The translations under genes and the position numbers were made by a program. From positions 1 to 64,000 of the forward strand of contig CACODG010000002.1 of the NCBI GenBank assembly GCA_902625945.1: a stretch of DNA of 64,000 nucleotides. Direction: 5' to 3'. Position 1 is the stretch's first letter. The number at the start of each line of letters is the position of its first letter. Of this stretch, positions 1 to 64,000 are shown piece by piece. This DNA comes from an uncultured Pelagibacteraceae bacterium (lineage in GTDB: Bacteria > Pseudomonadota > Alphaproteobacteria > Pelagibacterales > Pelagibacteraceae). The notes beneath the pieces are model-generated. The model was not told the origin of the DNA and did not search any database. It saw only the letters and a list, made by a program, of their open reading frames with translations.

Positions 1-1292
1 CTAAAGACAGAAAAAATTTTTTGATTACTAAAAAAAATCAACTAATTTTCAATCCTATCTTCGTAAAAAAAAAATCGAAGAAGAAGTTAGTATTATTGTT
101 AATGCTTGATGGTCTAGGTAAAGATTTAACCACTCATATCGATAATTCAAACAAATTTTTTAAAAATGGAAATTTTTCTAATGTATGGTCAAATGCAGAA
201 TGGACTTTGCCATCATTTAGTAACTTAATTAGCGGCACAAGAACATCAACCCATGGCGTTTTTGAAGCAAATTCCAATTACTCAAACTATTTCAATATTC
301 ACTCTTTAGCTAATCCTGTGAAAATGAATAATAAAACTATATTTGAATATTTTAAAAATTTGGGATTTGTTACATCCTCTTTTAGTGCTTATGACAGAAT
401 AAATCCAAGTTATAATTTTAATAAGGGAGTAGATATATTTAAATATTCTAAAAATCATACAGCAGAGGAAATTATTGAGGACATCATTGGACAGATAGAA
501 ATGTTTAAAAACAACTCAAATTTTATTTATGCACATATTTTTGATACTCATAGCCCTGCTAAAAATTTTCATAGGATTTCTGAATTTGCTGGATATCCGT
601 CTACAAATTACAATTTTGATAAAGAAAATAAAGATATAGATAAATCTTTAAAGAAAGCTATTAGAATTCATGATAAATTTGAGAGTGTACAAGATATATC
701 ATCTTTTAAGACTTCTGATAGAAAGTTAAGTATATTATATAACTATTTACACAATCTTAAATTAGATGATTTTACTATTCTCTTATTTGGAGATCATGGG
801 ACAAGGTTGAATGATACAAAAAAGTTTAACGTTCTATCTAAGAGACACAATAATATAGGTTTTTTTGTAAAAGATAAGAAAATTAAGAATTTTAAAAACA
901 AAAATAATTTTATTGAATTAATCGATGTTCTGCCAAGTTTGCTTTTTAGATATTCAAAAAAAGAATTTTTAAAGAACCAAAATAGTTTTGATGGAGTTAA
1001 CTCAATTTTTTCCAATAAGAAAAAAAATTATACAATAAGTGAGTCAGTATATCCGCCACATTATAAAGTAAATATTAGAAATAAATTTATAAATACATTG
1101 TTTAATTTTAGTTTTAGAAATAATCATCTAGGCAAAATTCAAGAAATGTTCTGGTATGATAAAAATGATAAAAAAATTGATATTGAAAAAATAGAAAAAA
1201 AATATAAAAAAACTTTTTTGAAATTTTTCAAAATTAAAAAAGACTTAATAAAAAAATCAGAGATATTTAAGAATTTTGATAAAAAATTATGA
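1..1292 (+). CDS. Sulfatase / alkaline-phosphatase-superfamily protein, probably 5'-truncated by the window edge
   Basis: ORF 21..1292 starts at TTG and the frame stays open to position 1; motifs LMLDGLGKDL, WTLPSFSNLISGTRTSTHG, LFGDHGTRLND. Confidence 0.7.
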   Translation, partial: KDRKNFLITKKNQLIFNPIFVKKKSKKKLVLLLMLDGLGKDLTTHIDNSNKFFKNGNFSNVWSNAEWTLPSFSNLISGTRTSTHGVFEANSNYSNYFNIHSLANPVKMNNKTIFEYFKNLGFVTSSFSAYDRINPSYNFNKGVDIFKYSKNHTAEEIIEDIIGQIEMFKNNSNFIYAHIFDTHSPAKNFHRISEFAGYPSTNYNFDKENKDIDKSLKKAIRIHDKFESVQDISSFKTSDRKLSILYNYLHNLKLDDFTILLFGDHGTRLNDTKKFNVLSKRHNNIGFFVKDKKIKNFKNKNNFIELIDVLPSLLFRYSKKEFLKNQNSFDGVNSIFSNKKKNYTISESVYPPHYKVNIRNKFINTLFNFSFRNNHLGKIQEMFWYDKNDKKIDIEKIEKKYKKTFLKFFKIKKDLIKKSEIFKNFDKKL

Positions 1293-2275
1293 GAAAAATA
1301 AATATTTTTGTAACTCTTGGACCTAGCTCACTCAATAAAGATTTTCTCAATTATATTAATGGAAAAGTATCATTAGTAAGATTGAATATGTCCCATGTAG
1401 GGGAGAAAGATCTAAAAAGACAAATTCTGTTCATTAAAAAAAATTGTAAAATACCAATATGTATTGACACAGAAGGAGCCCAAATTAGAACAAAATTATC
1501 TAGAAAAAAAAGAATTAAGTATTTTAAAAAAAATATAATTTTTTTTAATAAATTAAGTAAAGATAAAAATTTTTATCCCCCAGATGTTTTTGATAAGTTA
1601 AAAATAAAGGATATTTTAGATATTGGCTTTGAAGGTTTAAAAATTAAAATTATTGGAAAGACAAAAAATCAAATTAAAGCTATTTGCATAAATCAAGGTT
1701 TTTTTGAAAATAATAAAGGAGTTCATGTAATTAATAGAAAGGTGAAACTCAACTATCTCACCAAAAAAGATTTACAATCTATTAAAATAGCAAAAAAACT
1801 AAAAATTAAAAATTATGCTTTATCTTTCACTAATTCTATTAGTGATATTAAAAATTTTTCAAAATTACTTCCAAGAGAAAAAAAAATTTTTAAAATTGAA
1901 ACATTTGAAGCACTTAAGAATATAAATTTATTTTTCAAAATAGGAAATCAATTTTTAATCGATAGAGGTGATTTATCGAAAGACATAGGAATAGAAAATA
2001 TACCCTTTGCTCAAAGGAAAATATTTAGTTTGTCCAAAAAAATTAAAAAAATAAAAATAGCAGTAGCAACAAATTTTTTAGAAAGTATGATTGAAAAGCC
2101 GTTTCCAACAAGAGCAGAAGTCAACGATATTTATAATTCAATTGAAATGGGAACTAGCTCTTTAGTATTGGCTGGAGAAACAGCAATAGGCAAATATCCA
2201 AAAGAATGCATAGATTATCTTTTAAAGATAATTAAAATTTACCACAAAGACCTTAAAAGAAATTTTAAATATTAA
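1289..2275 (+). CDS. Short pyruvate-kinase-like protein without C-terminal domain
   Basis: TLGPSS, VRLNMSH, IDTEGAQIRT, KIETFEAL, DRGDLS, ATNFLESMIEKPFPTRAEVNDI, LAGETAIGKYP; ends at 328 aa; ATGA overlap with upstream gene. Confidence 0.75.
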   Translation: MRKINIFVTLGPSSLNKDFLNYINGKVSLVRLNMSHVGEKDLKRQILFIKKNCKIPICIDTEGAQIRTKLSRKKRIKYFKKNIIFFNKLSKDKNFYPPDVFDKLKIKDILDIGFEGLKIKIIGKTKNQIKAICINQGFFENNKGVHVINRKVKLNYLTKKDLQSIKIAKKLKIKNYALSFTNSISDIKNFSKLLPREKKIFKIETFEALKNINLFFKIGNQFLIDRGDLSKDIGIENIPFAQRKIFSLSKKIKKIKIAVATNFLESMIEKPFPTRAEVNDIYNSIEMGTSSLVLAGETAIGKYPKECIDYLLKIIKIYHKDLKRNFKY

Positions 2276-2277
2276 AA

Positions 2278-4038
2278 ATGTTTAAAAAGCTTAATTATAT
2301 TCTAGGAAAAGGTGACATGAAAAGATATATATTCTTCTTATCACTTAATATTTTATTTTTTTTACTTGAGTTTATTTCCCTTTCTTCTTTACCATTATTC
2401 GTTGCTACTCTTGTTAATCCTGATCTTGTGCTATCTAAAATTAAATTTGTAAAATTTTTAAATTTTGAAGAATTGATTAATGATCAGAATATAGTTTATT
2501 ATTCTGCTATTTTGGTTGTTTCATCTTTTTATCTTAAAAACATTTTATTAGGATTTTTTCTTTATTTTGAAAATGAGTTTTATAGAAAGATTAGAACAAA
2601 CTTATCAGAAAAGTTATTTGGGAACTTTATTAATATGCCATATGTAAATCACGTAAACAAAAATCAAGCTGATTATTCAAATTTGACATTATTTAATATT
2701 GAGCACTTCACCGCCTATATGGAAAATATAAATACCTTTTCAAGAGAAATAGTTACTTTAATAGTATTATTTTTAATAGTAACTCTTGCTGAGCCAAAAG
2801 CTGCTTTTGTTGTTATTGTGCTTTTCAGTTTAATTTTTGTACTTTATAAATATTTTGCCAGAAAAAAAATATCTAAATGGGCAAAAGTTTTAAATCAATT
2901 AAGAAGTTCGATACTTAAAACTTTAAACGAGTCATTTGGAGCTATTCAAGAGATTAAAATTTTTAACCAAGAAAATAATTTACAACGAAATTATTCTGAA
3001 AAAATCACTATTTACGAAAAGAACAGATCAAATATAATACTTGCTAGAAAATTTCCAAAAATTTTTCTTGAACTTTCTGCAATTTCATTAATAGTAATAA
3101 TATCTATAATTTACTTTCTATTTTCAAACGACACTAAATCAATCTTAACCATTTTATCAGTTTACCTTGTTGTATCTGTTCGATTTATTCCTGCTTTTAA
3201 TAGTTTATCAAATTCATATGGATATCTGAGAGTTTATAAGCCTGGGTTTGAGGCTATCTATAAACAAATACAAGAAATCATAAACTTTTCTATTGATAAT
3301 AAAAAGATGAAACAAAGATTAAATCAAGATGATAAAAATCTCAAAAAAAATTATATAAAAATTGACAACTTATCTTTCTCATATAAAAATCAAAGCGATG
3401 ATAAGTCTTTAAATAATATTTCTATAAATATAGACAAAGGTGATATCGTTGGAATTACAGGAGAGTCAGGTTCAGGAAAAAGTACACTTTTTTACTTATT
3501 GTTAGGCTTATTAATACCAGAAAAAGGAAACATATTTTTTCAAGGAAAAAGTATTTTCAATAATTTAGAAAACTGGAGAAAAAAAATTGGATATATTTCT
3601 CAAAACGTATTTTTGTTTGATGGCACTATTAAAGATAATATAAGTTTTAATTTATCCGAAAAAAATAAATTTAATGATAAAGAGTTAATAGATAAGGTCA
3701 TCGAAATTTCACAGCTAAGAAAAACAATAGATCAAATGCCAAACAAGTTAGAGACTTTGGCGGGCAGTAACGGTATCAAGCTATCGGGAGGAGAAAAACA
3801 AAGAATAGCAGCAGCAAGAACACTGTACAGAAAGCCTGATATAATTTTTCTTGATGAATTTACTAGTTCATTAGATTTAGAGAATGAACAAAAAATAACA
3901 GAGGGGATTTTGAAATTTGCAAAAGGAAAAACAATATTTTTAATTACGCACAGACATCAACTTTTAGAATTTTGTAATATAAATATCATTCTTAAAAATG
4001 GAAAAATTTCAGAAATAAAAAATAATAAATTATTATAA
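2278..4038 (+). CDS. ABC transporter, fused permease/ATPase (MsbA/PglK-like exporter)
   Basis: N-terminal TM helices; Walker A GESGSGKST, signature LSGGEKQR, Walker B IIFLDEFTSSLD. Confidence 0.9.
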   Translation: MFKKLNYILGKGDMKRYIFFLSLNILFFLLEFISLSSLPLFVATLVNPDLVLSKIKFVKFLNFEELINDQNIVYYSAILVVSSFYLKNILLGFFLYFENEFYRKIRTNLSEKLFGNFINMPYVNHVNKNQADYSNLTLFNIEHFTAYMENINTFSREIVTLIVLFLIVTLAEPKAAFVVIVLFSLIFVLYKYFARKKISKWAKVLNQLRSSILKTLNESFGAIQEIKIFNQENNLQRNYSEKITIYEKNRSNIILARKFPKIFLELSAISLIVIISIIYFLFSNDTKSILTILSVYLVVSVRFIPAFNSLSNSYGYLRVYKPGFEAIYKQIQEIINFSIDNKKMKQRLNQDDKNLKKNYIKIDNLSFSYKNQSDDKSLNNISINIDKGDIVGITGESGSGKSTLFYLLLGLLIPEKGNIFFQGKSIFNNLENWRKKIGYISQNVFLFDGTIKDNISFNLSEKNKFNDKELIDKVIEISQLRKTIDQMPNKLETLAGSNGIKLSGGEKQRIAAARTLYRKPDIIFLDEFTSSLDLENEQKITEGILKFAKGKTIFLITHRHQLLEFCNINIILKNGKISEIKNNKLL

Positions 4039-4692
4039 ATGAGAAAAATTAGTATTATTGTTCCAGTTTTCAATCACGAAAAATACATTGCAAGATGTAT
4101 AAGGTCATTAATTAATCAAACTATGTCTAAAAGTGATTATGAAATAATTGTAATTAATGATGGGAGTACTGATAAAACTTCGAATGTTCTGAAAGAATTT
4201 GGAAAATATATAAGTTTGATAGAAAATAAAAAAAATGAAGGCTTGCCAGTAGCTTTGAACAAAGGAATTAAAAAAGCTTTATCAAAATATATAGTTAGAG
4301 TTGATGCTGATGACTATGTTAATGAGGATTTCTTAAAATTTCTGTACGCTTATATTGTTTCAAATCCTCACATGGATGCAGTTTCTTGTGATTATTATTT
4401 AGTTGATGAAGAAGAAAAAATTATTAAACGTGAAAATTCATCAGAGAGTCCTATAGGATGTGGTATTATTTTTAAGTCACAAGATATAATTAAGCTCGGA
4501 CTTTATGATGAAAATTTTCTACTTCATGAAGATATTGACTTAAGAAAAAGATTTGAAAAAAATTATAATATTTTTCGTTTAGAGTTACCACTATATAGAT
4601 ACAGAAGACATGATAAAAATATTACAAATGATACTAAAAAAAATAAAAAATTTTTAAATTATTACAAAAAGAAATACAAAATAAAAAAATGA
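4039..4692 (+). CDS. Glycosyltransferase family 2
   Basis: [21 protein letters not shown]...[10 protein letters not shown]...VRVDADDYV. Confidence 0.92.
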
Positions 4693-5738
4693 GAAAAATA
4701 TTTAATAAAAAAAATTTTCCAGACCCATACATTATTGCTGAAATAGGTGTTAATCATGAATGCTCTATAAAACATGCTTTAAAATTAGTTGAGCTTGCAA
4801 AAAAAGGAGGCGCACATGCAATCAAATTACAAAGTTATAAAGCAGAAAATTTAGCTTCAAAATATGCTAAAGCATATTGGGATACAAAAAAAGAAAAATC
4901 AAAAAATCAATTTAAATTGTTTAAGAAATATGACCGTTTTAGCGATGAGGACTATTACAAAATTTTTAAAAGATGTAAAAAAATTGGGATAAATTTTTTA
5001 TCTACACCTTTTGATAATTTTGCTGTCGACTATTTAAATAAATATGTTAATTTTTTTAAAATTGCTTCTGCAGACATTACAAACTTACCATTGATAAGTC
5101 ATGTAGCCTCCAAAAAAAAACCAATTATTATTTCAACAGGTGCCTCAGACATAAGCGAAATTCATAAAGCGATTAAAACTATTAAACAAAAGAGTAATGC
5201 AGAAATTTGTATTATGCATTGTATACTCAACTATCCTACCGAAAATCATAATGCTAACTTATTGATGATACGACATTTAAAAAAAGAATTTCCTAAAACA
5301 ACTATTGGTTATTCTGATCATACTCTTCCTGATAAAAATATGAATATTCTAACGTCTGCATATTTAATGGGGGCAAAAATAATAGAGAAACATTTTACCA
5401 GCAACAAAAAACTAAAAGGAAACGATCATTATCATTCAATGGATGTTAGTGATTTAAAAATCTTTAACAAAAAACTTCATTATATAAAAAAAATTTTGGG
5501 GACCTCAAAATCAAAAAATTTTATTAAAGATGAATTAGTTTCTAGAAAACACGCTAGGAGAAGTTTAGTTGCTTCAAGAAATTTAGAAAAAGGATATAAA
5601 TTAAAAAAAAGTGATATAATTTGTAAAAGACCAGGAACAGGTATCAGCCCATATCATTTTAATAAGATAATCGGAAAAAAACTAAAAAAAAGAATTTTTG
5701 AGGACCAGTTATTTTCTTGGTCTCACATTAGCAAATGA
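4689..5738 (+). CDS. neuB: NeuB-family nonulosonic/sialic acid synthase with C-terminal SAF-like domain
   Basis: [61 protein letters not shown]-term [21 protein letters not shown]. Confidence 0.9.
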
Positions 5739-7510
5739 GTAAAAAAGAATCTGCACTAGTATTTACAAGTTTAAGCAAAACTTGGTTTAAAAACAATAGA
5801 AATATATTAGTAGGAGAGTGGTGTTTAAAACAAATAAATGAAACTAAACATAAAAATTTCAAATATAAAGTTTCTGATAGAGAGGATAAAATTAATGTTA
5901 CTAAAGACGCAAAAATTTGCGATTATTACTATGAAAAATTATTAATCGATGTCACCAAGAAATTTGAAAATTTATACAAATTTAATTGGAATAAAAGATC
6001 TTGGGAAGTATTTTTAGGTCCATGGACTCATAGATTTGTTGCGATTGCTTATGATAGATTTAAAGCAACAGAGCATGCGTTAAAAAAGTTTAAAATCAAT
6101 AAAGTGATACTTAGCTCTGACCATAAATTTGGTCTTTTAACCCAAGATCATAATGAATTTAAATCTAAGTCTCAAACAGATGAGTGGAATTTATTACTTT
6201 TTTCAAAAATTTTTCTAAGATGTTTTCATAAGGATAAAATAAAAGTATTTAAAACTCCAATAAATTCTAAAGTCTATCAAAATGAAAATAGAAATTTGAA
6301 GAAAATTAATTTTTTTAAAATATTTATATGTAAAATCTTGAAGTTTATTTTTTCTTTTTTTGATAAATACACAAAAAATATATTCTATCGAACATATTTC
6401 AATAATAGAAAATTTATCTTTGATTTAAATATTTTGAAGAAAAATATTCCAATTATTTATGATTTCAACTATCAAATTCCAAATGTTGACTTTATTTCTA
6501 AAATCAGGTCTCAAAAAATTAAATCAAATTTTAAATTAAATCTTTTTGAAAAACTTTTGAGAGAATTATTTTTTGAACTTTTGCCCTTTTACTATTTGGA
6601 AAAAATAGATTTTTTAAAAAATTCTTCAAATAATCTTTTTTTACCATCAACAAAAAAAAGAAATATTTATACAGGTGTTGGTTTATGGCACGATGATATA
6701 TTCAAATTTTGGTTATCAAAATCTTTATCCAATGGAAGTAAATTATTTAACTTCCAACATGGATGTAATTACGGTGTTACTAAATATTCATATGCTGAAA
6801 ATTTAGAACTGAAACTTTGTGATTTTTTTTTCACATGGGGTTGGAAAAGCAAATCAAAAAAAGTTAAAAGATTTAATTCAACTCGACTTTCTAATATTAA
6901 GAAAAATTTAAATTCAAATTCTAAAAAATTATTAATTGTAACAGCAGCACCTCAAACTTATAGGATTGAAAATACAACAGGAAATTTAACAACAAAAAAA
7001 TCATTTTTATATTATTCTATGATAAAAAAATTTATAAAAACTTTTTTAATCTCTCATAAAGATTTAATATCTTTAAGACCATTTCCATCAGAGAAAAAAC
7101 TATTTTGTAATTTAAGCACAGAATTACGTAAAGAATTCAAAGAATTAAAAATAGAAAATACAAACAAAAGCCTCATAGACACCATCAAAAATTTTGGTGC
7201 AATTATTCATACTTACGACTCTACTAGTTTTTTAGAGACGATGTCTTTGAATAAACCATCCTTCTTAATATTTTCTGATGATATTTACAAAAATAACAAT
7301 AGAAAATCCTCAAAGCACTATTATAATTTATTAAGAAAGGCTAAAATCCTTCATCCTTCACATTTGTCTCTGATTAAATTTCTTGAAAAAATTGAATTTA
7401 ATTTTGACAAATGGTGGAATAAAAATCTAACACAAACTGTTAGAAAAACTTTTTGCCATCAATATTGTAATGTTGTAAATAACCCTTTAATGGAGTTTAA
7501 AAAAATATGA
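5735..7510 (+). CDS. LIC12162-family putative transferase
   Basis: N-term LVFTSLSKTWFKNNRNILVGEWC, FQHGCNYGV, IHTYDSTSFLETMSLNKPSF; family assigned from memory. Confidence 0.75.
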   Translation: MSKKESALVFTSLSKTWFKNNRNILVGEWCLKQINETKHKNFKYKVSDREDKINVTKDAKICDYYYEKLLIDVTKKFENLYKFNWNKRSWEVFLGPWTHRFVAIAYDRFKATEHALKKFKINKVILSSDHKFGLLTQDHNEFKSKSQTDEWNLLLFSKIFLRCFHKDKIKVFKTPINSKVYQNENRNLKKINFFKIFICKILKFIFSFFDKYTKNIFYRTYFNNRKFIFDLNILKKNIPIIYDFNYQIPNVDFISKIRSQKIKSNFKLNLFEKLLRELFFELLPFYYLEKIDFLKNSSNNLFLPSTKKRNIYTGVGLWHDDIFKFWLSKSLSNGSKLFNFQHGCNYGVTKYSYAENLELKLCDFFFTWGWKSKSKKVKRFNSTRLSNIKKNLNSNSKKLLIVTAAPQTYRIENTTGNLTTKKSFLYYSMIKKFIKTFLISHKDLISLRPFPSEKKLFCNLSTELRKEFKELKIENTNKSLIDTIKNFGAIIHTYDSTSFLETMSLNKPSFLIFSDDIYKNNNRKSSKHYYNLLRKAKILHPSHLSLIKFLEKIEFNFDKWWNKNLTQTVRKTFCHQYCNVVNNPLMEFKKI

Positions 7511-8601
7511 GTTATATAAAAAAAATTGCCAAATCCCCCTATAGAATCACTGAGGTCAATTTATCATCACCTGTACTTTTGAAAAAAATTTATAAAATTA
7601 TTAACAAAATAATATGTAAAAAAATAAATTTTAACTCTTTAAAAGATCTTAAAAAATTAACTTTAAATGATATTGAAAAAATCAATAACGACATTAGAGG
7701 TCGATATCAATCAGAGGTATTTAATATCTTTAAAAAGGATATTATGAAAATAATAAATCAACAATATAGTGAAAAAAAACTTAATCTCAGAATTGGAGTT
7801 CAAGCAAAGTATATATGGAAGAAAAAAGCATCTAACTCTAAAAGAGTATTATCTTTTGATAAATCTGGCGTCTGGAGAGAATCCTTAAATTTACCAAACA
7901 GTTGTTTTCCGACACGACCTCATCAAGATCTTTCTAATAATGGTTTTAGAAGTTCTTCAATTATAATATTTTTTATTCAATTGAGTAAAAAAACTAAAAA
8001 ATCTTCGATGCTAGAAGTTGCAAAATTTAATTCTAAACAATTTTTAGAGAAGACTTATAATTATAGCGGTTATGAAAATGAAATTGCAAAATCAGTTAAC
8101 AATAAAAAAAAATGGATTATTCCTTCTGCACTCAAACCTGGAAAAATGCTCTTGATGGACTCAATGACTTGTCATAGAAGCGGAAAATTTGCTGAATTAC
8201 CAAGAATAGCGCTTAACGTTAAATTTCAACCCACAAACCTATTTTATATTTATAAATCTTTAGGTTTGAAAAATAATTTAAAAAAAATTAAAGGTAAGAA
8301 AGATAGACTTTTAAGACTAGCGAATGATCTAGAAAGTTTAGTAAAGTATAATCATGGTCTACATTTTGAACTTTCAATAACTCATCATCTTCTAAAGAAT
8401 TATAAATTAAGTAAAAAATTCATGAAAAAACTATTTTATAAACAACCTTCAAATAATATGTGTAAGAAATATATTGCTGGAGGTATACTTAGAAAAACAC
8501 TTAAAGAAATTTCTGCAAAAGATATAAAAAACATTTATAAAAATAATTATCAAATAGCAAATCTTTCTTGCGCTCAAAGTATCTATAATACAATCCAGTA
8601 A
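7507..8601 (+). CDS. Phytanoyl-CoA-dioxygenase-like 2OG-Fe(II) oxygenase
   Basis: FPTRPHQDLSNNGFRSSSIIIFFIQL ... LKPGKMLLMDSMTCHRSG: HxD...H arrangement. Confidence 0.6.
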   Translation: MSYIKKIAKSPYRITEVNLSSPVLLKKIYKIINKIICKKINFNSLKDLKKLTLNDIEKINNDIRGRYQSEVFNIFKKDIMKIINQQYSEKKLNLRIGVQAKYIWKKKASNSKRVLSFDKSGVWRESLNLPNSCFPTRPHQDLSNNGFRSSSIIIFFIQLSKKTKKSSMLEVAKFNSKQFLEKTYNYSGYENEIAKSVNNKKKWIIPSALKPGKMLLMDSMTCHRSGKFAELPRIALNVKFQPTNLFYIYKSLGLKNNLKKIKGKKDRLLRLANDLESLVKYNHGLHFELSITHHLLKNYKLSKKFMKKLFYKQPSNNMCKKYIAGGILRKTLKEISAKDIKNIYKNNYQIANLSCAQSIYNTIQ

Positions 8602-8610
8602 ATCATTTCA

Positions 8611-9369
8611 GTGTTGAAAATTTTGATAAATTTTATTTTATCTTTTTTAAGGATAAAAATAATTAGATTTTTTTCTCATAAAAATAGAATATTAGTAATC
8701 CAACGTTTAGATACAAAAAATTTTATCAAAATCTCTTTTTTTAGTTTTTCTAACAGTTTACTACAAAATGAATACGAAGGTTTTAAATGGTATTTAAATC
8801 GATTTCAAAATGATAAAATATTTATTTCATTTAAAAAATATACCTTATGTAACGTATTAAATGTAAATTTGATACAAGGAAAAAAAATATCTTATTTAGA
8901 TAATTTTTTAAAAAATAAAAAATATATCATTAAATTAATTGATTATTACTATAAGGTTTGGCCTAGAAAAAAAAATACCCCTTCCCATGGAGATTTAACA
9001 TTAGACAATCTGATTTTTGATAAAAATCAAATCTATTTAATAGATTGGGAAAACTTTAATAAAAAAAAAGATGCGTGGGGGTTTGATCTAGTTTATTTTT
9101 TTCTTTCTGTAATTTTTCTACCAAATCTTAAAAAAAAAAAATTACCAAAAAAGGATTTGAAAGAAATATCTAAAATTTGGAAAAAAATTAAAAAATTATT
9201 AAAAAACGAGAAAATCAAAAATAATCCAATTAAATATTTTTTAGATAAATTTAAAAAAGATTTGCATTGGAAAAAATTAAGCAAAAAATTTCCAAATAAA
9301 TTTTTTTTAAATAAAGTAGATCCTGGCTTACTTAAAGATGTGGAAAAAGTCTTAAAAACAATTAGTTAA
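8611..9369 (+). CDS. Phosphotransferase (choline/aminoglycoside kinase-like)
   Basis: SHGDLTLDNLIFDKNQIYLIDWENF catalytic motif; GTG start. Confidence 0.7.
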   Translation: MLKILINFILSFLRIKIIRFFSHKNRILVIQRLDTKNFIKISFFSFSNSLLQNEYEGFKWYLNRFQNDKIFISFKKYTLCNVLNVNLIQGKKISYLDNFLKNKKYIIKLIDYYYKVWPRKKNTPSHGDLTLDNLIFDKNQIYLIDWENFNKKKDAWGFDLVYFFLSVIFLPNLKKKKLPKKDLKEISKIWKKIKKLLKNEKIKNNPIKYFLDKFKKDLHWKKLSKKFPNKFFLNKVDPGLLKDVEKVLKTIS

Positions 9370-9401
9370 ATTAATTTAGCTATAGTATAAAAAAATATAA
9401 T

Positions 9402-10118
9402 ATGAAGGCAGTTATTTTATGTGGAGGACTAGGAACAAGGTTAGCTAGCGAAACTAGCAAAAAACCAAAACCTATGGTTAAAATTGGGAAAATTCCAATA
9501 TTAGAGCATATAATTAATATTTGTTTTAAATATAAAATAGAAGAAATAATTATTCTCCTTGGATATAAAGGTGATCAAATAAAAAAATATTTTAAAAACA
9601 AAAAATACTCAAATCAAATACAATTTGTTAACACAGGTTTAAAAACTTTAACTGGTGAAAGGATATTAAAAATTAAAAAACTATTCAAAAAGGATGAAAA
9701 TTTTATGGTCACATACGGAGATGGTTTAAGTAATGTTGATTTAAAAAAATTACTTAAATTTCATATTAAAAATAAAAGAGTTGCTACTTTAACTGCAGTG
9801 AGGCCACCAGCAAGATTTGGTGAAATTTTCTTTAAGAAAAATAATTTTGTTAAAAATTTTAAAGAAAAACAACAAGTAAGTTCTGGATGGATAAATGGTG
9901 GCTTTATTATTTTTCATTCAAAAATTTTTAAATATTTAAAAAGAGGGGAAATGCTCGAAAGGCAACCTATGAAAAGACTGTGTAAAAAAAATAATTTAGT
10001 TGCGTATAAACATAAAGGCTTTTGGCAGTGCATGGACACTATGAGAGACAAGCAAAGTTTAGAAAAACTTATTAAAAAAGAAAAAAAACTGCCATGGATG
10101 AAAAATAATATTAAATGA
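9402..10118 (+). CDS. rfbF: Glucose-1-phosphate cytidylyltransferase-like nucleotidyltransferase
   Basis: MKAVILCGGLGTRLASETSKKPKPMVKIGKIPILEHI; followed by CDP-glucose 4,6-dehydratase. Confidence 0.85.
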   Translation: MKAVILCGGLGTRLASETSKKPKPMVKIGKIPILEHIINICFKYKIEEIIILLGYKGDQIKKYFKNKKYSNQIQFVNTGLKTLTGERILKIKKLFKKDENFMVTYGDGLSNVDLKKLLKFHIKNKRVATLTAVRPPARFGEIFFKKNNFVKNFKEKQQVSSGWINGGFIIFHSKIFKYLKRGEMLERQPMKRLCKKNNLVAYKHKGFWQCMDTMRDKQSLEKLIKKEKKLPWMKNNIK

Positions 10119-11185
10119 AAAAGATACTTAAAAAATTTTATAAAAATAAAAGTGTACTTATAACTGGTGTAACCGGTTTCAAAGGCACCTGGTTATGCAG
10201 TTGGTTATTGGAGCTTGGAGCAAATGTTGTAGGTGTAGGTTATAATCCTAATCCAAATAAGAATTTATTTTACAAATTAAATTTAAATAGAAAAATCAAA
10301 CTTAACCTTTTTGATATAAGAAATTTTTCAAAATTACAGAAATTAGTTAAAAAAACGAAGCCTTCAATAATTTTTCATTTAGCAGCGCAACCTTTAATTT
10401 ATGAGTCTTATAAGAAACCACTTGAAACATTTGATATAAATTCAAGAGGAACTCTTAATGTTCTTGAGGTTACTAGATTAAATAATTTTATTAAGTCAGT
10501 CATACTCGTAACCTCTGATAAATGCTATGAAAATAATTTTTCTACAAGGGGATTTAGAGAGAATGATAGGCTTGGAGGAGTGGATCCGTATAGCGCATCA
10601 AAAGCATCAGCTGAAATTATAGCCAAAGCTTATAAAGAAAGTTTTTTTAAAAATAAGAGCGTTAGAGGAATATCAACTGGTAGAGCAGGAAATGTAATAG
10701 GTGGAGGGGATTGGTCGCCTAAGAGGCTAATACCTGATTCTATAAGATGTTTGGTACAAGGCAAACCTATCTTTCTCAGAAATCCTAGTTTTAATAGGCC
10801 GTGGCAGCTAGTTTTAGAGCCGCTCAAAGGATATTTAATTTTAGCAATGAAACAATTCAAAAATCCAAAAAAATATTCTGGAGCTTGGAATTTTGGAACT
10901 GAAAAAAACTCAATTACAAGTGTAAAAAAAATTGTAGAGTACATAATTAGGTTTTGGGGATCAGGTAACTTAAAAATAAATAAAAAACGTAAATTTTATG
11001 AGCAAGAAAATTTACAATTAAATATAGAAAAATCAAAAAAAGTTCTAAAATGGAAGCCAACTTATAATATTAAGAAGAGTGTACAAATAACTGTTGAATG
11101 GTATTTGGAAGTTTTTATAAACAAAAAAAAACCTCTAAATGTTACCGTGAACCAAATAAATAATTACATGCATGACAGTAAATAA
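10115..11185 (+). CDS. rfbG: CDP-glucose 4,6-dehydratase
   Basis: VLITGVTGFKGTWLCSWLLELGA, HLAAQPLIYESYKKPLETFDINSRGTLNVLE, DPYSASKASAEI. Confidence 0.9.
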   Translation: MKKILKKFYKNKSVLITGVTGFKGTWLCSWLLELGANVVGVGYNPNPNKNLFYKLNLNRKIKLNLFDIRNFSKLQKLVKKTKPSIIFHLAAQPLIYESYKKPLETFDINSRGTLNVLEVTRLNNFIKSVILVTSDKCYENNFSTRGFRENDRLGGVDPYSASKASAEIIAKAYKESFFKNKSVRGISTGRAGNVIGGGDWSPKRLIPDSIRCLVQGKPIFLRNPSFNRPWQLVLEPLKGYLILAMKQFKNPKKYSGAWNFGTEKNSITSVKKIVEYIIRFWGSGNLKINKKRKFYEQENLQLNIEKSKKVLKWKPTYNIKKSVQITVEWYLEVFINKKKPLNVTVNQINNYMHDSK

Positions 11186-11585
11186 AATCAAAATTTCTAA
11201 TAGAAAAGTTTTCAGCAATTCAAAAGGTTCAGTAATTAAATATGTCTCGAAGCGTGATAATTTTTTTAAAAATTTTGGAGAGATATATTTCAATAAAGTA
11301 AAGAATAAAAAAAAAAAGGGATGGATACTTCATAAAAAAAATTTTTGCATTTTCTTCTGTGTTTACGGTAAAGTAAAATTCCACTTTATTGATTATTTAA
11401 ATAAAGAAAAAAAAATAATTTTAAACGATAAATCTAATAAAGTGATAATTTGTCCTCCAAAAATTTGGTTTTCAATTGAGGGAAAATCAAAAGAGTCAAT
11501 AATAACTAATTTAATAAACATTCCACATTCAGACAAGGAAGTTGTTAAGATAAATAAAATCAAAAGTTATTTTATTAAAAACTAA
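11172..11585 (+). CDS. Cupin-fold / dTDP-4-dehydrorhamnose 3,5-epimerase-like protein
   Basis: GSVIKYVSKRDNFFKNFGEIYFNKV...GWILHKKNFCIFFCVYGKVKFHFID; island context. Confidence 0.55.
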   Translation: MTVNKIKISNRKVFSNSKGSVIKYVSKRDNFFKNFGEIYFNKVKNKKKKGWILHKKNFCIFFCVYGKVKFHFIDYLNKEKKIILNDKSNKVIICPPKIWFSIEGKSKESIITNLINIPHSDKEVVKINKIKSYFIKN

Positions 11586-11599
11586 ATTTAAAAAAATTT

Positions 11600-12643
11600 G
11601 TGATTGTAAAAAAAAATAGCAAGTTTGCATTAGTTGGTCACGGGTTAATATTATATAAATTAGCAAATCTTTTTAAAATAAATGGTTTGAGCAAGCCAAT
11701 TGTAATTACACATCAAAAAAAATTACATAAAAGAGACCTTTTAGAACTTTCAAGATTTAATAATTTACATATTCCAATTGAAAAAATTGAAAGAGAATTT
11801 TTAACTTATTACGTGAAAAACTTTGATTTAAAAGTTGTAAAAAAGATATTAGAAAAAAATAAAATTACTCATATTTTCAGCTGTTCAAGTAGATTTATTT
11901 TTAAGGAAGGGATATTAAAAAAGTTTAAAAGAAAAATTTTTAATTTACATCCTTCAATTTTGCCCAAAGAACGTGGAAGCGGAGTAATAACTTATAGAAT
12001 ACTTAATTCAAATTTTTTTTGTGCAGGTACCTTACATTTGATAAACGATAAAATCGATGACGGGGATATTGTTTTACAAAGTAAAAAATTACCAGTAAGT
12101 TCAAAAAGTTTACCATTAGATATGATAAAAAAAACTAATGGAATTTATTTAAAAATTTTGAAAAAATTTATTAAAAATATAGTTAAAGAAAAAAAATTTT
12201 CTTTAAGAAAACAAAACAATAAAAATTCTACATACACTTCAAGATTTTATACAGACATTATGGGAGCAATTGATTGGAATTTGAAAGGTGAAGATGTTAA
12301 GAAATTTATTCAAAGCTGTTCGATTCCTTATTCAGGTGCTTTTTGTTTTATTAAATATAAAAATAAATTAATTAAACTTAGAATTTTTAAGATAAATTTC
12401 GCAAGGACTAAAAAAAAAAATCATCCTAACTTAGTAGGTAAAATCTTCTACCATAATAAAAAGATCTTAAAGATATTTGCCGCTGATGGTTTTTTTACAA
12501 TAAATCTAGAAAATGTAAAATTTGACAGTAAAAGTAGAATTTTAAAAAATAAAGTAAAATTTTTAGGAAAAACTTTATTCAATAAACCTAAAAATTTAAT
12601 CAGAGCTAAGACATTTACACCCAAAATTTTTAAATATAGATAA
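11600..12643 (+). CDS. Formyltransferase-family protein (sugar N-formyltransferase-like)
   Basis: NLHPSILPKERGSGVITYRIL motif; C-term GAIDWNLKGEDVKKFIQSCSIPYSGA like the Fmt/ArnA C-terminal domain; GTG start. Confidence 0.75.
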   Translation: MIVKKNSKFALVGHGLILYKLANLFKINGLSKPIVITHQKKLHKRDLLELSRFNNLHIPIEKIEREFLTYYVKNFDLKVVKKILEKNKITHIFSCSSRFIFKEGILKKFKRKIFNLHPSILPKERGSGVITYRILNSNFFCAGTLHLINDKIDDGDIVLQSKKLPVSSKSLPLDMIKKTNGIYLKILKKFIKNIVKEKKFSLRKQNNKNSTYTSRFYTDIMGAIDWNLKGEDVKKFIQSCSIPYSGAFCFIKYKNKLIKLRIFKINFARTKKKNHPNLVGKIFYHNKKILKIFAADGFFTINLENVKFDSKSRILKNKVKFLGKTLFNKPKNLIRAKTFTPKIFKYR

Positions 12644-12685
12644 GATAATTTACTTAAGGAAATCAACAAATTAAATTTTAAGCTT

Positions 12686-13612
12686 ATGTCACCTTTTTTT
12701 TCTGTAATTATACCAACATTCAATCAAGACAATTTCCTCAAACAAGCATTAAATTGTTTAAGAAATCAAACTTTTAACGACTTTGAGACAATCATTATTG
12801 ATAATCATTCAAATGATAAAACTCAAAGTATATGTGAGTCGTTTGAATTAAGAAAAATATACAAAAAAATTCAAAATGAAGGAATTATTGCAAAATCAAG
12901 AAATCTCGGCATCAAAGTTTCAAGAGGTAAATGGTTAGCTTTTTTAGATACGGATGATTTGTGGACTAATAATAAATTAGAAAAAGTTCATGCAGAAATA
13001 AAAAATAAAACTTTTGATGTCTTTTGCAACAGTGAATGGATTATTAATGAGGATTCTAATTTAAAAAAGATTTGGAATTATGGATTTTACTCGAATACTA
13101 AATTTTACGAAAAAATGTTAGTCTATGGAAACTGTCTATCTACGTCAGCATCAGTTGTAAGAAAGGAATTTCTAACAAAAGAAAAAATTTTGTTTAATGA
13201 AGAAAAAAAATTTGTAACTTCTGAAGATTATGAGTTTTTTTTAAATATAGCTTTGAATAAAGGCAAGTTCTTTTTTCTCAAAGAACCGTTAGGTTATCAT
13301 TTAATTCATAGTAAAAGCGCTTCAGCTGCAAGAGATAAACATGAGAACTCAATTGTAGAAGTTTCAAAATTTCATGTTTTTGAAAAACAAAAATTCTTTC
13401 CTAATAAAGAGGCATTATGGAAAAATATAAACATCATCGGCTCCTTAAAGAAGAAAATTTTTGAAGTAAAAGAAAAAAATAACTTTAAAATTTCTTTATT
13501 TTTTGAAAATTTAAAGCTTTTTTTATTTAACCCCTTAAAATCTTTAAAGATAATTTTTATGTTGGGGAGAAAATTTTTTATACAAAAAATTTGTTATTAC
13601 CTATATAAATAA
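12686..13612 (+). CDS. Glycosyltransferase family 2
   Basis: FFSVIIPTFNQDNFLKQALNCLRNQTFNDFETIIIDNHSNDKT...AFLDTDDLW. Confidence 0.92.
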   Translation: MSPFFSVIIPTFNQDNFLKQALNCLRNQTFNDFETIIIDNHSNDKTQSICESFELRKIYKKIQNEGIIAKSRNLGIKVSRGKWLAFLDTDDLWTNNKLEKVHAEIKNKTFDVFCNSEWIINEDSNLKKIWNYGFYSNTKFYEKMLVYGNCLSTSASVVRKEFLTKEKILFNEEKKFVTSEDYEFFLNIALNKGKFFFLKEPLGYHLIHSKSASAARDKHENSIVEVSKFHVFEKQKFFPNKEALWKNINIIGSLKKKIFEVKEKNNFKISLFFENLKLFLFNPLKSLKIIFMLGRKFFIQKICYYLYK

Positions 13613-13628
13613 TAACTAATCTATATCA

Positions 13629-13703
13629 GGGCATGTAGTTCAGTGGTAGAACGCTTCGTTGACATCGAAGAGGTCATAAGTTCAATTCTTATCATGCCCA
13701 CCA
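13629..13703 (+). tRNA. tRNA-Val (anticodon GAC), CCA encoded
   Basis: gggcatg...catgccc acceptor stem, loop ttGACat on cttcg/cgaag stem, T-arm ttcaatt, 3' ACCA. Confidence 0.95.
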
Positions 13704-13713
13704 ATATGATATT

Positions 13714-16188
13714 TTAATTTAGATTATTAGAAAACTTGTCATTTTTCAGTAACACAATTCCAATATTTTTATTTTTAATAATCTCATCAAATGATTTCAA
13801 ATTATTAATATTCCAAACATGCCATTTAAATTCATCAAAAATCTTAGATCTTTTTATTGCTTTATAACCAACAAAATCAAAAGTAATCGATTGAATTTTT
13901 ACAATGTCTAAAAAATTTTTTATCTTTAACAAATTTTTATTACAATCAATATTATTCTTTTCTTTTTTAAAATCTGAACATTTTTTCAAAATATTTGTTG
14001 GCATATAATAGCCTACTTGAACATTTTCTAAGCTTTTGATATTTTTAATACATTCTAGCCATTTTTGGTTTTTTTGATTTTGAGACGAGTTGGTCGGTAA
14101 CTCAATCAATATACTTTTGAATTTTGGAGAGTTTTTAGATAGCCATTTATTTGCAAGTTTACAATTTTGAGGTTTAGATAAATTTTTTGAGTCTAACCAT
14201 ACAGTTGTTTTTTGGTAAGAAGAATCTAAAAAATTTGAAAATAATAAGTCCGTACTATCTTTTAACTCATGTGTTGAAATAACTTTGTTATCAACAAAAA
14301 ACACATCTGTTTCAAAACAGCCATTAGATAAAGAGGCTGCATATTGAGTAATGAATGAATTGGCTCTATGTTTACAGACCATATTTTCAATATTTTTCCT
14401 ATTTGTAAGTTTTTTAGTCTCAAGATAATTATTTAATTGCCATAAATTAATGCTCGTATCATTTTTTACAAATTGACTTTCTTTAAAACCACTCTCAGAT
14501 AAATCTTCATCATAGTTAAAAAAGGTTTGTAATTTTTCTTCATTTCCCATCAGGTCCTTCTGAACCATTATAAAATCTAACAAAAGACTTTTGAAATTTT
14601 TATAAGAATAAATTAATTTACTATTTTCTGATGCTATCACCTCAACATCAAACAAATATATCAAAATATCACTTATAGATTTTAATGTAAGGTTTGAATT
14701 ACTTAGTTTTTTAAGATAGTTAAATTTATCATTATAAATATTAAATGCTTTTTCATTAAATAGGATTATAAGTGGGACATGTAACATTTCATAAGTTAGT
14801 CTTGAGGAGTCATGTCCTCGAGCCGTTGCAGGAGATTCTCCATGGTCAGAAAAATAAACAAATACAGCGGGCTGATTATTTTGTTGTGACTCATTTAGAC
14901 TACAAAAAACAACTTTTTCTAGCGTTTCATCAATATAATTTATAACTGTATCGTATTCATTTATTAATTTTAAATTTTCGTGATCTTTTCCCAAAAAATT
15001 TTGCTTATTAACATAATCTGGATATTTGATTAATTCCCTCTTTGGGATATAGCCAAGGTAACCACCATATAAGCCATGCCCAGCATAGGAGTGCAAAACT
15101 GAAAGAGAGGGCATATCTTTATTAAATATATCTTTATTGTTACAAAAATGTTTGGAAAAGAAATCTTTATCCTTGATCACTGGTTTATATCTATTTCCTA
15201 ATAGATTGTTTAAGTTTTTAGAATTTGCCTCAATGTCGGATGTAAAAAATTTATTATCAGCATTCAACAACAATTTACTAGCAAAATTATGACCTCCTAG
15301 ATTTCCTTGAGTGCTATATAAATTTGTTTCTACTCCTGCTTTAGACATTAATTCAATAATTGATAAATTGTTTTTAAGGTTGTTAACACCAAGACATTTT
15401 TGTTTATCTTCTGAAATACATAAACTTAATGCATCAATTAATGACGGAGTGGAGTGTGTATGTGTAGAGAAAACTTTATCAAATTTAATTATTTTTTCGT
15501 TGTCTAATTGACTATCTAACCAAGGACTTGTTGAAAATGGATATCCGTACATACTTAAATTCAAAGCTGATGTTGACTCACCTATGTATGCGATTACTTT
15601 CAAACTCTCTTTTGACTTTCTTAAAGAATTGAAATTTTTGTTATTTTTCCTAAATTCAGTTTCGCGAATATTTAAATTTTCTCCTATTTTATAATTTTCT
15701 TCTATAACATTTATAACTACAACTAATGCTGTTAAAAATGAGATAAAAAAAACAATGTTAAAATACTTGTTTAAATCAATTAAATTTACTCGCTTAATTT
15801 TGGCAATAAAATTTGAAAATATATATAAAAAAACTGCTGATAAAAAAGAAGATAAAAAAATAAGCCAAAATCTTTTTCTTTGAAGTATTTCTAGATCAAA
15901 TAAAAAAGAGAAAAAAGTTTTTATGTAAAAAATGCTTTCTGCAAAATCAGCATTTAGCTCCATAAGTGACTCTTGACCTATTGATGCAAAAAAGTTTGGG
16001 AGATAAGAATAATTATAAAAAATGTATATATAAGGGAGTAAAAAAATTAAAATATTAATAAATAAATTTTTTTTTCTCTTTTTAAATATTGAAAAAAAGG
16101 AGTAATAAAACAAAAAAATTAAGGGTAAAAATACAAAAATTTCCTCTAAGAATAGTATTTTTAAAGATTTTAAGAAAATTTCAGTCAT
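13714..16188 (-). CDS. Phosphoethanolamine-transferase/LTA-synthase-like membrane sulfatase with extra C-terminal (GDPD-like?) domain
   Basis: N-terminal TM segments; IAYIGESTSALNLSMYGYP, VYFSDHGESPATARGHD; C-term CKHRANSF...GCFETDVFFVDNKVISTHE...VWLDSKN. Confidence 0.8.
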   Translation of the reverse strand: MTEIFLKSLKILFLEEIFVFLPLIFLFYYSFFSIFKKRKKNLFINILIFLLPYIYIFYNYSYLPNFFASIGQESLMELNADFAESIFYIKTFFSFLFDLEILQRKRFWLIFLSSFLSAVFLYIFSNFIAKIKRVNLIDLNKYFNIVFFISFLTALVVVINVIEENYKIGENLNIRETEFRKNNKNFNSLRKSKESLKVIAYIGESTSALNLSMYGYPFSTSPWLDSQLDNEKIIKFDKVFSTHTHSTPSLIDALSLCISEDKQKCLGVNNLKNNLSIIELMSKAGVETNLYSTQGNLGGHNFASKLLLNADNKFFTSDIEANSKNLNNLLGNRYKPVIKDKDFFSKHFCNNKDIFNKDMPSLSVLHSYAGHGLYGGYLGYIPKRELIKYPDYVNKQNFLGKDHENLKLINEYDTVINYIDETLEKVVFCSLNESQQNNQPAVFVYFSDHGESPATARGHDSSRLTYEMLHVPLIILFNEKAFNIYNDKFNYLKKLSNSNLTLKSISDILIYLFDVEVIASENSKLIYSYKNFKSLLLDFIMVQKDLMGNEEKLQTFFNYDEDLSESGFKESQFVKNDTSINLWQLNNYLETKKLTNRKNIENMVCKHRANSFITQYAASLSNGCFETDVFFVDNKVISTHELKDSTDLLFSNFLDSSYQKTTVWLDSKNLSKPQNCKLANKWLSKNSPKFKSILIELPTNSSQNQKNQKWLECIKNIKSLENVQVGYYMPTNILKKCSDFKKEKNNIDCNKNLLKIKNFLDIVKIQSITFDFVGYKAIKRSKIFDEFKWHVWNINNLKSFDEIIKNKNIGIVLLKNDKFSNNLN

Positions 16189-16346
16189 GTTGAAAATTAA
16201 CCTTAACTATATAGCAATTTTTAATTTATGTAAGTTTAAGTATTTATAAGAAATATTAATTACTTAAAACTTACCCTCACCATAATTCAATAAAAATACT
16301 AAAATTAAGCTATTTACATACTAAATCAAAAATAATATAAGAATGC

Positions 16347-16462
16347 GCCTGGTGATTATTGCGAAGGGGCCACACCCGATCCCATTCCGAACTCGGAAGT
16401 AAAGTCCTTCAGCGCCGATGGTACTTTGTCTTAAGATATGGAAGAGTAGGACGTTGCCAGGC
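16347..16462 (+). rRNA. rrf: 5S ribosomal RNA (solitary)
   Basis: gcctggtga...cacacccgatcccattccgaactcggaagt...cgccgatggtactttgtct...gagtaggacgttgccaggc; terminal helix gcctgg/ccaggc. Confidence 0.95.
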
Positions 16463-16470
16463 TTAAAATT

Positions 16471-16596
16471 ATGAAAATAGCAAGTTCACTAAAATCATTA
16501 AAAAAAAGAGATCTTAACTCTAAGCTAGTTAAACGTAGAGGTAAGCTTTACGTGATAAACAAAAAAAATCCTAGATTTAAAGCTCGTCAAGGTTAG
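16471..16596 (+). CDS. rpmJ: 50S ribosomal protein L36 (not in the ORF track)
   Basis: Translated by hand: [41 protein letters not shown], 41 aa. Confidence 0.95.
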
Positions 16597-16598
16597 TT

Positions 16599-16709
16599 AT
16601 GAGCGATAACGATTTCAAAAAAACTTACAATGGTTTTACCAAATTTGTTTTATGGGGAACAATCGCTGTAATTGCAATATTAGTTATATTAGCAATTACA
16701 TTACTTTAA
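16599..16709 (+). CDS. aa3-type cytochrome c oxidase subunit IV-like small membrane protein (not in the ORF track)
   Basis: Translated by hand: MSDNDFKKTYNGFTKFVLWGTIAVIAILVILAITLL*; single TM; upstream of pntAA as in other Alphaproteobacteria (recalled). Confidence 0.7.
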   Translation: MSDNDFKKTYNGFTKFVLWGTIAVIAILVILAITLL

Positions 16710-16729
16710 AATTCAAAGTGAATAATTAA

Positions 16730-17824
16730 ATGATAGTAGGCTCAATTAAAGAAGATTTAACAGTAGAGAAAAGAGTTTCTATCACTCCAGAAACTGCAAA
16801 AAATATTATAGGACTTGGTTTAAAAGTGTGTATTGAAAAAAATTATGCAACTCATCTAGGGATCAAAGATAACGATTATGAAGATGTTGGAGTAGATGTA
16901 AAAGCCTCCTCTCAAGAAGTTTTAAATTCAAGTGATTTAATTATCAAAGTAAATTGTCCGTCTGTAAATGAAACTGGTATTTTAAAAGAAAATACAATTT
17001 TGATTGGAATGCTTAACCCTTCAAAAAATAAAGAACAGATAGACAAAATTATCGATAAAAAAATTAAAATATTTTCTCTTGAATTATTGCCTCGTATCAC
17101 AAGAGCCCAATCAATGGATGTTTTATCCTCTCAATCAAACTTAGCTGGATATAGAGCAGTTGTAGATTGTGTAGCTGAATTTGAAAAGGCTGTACCGATG
17201 ATGATGACAGCTGCTGGAACTGTTCCAGCTGCTAAAGTTTTAGTTATCGGCGCAGGTGTAGCAGGTTTACAAGCAATTGCCACCGCTAAAAGATTAGGTG
17301 CAATAGTTTCAGCAACTGATGTAAGAGCAGCATCAAAAGAACAAGTAGAAAGTTTAGGCGGAAAATTTTTAAGTGTTGAACAGACAGAAGATATGGAAAC
17401 TGCAGGTGGCTATGCAAAAGAAGCTTCAGATGATTATAAACAAAAACAAGCAGAAATGATGAAAGAAGCTCTTAAAAAAAATGATATAGTTATTTGTACT
17501 GCTCTAATTCCTGGTAAACCAGCGCCAAGAATTTTGACTGAAGATTTAGTAAAATTGATGAGACCTGGTTCTATAGTTTACGACTTGGCAGCAGAACAAG
17601 GAGGTAATTCTGCATATTCAGAGGCTGGGAAAATAAATATAGTTCAGGGAATAAAAGTAATAGGTGTACAAAGTTTAATGAATAGTTTACCCCTAACGGC
17701 TTCAAGTTTATATGCTAAAAACTTGTTTAGCTTCATAAGAAATTTGTATAGTAGAGAAAAAAAAGTTTTTAACGTAAATTTAGAAGATGAAATAATTGCA
17801 AAATCACTAATATCGAAAGATTAA
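16730..17824 (+). CDS. pntAA: NAD(P) transhydrogenase subunit alpha part 1
   Basis: KEDLTVEKRVSITPETAKNI, RAQSMDVLSSQSNLAGYRAV, VLVIGAGVAGLQAI. Confidence 0.95.
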   Translation: MIVGSIKEDLTVEKRVSITPETAKNIIGLGLKVCIEKNYATHLGIKDNDYEDVGVDVKASSQEVLNSSDLIIKVNCPSVNETGILKENTILIGMLNPSKNKEQIDKIIDKKIKIFSLELLPRITRAQSMDVLSSQSNLAGYRAVVDCVAEFEKAVPMMMTAAGTVPAAKVLVIGAGVAGLQAIATAKRLGAIVSATDVRAASKEQVESLGGKFLSVEQTEDMETAGGYAKEASDDYKQKQAEMMKEALKKNDIVICTALIPGKPAPRILTEDLVKLMRPGSIVYDLAAEQGGNSAYSEAGKINIVQGIKVIGVQSLMNSLPLTASSLYAKNLFSFIRNLYSREKKVFNVNLEDEIIAKSLISKD

Positions 17825-17826
17825 TT

Positions 17827-18138
17827 ATGGAAATAGATCCGTTTATATTTAGATTAAGTATATTTATTTTATCAATTTTTATTGGATATTATGTTGTTTG
17901 GAGCGTAACACCGTCTCTACATACACCTTTAATGTCTGTAACAAATGCTATTTCATCCGTTATAATTGTTGGCGCTATAATTGCAGCATTAGCTGGATCT
18001 TCTGAGGAAGTTTTTAGTATATCTAGTATTTTTGGATTTTTAGCTATTGTTTTAGCCGCAATTAATATTTTTGGAGGATTTTTAGTAACTCAAAGAATGC
18101 TTCAAATGTATAAAAAAAAGAAAGATAAAAAGAAATGA
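17827..18138 (+). CDS. pntAB: NAD(P) transhydrogenase subunit alpha part 2
   Basis: TPSLHTPLMSVTNAISSVIIVGAI; between pntAA and pntB. Confidence 0.95.
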   Translation: MEIDPFIFRLSIFILSIFIGYYVVWSVTPSLHTPLMSVTNAISSVIIVGAIIAALAGSSEEVFSISSIFGFLAIVLAAINIFGGFLVTQRMLQMYKKKKDKKK

Positions 18139-19538
18139 TATCTGCAAATTTATCTGCAATTTTTTATTTAATCTCAGGGATACTATTCATTCTTGCTTTA
18201 AGAGGATTGTCTTCTCCAGATACATCTAGACAAGGTAATTATTTTGGAATTGTAGGTATGATAATCGCAATCGTTGTAACATTTTTATCTATTGGAAATT
18301 TTTCTACTTCATTATCTTACGTTGTAATTTTTTTAATAATTGGTGGAACTGTGGGTGCATTTATAGCTTTTAGAATCCCAATGACCGCAATGCCAGAATT
18401 GGTGGCAGGATTTCATAGTTTAGTTGGTTTAGCCGCTGTATTTGTTGCTATTGCAGCTTTCCTTAATCCTGAGGCTTTCAATTTAGGAATTGTTGGGAGA
18501 ATTAAATTAGCGAGTTTAATAGAAATGTCTATTGGTGCATCAGTCGGAGCGATAACTTTCTCTGGATCTATAATAGCTTTTTTAAAATTAAGAGGAATAA
18601 TGTCTGGTTCTCCTATAACTTTTAGCGGTCAACATCTTTTAAATTTAACATTAGGTATTGGAATTTTTATCTTAATCTATTATTTATGCAAAACTCAATC
18701 AGTAAATGCCTTTTGGATTGTGATAATGATTTCTTTTCTTGTGGGTGTATTGTTGATTATACCTATAGGTGGGGCTGATATGCCTGTGGTTATCTCAATG
18801 CTTAACTCTTACTCAGGCTGGGCCGCAGCTGGAATAGGTTTTACATTAGAGAATACTGCTCTAATTATAACTGGTGCACTAGTGGGTTCTTCGGGTGCAA
18901 TCCTTTCTTATATTATGTGTAAAGCTATGAATAGATCCTTTGTAAGTGTAATTCTTGGCGGATTTGGAGCAGATACTTCTTCCGATAATATAAAGGAAAA
19001 GAGAGATCAAAAACCTGTTAAAAGCGGCAATGCAGAAGATGCAGCTTTCTTAATGAAAAATGCTTCATCTGTGATCATAGTCCCTGGTTATGGAATGGCA
19101 GTAGCACAAGCTCAACATGCCTTAAGAGAAATGGTAGACAAATTAAAAAAAAATGACATTAAAGTTACGTATGCCATACATCCAGTTGCCGGCAGGATGC
19201 CTGGACATATGAATGTTCTATTGGCAGAAGCTAACGTTCCCTATGATGAAGTTTTTGAGTTAGAAGATATAAACAATGATTTTGCTAATTCAGATGTTGC
19301 GTTTGTAATTGGAGCAAATGATGTGACAAATCCCGTAGCTAAAACAGATCCAAAAAGTCCAATATTTGGTATGCCAGTGCTTGATGTTGAAAAATGTAAA
19401 TCTGTATTATTTGTTAAGAGAAGTTTATCTCCTGGATATGCTGGAATAGATAATGAATTATTTTATAAAGATAATACATTGATGCTGTTCGCAGATGCCA
19501 AAAAAATGACTGAAGATATCGTCAAAAATTTAGATTAA
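18135..19538 (+). CDS. pntB: NAD(P) transhydrogenase subunit beta
   Basis: VIIVPGYGMAVAQAQHALREM, YAIHPVAGRMPGHMNVLLAEA. Confidence 0.97.
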   Translation: MISANLSAIFYLISGILFILALRGLSSPDTSRQGNYFGIVGMIIAIVVTFLSIGNFSTSLSYVVIFLIIGGTVGAFIAFRIPMTAMPELVAGFHSLVGLAAVFVAIAAFLNPEAFNLGIVGRIKLASLIEMSIGASVGAITFSGSIIAFLKLRGIMSGSPITFSGQHLLNLTLGIGIFILIYYLCKTQSVNAFWIVIMISFLVGVLLIIPIGGADMPVVISMLNSYSGWAAAGIGFTLENTALIITGALVGSSGAILSYIMCKAMNRSFVSVILGGFGADTSSDNIKEKRDQKPVKSGNAEDAAFLMKNASSVIIVPGYGMAVAQAQHALREMVDKLKKNDIKVTYAIHPVAGRMPGHMNVLLAEANVPYDEVFELEDINNDFANSDVAFVIGANDVTNPVAKTDPKSPIFGMPVLDVEKCKSVLFVKRSLSPGYAGIDNELFYKDNTLMLFADAKKMTEDIVKNLD

Positions 19539-20236
19539 TGAGAACAAAGATATTCTGCGATATAGCTGATTACGAAACAATAAAATCCTTTAATAGTAAA
19601 TCTATGGTTAATGGTTTTACAACCAATCCAAGCTTGATGAGGTTGGCTGGTGCTAAAAATTATAAAAAATATTCTTTAAAAATTCTAAAGATTTGTAAAA
19701 AAAAACCAATATCTTTTGAAGTATTTGCAGATAATTCTAAAGATATGCTTAAACAAGCTTACGAAATTAACTCTTGGGGTAAAAATGTTTATGTTAAAAT
19801 TCCAGTTGTAAATTCTAAAGGGGAGTTTACCGGATCAGTTATAAAGGAGTTAAGCAATAATGGCATTAAACTTAATATCACTGCAGTTTATACATTTAAG
19901 CAAACTCAAATGATTTATAAAAAATTAAACAAAAAAACTAAATCTATTATTTCTATATTCGCAGGAAGAATGGCAGATAAAGGTAAAGATCCAATTCCCA
20001 TATTTAAAAAAAGTATTTCTTTAACTAAAAAGAACAAAAATATTGAAATTCTTTGGGCTAGCACTAGAGAAGCTTATAACTATACTCAAGCCAATCAAAT
20101 TAATTGCAATATAATTACAATGCCACCTAAAGTCATAAACCTAATAAATGGATTTGGAAAAAGTTTTAAATCAATGACGCTTGATACAGTAAAAGGTTTT
20201 TTAGTTGATAGTAAAAAATCAAAATTCAGTCTCTAA
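19538..20236 (+). CDS. tal: Transaldolase family protein
   Basis: FCDIADYETIKSF...VNGFTTNPSLMRLAG; VYVKIPV; ISIFAGRMADKG. Confidence 0.85.
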   Translation: MRTKIFCDIADYETIKSFNSKSMVNGFTTNPSLMRLAGAKNYKKYSLKILKICKKKPISFEVFADNSKDMLKQAYEINSWGKNVYVKIPVVNSKGEFTGSVIKELSNNGIKLNITAVYTFKQTQMIYKKLNKKTKSIISIFAGRMADKGKDPIPIFKKSISLTKKNKNIEILWASTREAYNYTQANQINCNIITMPPKVINLINGFGKSFKSMTLDTVKGFLVDSKKSKFSL

Positions 20237-22059
20237 GAAGCCTTAGCTTTTGCTCTTGAAAGCCTTTTTCTTTCGTGTGGATCTAAAATTAATTTTCTAA
20301 GCCTACATGCTTTTGGTGTAATTTCCAAAGCTTCATCTGTGTTTAATAAACTTAGTTGTTCAGCAATAGCCATTTTTCTTACTGGAGTTAAAACTACATT
20401 TTCATCTGTGTTTTGTGTTCTCATATTTGTTAATTTTTTTCCTTTCATTACATTAATTTCAAGATCACCAGCCTTAGATGAAATACCCACAATCATACCC
20501 TCGTACACAGGATCATTGTGAGTTACAAGCATCTCTCCTCTTGCTTGCAAATTAAAAATAGCAAATGCAACTGCTTTACCAGTTTCAATTGATATTAGAG
20601 CACCATTTCTTCTTCCTTCCATATCACCAGTGTAATCTCCGTATGAGTGAAAGATTCTATTTATAACCCCAGTTCCCTTAGTTATAGTTAAAAATCTACT
20701 CGTATAACCCATTAAACCTCTAGTCGGTGCATGAAAGATTAATCTTTTTTTATTTTTTCCCGTATCTTTTAATTCAATTAGTTTACCTTTTCTCCTATTC
20801 ATTGAGTCAATTATTCTTGAGGAGTATTCCTCATCTAAATCCATCGTAACTTCCTCTATAGGTTCTTTTTTCTCCCCATTATTCTCCTTAATCAAAACTT
20901 TTGGAGGACTTACGGTCATTTCAAATCCCTCTCGTCTCATTTGAGTCAAAAGAATTTCTAACATTAATTCACCTCGTCCACTGATCGAAAAAGAATCTTT
21001 ATTATCATTTTCCATAAAAGTTATACCAACGTTATTTTCGGCTTCTAGAATTAATCGTTCTCTTATTTGAGTACTTGTTAACTTGTTCCCTTCTGTACCA
21101 GCTAATGGAGAACTATTTACTGTAATTGTAATTGACATAGTTGGAGGATCAATAGGAGTAGCGCTTATTGGTTCATTTAATTCTAAATCACAAATTGTAT
21201 CTGCGACGTTAGCCTTTTCTAGTCCAGCTATAATGACAATATCTCCAGCTTCCCCTACCTCTATTGGGACTTTCTTAGTTCCCTCGTATCTAAAAATTTT
21301 TGTTAATCTACCTTCATCAACTTTTTTACCTTTCAAATTTATTGCCTTAATTTGTTGATTGGCTCTTGCTGTTCCTTGAGCGATACGACCTACTAAGCTT
21401 CTACCCAAAAAACTGTCTGCATATAGCAAAGTAGACAACATCGCGAATGGCTTTGTTCTATCTGTAATAGTTGGTTTTACGTGACTTAAAATTAAATCTA
21501 AAAGAGGCTGTAAATTTTCTCTTGGTCCATTTATGTCTTTTGTAGCCCATCCAGACCTACCGCTTGCGTACAATACAGGGAAATCTAACTGCTCTTCATT
21601 TGCATCTAAATTTACAAAAAGATCAAAAGTCTCATTTAAAACTTCATTAGCTCTTTGATCGGCTTTATCTAATTTATTTATTACGACGATTGGTTTTAAT
21701 CCTTGCTTGAGAGCTTTAGAAAGAACAAATTTAGTTTGGGGCATCACACCCTCTGCAGAGTCAATCAAAAGTAGGGCACCATCAGCCATATGCAAGACTC
21801 TTTCTACTTCAGCAGCAAAATCTCTATGTCCGGGAGTATCTATTATATTTATTCTGGATTTTTTCCAGTTTATAGATGTAGGTTTAGCTAAGATTGTTAT
21901 TCCTCTTTCTTTCTCCAGCTCACCAGAGTCCATAATTCTCTCCTCAATATTTTCATTTTCTCTGAAAGAGCCACTTTGTTTCATCAAGCTATCGATCAAA
22001 GTTGTTTTACCATGATCTACATGTGCTATAATTGTGATATTTCTAATAGTGTTAGTCAT
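20233..22059 (-). CDS. typA: Translational GTPase TypA/BipA
   Basis: IRNITIIAHVDHGKTTLIDSLMKQSG, RGITILAK, NIIDTPGHRDFAAEVERVL. Confidence 0.97.
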   Translation of the reverse strand: MTNTIRNITIIAHVDHGKTTLIDSLMKQSGSFRENENIEERIMDSGELEKERGITILAKPTSINWKKSRINIIDTPGHRDFAAEVERVLHMADGALLLIDSAEGVMPQTKFVLSKALKQGLKPIVVINKLDKADQRANEVLNETFDLFVNLDANEEQLDFPVLYASGRSGWATKDINGPRENLQPLLDLILSHVKPTITDRTKPFAMLSTLLYADSFLGRSLVGRIAQGTARANQQIKAINLKGKKVDEGRLTKIFRYEGTKKVPIEVGEAGDIVIIAGLEKANVADTICDLELNEPISATPIDPPTMSITITVNSSPLAGTEGNKLTSTQIRERLILEAENNVGITFMENDNKDSFSISGRGELMLEILLTQMRREGFEMTVSPPKVLIKENNGEKKEPIEEVTMDLDEEYSSRIIDSMNRRKGKLIELKDTGKNKKRLIFHAPTRGLMGYTSRFLTITKGTGVINRIFHSYGDYTGDMEGRRNGALISIETGKAVAFAIFNLQARGEMLVTHNDPVYEGMIVGISSKAGDLEINVMKGKKLTNMRTQNTDENVVLTPVRKMAIAEQLSLLNTDEALEITPKACRLRKLILDPHERKRLSRAKAKAS

Positions 22060-22061
22060 TT

Positions 22062-22138
<77 letters not shown>

Positions 22139-22143
22139 TTAAA

Positions 22144-22347
22144 TTATTTTTTCTTAATATTAATAGCTTGAAGTTTATCTTTTTCCTCTTTTATGTCGTA
22201 AACTATTAATTGATCTTCCTTTAAGACACGTAATTTAGACTCTTCTAAAGCAGACACATGCAGAAAAATATCTTTTTTAGTTTCATTGTCAGTTATAAAC
22301 CCGTATCCTTTTTTCGCATTAAACCATTTTACTTTACCAGATGGCAT
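22144..22347 (-). CDS. Cold-shock domain protein (start moved to internal ATG with SD)
   Basis: MPSGKVKWFNAKKGYGFITDNETKKDIFLHVSAL; agagga SD just upstream; track start is 22362. Confidence 0.93.
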   Translation of the reverse strand: MPSGKVKWFNAKKGYGFITDNETKKDIFLHVSALEESKLRVLKEDQLIVYDIKEEKDKLQAINIKKK

Positions 22348-22375
22348 TGTTATTCCTCTCATTTTATATAAAAAT

Positions 22376-22570
22376 TTAGTATCTATTTTTTAATTTTTGG
22401 AGTTTTTTTATTCTTTTTAGATTTTCCGTTTGAACTCTTTTTTTTCTTTCAGAAGGCTTTTCGTAAGTACTTTTCATCTTCATTACTTTAAAAAATCCCT
22501 CTTTTTGAAGTTTCCTTTTAAGAACTCTAATTGCTTGCTCTACGTTATTATCTTTGACGTCTATTTTAAT
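22376..22570 (-). CDS. rpsU: 30S ribosomal protein S21 with apparent ATT start (not in the ORF track)
   Basis: Translated by hand: (M)KIDVKDNNVEQAIRVLKRKLQKEGFFKVMKMKSTYEKPSERKKRVQTENLKRIKKLQKLKNRY*; GGAGG 5 nt upstream of ATT; in-frame TAA four codons further upstream. Confidence 0.88.
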   Translation of the reverse strand: MKIDVKDNNVEQAIRVLKRKLQKEGFFKVMKMKSTYEKPSERKKRVQTENLKRIKKLQKLKNRY

Positions 22571-22621
22571 AAAAGCCTCCAGTTAAATTTAATGTTTGTT
22601 ATCATTTGAAAGTTTATTTGT

Positions 22622-23206
22622 CTAGAGAGAAGCTTCCTGAGCCTTCTTTTCCTCTCTTATTTTAGCTTTTTTCTCCCTTTCAACTCTTCTTTTAGCTTTA
22701 TCTAAACTTTTTTGAAAAGCTTCTTGGGTACATAATGCTAATATTACAGGATCCCTTGGTTTTAAGTTGGAAAAATTCCAATAACTTCTTTTTCTAATTA
22801 ATGAAACTGTTCCTTTTGTGCTACCAACAAGTTTTGAAATTTGGCCATCAGTTAAATCTGAAGCATTTTTACATAACCATAAAATTGCATCTGGACGATC
22901 TTGTCTTTTCGAAAGAGGAGTATATTTTGGTTTTTTTCTTTCTTTAACATCAATTTCATCAATTTTTTTTAATAAACTGAGTTTTTTTGTTGTGTCTTTA
23001 GAGCACTTTTCTATTTCCTCTCTAGATAGTTGACCTGCCAAGATTGGATTATAAGCTTTAATTCCTTTAGCCACATCTCCGTCAGCTATTCCTTTAATTT
23101 CTAATTCGTGTAAATTACAAAATTCAGCAATTTGTTTAAAGGTCAAAGTAGTGTTTTCAACTAACCAAACAGCTGTTGCTTTTGGCATAAATGGGGTTTC
23201 AGTCAT
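22622..23206 (-). CDS. trcR: DUF1013 family protein (cell cycle regulator TrcR homologue)
   Basis: MPKATAVWLVENTTLTFKQIAEFCNLHELEIKGIADGDVAKGIKAYNPI...RPDAILWLCKNASDLTDGQISKLVGSTKGTV. Confidence 0.85.
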   Translation of the reverse strand: MTETPFMPKATAVWLVENTTLTFKQIAEFCNLHELEIKGIADGDVAKGIKAYNPILAGQLSREEIEKCSKDTTKKLSLLKKIDEIDVKERKKPKYTPLSKRQDRPDAILWLCKNASDLTDGQISKLVGSTKGTVSLIRKRSYWNFSNLKPRDPVILALCTQEAFQKSLDKAKRRVEREKKAKIREEKKAQEASL

Positions 23207-23209
23207 AAA

Positions 23210-23434
23210 TTATTTTTTTGATCTTAGATTACTAAATTTTTTGTTATATTGGCTCACTCTACCTTTATCCAATACTTTTTGTGTTCCGCCTGTCCATGCG
23301 TAGTGAGACTTTGGGTCAATATCTAGTTTTAAAACATCATTTTCTTTACCCCAAGTTGATCTTGTTTCGAACTCGGACCCATCAGTCATTACAACTTTAA
23401 TCTTATGATATTTGGGATGTATGTTTTTTTTCAT
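23210..23434 (-). CDS. rpmE: 50S ribosomal protein L31
   Basis: [50 protein letters not shown]. Confidence 0.96.
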
Positions 23435-23462
23435 GAACGGAGTTTTATATTAATAATAGTTT

Positions 23463-24263
23463 TTACTCAATATCTTTTTTAATTATAAGACCTCTCAATT
23501 CTTCATGAATATTGGAATTTGATGCTAAAATATTCTTTTTTAAAGGTGTGTTGGCATCTTCCTCAAAAAAATCAATAAATCCTCCAGCTTCTTTTAAAAT
23601 AATAATCCCAGCTGCAATATCCCAATAGTTAAGCTCTCTTTGCCAATAACCATCAAATCTACCACAAGCGACATAGGCTATATCTAAGGCAGCGCTTCCA
23701 AACTTTCTTACATTAGAAACATTTTTTGAAACATTAATGTATTCAGAAAAAATTTTATCTTTAATTTTGCTAGCTCCTTTAGGGCCGCCAGTTACTATGA
23801 GAGCATCATTGATTTTCTTTTTATTGGAAACTCTTATTCTTGAATTATTGAGGTAAGATCCATTACCTTTTTCAGCACAAAACATTTCATTCATAATAGG
23901 ATTAAATATAACACCACATTTAACTTCACTATTTTCCTCATAAGCAATTGATATTGCAAATTGAGGTATGCCATTTAAAAAGTTCATTGTTCCATCTATG
24001 GGATCAATTATCCATCTATTATCCAAATTAGATTTATTTATTATTCCAGTTTCTTCAGTTACTATCCCGTAATCTGGATGAGCTTTTTGTAACTCGTCTA
24101 TTATAATTTTTTCAGTTCTTTTATCTGCTGATGTTACGAAATCTCCAGGACCTTTAGTTGAAACTTGTAAATTTTCTATTTCTCCAAAATCTCTTATAAG
24201 TGATCTTGAAGCTTTCATACAGGCCCTTGTTATTAAATTAATTTGAGAAGAATTTAATCTCAT
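23463..24263 (-). CDS. suhB: Inositol monophosphatase family protein
   Basis: IVTEETG, WIIDPIDGTMNFLNGIPQF, NYWDIAAGIIILKEAGG. Confidence 0.92.
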   Translation of the reverse strand: MRLNSSQINLITRACMKASRSLIRDFGEIENLQVSTKGPGDFVTSADKRTEKIIIDELQKAHPDYGIVTEETGIINKSNLDNRWIIDPIDGTMNFLNGIPQFAISIAYEENSEVKCGVIFNPIMNEMFCAEKGNGSYLNNSRIRVSNKKKINDALIVTGGPKGASKIKDKIFSEYINVSKNVSNVRKFGSAALDIAYVACGRFDGYWQRELNYWDIAAGIIILKEAGGFIDFFEEDANTPLKKNILASNSNIHEELRGLIIKKDIE

Positions 24264-24826
24264 TAATTGACTCTTTTTACATATTCAAGTGTTCGAGTAT
24301 CAATAATTATTTTTTCTCCACTTTCTATAAATGGCGGGACATTAATTTTAATACCACAATCAAGAAGAGCGGGTTTGTAAGATGATGAAGCTGTTTGGTT
24401 TTTAATAGCAGCATCTGTAGTTTCAATTGTACATTCAATATTGTTTGGTAACTCAATTGATATCGGCTTATCTTCCATAAAAGAAATTGTAACTTCTAAA
24501 TTTTCTTTTAATAATTTATGCTTTTCTCCAGCTATAGATTTCGATATTTCTACTTGCTCATAAGTATTGTTATCCATAAAATGGCAACTATCTCCATCTA
24601 TGTACAAAAAATTAAATTTTTTTTCATCAACTTCAGCTTTTTCTACTGTTTCGCTTGATCTAAATCTTTCGTTCAGCTTTGTACCTTTGATAACACTTTT
24701 TAACTCTACCTGATTAAAAGCCCCACCTTTTCCAGGCTTAACATGCTGAGTTTTAAGAACATTCCAATAATCATTTTTATGCTCAATTATCATTCCAGGT
24801 TTTATTTCAATAGCAGTTATTTTCAT
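24263..24826 (-). CDS. efp: Elongation factor P
   Basis: EIKPGMIIEHKNDYWNVLKTQHVKPGKGGAFNQVELKSV; IKVPPFIESGEKI-like C-term. Confidence 0.96.
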   Translation of the reverse strand: MKITAIEIKPGMIIEHKNDYWNVLKTQHVKPGKGGAFNQVELKSVIKGTKLNERFRSSETVEKAEVDEKKFNFLYIDGDSCHFMDNNTYEQVEISKSIAGEKHKLLKENLEVTISFMEDKPISIELPNNIECTIETTDAAIKNQTASSSYKPALLDCGIKINVPPFIESGEKIIIDTRTLEYVKRVN

Positions 24827-25425
24827 TTGAATTTTTTAATAGCAAGTTCCGGTTTTAATTTGGGGTTATCCCAAATAAAACTTGATATTGCAATATATTT
24901 TGCTCCTGCTTTTATTAATTTTTTGTAATTCTTATTATTTATTCCGCCTATTGCCACAATAGGTTTTCTCACGTTCTTTTTTGCCCATCTCAAAATATTA
25001 AGGTTGGCCTTTATTGTATTTCGCTTAAGTTTAGATTTAAAAAAAGATCCAAAAGCAACATAACTTGCATTATTTTTAATTGCATTAGTTGCAAGTTTTT
25101 TTGAGTTATGGCATGTGATACCAAATATTTTGTTTTTGAGTTTTTTTCTAGCTTTTAAAAACGATCCATCGTGCTGACCCATATGACATCCATCAGCGTT
25201 TATTTTCGATGCTAAAATAAAATTATCATTAATGATAAACTTAACTTTATGTTTAGCGGTAATTTTTATAATTTTTTTAGAGAAATTAAGAAGTTTTTTT
25301 TGACTCAAATTTTTTAATCTTAATTGAAAAAACTTCACATTCTTAAACGACAATACTTTATCTAAACTAGCAAAGAAATTTTGATCAATTTTATTAGGTG
25401 AAATTAAGTATACTAATTTCTTCAA
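24823..25425 (-). CDS. thiE: Thiamine-phosphate synthase-like protein
   Basis: FQLRLKN, FIINDNFILASKINADGCHMGQHD, GITCHNSKK, PIVAIGGIN. Confidence 0.8.
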   Translation of the reverse strand: MKKLVYLISPNKIDQNFFASLDKVLSFKNVKFFQLRLKNLSQKKLLNFSKKIIKITAKHKVKFIINDNFILASKINADGCHMGQHDGSFLKARKKLKNKIFGITCHNSKKLATNAIKNNASYVAFGSFFKSKLKRNTIKANLNILRWAKKNVRKPIVAIGGINNKNYKKLIKAGAKYIAISSFIWDNPKLKPELAIKKFK

Positions 25426-25430
25426 ATGTT

Positions 25431-26447
25431 TTAGGCCGCAAATTCTTTCTCTAATTCTTCAGACCACTCCCCTTTGGATGACAGACCATTCATTTTAGCT
25501 CTATGGTCAAAGGCTTTTTGAATATTTTCTGTATTTTCTTGATTTTTTCCAAATTCCTTTAATGCACTTGCTTGTAACCCTCTTCCATAAGAAAAAGTAA
25601 TTAAAAAATTACTATCATTTATTTTGTTTATTTCATTAAGATTTTTACTAGACTCAATTTCAGACTGACCGCCCGATAAAAAGGCAATTCCAGGAACATC
25701 ACTTGGAACATTTTTCTTTAAGCAGTCTAAAGTTTTTTTTGCAATTTCTTCTGTATTAGATTTATCTTTACACTCCGAGCCAGGTACAACCATATTAGGC
25801 TTAAGTACAGTTCCTTTCAAATCAACTTTATGTATTTCTAGTTCATTATAACACTCATTAAGTACATTTGTTGTAACTTTATAGCATTTATCAATATTAT
25901 GAGAACCATCCATCAAAACTTCTGGTTCGACTATCGGCACCATTTTAGCTTCTTGAACTAAAGCAGCGTATCTTGCTAATGCGTGGGCATTAGACTTAAT
26001 AGATTGTGCAGATGGAAATTTATCTGAAATTTTATAGACAGCTCTCCATTTCGTAAATCTCGCACCTAAATCGTAATACTCTTTTAATCTTTCGCGTAAG
26101 CCATCTAAACCCTCTGTTACAGTTTCATCACTAGATCCAGCAAGAGGTTTAGCACCTTTATCAACTTTAATTCCTGGTACAGCTCCATGTTTAGATATTA
26201 ATTCTGGAATTGATGGACCGAAGGTAGTTTTTTGTCTTATTGTTTCATCAAATAAAATTACTCCCCCAATAAAATCTTTCATAGCACTTGAATTGAAAAG
26301 AGTTTGTCTAAAATTTAGTCTATTTTTTTCTATGTTTTCAACATTTATACTTTTAAATCTTTTAGCTATTGTTCCAGTACTTTCATCTGCAGCAAGGATA
26401 CCTTTTCCTTTAGCGCACATTTTTTTTGCTATTTCATTTAATGTCAT
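25431..26447 (-). CDS. fba: Class I fructose-bisphosphate aldolase
   Basis: GKGILAADESTGTIAKRF, FTKWRAVYKI, GTVLKPNMVVPG, IAFLSGGQSE. Confidence 0.96.
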   Translation of the reverse strand: MTLNEIAKKMCAKGKGILAADESTGTIAKRFKSINVENIEKNRLNFRQTLFNSSAMKDFIGGVILFDETIRQKTTFGPSIPELISKHGAVPGIKVDKGAKPLAGSSDETVTEGLDGLRERLKEYYDLGARFTKWRAVYKISDKFPSAQSIKSNAHALARYAALVQEAKMVPIVEPEVLMDGSHNIDKCYKVTTNVLNECYNELEIHKVDLKGTVLKPNMVVPGSECKDKSNTEEIAKKTLDCLKKNVPSDVPGIAFLSGGQSEIESSKNLNEINKINDSNFLITFSYGRGLQASALKEFGKNQENTENIQKAFDHRAKMNGLSSKGEWSEELEKEFAA

Positions 26448-26456
26448 AGCGATTAT

Positions 26457-27647
26457 TTATTTTAAAACACTTATACCAGGCAAGTCTTTTCCTTCTAAGT
26501 ACTCTAAAAATGCTCCTCCTGCTGTTGATAAGTGAGAGAAAGTAAGTTTGTCATCACTTTTATTTATTGCTGCGAGAGTGTCTCCACCCCCTAGAATAGA
26601 TATTAAAGATTTTTCAATAGTATTTTTAGAGATATTTTCTGCAATCGATAATGTGCCTTTTAAGAAGTTCTCATTTTCAAAATATCCGGCTGGTCCATTC
26701 CACAGAACAGTATTAGACTCGTTAATCTTTTTTTGAATTTTTTTGATTGTATTTAAGCCAATATCTAAAATTATTTCATTTTCTTGAATCTCATCAAGAT
26801 TTTTATTTTTACCGGTTCCTTCAAAGTCTGTTCCTACCACGCAGTCTTCAGGTATTAATATTTTACAATTATGTTCCTCTGCTTTTTTATAAATATTTGC
26901 TATTATCTCTTTTGTATTTTTTTCAATTAAAGATTTACCAACTTTTAAATTCTTGTGAACGAAAAAATTATTAGCCATTGCCCCAACAATTACTATATTG
27001 TTTACTTTTTTTAAAAGATTAATAATAACATTAATCTTTGTAGAAATTTTAGAACCTCCGATAATGCAAGTGACTGGTTCTTTTTTATTTTTTATAACAA
27101 GATTTATTGCCGTTATTTCTTTTTTTAATAATGGACCAGCATAACTTTTTTTTACAAATTTTGTTATACTATGCACAGAAGCTTGTTTTCTATGGGAGCA
27201 TGAAAATGCATCATTTATATAAATGTCCCCAAGTTCACCTAACTTTTTTGAAAAATCTTGGTCATCTTCAGTTTCCTCTTTAAAAAATCTTATATTCTCA
27301 ATTAATATTACCTCACCCCCTTTTAGGTGAGAAAATTTTTCTTTAGTTTCACCATCAAAAGTTCCTCTAAAAAAATAAACATTAGTTTTAAGCGCATCTT
27401 TAAGATATTTGTAGATAGGTATTAAAGACAAGTCAGGAACATTAATTCCTTTTGGTCGACCTAAATGACTAATAATTATAATTTTTGCTTTTTTTTCAAT
27501 TAGTCTTTCTATAAAAGGTAAACATAAAGTTATTCTTGTATCATCTTTTATAACTTTGTCTTTGATTGGAACATTTAAATCTAATCTAAGAATTATCTTT
27601 TGATCTTTTACTTCTAAATCGTCAGGAAAGAAATTTATTTCACCCAT
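26457..27647 (-). CDS. pgk: Phosphoglycerate kinase
   Basis: LRLDLNVPIKDKVIKDDTRI, ISHLGRPKG, VLWNGPAGYFE, ILGGGDTLAAI. Confidence 0.97.
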   Translation of the reverse strand: MGEINFFPDDLEVKDQKIILRLDLNVPIKDKVIKDDTRITLCLPFIERLIEKKAKIIIISHLGRPKGINVPDLSLIPIYKYLKDALKTNVYFFRGTFDGETKEKFSHLKGGEVILIENIRFFKEETEDDQDFSKKLGELGDIYINDAFSCSHRKQASVHSITKFVKKSYAGPLLKKEITAINLVIKNKKEPVTCIIGGSKISTKINVIINLLKKVNNIVIVGAMANNFFVHKNLKVGKSLIEKNTKEIIANIYKKAEEHNCKILIPEDCVVGTDFEGTGKNKNLDEIQENEIILDIGLNTIKKIQKKINESNTVLWNGPAGYFENENFLKGTLSIAENISKNTIEKSLISILGGGDTLAAINKSDDKLTFSHLSTAGGAFLEYLEGKDLPGISVLK

Positions 27648-27656
27648 CGACTTCTA

Positions 27657-29639
27657 TTACTTTCTCAATTTTCTTTGAATAAAATTTGCTATATCTTCCT
27701 CTGATAATTTAAAATGTTTGTAAACTTCTTTATAAGGAGCACTTTCACCAAATTTATCAATACCTAAATTGGCACCTTTATTTTTAATATATTTTTGCCA
27801 AGACATTACACTTCCAGCTTCTAAGGTGATGATCAATGAATTTTCTTCTAAAATATCTTTCCGGTAATCTTCAGGTTGTTTATCAAAAAGCTCCATACAC
27901 GGCATTGAAACTACTTTTGAGTGGATATTGCTTTCTTTAAGTTTATCTTGAACTTTTAAGGCAAGTTCTACCTCAGTACCTGAGGCAACCAATGTTACAT
28001 TGCTCTCATGCGAAGTTAAATTAACTACATAGGCTCCTTTTTCACATTTATTCTCTTTAGAATTGCTTGGATTGATGTAAGGAACTTTTTGTCTCGATAA
28101 AGCAATAGCACTTGGGGTATTTTCACTTTTTAAAGCAATTTCCCAACATTCAAATGTTTCATTAATATCTGCCGGCCTGAAGACATTTAAATTCGGAATT
28201 GCTCTCAACCCAGTAAGTTGTTCTATTGGTTGGTGGGTAGGACCATCCTCGCCAAGACCAATTGAGTCGTGTGAAAAAACATAAATTACCTTAAGACCCA
28301 TTAAAGCAGAGAGTCTTATAGAGGGTTTACAATAATCTGAGAATATTAAAAATGTTCCACCATAAGGTATTATACCTCCATATAGCGCTAAACCATTCAT
28401 AACTGCAGCCATTCCATGTTCTCTAACTCCGTAATGAATATAATTTCCATTAAAATTTTTAGAGTTTATAATTTTAGAATTATTTGTTTTTGTATTATTA
28501 GATCCACTTAAATCTGCAGAACCACCTATTAATTCAGGAAGAAAAGCAGAAATTTTTTCTATAGCGGCCATCGAGCATTGTCGTGTTGCTAAACTTGGCT
28601 TAGATTCAAAATTTTTATCTTTTTCTTGACGAATTAAATTTTCTAAACCGTTCAAATCCAATTTCTCATTAGCGCCGTTAAGTTCACTTTTAATTTTAGG
28701 ATCCTTTTTATTGACAGTTTCGATCCATTCATTTTCCATTTGCTCACCTTTGTTACCTATATTTCTCCATTCATCTAGTATTTCTTGAGGTACTTCAAAT
28801 GGCTGGTTATTCCATTTTAATTTTTTTCTTACTAAAGCTATTTCTTCATCTCCCAAAGGAGAGCCGTGAGAGGAAGCTTTACCAGATTTATTAGGTGATC
28901 CAAATCCTATTATAGTTTTACAAGATATTATTGTAGGTTTTTTAGATTTTGATGCTTTTGTGATCGCTTTTGAAATTTGTTTTTCATTATGACCGTTTAT
29001 CTCTAAGAAGCGCCAACCATACGACTCAAATCTTTTTTTGTAATTATCTGAAACACTAAGCGATGTTGAACCGTCAATTGAAATTTTATTATTGTCAAAA
29101 AAAACTATCAAATTCTTTAATTTTAGATGACCAGCGAGACTCATTGCTTCATGACTAATTCCCTCCATTAAGTCTCCGTCACTCGCAATTACATAGGTTT
29201 TGTTATTAATGACAGAAGAACTAAATTTTTTTCTAAATATTTCTTCTGCTATTGCCATACCTACTGCATTACCTAAACCTTGACCTAAAGGACCAGTCGT
29301 CGTCTCAATTCCAGTGCCTTTTTTATATTCAGGGTGGCCGGCGCAAATAGAATTTAATTGTCGAAAATTTTTGATATCTTGGATTGAAACCGATTTGTAG
29401 CCCGTTAAATAAAGTAAAGAGTAAAGAAGCATTGATCCATGACCTGCAGATAAAATAAATCTATCTCTGTTGACCCAGTTAGGGTTTTTGGGATTAAACC
29501 TGAGGTGGTATTTAAACAAAACTGTAGCAACATCTGCCATACCCATCGGCATGCCGGGATGGCCAGAATTTGCTTTTTGTACCGCATCGATTGATAAAAA
29601 TCTCAATGCATTCGATAATTGATTAAAATTTACACTCAC
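27657..29639 (-). CDS. tkt: Transketolase
   Basis: [70 protein letters not shown]. Confidence 0.97.
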
Positions 29640-29696
29640 TTTAAATAACCTATATAGACTTAAACTAAGTATATCAATAATATGATATAATATTTT

Positions 29697-30020
29697 ATGA
29701 GTATAATTGAGAAGAAAGAAAAAAATTTAAATTTATTAATTAACAAGCTTAACTCACTTACATTAACTTATTCACAACCAACATATGAAATTGAAAAAAT
29801 TAAAACTGAAAAAAACGAAATTTTAAGACAAAAAATTAAAATAGAAAAAAAGAATCAAGAATTAATGAGAGAGCATAAACACCTTAAAGAAAAGATTCAG
29901 AATTTACAATCTGAAGCAAAAAAGAGGTCAGAATTAGAAGATAACTTTAACCAAGAAATAGAGGAATTAAGTCAGGAAACTGAAAATTTGGTTTCAGAAA
30001 TTGAAAAATGGCAAACGTAA
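29697..30020 (+). CDS. Predicted coiled-coil protein upstream of zapA
   Basis: 107 aa, E/K/Q-rich heptads; overlaps zapA start by 13 nt. Confidence 0.65.
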
Positions 30021-30454
30021 ATGTAAAATTTAACAATAAAGATTACCTGCTTTCTTGTGATGATGGTCAAGAAGAGGCTTTAAAAAAATTAACTAAGTTT
30101 TTAGATAATAAATATTCTCAACTAAAAGATAAGCTAGGAAATATTGGGGAAAATAAGCTGTTACTAATTACAACAATTAAACTGATCGATGAATATTTTG
30201 ACTTAAAACAGAAAGTTACTCATCAAAAAACTAAATTAGATCAAATCTCATTAAAATTTAAGGAAATAAGATCTTTAGCAATAAAATATAAAGAAGATAA
30301 AGACGTTGAGATAAAAAAATTAAATGATGAATTAGAAAAATTTAAAAAAACAATCGAAGAAAATAATTCACTCTATGAGTCTATGCTAGATAAAACAACT
30401 CAGTCGCTAGAAAAAATTATATCAAATACAGAATCATTGTCTAAAATACAATAG
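30008..30454 (+). CDS. zapA: Cell division protein ZapA-like
   Basis: [43 protein letters not shown]. Confidence 0.8.
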   Translation: MANVNVKFNNKDYLLSCDDGQEEALKKLTKFLDNKYSQLKDKLGNIGENKLLLITTIKLIDEYFDLKQKVTHQKTKLDQISLKFKEIRSLAIKYKEDKDVEIKKLNDELEKFKKTIEENNSLYESMLDKTTQSLEKIISNTESLSKIQ

Positions 30455-31006
30455 ATGGATAAAAAAGATCTAATTAGAAAGAGTTATTTTCTTAAAAGAA
30501 AAAAAAATTTTTTTGATATCGAGGATGATTTTTTTTTCCCACTAATCAAATTAATCAAAAAAAATAAAATTAGAAACAAAAATATCTCAATATATTACCC
30601 TAATTCATATGAGGTCAATATTTTAAAGATATTAGATTTAAAGTTTTTTAAACCTTTTAACTTTCTTCTCCCGATTATCGAAGATAATAGTTTAATGAAC
30701 TTTTATATATGGAAAAAAAACGATATTCTTTTTATCAATAAATACGGAATTCTTGAGCCAGAAAAGTCTAAAAAAATTATACCATCGATCGTACTTGTTC
30801 CTTTACTAGCCTTTGACATAGAGAAAAATAGGATCGGTTATGGAAAAGGTTTTTACGATAAATTTTTTAATAAATACTTAAAGATAAATAAAAAAATTTT
30901 AACTGTTGGAGTTGCTTTTTCCTTTCAAAAACATCATAACCTGCCAGTTAATAGTAAAGATTTTAAATTAAATTACATAATTACAGAAAAAGGTATTATA
31001 AAATGA
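30455..31006 (+). CDS. fau: 5-formyltetrahydrofolate cyclo-ligase
   Basis: IVLVPLLAFDIEKNRIGYGKGFYDKFF. Confidence 0.88.
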   Translation: MDKKDLIRKSYFLKRKKNFFDIEDDFFFPLIKLIKKNKIRNKNISIYYPNSYEVNILKILDLKFFKPFNFLLPIIEDNSLMNFYIWKKNDILFINKYGILEPEKSKKIIPSIVLVPLLAFDIEKNRIGYGKGFYDKFFNKYLKINKKILTVGVAFSFQKHHNLPVNSKDFKLNYIITEKGIIK

Positions 31007-31809
31007 AAATTCTAGTCTTAGGAGATGTTATGGGCTCTTCAGGAAGAGAGGCACTTAATAAAAATCTTTCATTGATTTTAAAAGAGAACAATATTGATTT
31101 TTCTATAATCAATGGAGAAAATGCTTCTGACGACGGCAAGGGAATTACGAGAGAAATAGCTGAAAATTTTTTCTCATTAGGAATTGATGTGATAACTTCT
31201 GGAAATCATATTTGGGACAAGGAAGAAATTATAAAATTTATTGATACTGAAAAAAGGCTCCTTAGGCCCGCTAACTTAGCTGAAGGATCCCCAGGAAGAG
31301 GTTTTGGTATTTATACTACTAAAAATAAAAAATTTAAAGTTGGAGTTATTAATCTAATGGGTAATGTTTTTATGAGAAAATCTGAAGATGTTTTCAAAAT
31401 AGCAAAAGATATTTCTAAAAAAATTGTAATAAAAAAAAACGTAGATTTTTCTGTAGTCGACTTTCACGGTGAAATTACTAGTGAGAAAATGGCTATGGGT
31501 CATTTTTTTGATGGAATTTCTACTTGCGTAATTGGCACTCACACTCACGTCCCAACAGCTGACACTAGAATTTTAGAAAGTGGAACAGCTTATCAAACAG
31601 ACATAGGAATGTGTGGAGATTACAATTCAGTGATTGGAATGAATAAAGAAAATTCAATAAAAAGATTTTTTAGAGATAAAGATGCGTTAAAACATTTCCC
31701 ATCCGAGGGAGAAGGAACATTGTCGGGAATAATTGTTGAAGGCGATAAAAATACTGGTTTAGCTAAAAAAGTTTCTAGATTAATTACAGGAGGTGTTTTA
31801 CAAAAATAA
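31003..31809 (+). CDS. ymdB: YmdB/TIGR00282-family metallophosphoesterase
   Basis: KILVLGDVMGSSGREAL, INGENASDDGKGIT, ITSGNHIWDKEE, IGTHTHVPTAD. Confidence 0.93.
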   Translation: MKILVLGDVMGSSGREALNKNLSLILKENNIDFSIINGENASDDGKGITREIAENFFSLGIDVITSGNHIWDKEEIIKFIDTEKRLLRPANLAEGSPGRGFGIYTTKNKKFKVGVINLMGNVFMRKSEDVFKIAKDISKKIVIKKNVDFSVVDFHGEITSEKMAMGHFFDGISTCVIGTHTHVPTADTRILESGTAYQTDIGMCGDYNSVIGMNKENSIKRFFRDKDALKHFPSEGEGTLSGIIVEGDKNTGLAKKVSRLITGGVLQK

Positions 31810-31811
31810 TT

Positions 31812-32534
31812 ATGGCTGGACATTCTCATTGGGCAGGTATTAAACATAAAAAAGGCAGAGCTGATAAAGAAAGATCTAAAATATTTTCAAAACTTTCGAG
31901 AGAAATTACTGTTGCTGCAAAACTTGGAGATAAGGATCCGGATATGAACCCGAGACTAAGGACAGCTATTCAGGCAGCTAAGCAATCCAATATGCCTAAA
32001 GAGAATATTACAAGAGCTATTAATAAATCAGAGGCATCTGGAGATAAAAGTTACGAAAATTTAAGATATGAAGGATTTGGACCATTTAATACCGCGCTTA
32101 TAATTGAAACTTTAACTGATAATAAAAATAGATCTGCATCAAGTATAAGAACTGTGTTACAAAAAAATGGAGGCAGGCTAGGAGAGACAGGTTCCACTTC
32201 ACATAAGTTTTACATTTGTGGAGTCATTCATATTGACATAAATATAGTGAGCTACGAGCAAGTTTTTGAAGAAGCAATCAATTTAGGTGCCAAGGATTGT
32301 TTTAACAATACTGAATTCCATGAAATAGTGACAGAGAAAGATGATTTTTATAAAATTAAGTCTGAACTTGAAAAGAAAATAGAAAGTTTTTTATACTCAG
32401 CGATAGAATGGAGACCATTTGATATTATAAATTTAAATAAAGCACAGAGTAAACAAATGATAGATGTTTTAAGTGCACTTGAAGAATTGGACGATGTTCA
32501 AAAAATATTTACTAACGTAAAATTAGAAAATTGA
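31812..32534 (+). CDS. yebC: YebC/PmpR family protein
   Basis: MAGHSHWAGIKHKKGRADKERSKIFSKLSREITVAAKLG. Confidence 0.97.
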   Translation: MAGHSHWAGIKHKKGRADKERSKIFSKLSREITVAAKLGDKDPDMNPRLRTAIQAAKQSNMPKENITRAINKSEASGDKSYENLRYEGFGPFNTALIIETLTDNKNRSASSIRTVLQKNGGRLGETGSTSHKFYICGVIHIDINIVSYEQVFEEAINLGAKDCFNNTEFHEIVTEKDDFYKIKSELEKKIESFLYSAIEWRPFDIINLNKAQSKQMIDVLSALEELDDVQKIFTNVKLEN

Positions 32535-32539
32535 ATAAA

Positions 32540-33025
32540 ATGAAAGTTTTAGGAATAGACCCTGGTTTAAGTGGAGCGATTGCAATTCTAGAAGATAATA
32601 AAGTAATAAGCTTGTTTGATATGCCCGTAATGTCTGAAGGAAAAAAAAATAAAAGACAACTAAACAGTGCACAATTAGTAAATATTATTAAACAAAATAC
32701 TTCAAATGATGAGGAGATAGCAGTAGTTGTAGAGCAAGTTAACGCAATGCCTGGCCAAGGAGTTACTAGTATGTTCAATTTTGGTCAAACTTTTGGTGCT
32801 ATAAAGGGAGTTTGTGCGGCTTTGGAATTGCCTATTTTCTTTGTAAGGCCTTCGAAATGGAAGAAGCATTTTGAACTAATTAATTCATCAAAAGACGCAA
32901 GCAGGACTAAAGTGATAGAGATGTATCCCTCCTTATCTAATCAACTATCGAAAAAAAAAGATGTAAATAAATCTGATGCGGTTTTGATAGCAAGATTTTA
33001 TAACGAGACAAGATATAAGGATTAA
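32540..33025 (+). CDS. ruvC: RuvC-like Holliday junction endonuclease, phage-type branch
   Basis: MKVLGIDPGLSGAIAILED, VVVEQVNAMPGQGVTSMFNFGQTFGAIKG, KSDAVLIARF; second ATG at 32540 preferred over 32531. Confidence 0.85.
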   Translation: MKVLGIDPGLSGAIAILEDNKVISLFDMPVMSEGKKNKRQLNSAQLVNIIKQNTSNDEEIAVVVEQVNAMPGQGVTSMFNFGQTFGAIKGVCAALELPIFFVRPSKWKKHFELINSSKDASRTKVIEMYPSLSNQLSKKKDVNKSDAVLIARFYNETRYKD

Positions 33026-33087
33026 ATCATCACTAATTTAATAAAAAACGCCAAATTCATGACACATTCTAAAAGTAATTAAAGTCA

Positions 33088-33768
33088 ATGGAACAAGATA
33101 TTGCATCGCAAGTAGTTGGCTTAGGAGGAGCATCGGACTTTTCTTTATGGAGTCTTTTTATGCGAGCAGATTTTGTTGTAAAGTTTGTAATAGTTTTATT
33201 GATAGCTAGCTCGATATTCTCTTGGGCACTAATTTTCGATAAATTTAAGTTATTTAAAAAAATAAATAAATCTACCGAAGATTTTGAAAAGAAATTTTGG
33301 AAAGCTAAATCAGCTGAAAGTTTTAACAATAACTTACCCGCTAATTCCACTGATCCAGCAACTTTGATTTTTAAAGCAGCAATGTCTGAATTGATAAAAA
33401 CAAAAAGACAATCAGCTTCAATTCAATCTGCTAGAGTTGAAAGAATTTTAGAGATAGCCACAGACAATGAACTAAAAAAAGTTGAAAAGAACTTCACTTT
33501 TTTGGCAACAATTGGATCAACCGCACCTTTCATTGGTTTATTTGGAACAGTTTGGGGAATTATGAATTCTTTTCAGTCCATAGCTATTTCAAGAAATACT
33601 AGTCTTGCAATCGTGGCACCCGGCATAGCAGAGGCTTTATTTGCTACAGCATTAGGTTTACTTGCAGCTATTCCAGCAGTAGTTGCTTATAACAAATTTA
33701 ATAGTGACTCTAGAAGATATTTTTCAAAAATAGATAATTTTTCGAAACGATTTTTATCAATAATTTAA
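33088..33768 (+). CDS. tolQ: TolQ
   Basis: ExbB/TolQ TM pattern, FLATIGSTAPFIGLFGTVWGIMNSFQSI; followed by tolR. Confidence 0.95.
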   Translation: MEQDIASQVVGLGGASDFSLWSLFMRADFVVKFVIVLLIASSIFSWALIFDKFKLFKKINKSTEDFEKKFWKAKSAESFNNNLPANSTDPATLIFKAAMSELIKTKRQSASIQSARVERILEIATDNELKKVEKNFTFLATIGSTAPFIGLFGTVWGIMNSFQSIAISRNTSLAIVAPGIAEALFATALGLLAAIPAVVAYNKFNSDSRRYFSKIDNFSKRFLSII

Positions 33769-33771
33769 AAA

Positions 33772-34185
33772 ATGACTTTCAAATTTAATCGCTCAAAAAA
33801 TGAACCTATGAGTGAAATCAACGTAACACCATTCGTGGATGTTATGCTTGTTTTATTAATAATTTTTATGGTTACTGCTCCTTTGTTAACAGTAGGAGTT
33901 CAAGTTGATTTACCAGAGTCAGCAGCAGACTCTCTTCCAGATGATCAAGAACCGCTAACAATCAGCATTAACTCTAAAGGTGAGATTTATATTCAGGAGC
34001 ATCAAGTAACATATCAAAAAATGGTGCCTAAATTGCTTGCTATTGCAAAGAACAGAACTGACACAAGAATTTACGTAAGGGGCGATAAAAATATTAATTA
34101 TGGAAGAGTACTTGAAGTTATGGGAACTTTATCTGGAGCTGGTTTTTCTAAAGTTGCTCTAATTTCTGAACCATATAAAAACTAG
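33772..34185 (+). CDS. tolR: TolR
   Basis: MSEINVTPFVDVMLVLLIIFMVTAPLL. Confidence 0.95.
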   Translation: MTFKFNRSKNEPMSEINVTPFVDVMLVLLIIFMVTAPLLTVGVQVDLPESAADSLPDDQEPLTISINSKGEIYIQEHQVTYQKMVPKLLAIAKNRTDTRIYVRGDKNINYGRVLEVMGTLSGAGFSKVALISEPYKN

Positions 34186-34197
34186 TTAGGATGAGTT

Positions 34198-35007
34198 ATG
34201 ATAAGAAGTTTATTTTATTCAATAACATTTCATTCAATAATGATTCTATTAACTGTTTTAAGCTTACCGTTCATGATTAGAGATCCAATAGAATTACCCC
34301 CAATAGTATCTGTTGAATTAATTCAAATTTCAGATAAAACCAATATTCCATACGCTCCAAAAGCAAGAAAAATTATAGAGGAGACTAAGAAAAAAGAGGA
34401 AGAACGAGTAGTTTCTGAGCAGGCACCTCCGGCTGCTAAAGCTAAAGAAAAACCTGACAGAATACCTTTGCCAGATGAAAAAAAAGAGGAAAAAAAAATA
34501 ATAAAAAAAAAACAAAATCCAGAGGAAATTAAACCAGAGATACGGCAATCATCAGAATTTGAAAAAAAAGAAATAATAGATACAAATCAAATTGCGGCCC
34601 TAATAGATAAAGCAAAAGAAGTTGAGGCAGTTAAAGAGCAAGAGAATAAAAAAATTACTCAAAGTAATAAAAAAAATTCTTTTGCGACTGGATTAACATT
34701 ATCTGAGGAAGATGCCTTGAGAGCACAAATTTTCGGTTGCTGGAGCGTACCTTTAGGATTACCTTACGACCAAGATTTATTAGTAAGAATCAAGCTGCAA
34801 CTTAAAAAAGATGGTACAATAATGAAATCAGAAATACTTGATCATGAGCGTATGAATAGGCCAGGACAAAAATTTTACAAAGTTTTAGCTGAGAGCGCAT
34901 TAAGAGCTGTCCGATTATGTCAACCTTTAAAAGTCCCTCCCACAGGATATGATAAATGGAAAGATCTTCAGTTAAACTTCAACCCTACAGAAATGCTAAA
35001 AGGATAA
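34198..35007 (+). CDS. tolA: TolA-like protein
   Basis: N-terminal TM, K/E-rich middle, C-term [29 protein letters not shown]; order tolQR-A-B. Confidence 0.88.
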
Positions 35008-35008
35008 A

Positions 35009-36346
35009 ATGAAAAAAATTATTTTTATATTTTTTATTAACATAATTTTTTTAAATAAAAGCTATGGATTGATAGAAGTAGATATTACTCGAGGAAATTT
35101 AGATCCGCTTCCGATTGCTGTTTCTCCGTTACATGTTGATATTAAATCTGATGAGTATGAAGGTTTGAAAGTAAGAGATTTAGGTCACGAAATATCAAAA
35201 ATTATTGAGAGTAATTTTAGAAATACCGGTTTATTTAATCCATTAAAAAAAGAGGCTTTTGTTCAGAAACCGGACATAGCACATTTAAAACCAAGATTTG
35301 AAGACTGGAGATTAATAAAAGCTCAAGCACTAGTTACTGGTAAATTATTAGTCAAAGATAATAAATTAAAAATAGAATTTCGGCTTTGGGATCTTACGGC
35401 AGCTCAAGAAATGACCGCTTTAGCTTTTACAACAACCCCATCTAATTGGAGACGTGTCGCACATATAATTTCGGATAAAATTTATGAGAGACTTACTGGC
35501 GAGGAAGGATATTTTGACACAAGAATAATTTATGTTGCTGAAAGTGGACCTAAAAGTCAAAGAGTTAAAAAACTAGCAATTATGGATCAAGATGGATCAA
35601 ATACTAAATATCTTACTTTAGGAAATGAACTAGTTTTGACTCCAAGATTTAATCCAACTAATCAAATGGTAACTTACATGTCATATTTTAGAAATATGCC
35701 GAGAGTTTATCTGCTTGATATTGAAACAGGGACCCAAGAAATAGTTGGTAATTTTCCAGGAATGACGTTTGCACCAAGATTCTCGCCAGATGGAAAAAAA
35801 ATAATTATGAGTTTTGCAAAAGATGGAAATTCAGATATTTATACGATGGATTTAGACTCTAGAGTTGTAGAAAGAATTACTGAACATTCTTCAATTGATA
35901 CCTCTCCATCTTTTTCCCCTGATGGAAAATTTATTGCATTCAATTCTGATCGAAGTGGATTACAACAAATCTATGTCATGAGGAGTGATGGTAGCAATGT
36001 AAAAAGAATTACTTTCGGCAAGGGAATTTACGGAACACCTGTTTGGTCACCAAGAGGAGATTTAATTGCATTCACAAAAATGCGTAAGGGAAGATTTTAT
36101 ATAGGAGTGATGAGAACCGATGGTACCGGTGAAAGATTATTGACAGAAAACTACTATCAAGAAGCTCCTTCTTGGTCACCTAATGGAAGAGTGCTAGTTT
36201 TTTACAGGGAGACCAAAGCTGGAGAAAAAGGAGAGGGTTTTTCGGCAAAACTATGGTCTATTGACATTACTGGATATAACGAAAGAAGGCTTTCTACTAA
36301 AACTGACGCTTCAGACCCATCTTGGTCCTCATTATTATCTAAGTGA
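35009..36346 (+). CDS. tolB: TolB
   Basis: Repeats [54 protein letters not shown]. Confidence 0.96.
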
Positions 36347-36359
36347 GGTTGAATTTTAT

Positions 36360-36373
36360 GTAAAATATACTTG
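36360..36373 (+). promoter_or_regulatory. Putative pal promoter element gtaaaatatacttg (TATACT as -10)
   Basis: 14 nt identical to 38992..39005 upstream of ftsH. Confidence 0.4.
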
Positions 36374-36390
36374 AATAATTTTGAATAATT
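36371..36390 (+). repeat. Tandem 10-mer ttgaataatt x2 in pal leader
   Basis: Exact direct repeat: ttgaataatt ttgaataatt. Confidence 0.9.
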
Positions 36391-36421
36391 TGAAATAACC
36401 ACAATAAACCTAGGGGATAAA

Positions 36422-36898
36422 ATGACATTAAATAAGAATTTAAAAAATATATTTTTAGTAGTTTTTGCAACTTTGATATTAAGTGCCTGTTCTACTGCCA
36501 AGAAATCCGGAGTAATAGACGGTGATGTTTACACTGGCAAAGAAACAGTCGAATATTTAGCTGCAGGAGTTCCTGACAGAGTATTTTTTGCAACGAATAA
36601 ATCATCTTTAACTACTGCTTCAAGAGCTACATTAAGAAAGCAAGCAACATTTTTAAGAAAAAATAAAAATTTAAATGTTACCATTGAAGGTCACGCTGAT
36701 GAACGAGGAACAAGAGAATACAATTTAGCACTTGGCGAAAGAAGAGCTAACGCAGCTAGAGATTACTTGATGACTTACGGCATTTCAGGAAAAAGAATTT
36801 CTGTAATAAGTTATGGAAAAGAGAAGCCGGTAAATCCAAAATCTTCTCCAGTAGCTTGGTCTCAAAATAGAAGATCAGTAACAGTAAAAGTAAATTAA
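36422..36898 (+). CDS. pal: Peptidoglycan-associated lipoprotein Pal
   Basis: Lipobox LSACS; VTIEGHADERGTREYNLALGERRANAARDYL. Confidence 0.97.
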   Translation: MTLNKNLKNIFLVVFATLILSACSTAKKSGVIDGDVYTGKETVEYLAAGVPDRVFFATNKSSLTTASRATLRKQATFLRKNKNLNVTIEGHADERGTREYNLALGERRANAARDYLMTYGISGKRISVISYGKEKPVNPKSSPVAWSQNRRSVTVKVN

Positions 36899-36920
36899 TA
36901 CTTTCAAATCTAAAGATTTT

Positions 36921-36956
36921 AAAAGACCCTTTAATCATTTAAAGGGTCTTTTTTTT
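36921..36956 (+). terminator. Rho-independent terminator after pal
   Basis: aaaagaccctttaa-tcat-ttaaagggtctttttttt: perfect long stem, 4-nt loop, T tract. Confidence 0.95.
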
Positions 36957-36983
36957 GCCATTTTGTATAATTAAAAAAGATTC

Positions 36984-37952
36984 ATGAAGATTCTTAAGAT
37001 AAATTTAATAAAAACGTTAATTATTTTTTGTTTATTTAATTTTACATTGCTTCACGCGGAGGAGGAGGAAATATTATTAAATGCTATTTCAGATCAAATT
37101 CAAGTTATCACAAAGGATTTAAAGACATTAGAAAAAGCAGTTTACCAAAAATCTGAAATAACAGCATCATCAAATCTAAACTCAATTAAATCGGATGGAT
37201 TAAATGAGGATATTCTCACAAAACATCTTCTCAAGTTGAATGAAATAGAAGATCAGTTCAGACAACTAACAAATAAATTTGAAGAAGTTAATTTTAAATT
37301 AGATAAATTATCTTCACGTGTTACTAAAATTCAATCTGATACACAATTAAGATTTTCTGATTTAGAAAGTGGAAGTGAAAAATTGACAGTAAAAAAAGAC
37401 CAACCAGTTGTTTTACCTGGCTCCAGTAAACCACAAGATTTTGGAGCAAGTCCAGGATATCAAACTTCAAATCTACCAAAACAACAAACAATTAACTCAA
37501 TCGAAAGTGCTCAGACAGTAATTACAGAAGAGGCTGAAAATAAAGAGTCGTTGCTTCCAGATAAGAAACCTGAGGAGCAATATGAGTTTGCTGTAAGCTT
37601 TATGAAAATAGGCGACTATGAAACAGCAGAGTCTGCCTTAAAAGAATTTATAGATAAAAATAAAGATCATGATTTAGCTGGAAGTGCGCAATATTGGTAT
37701 GGAGAAACTTTTAGGATTAGACAATTATATTCTGATGCTGCTACAGCATATCTAGACGGCTATCAAAATTATCCTAAAAGCAAAAAAGCTCCGGATAATT
37801 TGCTTAAGCTTGGAATTACAATGGTACAACTTGGAGAAAAAGACCAAGGATGTAAAATGATTAAAGGTTTAAAAAAAGAATACCCAAAAGCAAGCAAGTC
37901 TGTGTTACAAAAAGCTCAATATGAGCAAAAAAAATTCAAATGTAGTTCTTAA
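36984..37952 (+). CDS. cpoB: CpoB/YbgF-like TPR protein
   Basis: Signal peptide, coiled coil, TPR tail PEEQYEFAVSFMKIGDYETAESALKEFI; downstream of pal. Confidence 0.92.
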   Translation: MKILKINLIKTLIIFCLFNFTLLHAEEEEILLNAISDQIQVITKDLKTLEKAVYQKSEITASSNLNSIKSDGLNEDILTKHLLKLNEIEDQFRQLTNKFEEVNFKLDKLSSRVTKIQSDTQLRFSDLESGSEKLTVKKDQPVVLPGSSKPQDFGASPGYQTSNLPKQQTINSIESAQTVITEEAENKESLLPDKKPEEQYEFAVSFMKIGDYETAESALKEFIDKNKDHDLAGSAQYWYGETFRIRQLYSDAATAYLDGYQNYPKSKKAPDNLLKLGITMVQLGEKDQGCKMIKGLKKEYPKASKSVLQKAQYEQKKFKCSS

Positions 37953-38949
37953 AAATAACTTTAAGGATTTCGAAGACTTAAATAAAGTCTACGAAAAATT
38001 TGAGTATAAAATTCAAAGATTAAAAAAAAAATCTTTTATTGTTGGTATCTCGGGAGGTCCAGACAGTCTAGCTCTAGCGGCACTATGTAAAGCATATAAT
38101 TACAAAAACAAAATAAAGTTTGATTATGTTTTAGTAAATCATAATATCAGAACGAATTCTTCTAAAGAGGCAAAACAAGTAAAAAATTTACTTAAGAAGA
38201 ATAGAATTAATCTAAAAATTCTTAATAATAAAAAAAAAATAGATCGCAACATACAAGGTCTAGCTAGGCAAGTAAGATATGACATGCTTAAAGATTATTG
38301 TTTAAAAAAGAAGATTAATACAATTTTGACTGCTCATAATCTTGAGGATCAAGTAGAGACTTTTTTCATTAGGTTATCAAGAGGGAGTGGTTTGACTGGT
38401 TTGTCAGCCATGAAGCCTCTAAGCAAACTGTATAAGAATATTTATTTATTTAGGCCTTTATTAGATATTAGAAAAAAGGTTCTAATAAAGTTTTCCAAAA
38501 ATATTTTTGGTAAATTTTTTAAAGATCCATCAAATAAAAATAAAAAATTCCTAAGAACAAAAATTAGAAGTTTAGAAAAACCACTTGAGCAAAGCGGAAT
38601 TAACTATAATCAGATAATTAAATCAATCAACAATTTGGCAGCAAGTAAAGCCACGTTGGATGAGTATTTCAGTAGGATTTCTAAAGAAACAATAAAGAAA
38701 AATAAAAATCAAATTTCAATTGATTTTAAAAAATTTCAAAATTTTAATAATGAAATTAAAATAAAGTTAATAAACCATTCAATAAAGATCTTAGTGAAAA
38801 ATTACTATAACCCAAGATCTAAGAAAGTGATAAATTTAATCAAAAATATTAAAAGTGAGAAATTTAAAAGTTCAACTCTAGGAGGATGTTTATTTTTAAA
38901 AAAAAGGGATACATTGATCTTAAAGATAGAAAAAAACCAACAAATTTAA
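37921..38949 (+). CDS. tilS: tRNA(Ile)-lysidine synthase
   Basis: FIVGISGGPDSLALAAL PP-loop; VNHNIRTNSSKEA; TAHNLEDQVETFFIRLSRGSGLTGL. Confidence 0.96.
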   Translation: MSKKNSNVVLKNNFKDFEDLNKVYEKFEYKIQRLKKKSFIVGISGGPDSLALAALCKAYNYKNKIKFDYVLVNHNIRTNSSKEAKQVKNLLKKNRINLKILNNKKKIDRNIQGLARQVRYDMLKDYCLKKKINTILTAHNLEDQVETFFIRLSRGSGLTGLSAMKPLSKLYKNIYLFRPLLDIRKKVLIKFSKNIFGKFFKDPSNKNKKFLRTKIRSLEKPLEQSGINYNQIIKSINNLAASKATLDEYFSRISKETIKKNKNQISIDFKKFQNFNNEIKIKLINHSIKILVKNYYNPRSKKVINLIKNIKSEKFKSSTLGGCLFLKKRDTLILKIEKNQQI

Positions 38950-38991
38950 CTAACATTAAGATATTTTGTCTTATTTACAACTAATTTAAGG

Positions 38992-39005
38992 GTAAAATAT
39001 ACTTG
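38992..39005 (+). promoter_or_regulatory. Putative ftsH promoter: TTTACA-18-TATACT
   Basis: tttacaactaatttaagggtaaaatatactt upstream of ftsH; core shared with pal. Confidence 0.5.
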
Positions 39006-39036
39006 TTTATTTAAAAATAATGATTATTTAAAAATT

Positions 39037-40932
39037 ATGAATATTAAAAACTTAATAATGTGGGTCATAATTGTCCTATTGTCTGTAGGCTTGTTTAACA
39101 TGTTTCAAGATCCAAATAAATTAAGTTCAGAGAAAAACTCATTACCATTTTCCAATTTCTTAAATGAAGTTGATGCCGGGAGAGTTGTAGAAGTGAAAAT
39201 TCAAGGAAATAATATTAATGGAGTTTTAGCTGACGGTAAAACTTTTAGCACATACTCACCTAATTATCCCGAATTAGTAGAAAAACTCTCGAGTAAAGGT
39301 GTTAGTATTGTAGCAACGCCTTTAGAAGACAAAATGCCATCACTTCTAGGCATACTGCTCTCTTGGTTCCCAATGCTACTATTAATAGGAGTTTGGATTT
39401 TCTTTATGAGACAAATGCAGGGTGGAAAAGGTGGTGCCATGGGATTTGGCAGATCAAAAGCAAAATTATTAAATGAAGCTCAAGGCAAAGTTACTTTTAA
39501 TGATGTTGCAGGTGTGGAAGAAGCAAAAGAAGAAGTTGAAGAAATAGTAGAATTTTTAAAAGATCCAAAAAAGTTTAGCCGTTTAGGCGGCAAAATTCCA
39601 AAAGGCGCTCTCTTGATAGGACCTCCAGGAACAGGTAAAACTTTACTTGCTAAAGCTATCGCAGGTGAAGCAAACGTTCCTTTCTTCTCAATTTCAGGCT
39701 CAGACTTTGTTGAAATGTTTGTTGGTGTCGGAGCTTCTAGAGTTAGAGATATGTTTGAACAAGGCAAAAAACATTCGCCATGTATTATATTTATAGACGA
39801 GATTGATGCTGTTGGAAGAAGTAGAGGTGCTGGATTAGGTGGAGGTAACGACGAAAGAGAACAAACACTTAACCAACTTCTTGTGGAGATGGATGGTTTC
39901 GATACTAATGAAGGAATAATTTTAATAGCAGCAACTAACCGGCCAGACGTTTTAGACCCTGCTCTACTAAGACCTGGTAGATTCGATAGACAAGTAGTAG
40001 TAGGTAATCCAGATATAATTGGAAGAGAAGCTATCTTAAAAGTTCATGTAAAGAAAATAAATATTGGGCCGGATGTAAAACTTAGAACTATTGCAAGAGG
40101 AACTCCAGGATTTTCAGGTGCAGACTTGGCAAATTTGATTAATGAATCTGCTTTGCTTGCAGCGAGAAAAAACAAAAGAGTTGTAACTATGTCTGATGTA
40201 GAAGAAGCCAAAGATAAAGTAATGATGGGTGCAGAGCGAAGATCAATGGTGATGTCAGAAGATGAGAAGAAACTTACCGCTTATCATGAAGGCGGTCATG
40301 CTATTGTTGCGCTTAACGAAAAAGCTTCTGACCCTATACATAAGGCAACCATTATACCTAGGGGAAGAGCTTTAGGAATGGTGATGAGATTGCCTGAAAG
40401 AGATCAGCTTTCAGTTTCAAGGGAAAAAATGCATGCTGATATTGCAGTTGCAATGGGAGGAAGAATAGCCGAAGAAATTATTTTTGGATATGATAAAGTA
40501 ACTTCTGGTGCTTCTTCAGATATAGATATGGTAACAAAAATGGCAAAAAATATGGTTACTAAGTATGGAATGAGCACAGAACTTGGAACTATAGCATATG
40601 GAGAAAACGAAGAAGAAGTTTTCTTAGGCAGATCAGTTACTAAACAACAAAATATGTCAGAAGAGACCGCAAAAAAAATCGACGAAGAAGTCAAAAAAAT
40701 AGTAGATAAAGGCTACGAGAGAGCCAGAAAGATTCTTACAGAAAAGATAGACGATCTCCATAAAATTGCAAAGGCATTACTGATTTATGAGACATTATCT
40801 GGAGATGAAATAAGAGATTTAATTTTAAAAAATATAAAACCAACGAGATCTTTTAAAGAAGAGGAAAATGATGATGGCAAATCATCATCTGCACTTGGTT
40901 CACTCGGATTAAAACCAAAACCTGCAATTTAA
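39037..40932 (+). CDS. ftsH: ATP-dependent zinc metalloprotease FtsH
   Basis: [47 protein letters not shown]. Confidence 0.98.
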
Positions 40933-40938
40933 AAGATA

Positions 40939-42000
40939 ATGCTCAAATATTACACAAGAGCGTGTAATTTCTATTATGGCAGTCAAGCAAAGCTACTAAT
41001 TAAAAAAAAACATGCCTTGCCTTTATGTGGTATCAAATCTATCGCTTTTGATAATGTTGAAATTTTCATAAGAGAAAAAAGACAAATAAGAAGTAAAATT
41101 ATAAAAATTCATAATATTAAAAATCTTCATAAAGCTGAAAAGAAAAAAATTCAACAAGACTTGAAAAATATTACTTCAAAGCGAAGAAATTTTTTGAATC
41201 ATGTAAATTTTTCAGTGCCCACAATAATGGGGATTTTAAATTTAACACCTGATAGTTTTTCAGACGGAGGCAAGTTTAATAAAACGAATACATCATTTAA
41301 ACATATTGATAAAATGATAAAATCAGGTGCAAAAATTATAGATATTGGAGGTGAGTCAACTCGACCCGGCTCAAGGGATATTAATGTAAAAACTGAGTAT
41401 AAAAGATTAGAAAAAGTTCTTAAGATGTTTAAAAAAAAATATAAAAATACTAGTTTGTCTTTAGATACAAGAAAATCTGATATAATGATTAAAGGCCTGA
41501 AATTTGGCGTAGATTTAATCAATGATGTCTCAGGCTTTAGCTATAATAAAAATTCTCAATTTATAGGAAAAAAAATTAGAGTTTCAAAAGTTCTTCATCA
41601 TATGCAAGGAACACCAAATACAATGCAGGTTAATCCTAAGTATAAAAATGTTTTGTTAGACATATATGATTATTTTGAAAAAAACTCAAAAAAGCTATTT
41701 TGTGATAAAAATATTATTTTAGATCCCGGTATTGGCTTTGGTAAAACTTTGAAACATAATTTGACTTTAATTTCAAAAATTTCTTTGTTTCATAGCTTAG
41801 GATTTCCTATACTAGTTGGTACCTCAAGAAAAAGATTTATCAATCAAATTTCTGGGAAATATGATAGCAAAGAAAGATTAGGAGGAACTTTGGCATCAGT
41901 TCTATATTTGTTATCACAAGGAGTTCAAGTTTTTAGAGTGCATAACGTGAATGATATAAAACAGGGTATTTTAGTTTTCAATAAAATTTTGTCTAACTAA
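40939..42000 (+). CDS. folP: Dihydropteroate synthase
   Basis: TIMGILNLTPDSFSDGGKF, IIDIGGESTRPGS, ILDPGIGFGKT. Confidence 0.96.
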   Translation: MLKYYTRACNFYYGSQAKLLIKKKHALPLCGIKSIAFDNVEIFIREKRQIRSKIIKIHNIKNLHKAEKKKIQQDLKNITSKRRNFLNHVNFSVPTIMGILNLTPDSFSDGGKFNKTNTSFKHIDKMIKSGAKIIDIGGESTRPGSRDINVKTEYKRLEKVLKMFKKKYKNTSLSLDTRKSDIMIKGLKFGVDLINDVSGFSYNKNSQFIGKKIRVSKVLHHMQGTPNTMQVNPKYKNVLLDIYDYFEKNSKKLFCDKNIILDPGIGFGKTLKHNLTLISKISLFHSLGFPILVGTSRKRFINQISGKYDSKERLGGTLASVLYLLSQGVQVFRVHNVNDIKQGILVFNKILSN

Positions 42001-43331
42001 TGAAAAATAAGTATTTTGGCACTGATGGTATTAGAGGAACTGTCAATCAAGGTAATATAACTGGAGAAAAATTTTTTAAATTTGGTCTCGCCTCTGGAAC
42101 TTTTTTTAAGAATCAAAAAAAAACTAAACAAATAGCAGTTATTGCAAAAGATACTAGACTTTCTGGTTACACTTTAGAACCGGCGCTAGTTTCAGGATTA
42201 GTCTCCGGAGGAATGCATGTTTTTACTCTAGGACCGCTACCAACAAATGGCCTTGCTATGCTAACTAAAGATATGAAAGCAAATATGGGTATCATGATAA
42301 CAGCTTCACACAACCCTTATTATGATAATGGTCTAAAATTATTTGGACCAGACGGTATGAAATTATCAGATAAAATAGAAAAAAAAATCGAAAAATTGAT
42401 AGATGCAAAAAATACAAACCAACTAACAAATCCCAAATTTCTTGGAAGAGTAAAAAGATTAGAGGATGGAAACGATAAGTACATAAAAATTTTAAAGAAT
42501 AATTTTCCTAATAACTTCAAACTTAACGGAATAAAAATAGTTTTAGATTGTGCAAACGGAGCCTGTTATAAAGCTGCACCCAAGCTTCTAAAAGAATTAG
42601 GTGCAAAAGTTATTTCAATAGGAATAAAACCAAATGGTCTTAATATTAATGAAAAATGTGGATCAACTTATCCTTCAAAAATAACTACGGCTGTAAAAAA
42701 ATATAAAGCAAATATTGGCATTTCGTTTGATGGTGATGCAGACAGAATAATTATGTGCGATGAAAATGGGACAGTCATTGATGGAGATCAAATTATCGCT
42801 ATGCTTGCTAAAAGATGGAAAAACAAAAAGATTTTAAAAGGCGGAGTAATTGGTACTTTGATGTCTAACTACGGGTTAGAAAAATTTTTAAAAAGTGAGA
42901 AAATTAGATTTTATAGATCAAAAGTTGGAGATAGATATGTGAAGGAAAAAATGAAAAAATTAAACTTTAATTTAGGAGGAGAGCAGTCTGGACACATAAT
43001 TTTAGGAAAGTTTGCAACCACTGGAGATGGTTTATTGGTTGCGCTTGAAGTATTATTTTCTCTCAGAAAAGGAAAAAAGGCAAGTAGTGTGCTAAATGTT
43101 TTTAAACCCCTTCCTCAAACTTTAGAAAACATTGTTGTGAAAAATAAAAATATAATTAATAGCTTAAAAACTAAAAATGCGATTAAAGATGCTAATAAGA
43201 TAATGGGATTTAAAGGAAGAATATTAGTTAGGAAATCTGGAACTGAACCAAAAATTAGGATTATGGCCGAATCATATAATAGAAGTTTGATTTTAAAATG
43301 TATCAACATAATAAAAAAATCGATTAAATAA
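42000..43331 (+). CDS. glmM: Phosphoglucosamine mutase
   Basis: YFGTDGIRGTVNQ, GIMITASHNPYYDNGLKLFGPDG, GDADRIIMCDE. Confidence 0.97.
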   Translation: MKNKYFGTDGIRGTVNQGNITGEKFFKFGLASGTFFKNQKKTKQIAVIAKDTRLSGYTLEPALVSGLVSGGMHVFTLGPLPTNGLAMLTKDMKANMGIMITASHNPYYDNGLKLFGPDGMKLSDKIEKKIEKLIDAKNTNQLTNPKFLGRVKRLEDGNDKYIKILKNNFPNNFKLNGIKIVLDCANGACYKAAPKLLKELGAKVISIGIKPNGLNINEKCGSTYPSKITTAVKKYKANIGISFDGDADRIIMCDENGTVIDGDQIIAMLAKRWKNKKILKGGVIGTLMSNYGLEKFLKSEKIRFYRSKVGDRYVKEKMKKLNFNLGGEQSGHIILGKFATTGDGLLVALEVLFSLRKGKKASSVLNVFKPLPQTLENIVVKNKNIINSLKTKNAIKDANKIMGFKGRILVRKSGTEPKIRIMAESYNRSLILKCINIIKKSIK

Positions 43332-43332
43332 T

Positions 43333-44145
43333 TTGAAACCAAACTCAAAAATTTTAGTAATTGCAGGATCAGATTCCTCAGGTGGTGCTGGAATACAAGC
43401 AGACATTAAAACAGTAACAGCTTTGGGGAGTTATGCCATGACTGCAATTACGGCAGTTACTTCACAAAATACGACAGGCGTTTACTCAGTTTTTCCTTTA
43501 CCTATAAAAGAAATAGAGAAACAAATTATGTTAACGTGTAAAGATATAAAACCCGATGCAATTAAAATTGGAATGTTGCATTCTTCTAAAGTTATTGAAA
43601 TCGTTATAAAATGTTTAAAAAAAATCAAAACTAAAAAAATTATCTTAGACCCAGTTATGGTTGCCAAAGGCGGAGCTAAACTGATTGATGAAAAATCAAT
43701 AAAAACCCTTAAGTATAAATTATTGAAAAAATCTTTATTAATAACTCCGAATATTCCAGAAGCTGAAGTTCTTATAAAAAAAAAAATTAATACTTTAGAA
43801 GATATGAAAAATGCCTCCAAAATTATTCTTAATTTTGGTGTAAAAAACGTTTTGTTAAAAGGAGGCCATAAAAAATCAGAATTTATTGAAGATGTCTATT
43901 TAGGAGAACATGGATTAAAGATATTTAAACATAAAAGAATTAAAACAAAAAATACACATGGCACAGGTTGTACTTTATCAAGCGCAATTACTACATTTTT
44001 ATCATGTGGAAAACCTTTAAATAAATCCTGTGAGTTAGGAATTAAATATGTTAACCAAGCAATAAAAACTAATCCAACATATGGAAAAGGACAAGGCCCA
44101 ATTAATCATTTAAATTCAATTAAACTTAAAAGAATATTTAAATAA
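43333..44145 (+). CDS. thiD: Hydroxymethylpyrimidine/phosphomethylpyrimidine kinase
   Basis: [41 protein letters not shown] start. Confidence 0.96.
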
Positions 44146-45437
44146 TGAAAAATGTTGTTGTAGTAGGTTCACAGTGGGGAGATGAGGGCAAAGGCAAAAT
44201 TGTTGACTGGCTATCAAGCGAAGCAGATATAGTCGTTCGTTTTCAAGGAGGACATAATGCAGGACATACATTAGTAATTGATAAGAAAGTATTTAAACTA
44301 AGACTGTTACCTTCCGGAATAGTAAGAAATGGCAAAATCTCTATTTTAGGCAATGGAGTTGTAATTGATCCTTGGGCGCTTTTGAGTGAAATAAAAGAAA
44401 TTAAAAAACTGGGAATAAATGTAACTCCTGAGAATTTTATGATCTCTGAGTCAGCCTCGTTAATTTTACCATTTCATCAAGAAATGGACGAGATAAGAGA
44501 GGATGCGGCAGGAAAAGGTAAAATTGGCACTACCAGAAGGGGGATTGGCCCTTGTTATGAAGATAAAGTTGGAAGAAGATCTATTCGAGTAATGGATTTA
44601 AGATCAGAAAGTAATTTAGAGAGTAGATTAGAGAATGTTCTATTGCATCATAATGCAATTCGAAAAGGTTTAAAAAAAAAAATTTTTAAAAAAGATGATC
44701 TTAAAAAAAAGTTATTAAAAATTGCTCCAGAAATTCTTAAATTTGCAAAACCAGTTTGGCTAATGCTAGATCAGTTTAAAAAAGATAGAAAAAAAATACT
44801 ATTTGAAGGCGCTCAAGGTATACTTTTAGATGTTGATCATGGAACATATCCTTTTGTAACTTCATCAAACACAGTGCCAGCTATGGCTGCAACCGGGTCA
44901 GGTTCAGGTCCAGATAAAATTGGATATATCTTAGGCATCACTAAGGCTTACACCACAAGAGTTGGCAGCGGTCCATTTCCAACCGAGTTAAAAGATAAGA
45001 TTGGTGAAAATTTAGGTAAAAGAGGAAAAGAATTCGGTACCGTTACAGCTAGAAAAAGAAGGTGTGGGTGGTTCGATGGTGTATTAGTTCGTCAAACTAT
45101 TAAAATTTCAGGCATAAATGGAATTGCACTCACAAAATTGGACGTACTCGATGAATTGCAAGAAATTAAAATGTGCGTAGGATATGAATTAGATGGAAAA
45201 AAAATAGATTATCTTCCTGCTGCTTCAGAAGATCAATTTAATATCAAACCAATTTATGAGACATTTCCTGGATGGCAAACAAAAACTAAAGGCATTAGAA
45301 ACTTAAAAGATTTACCAGAAAATGCAAAAAAATATGTTTATGCTCTTGAGGATTTTATTGGAGCAAAAGTTTCAAGTATCTCTACAAGTCCCGAAAGAGA
45401 GGATACAATTTTAATTGAAGATCCTTTTAAAATTTAA
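44145..45437 (+). CDS. purA: Adenylosuccinate synthetase
   Basis: [46 protein letters not shown]. Confidence 0.98.
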
Positions 45438-46342
45438 TTTGCAGGCAGTAAATTTTTTGACTTACTTGCATTAATCATTGATTTTTGAAGTTTTTCAAAA
45501 GCCTTTGTCTCAATTTGTCTTATTCTTTCTCTGCTTATTCTAAACTTTTTACTTAAATCCTCTAAAGTCATTGGATTTTCTGTTAATCTTCTTGCTGTTA
45601 TAATTTCCTTTTCTCTATCATTAAGAATTTTCATTGCACTTTTCAATAATTCTTTTTTATCGTTATATTCTTGTTGTTGAGAAACAATTAATTCTTGGTC
45701 AAGATTTTCATCTACTAACCAATCTTGCCATTCATCTGATTCACCAATTTTGATTGGAGTATTTAAAGATTTTTCTTGACCCATCATTCTTCTATTCATA
45801 TTAATTACCTCTTTGGAGTCTACATTTAATCTATTAGAAATTTCCTCAACTTGTTCTTTTTTTAAATCTCCCTCTTGTTCAGGGGCTATTTGATTTTTTA
45901 ATTTTTTTAGATTAAAAAAAAGTTTTTTTTGTGCTGTAGTTGTCCCCATTTTTACTAAACTCCAAGATCTTAAAACATATTCTTGAATTGCTGCCTTAAT
46001 CCACCACATTGCGTATGTCGCTAATCTAAACCCTTTGTCAGGGTCAAATTTTTTAACAGCTTGCATTAAACCTATATTACCCTCTGATATTAATTCGTTT
46101 ACAGGTAAACCGTACCCCCGATAACCCATAGCAATTTTAGCTACTAATCTTAAATGACTTGTTACAAGTTTATGAGCAGACTGAAGATTTCCGTTTTCCC
46201 TCCAGTTTTTTGCCAAAATATACTCTTCCTCTGCATCAAGCATAGGAAACTTTTTTATTTGAGCAAGATAAATTGATAGTCCCCCAACGGAAGGTGTTGG
46301 CAAATTCGAAATATTTTTATTGTTTTCCATTATACTAGACAT
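45434..46342 (-). CDS. rpoH: RNA polymerase sigma-32 factor
   Basis: [77 protein letters not shown]. Confidence 0.95.
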
Positions 46343-46361
46343 ATATATTATTTAATTTTTT

Positions 46362-47342
46362 TCAACTGCTGAGATTATTCAATAAATTTAACATTTTATT
46401 GAAATCATTTGGCAAATCTACTTTAAAATTCACTAATTTATTTTTGATTGGATGAATAAACCCTATAGACTGGGCATGAAGAATTTGGCCTCTTAGATTA
46501 TTTAATTGAGTTAAAAACTCTTGATTTACTTTTTTAAATTTTAGATTTTTTTTACCATATTGATTATCACCAATAAGTGAAGTTCCTTTGTACTTTAGAT
46601 GTACTCTAATTTGATGAGTTCTTCCTGTTTCAAGTACACACTCTACAAAGCTAATTTTTGGAATATCTGGAATATTGAATACTTTAATTGTTTTATAATT
46701 TGTAATTGCTTTCTTTCCAGAAAATTCACTTACCGTCATTAATTTCCTATTTTTTTTATTTCTTCCTATTAATGTTTCAACTCTTCCATGTAAGGGTCTA
46801 ATTACACCCCAAACTAAACACTGATATTTTCTTTTTATAGAGTGATTACTAAACTGCTCAGCTAATTTTGAATGTGCAAAATTATTTTTTGCAATGACTA
46901 AAAGCCCAGTTGTCTCTTTATCTATTCTATGAACGATGCCTGGTCTCATTGTTCCATTTAAATCAGAAAGATTATTATTATATCTATAAGCTAGGGCGTT
47001 TGCTAGAGTGCTCTTAAAATTCCCAGCCCCGGGGTGAACTACCATTCCTTTAGGCTTATTAATTATTAAGATTTCTTTATCTTCATAAACAATATCTAAA
47101 TTTATTTTTTTTGGAATCAACTTATCGACTTGTTTTTCAAGAATATTAATTGAAATTTTATCATTCATCTTTATTTTTGTGGAGGGAGATGTTACCAAAT
47201 TTTTATTAATTTTAACTTGCTCTCCCTCGATTAGTTTTTTTATATAAGATCGTGTGAATTTTCTTATTTTTTTTGATAAATATATATCTAGTCTCTCTCC
47301 TGTATAATTTTTAGAAATTAAGAATTTTATTGTGTTATTCAT
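46362..47342 (-). CDS. rluD: RluD/RluA-family pseudouridine synthase
   Basis: S4 domain; MVVHPGAGN, GIVHRIDKETTGLLVIAKN, GRTHQIRVHLKYKG. Confidence 0.95.
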   Translation of the reverse strand: MNNTIKFLISKNYTGERLDIYLSKKIRKFTRSYIKKLIEGEQVKINKNLVTSPSTKIKMNDKISINILEKQVDKLIPKKINLDIVYEDKEILIINKPKGMVVHPGAGNFKSTLANALAYRYNNNLSDLNGTMRPGIVHRIDKETTGLLVIAKNNFAHSKLAEQFSNHSIKRKYQCLVWGVIRPLHGRVETLIGRNKKNRKLMTVSEFSGKKAITNYKTIKVFNIPDIPKISFVECVLETGRTHQIRVHLKYKGTSLIGDNQYGKKNLKFKKVNQEFLTQLNNLRGQILHAQSIGFIHPIKNKLVNFKVDLPNDFNKMLNLLNNLSS

Positions 47343-47366
47343 AAATTAATCTAAATTACAATAAGT

Positions 47367-47444
47367 GCGCCGGTAGCTTCAACTGGATAGAGCGCCGGAT
47401 TTCGGCTCCGGAGGTTATGGGTTCGACTCCTATCCGGCGCACCA
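47367..47444 (+). tRNA. tRNA-Arg (anticodon TCG), CCA encoded
   Basis: gcgccgg/ccggcgc acceptor; ccgga-ttTCGgc-tccgg anticodon arm; gggttcgactcc T arm; acca. Confidence 0.95.
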
Positions 47445-47447
47445 AAA

Positions 47448-48248
47448 CTAAATTATCCATTTCAAATATTTATCTTTATTTTTTAATATATATTCTGGGT
47501 AGCTACTATCTAATTCAATTTTTTTTAATTTAAAACCCCTACCAAATATATCCTCGTTAATTAAAATTTTTTTTTCTATTACTTTTTCATTTAGATCATT
47601 TGTATCGAATTCTCCATGAGAATAGGATTTAATTTTTTTCAGAATTTGAGATGGAGTTTGTAAAAAAGAAAAATGCCAACCGCCCTTAATAATCTGTAAA
47701 TGCCTTTTATCTATTCTCCAGAAAGGATACATCTTAAACTTTAAGTTTCGTAATTTTTGCATAGAAATTATATCTTTTTTTTTGGCAATTTTTGAGCCTA
47801 TCCAATTACTTTCGTTTAAATTTTGTAGATTTAATTTGTACATGAACATTTTTTGTGAAAATGCTATGAATTTCTTATTATTCTTAATTTTTGAAATTTT
47901 TGATAAATCTGGTATTTCATCAGAATCTGAAAGAATAATTAGATCATCTGGAGACGCATCTTCAATTCCTTTAATTAAAAAATTTCTTTGATGTTGTTCT
48001 ACAGGCGACTCCCCTCCAATATGTTTTTGAAAATCTACTTCTTTTTTATAATCCGCTACTACATGTTTTATTTTATTTTTAAATTTAGGAAAATTATTTT
48101 TATTAAAATTAATTTTCTTATTTTTGCCTTGGTGAGTCTTTGTTGATTCAGAAATTACAAAATAATCAACGTATTTGTTTAAAATGTTCAAACGTAATTC
48201 AACCACATGATCCTCGTCGAAGTACTGAAAACAATCATAAATTGCCAT
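47448..48248 (-). CDS. Glycosyltransferase family 17-like protein
   Basis: MAIYDCFQYFDEDHVVELRLNILNKYVDYFVISESTKTHQGK ... DLIILSDSDEIPD. Confidence 0.85.
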   Translation of the reverse strand: MAIYDCFQYFDEDHVVELRLNILNKYVDYFVISESTKTHQGKNKKINFNKNNFPKFKNKIKHVVADYKKEVDFQKHIGGESPVEQHQRNFLIKGIEDASPDDLIILSDSDEIPDLSKISKIKNNKKFIAFSQKMFMYKLNLQNLNESNWIGSKIAKKKDIISMQKLRNLKFKMYPFWRIDKRHLQIIKGGWHFSFLQTPSQILKKIKSYSHGEFDTNDLNEKVIEKKILINEDIFGRGFKLKKIELDSSYPEYILKNKDKYLKWII

Positions 48249-48254
48249 TGTTAT

Positions 48255-48962
48255 TTATTTCTTTGTAAAAGTTGCTATTCCAATTTTTTTGCCTTTAATA
48301 ACCGATGATGAGCAATGAAGATGAGTTCTGTCAAAAATAAGCATTGATCCGACTTCCCATTCATAAATTAATTCTACTTCTAAACCCTTTAAATTATTAA
48401 TATTTTCATGCTGTAGATATTTTTGATGTATTTGTTTATTGAAAGGTTTATCACCATACATCTTTAAATGAATATCTGATCTTTTATTCTGCCCATATTT
48501 CAAATTCTTTTTTTTTAATTCACTTGGATCCTGAGTAAAACTTGTTGAACCATCGTAATATCTATTTTTAAAAATTACAGTACTTCCAACTGATGACAAA
48601 GGTATTAAACTTTGTTTATATATTTGATTATCTAATTCAAAACCTCCATCAACATGGAGTCCAATAGGAGCATAACTTTCTTGAATTAACCCTAAAATCT
48701 CTTTTCCATCGTCATCTTTTAGGTTATCCATTTTAAAACTACCTATTTCCTTTCCGAGTCTTTCACAAAATATTTTTTCTAAATTTGTATTGTATCCTTG
48801 AAGCCATCTTTTTTTTATTACATTTTGTTTTTTATTATGGACAGTAATTGGGAGGTTTTCGTAAAGTTGTAAAAATTCATTTATTTCGTTCCTAGTAAAT
48901 AAATTTTTAATCACTTTAGGTGCAGATTCTAATTTTTTTATGTCATCAAGCTTATTGTTCAT
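48255..48962 (-). CDS. Putative 2OG-Fe(II) oxygenase-like protein
   Basis: APIGLHVDGGFELDNQIYKQSLIPLSSVGSTVIF ... EWEVGSMLIFDRTHLHCSSSV: HxD...H. Confidence 0.6.
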   Translation of the reverse strand: MNNKLDDIKKLESAPKVIKNLFTRNEINEFLQLYENLPITVHNKKQNVIKKRWLQGYNTNLEKIFCERLGKEIGSFKMDNLKDDDGKEILGLIQESYAPIGLHVDGGFELDNQIYKQSLIPLSSVGSTVIFKNRYYDGSTSFTQDPSELKKKNLKYGQNKRSDIHLKMYGDKPFNKQIHQKYLQHENINNLKGLEVELIYEWEVGSMLIFDRTHLHCSSSVIKGKKIGIATFTKK

Positions 48963-48965
48963 AAT

Positions 48966-49757
48966 TTATTCACCCATGTTTATTAAAGTACCTCTTTTTT
49001 TTGCACCAAAATAAGAAATATAAAAAACTATAACACCTAAAGAGAAATATACTATAGATATGGAAATTGATTTTAAAATATTAAAATAATTAACAGAATT
49101 GTTTATTAAAATACTTCTCATTTCCTCAAATATATGAACAAGCGGAAGAGCTTTAGCAATTATTTGAAGTGATGCAGGCAATATTTCAATTGGATAATAA
49201 ATACATCCAAGCGGTGCTAAAAAAAATAAACTTGCCCAAGCAATATTTTCAAATGATGGACCATACCTAAGTAGCCCTGAAGTAACTAAAAGACCTAAAG
49301 TAATCCCAAATAAGTACAAAGAAATTAATAAAAAAATAAGCGGTATTCCAAGTTTAAGTACAGATACACCAAATAATGGAATGGCAATTAATACTGCAGG
49401 CACTAAACCTATTAAAGTTCTTACAATTGCAGTTAAAGTAAGCGCTGCGATTATTTCTCTTATTTTTATTGGGGCTATGAATAAGTTCGTAAAATTTCTA
49501 CTCCATATTTCTTCTAGAAACATCATATTAAAACTTATACTTGCTCGAAATAAAAAATCATACAAAATTGCTGCAGTCAAAATCACTCCTACAGTGTTAC
49601 TATAATATTCCGAGTTAAGTGTAAAAAATTTTGATATAAAACCCCAAAGAAAAATTTGAACTGTAGGCCAATAAATAAGATCAAGTACTCTTGGAAAAGA
49701 ATTCATTATTAAGTAAAGATGTCTTAAACCTAAAGCATATATTTTACTAAAATTCAT
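48966..49757 (-). CDS. ABC-2 type transporter permease
   Basis: Multi-TM; EEIWSRNFTNLFIAPIKIREI; paired with ATPase. Confidence 0.88.
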   Translation of the reverse strand: MNFSKIYALGLRHLYLIMNSFPRVLDLIYWPTVQIFLWGFISKFFTLNSEYYSNTVGVILTAAILYDFLFRASISFNMMFLEEIWSRNFTNLFIAPIKIREIIAALTLTAIVRTLIGLVPAVLIAIPLFGVSVLKLGIPLIFLLISLYLFGITLGLLVTSGLLRYGPSFENIAWASLFFLAPLGCIYYPIEILPASLQIIAKALPLVHIFEEMRSILINNSVNYFNILKSISISIVYFSLGVIVFYISYFGAKKRGTLINMGE

Positions 49758-50478
49758 CGTTACTCCTTGCTAATTTTAAAAATGTTTCCTCTAAATTATT
49801 TCTGCCATGCTTTTTTATTAATTCTGCACAAGTGCCTTTGTCAACAATTTTACCTTTCCTCATCATAATAATACTGTCACAAAGTCTCTCTACTTCATTC
49901 ATATTATGTGAAGCTAATAAAATTGTTACTTTATTTTTTTCTTTATACTCATGTATGTAACTTCTAATAAAATCTCCTATATCAGGGTCTAAGCTTGCTG
50001 TGGGCTCATCTAAAAGTAAAATCTCTGGTTTATTAATTAGAGATTTTGCCAACGAAACTCTATTTTTTTGTCCAGATGAAAGTTCACCCGTTTTTCTTTT
50101 AAAGAAACTTTTTATATCCAAGTCACTTGATATTTCATCAATTCTATTTTCTAAACTCTGTATTCCGTACAATCTTCCATAAATTTCAAGGTTTTGTTTT
50201 ACTGTTAATTTTTTTGGAAGTTCAATGTAAGGTGAAGCAAAATTAAATCTTTTCAATATCTCATCTCTTTTAAACGAGTTAATATTTTTACTTTCGATTA
50301 AAATTTCACCTCCTGTTGGAGTAACAAGACCTAACATCATACCAATAGTTGTTGTTTTTCCACAACCATTTGGACCTAACAACCCTACTGTTTTATTTTT
50401 ATCAATTTGAAAATCAATTTCGTTTACAGCTAAGTAATCATTATATAATTTTGTTAGTTTTTTTATTTCAATAAACAT
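49747..50478 (-). CDS. ABC transporter ATP-binding protein
   Basis: GLLGPNGCGKTTTIGMMLGL, ELSSGQKNRVSLAKSL, EILLLDEPTASLDP. Confidence 0.95.
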   Translation of the reverse strand: MFIEIKKLTKLYNDYLAVNEIDFQIDKNKTVGLLGPNGCGKTTTIGMMLGLVTPTGGEILIESKNINSFKRDEILKRFNFASPYIELPKKLTVKQNLEIYGRLYGIQSLENRIDEISSDLDIKSFFKRKTGELSSGQKNRVSLAKSLINKPEILLLDEPTASLDPDIGDFIRSYIHEYKEKNKVTILLASHNMNEVERLCDSIIMMRKGKIVDKGTCAELIKKHGRNNLEETFLKLARSNDEF

Positions 50479-51425
50479 TATTTTGATGCCCTTTTTAAAC
50501 GATCATTAATTGCCAAACCTGGGCCTTTGTTGGGAATTTTAGTAACTATTATTTTTTTGTATCCTTTTTTTTTTATTTTTCTCATAGTTTCATATAGATT
50601 AGCTGCTGCTTCTTTCAAGTTGCCTTTTTTACTTAAATTAAAATAATTTGCTTTATTTTTATGATTTTTTCCAAAAACTATATTTGCGTGATTTTGATTT
50701 TTTGATTTTTGGCTAAAAATTAATGGAATTCCTGGAGAGTAATGCCGCTTCAACATTCCAGGAGATTTAATTTTAGATTTTTTCTTAGATAAATTAATTT
50801 TAAGAACTCTTTTTATATCATCTTGACTAATTATGCCTGGTCTTAAAATTTTTGGCTTTTCTGTTAAATCTACAACTGTAGACTCAATGCCTATTTTAGA
50901 TTTTCCGCCATCAATTATAATGTCTAATTTGTTGTAAAACTCCTCAAATACATCAAGAGTACAGACAGGGCTTAATCCTGCTGAAATGTTTGCACTTGGC
51001 ATCGCAAGTGGAAAATTAATTGATCTTAGTAATGATCTTATAATCTTATGTTTTGGGAATCTAATAGCGACAGTCTTTAAATTTGCAGTCGCTAAAGATG
51101 ATATTTTTGAATTTTTATTTTTTTTTAAGACAAAGGTTATTGGACCAGGGCAAAACTTCTTATAAAGTTTGAAGAAATTTTCATTAGTTATAACATCTTT
51201 ATCTATATTTTTAAGATTACAATAGTGGATAATTAAGGGATTTTTTTTTGGTCTTTTTTTTAGTTTAAAAATTTTTTTTACCGCAATTTTAGAGTAAGCG
51301 TTACCTGCTAGGCCATAAACAGTTTCAGTTGGCAATCCAGCTATTTTACCCCCTTTGAGAGATTTAACAGTTTTTTTAAGTATCTTTTTATTAAAAGAAT
51401 AAATATTTGAATAGATGTTAGTCAT
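50478..51425 (-). CDS. tsaC: Threonylcarbamoyl-AMP synthase (Sua5/YrdC/TsaC)
   Basis: KIAGLPTETVYGLAGNAYS, KKRPKKNPLIIHY, LAMPSANISAGLSP, ESTVVDLTEKPKILRPG. Confidence 0.95.
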   Translation of the reverse strand: MTNIYSNIYSFNKKILKKTVKSLKGGKIAGLPTETVYGLAGNAYSKIAVKKIFKLKKRPKKNPLIIHYCNLKNIDKDVITNENFFKLYKKFCPGPITFVLKKNKNSKISSLATANLKTVAIRFPKHKIIRSLLRSINFPLAMPSANISAGLSPVCTLDVFEEFYNKLDIIIDGGKSKIGIESTVVDLTEKPKILRPGIISQDDIKRVLKINLSKKKSKIKSPGMLKRHYSPGIPLIFSQKSKNQNHANIVFGKNHKNKANYFNLSKKGNLKEAAANLYETMRKIKKKGYKKIIVTKIPNKGPGLAINDRLKRASK

Positions 51426-51446
51426 AATGTAATTATTAATTAATTT

Positions 51447-51650
51447 ATGAAAATCGAAAATATTCCAGCTGATATTAAAAGTAAATCCTTAAAAGAGGCA
51501 AGAGAGGAAATTAATGAAATTCTAACTAAACTCGAAAGTCAAAATTTAGATTTTAACACTATTGAGAATTCTTACAAAAGGTTGATAAATTTGAATAAAC
51601 ATGTGGAAAACCTTTTTAAGATCAAATCCAAACAAATTTCTAATTCATAA
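51447..51650 (+). CDS. xseB: Exodeoxyribonuclease VII small subunit
   Basis: LKEAREEINEILTKLESQNLDFNTIENSYKRLINLNKHVENLF; directly before ispA-dxs. Confidence 0.85.
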   Translation: MKIENIPADIKSKSLKEAREEINEILTKLESQNLDFNTIENSYKRLINLNKHVENLFKIKSKQISNS

Positions 51651-51662
51651 AGACATGATAAA

Positions 51663-52538
51663 ATGATTGAAATTAAATTAAAAAAAAATGCAAAAAAAGT
51701 AGATAAATTTTTAATTAATTATCTTAAAAGTCAAAAAAAATCTTTATTAGTTGGACCAATGAAATATGGAGTTATTTCTGGAGGAAAAAAGATAAGATCT
51801 ACAATAATATTTGATACAGGGAAGTTATTCAAAATTAGTGAAAAAAAACTTATCAATCTTTGTGCAGCTGTTGAATGTATTCACTCATACTCTCTAATTC
51901 ATGACGATCTTCCATGCATGGATGATGACTCTATAAGAAGAGGAAAACTTTCAACACATAAGAAATTTGGTGAGGCAACTGCTGTATTAGCTGGAAACTC
52001 ATTGTTAACCTTAGCATTTGAAATTATTTCTGATAAAAAAAATTTATTATCATCTAATCAAAAAAATGAAATTGTTAAATTATTATCAAATTGTTCAGGT
52101 CATACTGGAATAGCAGGAGGTCAAGAACTGGATCTTAAATTTGAAAATAAAAAAAAAAATTTTAATCAAATAATTGATATGCAAAGAAAAAAAACTGGAA
52201 AGCTCTTCAATTTCTGTCTTCATTCTTTAGCTATCGTAGCAAATAAAAGTAAAAAAGAAAAAATATCTATTGGTAAACTTGGAGAAGAAATAGGATTATT
52301 GTTTCAAATAGCCGACGATTTTTTAGACATCAAAGGTTCAAAAGAAATAGTTGGTAAACCAATTAAAAAAGATAAAAAAAAAGGTAAATCAACGCTTATA
52401 AATCTTTTAGGTTACAATAAGACGCTGGAGTACGCTGATTTATTAAAGAAAAAAATATTGCTTAAATTAAAAAAACATGGAAAAAATGCAAAGGAACTAA
52501 TAGATACAATTGAATTTATACTAGGTAGGAATTTCTAA
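51663..52538 (+). CDS. ispA: Geranyl/farnesyl diphosphate synthase
   Basis: [54 protein letters not shown]. Confidence 0.95.
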
Positions 52539-54457
52539 TGAGCGAACTTATTAAACAAATTAATTTTCCCTCTGATTTAAGAAAGTTTAAAAAAGATAAA
52601 TTAAAACAAATCTCAGATGAGTTAAGAAATGAATTAATTGATGTTGTCTCTGAAACAGGAGGTCATCTAGGAGCTGGATTAGGTGTTGTAGAGCTAACGG
52701 TTGCTTTACATTATGTATTTGATACCCCAAAAGATAAATTAGTTTGGGATGTAAGTCACCAATGCTACCCTCATAAAATAATAACTGGCAGAAGGGAGAG
52801 AATTAAGACTTTACGAAAAGGCGGAGGCTTATCAGGATTTACAAAAAGAACTGAAAGTGAGTATGACCCATTTGGCGCAGCACATAGCTCAACTTCAATA
52901 TCTTCTACACTCGGTATGGCTACAGCAAAAAAATTATCTAATAATAAAAATAATGTTATAGCAGTCATCGGTGATGGAGCAATGAGTGCGGGAATGGCAT
53001 ATGAAGCGATGAATAACGCTGGAGCATTAAAATCAAATTTAATCGTCATACTTAACGATAATGATATGTCGATTGCAAGACCTGTGGGTGCAATGAGCAA
53101 GTATCTAGCGAAACTTTTATCAGGCAAATTATACTTTAGTTTAAGAGAAACAATAAAAATGATTATTTCTGCGTTTTCAAAAAGATTTAGTCAAAAAGCT
53201 GGAAAAGCTGAGGATTTATTAAGAAATATTGTTACGGGCGGAACATTATTTAGCGAATTAGGTTTTTATTATGTTGGACCAATAGATGGACATGACATTG
53301 ATAATTTAGTCCAAATTTTTGAAAATGTTAAAAAATCAAATCATCAAGGACCAGTTATGATACATGTCAGAACACAGAAGGGGAAAGGTTATAAACCAGC
53401 TGAAGATTCAGGTGATAAATATCATGGTGTTTCAAAATTTAATATATCAACTGGAGAACAATCTAAGTCACAATCCAATATCCCATCTTATACAAAAGTC
53501 TTTGCAGAAACATTGATTAAACATGCTGAACAAGATACGAAGATTATTGGAATAACAGGAGCCATGCCCTCTGGGACAGGTCTAAATTTATTTGAAAAAA
53601 GATTTCCAGACAGGACATTCGACGTTGGTATAGCTGAGCAACATGCCGTTACTTTTGCTGCTGGATTAGCTACAGAGGGCTATAAACCTTATGCGGCTAT
53701 TTATTCTACTTTTTTACAAAGAGCATATGATCAAGTAGTTCACGATGTTGCTTTACAATCTCTACCTGTAAGGTTTGCAATTGATAGAGCGGGTTTAGTT
53801 GGGGCGGACGGACCAACTCATGCTGGTTCTTTTGATATAACGTACTTGTCCACTTTACCAAATTTTGTTGTAATGGGTGCTAGCGATGAGTCAGAACTTG
53901 TGAAAATGATCAATACATCGGTTGAAATCAATGATAGACCTTCTGCTTTTAGATATCCAAGGGGAGCTGGAATAGGAGTTCAATTACCTTCTATAAATGA
54001 AGTTTTAGAAATTGGTAAAGCAAGAGTCATTAAGGAAGGAAAAAAAGTAGCTTTATTAAACTTTGGCACAAGACTAGAGGAATGCAAAAAAGCTTCAGAG
54101 GCACTATCCAAAAAAAATATTGAATGTACTATAGTTGATGCAAGATTTGCTAAACCTTTAGATGAAAAATTAATTATGGAAATTGCAACTAATCATGAAG
54201 TTTTATTGACAATAGAAGAAGGCTCTATCGGAGGTTTTGGATCTCATGTGATGCAATTATTGTCTGACAGAGGAGTTTTCGACACAGGTTTAAAGTTTAG
54301 ATCGATGATTCTACCAGATATTTTTATCGATCAGGATACTCCAGAAAAAATGTACGAGTTAGCAGGATTAGATAGTTTATCAATAATTAAAAAAGTTGAG
54401 GAAACTTTAAATTCAAATATAATTTTAGCGAAAAATAAAAATAAGTTATCTAATTAA
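52538..54457 (+). CDS. dxs: 1-deoxy-D-xylulose-5-phosphate synthase
   Basis: [68 protein letters not shown]. Confidence 0.97.
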
Positions 54458-55536
54458 CCGCACTGTGCTTTATGCATTAGTAAGTGATCTAAAAGGACAC
54501 AGTTTATCATTGCTTCACCAATAGGAACTGCTCTAATACCTACACAAGGATCATGTCTTCCCTTTACAGAAATTTTTGTATTTTGACCTCTTTTATCAAT
54601 GGTGTTTCTACTTGTTAGAATAGAAGAAGTAGGCTTAACTGCAAATGAGGCAACAATATTTTGACCTGATGAAATTCCCCCTAAAATTCCGCCTGCTTGA
54701 TTTGATTTAAATTTAATTTTACCAGAACTTTTACTAATTTCGTCGGAATTTTCCTCACCGCTTAAAAAAGCTGCGTTCATGCCCGCTCCAATGTTTACCC
54801 CTTTGACTGCATTAATACTCATTAAAGCTGCAGCTATATCTGTGTCTAATTTTGAATATATAGGAGCTCCTAAACCAACCGGGACTCCTGATGCTCGTAA
54901 TTCTATTATTGCACCACAAGATGAACCTGCTTTTCTTACTGCAAGAAGATATTTTTCCCATAATTTTACAGATTTTTTATCTGGGCAAAAAAAGGGATTT
55001 TTTCTTATTTCGCTATTTTTCCAATTAGATTTATCGCATGACATTAACCCTAGTTGAGTGACAGCTCCAACTACATTAAATTTTGGACCTATCATCTTCT
55101 TTAAAACAATTTTTGCTATAGCACCTGCGGCAACTCTACTAGCAGTTTCCCTAGCAGATTGTCTCCCACCGCCCCTGTAATCTCGAATTCCATATTTTTT
55201 GTAATAAGTATAATCTGCATGACCAGGTCTGAATTTATTTTTTATTGTTTCGTAATCTCTAGATCGCTTATCCTCATTATATATAATAATAGAAATTGGT
55301 GTACCTGTGGTTTTACCCTCAAAAACTCCAGATAAGATTACTGCTCTATCTGATTCTTTTCTTTGGGTAGTGAACTTTGATTGTCCTGGCCTTCTCCTAT
55401 CCATATCTTTTTGGATATCTTTCTCAGTTATAGGTATATTAGGGGGACAACCGTCAATTATACAACCAATTGCTGGTCCATGAGACTCTCCCCAAGTAGT
55501 GAACCTAAAAATTTTTCCAAAAGTATTAAAAGACAT
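54454..55536 (-). CDS. aroC: Chorismate synthase
   Basis: [62 protein letters not shown]. Confidence 0.98.
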
Positions 55537-55570
55537 AGATAATTAATGTATAAATTATTTTAAGGAAATT

Positions 55571-56203
55571 ATGAATCAAAAAAATGGCAAAAATTCACTT
55601 GGAATTGATATTTGCTTCGAAGATCTGGACAATCCAATAGAATTGTTTAAAAAATGGTTTTCTAAAGCTAAGGAAAGTGAAATAAATGACCCAAACGCTG
55701 TTGCAGTCGCAACTTCAAATAATAGTAACCAGCCCAATGTCAGGATGGTACTACTAAAAGGTTTGAGTGATAAAGGCTTTGTTTTTTATACAAACTTTAA
55801 TAGCAGAAAAGGAAGCGAGCTAAAAGAAAATCAAAAAGCCTCCATGTGTTTTCATTGGAAAAGTTTAAGACGCCAGGTAAGAGCTATTGGCAAAGTAGAA
55901 GAAGTGTCAGATCAAGAAGCTGATGACTATTTTAATTCGAGGCCCTATAAAAATAGGATTGGTGCTTGGGCTTCATCTCAGTCTAAAGTATTAGATAAAA
56001 GAGAAACATTTTTAAAAAATATCAAAGAATTTGAAAAGAAATTTCCCGATCAAAAAAATGTTCCGCGACCTCCTTATTGGTCGGGTTGGCGATTATTACC
56101 TGAGGAAATAGAATTTTGGCTTGATGGCGAAGGAAGAATTCATGAAAGATTAAATTACAAAAAACAAAATGGAAAATGGGAAAAAGAACTTCTTTATCCT
56201 TAA
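55571..56203 (+). CDS. pdxH: Pyridoxamine 5'-phosphate oxidase
   Basis: PNVRMVLLKGLSDKGFVFYTNFNSRKGSEL, C-term WLDGEGRIHERLNYKK. Confidence 0.95.
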   Translation: MNQKNGKNSLGIDICFEDLDNPIELFKKWFSKAKESEINDPNAVAVATSNNSNQPNVRMVLLKGLSDKGFVFYTNFNSRKGSELKENQKASMCFHWKSLRRQVRAIGKVEEVSDQEADDYFNSRPYKNRIGAWASSQSKVLDKRETFLKNIKEFEKKFPDQKNVPRPPYWSGWRLLPEEIEFWLDGEGRIHERLNYKKQNGKWEKELLYP

Positions 56204-57213
56204 AAAGATCTGTTGAGACTAAAGGTTGTTAAATTTTGTAAAATTTTTTTATCCATTGTGTCTGAAAAAATTGCTAAAGAGTCAAAAGAAACATTAACAA
56301 AATATTCTGCTTTTTTAAAAGTAGCTTCTACGGCTTTATATTTATAGATTAAGGCAAGAGTTTCACTAAAATCTTCCTCTGTTCTTAATTCTTTCTTCAT
56401 GATTTCCTTTAAAAAACTTTTTTCCTCCTCATTGCCTTTTTGAAAAATTGTTATCAGAGGCAAAGTGACTTTACCTTCAAAAAAATCTTTACCAACTTCT
56501 TTACCAAACAATTTTTCTTTTGCATAATAATCAAGAGCATCATCTGCTATTTGAAAAGCTAAACCTAAATTTCTTCCATATGACTCCAGCGCTTTCTTTT
56601 CTTTTTCATCACTTTTAGATAAACAAGCGCCAGTCTTTGTTGCAGCAGCAAAAAGTGATGCAGTCTTTAAATTTATAATATTAATATAAGTTTCCTCTAA
56701 AAGATCTGCTTCCCCTTTATGCTGAAGTTGCAAAACTTCACCCTGAGCAATTTTTGCTGACGTGGATGATAAAAGTTTTAAAATTTCTAAATCACCATCC
56801 TCAACCATCATCTCAAAACATCTGCTTAAAAGATAATCACCAACAAGAATAGAAGATTGATTTCCCCAAATAGAATTTGTTGTTTTAACGCCCCTCCTTA
56901 ATTCACTTTCATCAATAACATCATCATGTAATAATGTTGCAGAATGTATTAACTCAACGCAAGCAGCTAAATTAATATCTCTTTTTTCCTCTTTGAAACC
57001 AGTTAGTCTTGCTGACTGCAAAGTTAACAAAGCTCTAAGCCTTTTTCCTCCAGAACTTAGATGATGATTACTCATTTTTTTAATAAGATTTACGTCGCTT
57101 TCTAGTTTCTTTAGGATTAACTCTTCAACTTCATTAAGTTTTCCACTTAAAAGATTTTTAAGTTCCAGGTAAGCGGAATTGGCTGATTTTTTTAGAGGAA
57201 CTACTGAGCCCAT
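56200..57213 (-). CDS. ispB: Polyprenyl diphosphate synthase
   Basis: GGKRLRALLTL, ELIHSATLLHDDVIDESELRRGVKTTNSIWGNQSSILVGDYLLSRCF. Confidence 0.93.
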   Translation of the reverse strand: MGSVVPLKKSANSAYLELKNLLSGKLNEVEELILKKLESDVNLIKKMSNHHLSSGGKRLRALLTLQSARLTGFKEEKRDINLAACVELIHSATLLHDDVIDESELRRGVKTTNSIWGNQSSILVGDYLLSRCFEMMVEDGDLEILKLLSSTSAKIAQGEVLQLQHKGEADLLEETYINIINLKTASLFAAATKTGACLSKSDEKEKKALESYGRNLGLAFQIADDALDYYAKEKLFGKEVGKDFFEGKVTLPLITIFQKGNEEEKSFLKEIMKKELRTEEDFSETLALIYKYKAVEATFKKAEYFVNVSFDSLAIFSDTMDKKILQNLTTFSLNRSF

Positions 57214-57362
57214 AAGCGTTATTTATATTTGTTTTTTGGTAATAATAAATTTTTAAATGGTAACGTGGTGACGCACCCATAATTCAACTATAAGTAGCGA
57301 AATTATTAATTAAAATTTAATTTTTTACTGTTATAAGATTATAAAGTATTCAACGGATATAT

Positions 57363-58175
57363 ATGTTTTCATTTTTAAAGAAAAAAAAAATAATTCCTCA
57401 TGTAAGACTAACTGGAATTATTGGTTCAGCGGGTAAGTTCAAGCAAGGGATGGAACTTGCAAGTCAAAGAGATATTTTAAAAAAAGCTTTCTCAGTAAAA
57501 AAAATTACTCACGTTGCAATATCGATAAATTCACCGGGTGGATCACCTGTTCAATCACACCTAATCTATAGTTATATAAGACAGCTTGCTGAGAAGAATA
57601 AAGTAAAAGTATTAGTATTTGCTGAGGATGTTGCAGCATCTGGAGGATATTTTATTGCATGCGCGGGAGATGAAATTTATGCAAATTCAAGTTCAATAAT
57701 TGGATCAATAGGAGTCATTTCAGCTTCATTTGGTTTCAAAGAATTAATTCAAAAAATAGGAGTAGAAAGAAGAGTTTACACAGCAGGAAAAAATAAAAGC
57801 ACCCTAGACCCTTTCAAAGAAGAAAAAGAAGAAGATATAAAAAGGTTAAAAACTATTCAATTGGAGCTTCATGAAGATTTTATCAAAGTTGTAGAAAAAA
57901 GTAGAGGATCAAAAATTAAAGATCCTGATAAAAATAATATTTTTACTGGAGAATTCTGGACGGGGAAAACATCACTAAAGCTTGGTTTAATCGATGGCAT
58001 AGGCAATGCCGATCAAGTTTTGAAAGAAAAATTTGGCGACAAAATAATAATAAAAACTTTTGAAAAACAAAAAGGTTTTATAGCAAGAAAACTATCTTCA
58101 TCTACTCAAGATCCAATTGAAAAACTTGCAAATATAATTGAAGAAAAATCCATGTGGCAAAAATTTGGTTTGTAA
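57363..58175 (+). CDS. Peptidase family S49 (SppA/SohB-like)
   Basis: AISINSPGGSPVQSHLIYSYIRQLAEKN, FAEDVAASGGYFIACAGDEIYANSSSIIGSIGVI. Confidence 0.93.
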   Translation: MFSFLKKKKIIPHVRLTGIIGSAGKFKQGMELASQRDILKKAFSVKKITHVAISINSPGGSPVQSHLIYSYIRQLAEKNKVKVLVFAEDVAASGGYFIACAGDEIYANSSSIIGSIGVISASFGFKELIQKIGVERRVYTAGKNKSTLDPFKEEKEEDIKRLKTIQLELHEDFIKVVEKSRGSKIKDPDKNNIFTGEFWTGKTSLKLGLIDGIGNADQVLKEKFGDKIIIKTFEKQKGFIARKLSSSTQDPIEKLANIIEEKSMWQKFGL

Positions 58176-59060
58176 ATGCCAATTAAAAAAAAAGAAAAAA
58201 AAAAAATTAAATTTATCTCTTTTCAAGATATAATACTTAATCTTCAAAAATTTTGGGCGAAAAATGGCTGCGTAATCTTACAACCTTACGATATAGAAGT
58301 TGGCGCTGGTACTTTTCATCCTGCAACGACGCTAAGGTCTTTAGGTCCTAAACCATGGAAAGCTGCCTACGTACAACCATCGAGAAGACCCACAGACGGT
58401 AGGTATGGTAAAAATCCAAATCGATTACAACATTACTATCAATATCAAGTTATAATTAAACCCTCACCAAAAAATATAAAACAACTCTACTTGAAAAGTT
58501 TAACTACTATTGGAATTGATATAAAAAGTCATGATATCCGTTTTGTGGAAGACGACTGGGAAAGTCCAACTTTAGGAGCTGCAGGTTTGGGTTGGGAGGT
58601 TTGGTGCGATGGGATGGAGATAACTCAATTTACTTATTTTCAACAAATGACAGGTATAGAATGCAAGCCTGTGCCGGTGGAAATTACTTATGGCCTAGAA
58701 AGACTATGTATGTTTGTTCAGGGCAAAAATAATGTTTTTGATCTTGATTGGAACAACGAAGGCATAAAGTATAAAGAAGTTTTTTTTCAAGCTGAAAAAG
58801 AATTCTCTGCATACAATTTTGAATTTGCTAATACAGATGCTTTACTAAATAATTTTGAAAATACTGAGAAAGAGTGTAAATCTTTACTTGAAAAAAAACT
58901 TTCTTTACCAGCTTATGATCAATGTTTAAAAGCGAGTCATATTTTTAACTTATTAGATGCTCGTGGTGTGATTGGTGTTGCAGAAAGAACTGGATATATA
59001 ACAAGAATTAGAGAATTAGCAAAAGGTTGTGGCGCTCTGTGGTTAAGTTCACAGGATTAA
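58176..59060 (+). CDS. glyQ: Glycyl-tRNA synthetase alpha subunit
   Basis: [56 protein letters not shown]. Confidence 0.98.
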
Positions 59061-59063
59061 ATT

Positions 59064-61118
59064 ATGGCTGAACTTTTACTGGAATTATATAGTGAAGAAA
59101 TTCCCCCTAAATTACAAATAGCGGCAAGATCTCAAGTAAAAAATTTAATAGAGAATTCTTTTAAAGAAAACAACATAAAATACAATCAATTAACAGTTTA
59201 TTCCTCACCTACAAGACTAACACTAATTATTAAAGAACTTGCTGAGCAAATTAAAACAGAAGTTAAAGAGTTTAGAGGACCAAAGGTAGGCTCTTCTGAC
59301 CAAGTGATACAGGGTTTTCTGAGAGCAAAAAAAGTTTCTGAGAAAGATTTGATTAAAAAAGATACTGAAAAAGGGAAATTTTATTTTGCAAAACTAAAAT
59401 CTCAATCGATCTTTGTTGAGGAAATATTAAATAAAATTATACCAAAGGTACTAGGTTCAATTAGCTGGAAAAAATCAATGAAATGGTCTGATCATAATTT
59501 ATTGTGGGGAAGGCCTTTGAGATCAATTTTTGCAAGGTATAACAACAAAAAACTTGCATTTAAATTTGATCATCTTGAAGTAACAGATGAGATTATCATT
59601 GAGCGAGACTTAATTACTAAAACTAAAAAAATTAATGATTTAAAAGAATACTTAAGTTTTTTAAAAAGTAATAATATAGTTATTAATCATGAGGAAAGAA
59701 AAGAAATAATTCTTAGAAAAATTAACTTATTATCTCAATCTAAACAATATAAAGAAAAGTTAAATTTAAATCTTTTAGAAGAAGTAGTAAATATTGTTGA
59801 GGATCCCAATTTGCTTCATGTAAGTTTTGATAAAGATTATCTTGAAATACCTAAAGAAATCATAATCTCCACTTTGGAAAAACATCAAAGATACTTTCCA
59901 ATATTTGATCACAGAAATCGATTAATTAATTATTTTTTTGTAGTTGCAAATAAAAAAGATGAAAAAAAACTGATTACTCAAGGAAATAAAAGAGTAGTAG
60001 AAGCGCGACTAGCAGATGCTAAATTTTTTTGGGATAAAGATAAATCCAAAAATTTGATTAAACAAATTGCCAAACTGAAATCAGTTATGTTCTATGATAA
60101 ACTTGGAACTCTTTATGATAAAACCCAAAGATTAAGAAAATTAGCTGGTCTACTATCTGATGACTTAAATATTAATAAAGAAAAAATTCAAGTTGCAGCT
60201 TCAATTTCTAAATCTGATTTATGCTCCGACTTAGTTGGAGAATATCCTGACCTTCAAGGGGTAATGGGAAAATATTTTGCACTAGCGCAAGGATTTGACG
60301 AAGATGTAGCTAATTCTGTTAGTGATCATTATTTACCTACAGGCTTAACATCAGCATTACCAAAAAAACCTTTTAGCTACTCTATTTCAATTGTTGATAA
60401 AATAGATACTCTCGTTGGTTTTTTTGCAATCGATCAAAAACCCACAAGCTCAAAAGATCCATTTGCTTTAAGACGTGCAGCAATAGGATTGTTAAGGGTA
60501 ATTATTGAAAATAAATTATCATTTAAGTTAAGAGATTTAATTAGTTACGCAATAAGACTTTATCAAGAGCAAGGTGTTGAGATTAAAAATGAAAATACAG
60601 AGCATCAAGTTTTAGAATTTATTAAAGAAAGAATGAGAAATGTTTTAAAGCTTAAGAATATTAAAGCTGATATTATTGAAGCTTCGGTCAATTCTCACGT
60701 AGGAGATAATTTCATTTCACTTTACGCTAAAACAATCTTAATGAATAAATATAAAAATAAAAGTGTAGGCTTAAATGCGATTAGTTCATATAAAAGAGCG
60801 TTAAACATTCTAGATAAAGCAGGTAAGGTAGTAACAGGAAGACCTGATGCAGTATTGTTTAGGAAAGAAGAAGAAAAAATACTTCACGAGAAGATTAATG
60901 AGATTCGAAAAGCATTTACGGTAAAAGATGACAATAAAGACTATGAAAGCTTGTTGATAAAGCTTTCTGACACTAAAGAATCCACGGATAATTTTTTTGA
61001 CAATGTAGTTGTAAATGATGAAAATCAGGATATTAAAAATAATCGACTAGAGTTACTTAAAATGTTTTGTAATACTTTTGACAACTTTATCGATTTTTCA
61101 AAATTAGAAGGACTGTGA
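59064..61118 (+). CDS. glyS: Glycyl-tRNA synthetase beta subunit
   Basis: ELLLELYSEEIPPKLQIAA; SKDPFALRRAAIGLLRVI; follows glyQ. Confidence 0.97.
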   Translation: MAELLLELYSEEIPPKLQIAARSQVKNLIENSFKENNIKYNQLTVYSSPTRLTLIIKELAEQIKTEVKEFRGPKVGSSDQVIQGFLRAKKVSEKDLIKKDTEKGKFYFAKLKSQSIFVEEILNKIIPKVLGSISWKKSMKWSDHNLLWGRPLRSIFARYNNKKLAFKFDHLEVTDEIIIERDLITKTKKINDLKEYLSFLKSNNIVINHEERKEIILRKINLLSQSKQYKEKLNLNLLEEVVNIVEDPNLLHVSFDKDYLEIPKEIIISTLEKHQRYFPIFDHRNRLINYFFVVANKKDEKKLITQGNKRVVEARLADAKFFWDKDKSKNLIKQIAKLKSVMFYDKLGTLYDKTQRLRKLAGLLSDDLNINKEKIQVAASISKSDLCSDLVGEYPDLQGVMGKYFALAQGFDEDVANSVSDHYLPTGLTSALPKKPFSYSISIVDKIDTLVGFFAIDQKPTSSKDPFALRRAAIGLLRVIIENKLSFKLRDLISYAIRLYQEQGVEIKNENTEHQVLEFIKERMRNVLKLKNIKADIIEASVNSHVGDNFISLYAKTILMNKYKNKSVGLNAISSYKRALNILDKAGKVVTGRPDAVLFRKEEEKILHEKINEIRKAFTVKDDNKDYESLLIKLSDTKESTDNFFDNVVVNDENQDIKNNRLELLKMFCNTFDNFIDFSKLEGL

Positions 61119-63778
61119 TGAAAAAAGTAGTATTTAGCTTTGACGACAAATCTGCAAAAAAACTAAAGAATAAAAAAAATATTCTAGGTGGAAAAGGAGC
61201 AAACCTTGGTGAAATGGGCAGCCTAGGTTTACCTGTCCCTCCTGGATTCACTATTACAACAGAAGTGTGTGACCTTTTTTATAAAAATAAAAAAAAATTA
61301 CCAAAAAAAGTAATTCAAAAAGTTTTTTCTGAACTTAAAAACATTGAAAAGAAAACAAAAAAAAATTTTGGTGATCTTAAAAATCCATTGCTAGTATCAG
61401 TAAGGTCTGGAGCTCGAATTTCAATGCCTGGCATGATGGATACAATTTTAAATTTAGGTCTAAACGACAAAACGGTTAACTCATTAAAAAATAAGACATC
61501 TAATGGAAGATTTGCCAAAGATAGCTATAGAAGATTTATACAGATGTACAGCAATGTAGTTTTGGGTGTGGAAGGGCACTTATTTGAGGAATTAATTGAT
61601 AATTACAAATTAACCAAAGGAGTTTTGATGGATACAGATTTGGACGAAAGCGATTGGGACGGTTTAATTCTTAATTTTAAAGAATTAGTTAAAAAAGAGA
61701 AAAAAATAAACTTTCCACAAGATGTCAGAGAACAATTACTGGGTGCGATTAATGCTGTGTTTTTATCATGGAATAGTCAAAGAGCAAAAACTTATAGAAA
61801 ATTAAATCAAATTCCAGATGATTGGGGGACAGCAGTGAATGTTCAAGCAATGGTTTTTGGCAACATGGGAGGAGATTGTTCAACTGGTGTTGCATTCACC
61901 AGAAATCCTTCAACTGGAGAAAATTCTTTTTTTGGAGAGTTCTTAATCAATGCACAAGGAGAAGACGTTGTGGCAGGCACAAGAACTCCTCAACACATAA
62001 CAAAAAAAGCTAAACAAGATTCAGGCTCAAAGGATCTATCTATGGAAGAAGCTATGCCTAAAGTATATAAAGAATTAGCAAATGTATTTTTAAAATTAGA
62101 AAAATATTACAAAGATATGCAAGATATTGAATTTACAGTTGAGAATAATAAACTTTGGATGCTTCAAACGCGATCAGGAAAACGAACAGCAAAAGCTGCA
62201 ATTAAAATTGCAGTTGATATGGTTAAAGAAAAATTAATTTCAAAAAAAGAGGCAATAAAAAGAATAGATCCAAATACATTAGACACTTTATTGCATCCAA
62301 CATTAGATGATAAAGTTAAGAAAGAAGTAATAGCTTCAGGATTACCAGCTTCTCCAGGAGCTGCGAGTGGCAAAGTTGTTTTCACAGCTGATGAGGCAGA
62401 AAAATTAAATGGAATGATGCAAGATACGATATTGGTTAGATTAGAAACTTCACCCGAAGATATTCATGGCATGCATGCTGCAAAAGGAATTCTTACTGCA
62501 AGAGGAGGAATGACAAGCCATGCAGCTGTTGTTGCAAGAGGAATGGGGAGACCTTGCGTTTCAGGCTCTAGTGAAATTACAATAGATTATGAATTAAAAC
62601 AATTTAAAGCAGGAGAAGAGATTATAAAAGAGGGAGATATAATAACTATAGATGGGGGAAGCGGAAAAGTAATGAAAGGTTTAGTTCCAACAGTCAAACC
62701 AGAAATTTCAGGGTATTTTTCTACTATTATGAAATGGGCTGATGAATTTAGGAAATTAAAAGTAAGAACAAACGCTGAGACTGAAACAGATAGCAAAACA
62801 GCTAGAGAATTTGGTGCAGAAGGGATAGGTTTATGTAGGACTGAGCACATGTTCTTTGACGAAGAAAGAATTCTATCTGTTAGACAAATGATTTTATCTA
62901 AGTCAAAAGAAGATAGAAACAGTGCACTAGAAAAACTTCTACCTTATCAAAAAGAAGACTTTAAAAAAATATTTAAAGTTATGTCAGGCTTACCTGTAAC
63001 AGTGAGATTATTAGATCCTCCGCTTCATGAATTTTTACCAAAGGCAGATAAAGATATAGACGAAGTAGCAAGATCTTTAAATCTATCAGCAAAAGAAGTT
63101 AAAGATAGAATAGCAGAGCTTCATGAAGAAAACCCTATGTTAGGCCATAGAGGCTGTAGACTTGGTATTTCTTTTCCAGAAATTTATGAGATGCAATGTA
63201 GGGCAATTTTTGAAGCAATAGTTCAACTTAAGAAAGAAAAAATAAAATCAGCTTTTGTAGAAATAATGATACCTTTGGTATCTACTGACTCTGAATTAAA
63301 AATTTTAAGATCTTTAGTTAATAAAATTGCTAAAGAAATAGAAACAGAAAACAAAATTAAATTAGAATATATGGTAGGTACTATGATAGAATTACCACGA
63401 GCCGCTTTACAAGCGAAGTCTATTTCGAAACATGCTGATTTCTTTAGCTTTGGAACCAACGATTTAACTCAAACGACTTTAGGAATAAGCCGAGACGACT
63501 CAGGAAAATTTTTAAATGATTATATTGATAATAAAATTTTTGATGTAGACCCATTTGTCAGTATTGATAGAGATGGAGTAGGTGAGCTAGTGGAAATAGC
63601 ATCTTCAAGAGGAAGAAAGACGAATAAAAATATTAAGTTAGGTATATGTGGCGAGCATGGCGGCGATCCAAAGAGCATTGAATTTTGCTCTAGAACAGGT
63701 CTTAACTATGTTTCTTGCTCCCCGTTCAGAGTGCCAGTAGCAAGATTAGCTGCCGCACAGGCGGAAATTTCAAAATAA
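61115..63778 (+). CDS. ppdK: Pyruvate, phosphate dikinase
   Basis: GGKGANLGEMGSLGLPVPPGFTITTEVC, GGMTSHAAVVARGMGRPCVSG, SFGTNDLTQTTLGISRDD. Confidence 0.98.
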   Translation: MMKKVVFSFDDKSAKKLKNKKNILGGKGANLGEMGSLGLPVPPGFTITTEVCDLFYKNKKKLPKKVIQKVFSELKNIEKKTKKNFGDLKNPLLVSVRSGARISMPGMMDTILNLGLNDKTVNSLKNKTSNGRFAKDSYRRFIQMYSNVVLGVEGHLFEELIDNYKLTKGVLMDTDLDESDWDGLILNFKELVKKEKKINFPQDVREQLLGAINAVFLSWNSQRAKTYRKLNQIPDDWGTAVNVQAMVFGNMGGDCSTGVAFTRNPSTGENSFFGEFLINAQGEDVVAGTRTPQHITKKAKQDSGSKDLSMEEAMPKVYKELANVFLKLEKYYKDMQDIEFTVENNKLWMLQTRSGKRTAKAAIKIAVDMVKEKLISKKEAIKRIDPNTLDTLLHPTLDDKVKKEVIASGLPASPGAASGKVVFTADEAEKLNGMMQDTILVRLETSPEDIHGMHAAKGILTARGGMTSHAAVVARGMGRPCVSGSSEITIDYELKQFKAGEEIIKEGDIITIDGGSGKVMKGLVPTVKPEISGYFSTIMKWADEFRKLKVRTNAETETDSKTAREFGAEGIGLCRTEHMFFDEERILSVRQMILSKSKEDRNSALEKLLPYQKEDFKKIFKVMSGLPVTVRLLDPPLHEFLPKADKDIDEVARSLNLSAKEVKDRIAELHEENPMLGHRGCRLGISFPEIYEMQCRAIFEAIVQLKKEKIKSAFVEIMIPLVSTDSELKILRSLVNKIAKEIETENKIKLEYMVGTMIELPRAALQAKSISKHADFFSFGTNDLTQTTLGISRDDSGKFLNDYIDNKIFDVDPFVSIDRDGVGELVEIASSRGRKTNKNIKLGICGEHGGDPKSIEFCSRTGLNYVSCSPFRVPVARLAAAQAEISK

Positions 63779-63784
63779 AAGTTC

Positions 63785-64000
63785 TTAAAGTATTAATAAG
63801 CTACTATCAAAAGATTTAGCACTGTGCGTAATTGCGCCTACTGAAATTCTATTTATCCCTGTTTTCGATATTTGTTTGATATTTTTTAAAGTAGCATTGC
63901 CAGAATATTCTGTTTGATATTTGTTTTTACAAAGTTTTAAACATTTTTTTAATTGCGAAGAGTTCATATTATCAAAAAGTATTCTTTTAAATTTAAAACT
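63785..64000 (-). CDS. nadC: Quinolinate phosphoribosyltransferase, C-terminal part (runs off window)
   Basis: Frame continues past track start: SFKFKRILFDNMNSSQL...SGNATLKNIKQISKTGINRISVGAITHSAKSFDSSL. Confidence 0.85.
   Translation of the reverse strand, partial: SFKFKRILFDNMNSSQLKKCLKLCKNKYQTEYSGNATLKNIKQISKTGINRISVGAITHSAKSFDSSLLIL

Follow-up and report, generated by a model that had tools for sequence, protein, structure and literature searches.

Start codons of the AUU, AUC and AUA type pair imperfectly with the initiator tRNA and are rejected by initiation factor 3 (IF3), and infC exploits this rejection for autoregulation; GTG starts are hardly rejected by IF3. Together with the Streptomyces gene sigR, whose GTC start is IF3-repressed, infC is a precedent for control by IF3 at a non-canonical start (PMC5472188). 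In sigR, as in E. coli pcnB (AUU), a non-canonical start limits the level of a key protein. The S. aureus genes cvfC1 (AUU) and ccpN (AUA) have weak starts that are offset by strong Shine-Dalgarno (SD) sequences and conserved between species, and in reporters such AUU or AUA starts with extended SDs gave lower initiation and lowered output (PMC13009471). More broadly, suboptimal starts tend to come with stronger SDs, a statement that in Belinky et al. concerns AUG, GUG and UUG (PMC5622118). How rpsU, the gene for ribosomal protein S21 (bS21), is regulated in E. coli is unknown according to a recent review (PMC10931766). The gene is autoregulated in Flavobacterium johnsoniae, where its unusually strong SD is read by ribosomes lacking bS21, a protein located at the 3' end of the 16S rRNA, and where the leader, counted from the predicted start of transcription, has 25 nt (PMC9976891).

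The rpsU gene of the Pelagibacteraceae (SAR11) can be set beside each of these systems. Like infC, it is a gene of the translation machinery with a conserved isoleucine codon as its start and a good SD, but its product is a 30S protein and not IF3, so that an IF3 loop would be indirect. It is the same gene as in F. johnsoniae, again with a short leader and an unusual initiation region that contains a strong SD; that species, however, relies on an extended SD against a background of sequestered anti-SD (PMC9976891), whereas the SAR11 gene has a non-AUG start and an SD of the GGAGG type. The weak start offset by a strong SD and conserved between species recalls cvfC1 and ccpN, although these are other genes from another phylum and neither encodes a ribosomal protein. 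The cases of sigR and pcnB concern single genes, whereas rpsU avoids AUG in most of the alphaproteobacterial families sampled. The compensation between start and SD described by Belinky et al. for their three codons has its likeness here too, but the trade-off in rpsU sets AUU with an SD against AUG without one, within one ribosomal gene (PMC5622118). A non-canonical start combined with a strong SD is known; its retention throughout a family, together with avoidance of AUG across a class in a ribosomal protein gene, was not found in the open-access literature. Nor did we find in the open-access PMC literature an earlier report of an alphaproteobacterial rpsU with an AUU or other non-canonical start, which is not proof of novelty.

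The rpsU locus and its start codon

The window, a 64,000-nt stretch of DNA from an uncultured member of the Pelagibacteraceae, carries on its minus strand a coding sequence at 22376–22570 (64 aa, (f)MKIDVKDNNVEQAIRVLKRKLQKEGFFKVMKMKSTYEKPSERKKRVQTENLKRIKKLQKLKNRY; the coordinates include the stop codon at 22378–22376). Its translation matches the Pfam family Ribosomal_S21 over residues 3–54 (E = 2.7e-14; 53.1 bits, above the curated cut-off of 27 bits), which bears out the identification as rpsU in the first-pass annotation. This is the single S21 detected in the 786-kb assembly; across the family, rpsU was detected in 211 of 247 genomes. On its 5' side lies a TrcR family gene, a cell-cycle regulator (22622–23206, minus strand; Pfam TrcR, E = 9e-56), and on its 3' side a cspA-like cold-shock protein gene (22144–22347, minus strand; Pfam CSD, E = 3e-22). 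The cold-shock protein gene and rpsU adjoin on the same strand in 110 of 110 loci having both, an arrangement that suggests a common transcript. Among the other assemblies, rpsU is frame-broken in two (G194, loci L133/L137; G114, loci L134/L136), and one with 8% estimated contamination (G010, loci L128 and L138) has two additional, divergent S21 genes.

On the minus strand, leader and N-terminus read TAA CTG GAG GCT TTT ATT AAA ATA GAC GTC AAA GAT AAT AAC GTA. An in-frame TAA lies five codons 5' of the ATT (22568–22570), with four sense codons (CTG, GAG, GCT and TTT) between them, and the N-terminus has no ATG, GTG or TTG, so that the frame leaves CTG and ATT alone as candidate starts; the SD, GGAGG (22576–22580, minus strand), stands 5 nt ahead of the ATT. 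In all of this the sequence agrees with the first-pass annotation, which had gone on to claim that rpsU starts at AUU and had proposed an alignment of the region across SAR11. The comparative support for that claim is strong: among the 397 Pelagibacteraceae genomes scanned, codon 1 is ATT, ATC or ATA in 319 and ATG in 7, and one genome has ACG. The annotation had reckoned with ATG in relatives as evidence against its reading; the outcome was the opposite, since the seven ATG genomes, all of one genus, have their ATG at exactly the codon equivalent to the ATT and thereby mark the same position. Most of the unmatched genomes that were re-examined are without any rpsU in the assembly.

The same picture holds in smaller sets. 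Codon 1 is ATT in 105, ATA in 3, ATC in 2 and ATG in none of 110 loci of the window's genus and its near relatives (30 and 80 from two collections with partial overlap). When duplicates were removed and other genera of the family added, the resulting 145 unique leaders had ATT in 132, ATG in 7, ATA in 3, ATC in 2 and ACG in 1. The conserved N-terminal frame is (M)KI[DE]VK with AUU as codon 1, and nearly all leaders from the genus of the window have the frame closed 5' and lack a canonical start. The motif itself, GGAGG-N4-9-ATT, occurs 15 times in the window against 9.9 expected, near chance, and it is therefore homology and conservation that bear the argument. An error of assembly or a peculiarity of one strain was ruled out, as ATT is seen in many independent single-cell and metagenome assemblies.

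It is highly improbable that translation begins elsewhere, be it at the in-frame CTG found at codon −4 in the window, at a TTG that overlaps the rpsU SD in genus g4 and a few others, or by a −1 frameshift from an overlapping open reading frame of the window (ATG ATA ... TTA AAA TAG, 14 sense codons, with its TAG end at the rpsU start), because the CTG is unconserved, many relatives having CAG, CCG or CGG there, the TTG lacks a separate SD, the frame of the overlapping reading frame relative to rpsU varies among relatives with leader length, and the AUU codon itself is ATG in seven relatives. With the frame closed, an ATH codon conserved across the family genomes, ATG at the same codon in those seven and the CTG variable, we conclude that AUU is almost certainly the genuine start of rpsU in SAR11.

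Upstream of the gene, 138 of 146 loci have the arrangement TRGACA-17 bp-TGNTA, 136 of them with the 17-bp spacer, and the −10 hexamer precedes the start codon by 18 to 31 nt (mode 25). The window has an exact copy, which is its sole match even when one mismatch is allowed. The predicted −35 element, TAGACA (22619–22624, minus strand), overlaps the stop codon of the trcR-like gene, and the predicted extended −10 element, TGATAACAA (22596–22604, minus strand), would place the transcription start about 7 nt further 3'. If this promoter-like element is a promoter, the untranslated leader of rpsU would be about 20 nt long, and there would therefore be little room in it for a folded operator. Single-sequence predictions of folds in the rpsU leader were weak and none was convincing; with so short a predicted leader, a structured-leader operator seems unlikely.

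Evidence for selection on the start codon and its Shine-Dalgarno sequence

The neighbours of rpsU at these loci start with ATG almost without exception (L31, 114 of 115; cspA, 81 of 81; trcR, 118 of 118; 313 of 314 in total), and the single deviation, an AAA in L31, probably reflects an offset in the alignment. Within rpsU, the third base of the start is held in a way that another isoleucine codon of the gene is not: the ratio of ATT to ATA is 132:3 at codon 1 and 3:137 at codon 3, a contrast whose p-value is not to be taken literally because the sequences are related. The SD, with the core GGAGG(T) in SAR11, is exact in 135 of 138 non-ATG leaders versus 0 of 7 ATG leaders in the set of 145, and several relatives without the exact motif have GGGGG in place of GGAGG. 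In a tree of the flanking gene, the ATG genomes fall into two clades, and the genome with the ACG start, whose SD is intact (G180, loci L418/L423), is nested beside one of them. The trade-off between SD and ATG would thus represent one to three evolutionary events.

Because the neighbouring genes keep ATG, the T of codon 1 is held and the SD is lost where ATG is gained, we conclude that the AUU of rpsU is almost certainly under selection, with the strong SD compensating for it. The two combinations, a strong SD before AUU and no SD before AUG, would then be, we infer, two routes to a similar initiation rate.

rpsU starts across the Alphaproteobacteria

Avoidance of AUG extends beyond the family. 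In a sister family of the same order (f2), the start region of rpsU reads AAGGAGGGCAGAACA-ATA-GTT-GAA; since a canonical codon is absent and only GTT, GTC or GTA comes next, ATA is the most probable start, with ATC in its place in one genome. We also sampled 104 alphaproteobacterial genomes, one per family other than the window's, with starts assigned by rule, and obtained GTG in 47, ATG in 21, TTG in 13, ATC in 9, ATA in 7, CTG in 4, ATT in 2 and ACG in 1. About 20 of the non-canonical calls remain once L282, which is doubtful, and L288 and L343, in which a canonical codon lies two positions 5', are set aside. In at least seven (L228, L286, L313, L331, L335, L337, L339), ATG, GTG and TTG are absent from the in-frame stop to the conserved N-terminus. 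Apparent ATA, ATC or ATT starts of rpsU occur in unrelated families of the class (L226, L286, L313, L335, L337, L339 and others). As a control, rpsO starts with ATG in 27 of 29 of the same genomes, which were picked to include the cases of non-canonical rpsU (Fisher p = 5e-13 versus rpsU). Elsewhere in the phylum, rpsU starts at ATG in E. coli, and so do the sampled S21 genes of the E. coli type, apart from one with TTG; another S21 group outside the Alphaproteobacteria starts at GTG, and the three additional rpsU copies inspected on alphaproteobacterial plasmids all have ATG. The viral copies found, two relatives in IMG/VR and a few records of phages, are too few to conclude from; by annotation, S21 starts at ATG in pelagiphage HTVC008M and at TTG in Mosig.

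In the class sample, SD strength did not differ between rpsU genes with ATG and those with non-canonical starts (p = 0.43), and the medians of the SD duplex energies were approximately −7 to −10 kcal/mol. For the 16S rRNA 3' end in the window's own assembly, the pattern used gave no match. The tendency across the class is away from AUG, mostly to GTG, and not specifically towards codons that IF3 rejects.

What a weak start on rpsU may achieve

We consider it probable that in SAR11 selection keeps the AUU as a means of throttling the synthesis of S21, on a short leader with a strong SD. The GGAGG would load 30S subunits efficiently onto an rpsU mRNA with a leader of about 20 nt, and the mismatch between AUU and the initiator tRNA, proofread by IF3 as established knowledge of such codons would have it, would cause most initiation attempts to fail. 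S21 output would in this way be set low and made sensitive to the stringency of the 30S pool (the IF3:30S ratio), with 30S subunits lacking S21 possibly contributing to the sensitivity; a homeostatic feedback on S21 through this sensitivity is hypothetical. Several observations temper the proposal. About half of the alphaproteobacterial rpsU genes have GTG, so IF3 control cannot be the common reason for avoiding AUG; SD strength at class level shows no significant difference between ATG and non-canonical starts; and the trade-off within SAR11, confined to one subgroup and few events, fits plain rate tuning. Indeed, for the subgroup that is back at AUG with its SD lost, tuning of the initiation rate would fit as well as feedback.

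Alternatively, one could envision autogenous control like that of Flavobacterium, in which 30S subunits lacking S21 would initiate better on an rpsU with a strong SD and a weak start, and a shortage of S21 would raise its synthesis. The pairing of a conserved SD with a poor codon in SAR11 is what such control would use, and avoidance of AUG throughout a class in one ribosomal protein gene suggests a logic specific to S21 over drift. We nevertheless regard this as a minority possibility, as the Flavobacterium mechanism requires SDs below −13 kcal/mol and a sequestered anti-SD, whereas the medians in our class sample, obtained with another scoring, are about −7 to −10 kcal/mol. The existence of an SD-less ATG subgroup within SAR11, which does without such control, counts against feedback being essential.

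A feedback of the kind known from infC, in which AUU would make S21 synthesis track the IF3:30S ratio and nothing else, is of similarly limited likelihood. Sensitivity to IF3 is classically a property of non-canonical starts (PMC5472188), and in the sister family infC and rpsU both have ATA or ATC behind an SD: infC there lacks ATG, GTG and TTG at its N-terminus and apparently starts at ATA (ATC in L257), a few bases past a GGAG SD, which is the classical IF3 arrangement (loci L248, L264, L242–L247, L249, L252, L254, L257, L263, L266 and L239). In the window's own genus, however, infC has GTG immediately after the preceding stop (in the loci examined, all from other genomes of the genus), and the classical IF3 loop of the sister family's infC is therefore not conserved here; most alphaproteobacterial rpsU genes, moreover, have GTG or TTG. 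Of the interpretation in the first-pass annotation, the AUU start of rpsU thus stands, while the IF3 control modelled on infC is only plausible.

A broader version would make rpsU a start-codon homeostat across the Alphaproteobacteria: the stringency with which start codons are selected would gate S21 synthesis, subunits short of S21 (or of IF3) would favour rpsU, and the isoleucine codons of SAR11 would be its extreme form. We hold this only tentatively; if true, it would be autoregulation of a ribosomal protein through the start codon and not through mRNA structure.

Drift, finally, would have a non-AUG start persist because little S21 is needed, its weakness being itself unselected. The diversity of start codon types across the class would agree with this, but AUU is kept in more than 300 genomes of the family while the adjacent genes stay ATG, AUU is favoured over AUA at codon 1 only, and the gain of AUG goes with loss of the SD; we thus think drift improbable.

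The start codon of rpsU has practical consequences as well. Gene finders limited to ATG, GTG and TTG miss or mis-start rpsU in many genomes, and likely do so also in unrelated alphaproteobacterial families, and the regulation of rpsU outside the Bacteroidota becomes testable by exchanging a single codon in alphaproteobacteria that are amenable to genetics. Non-canonical starts are regarded as rare and have been proven for only a few genes, and SAR11 rpsU keeps one throughout the Pelagibacteraceae, which are among the most abundant bacterial families of the ocean. The level of S21 in the Alphaproteobacteria appears to be deliberately held down, and the avoidance of AUG suggests that these cells either hold down or self-adjust the amount of S21 that they make.
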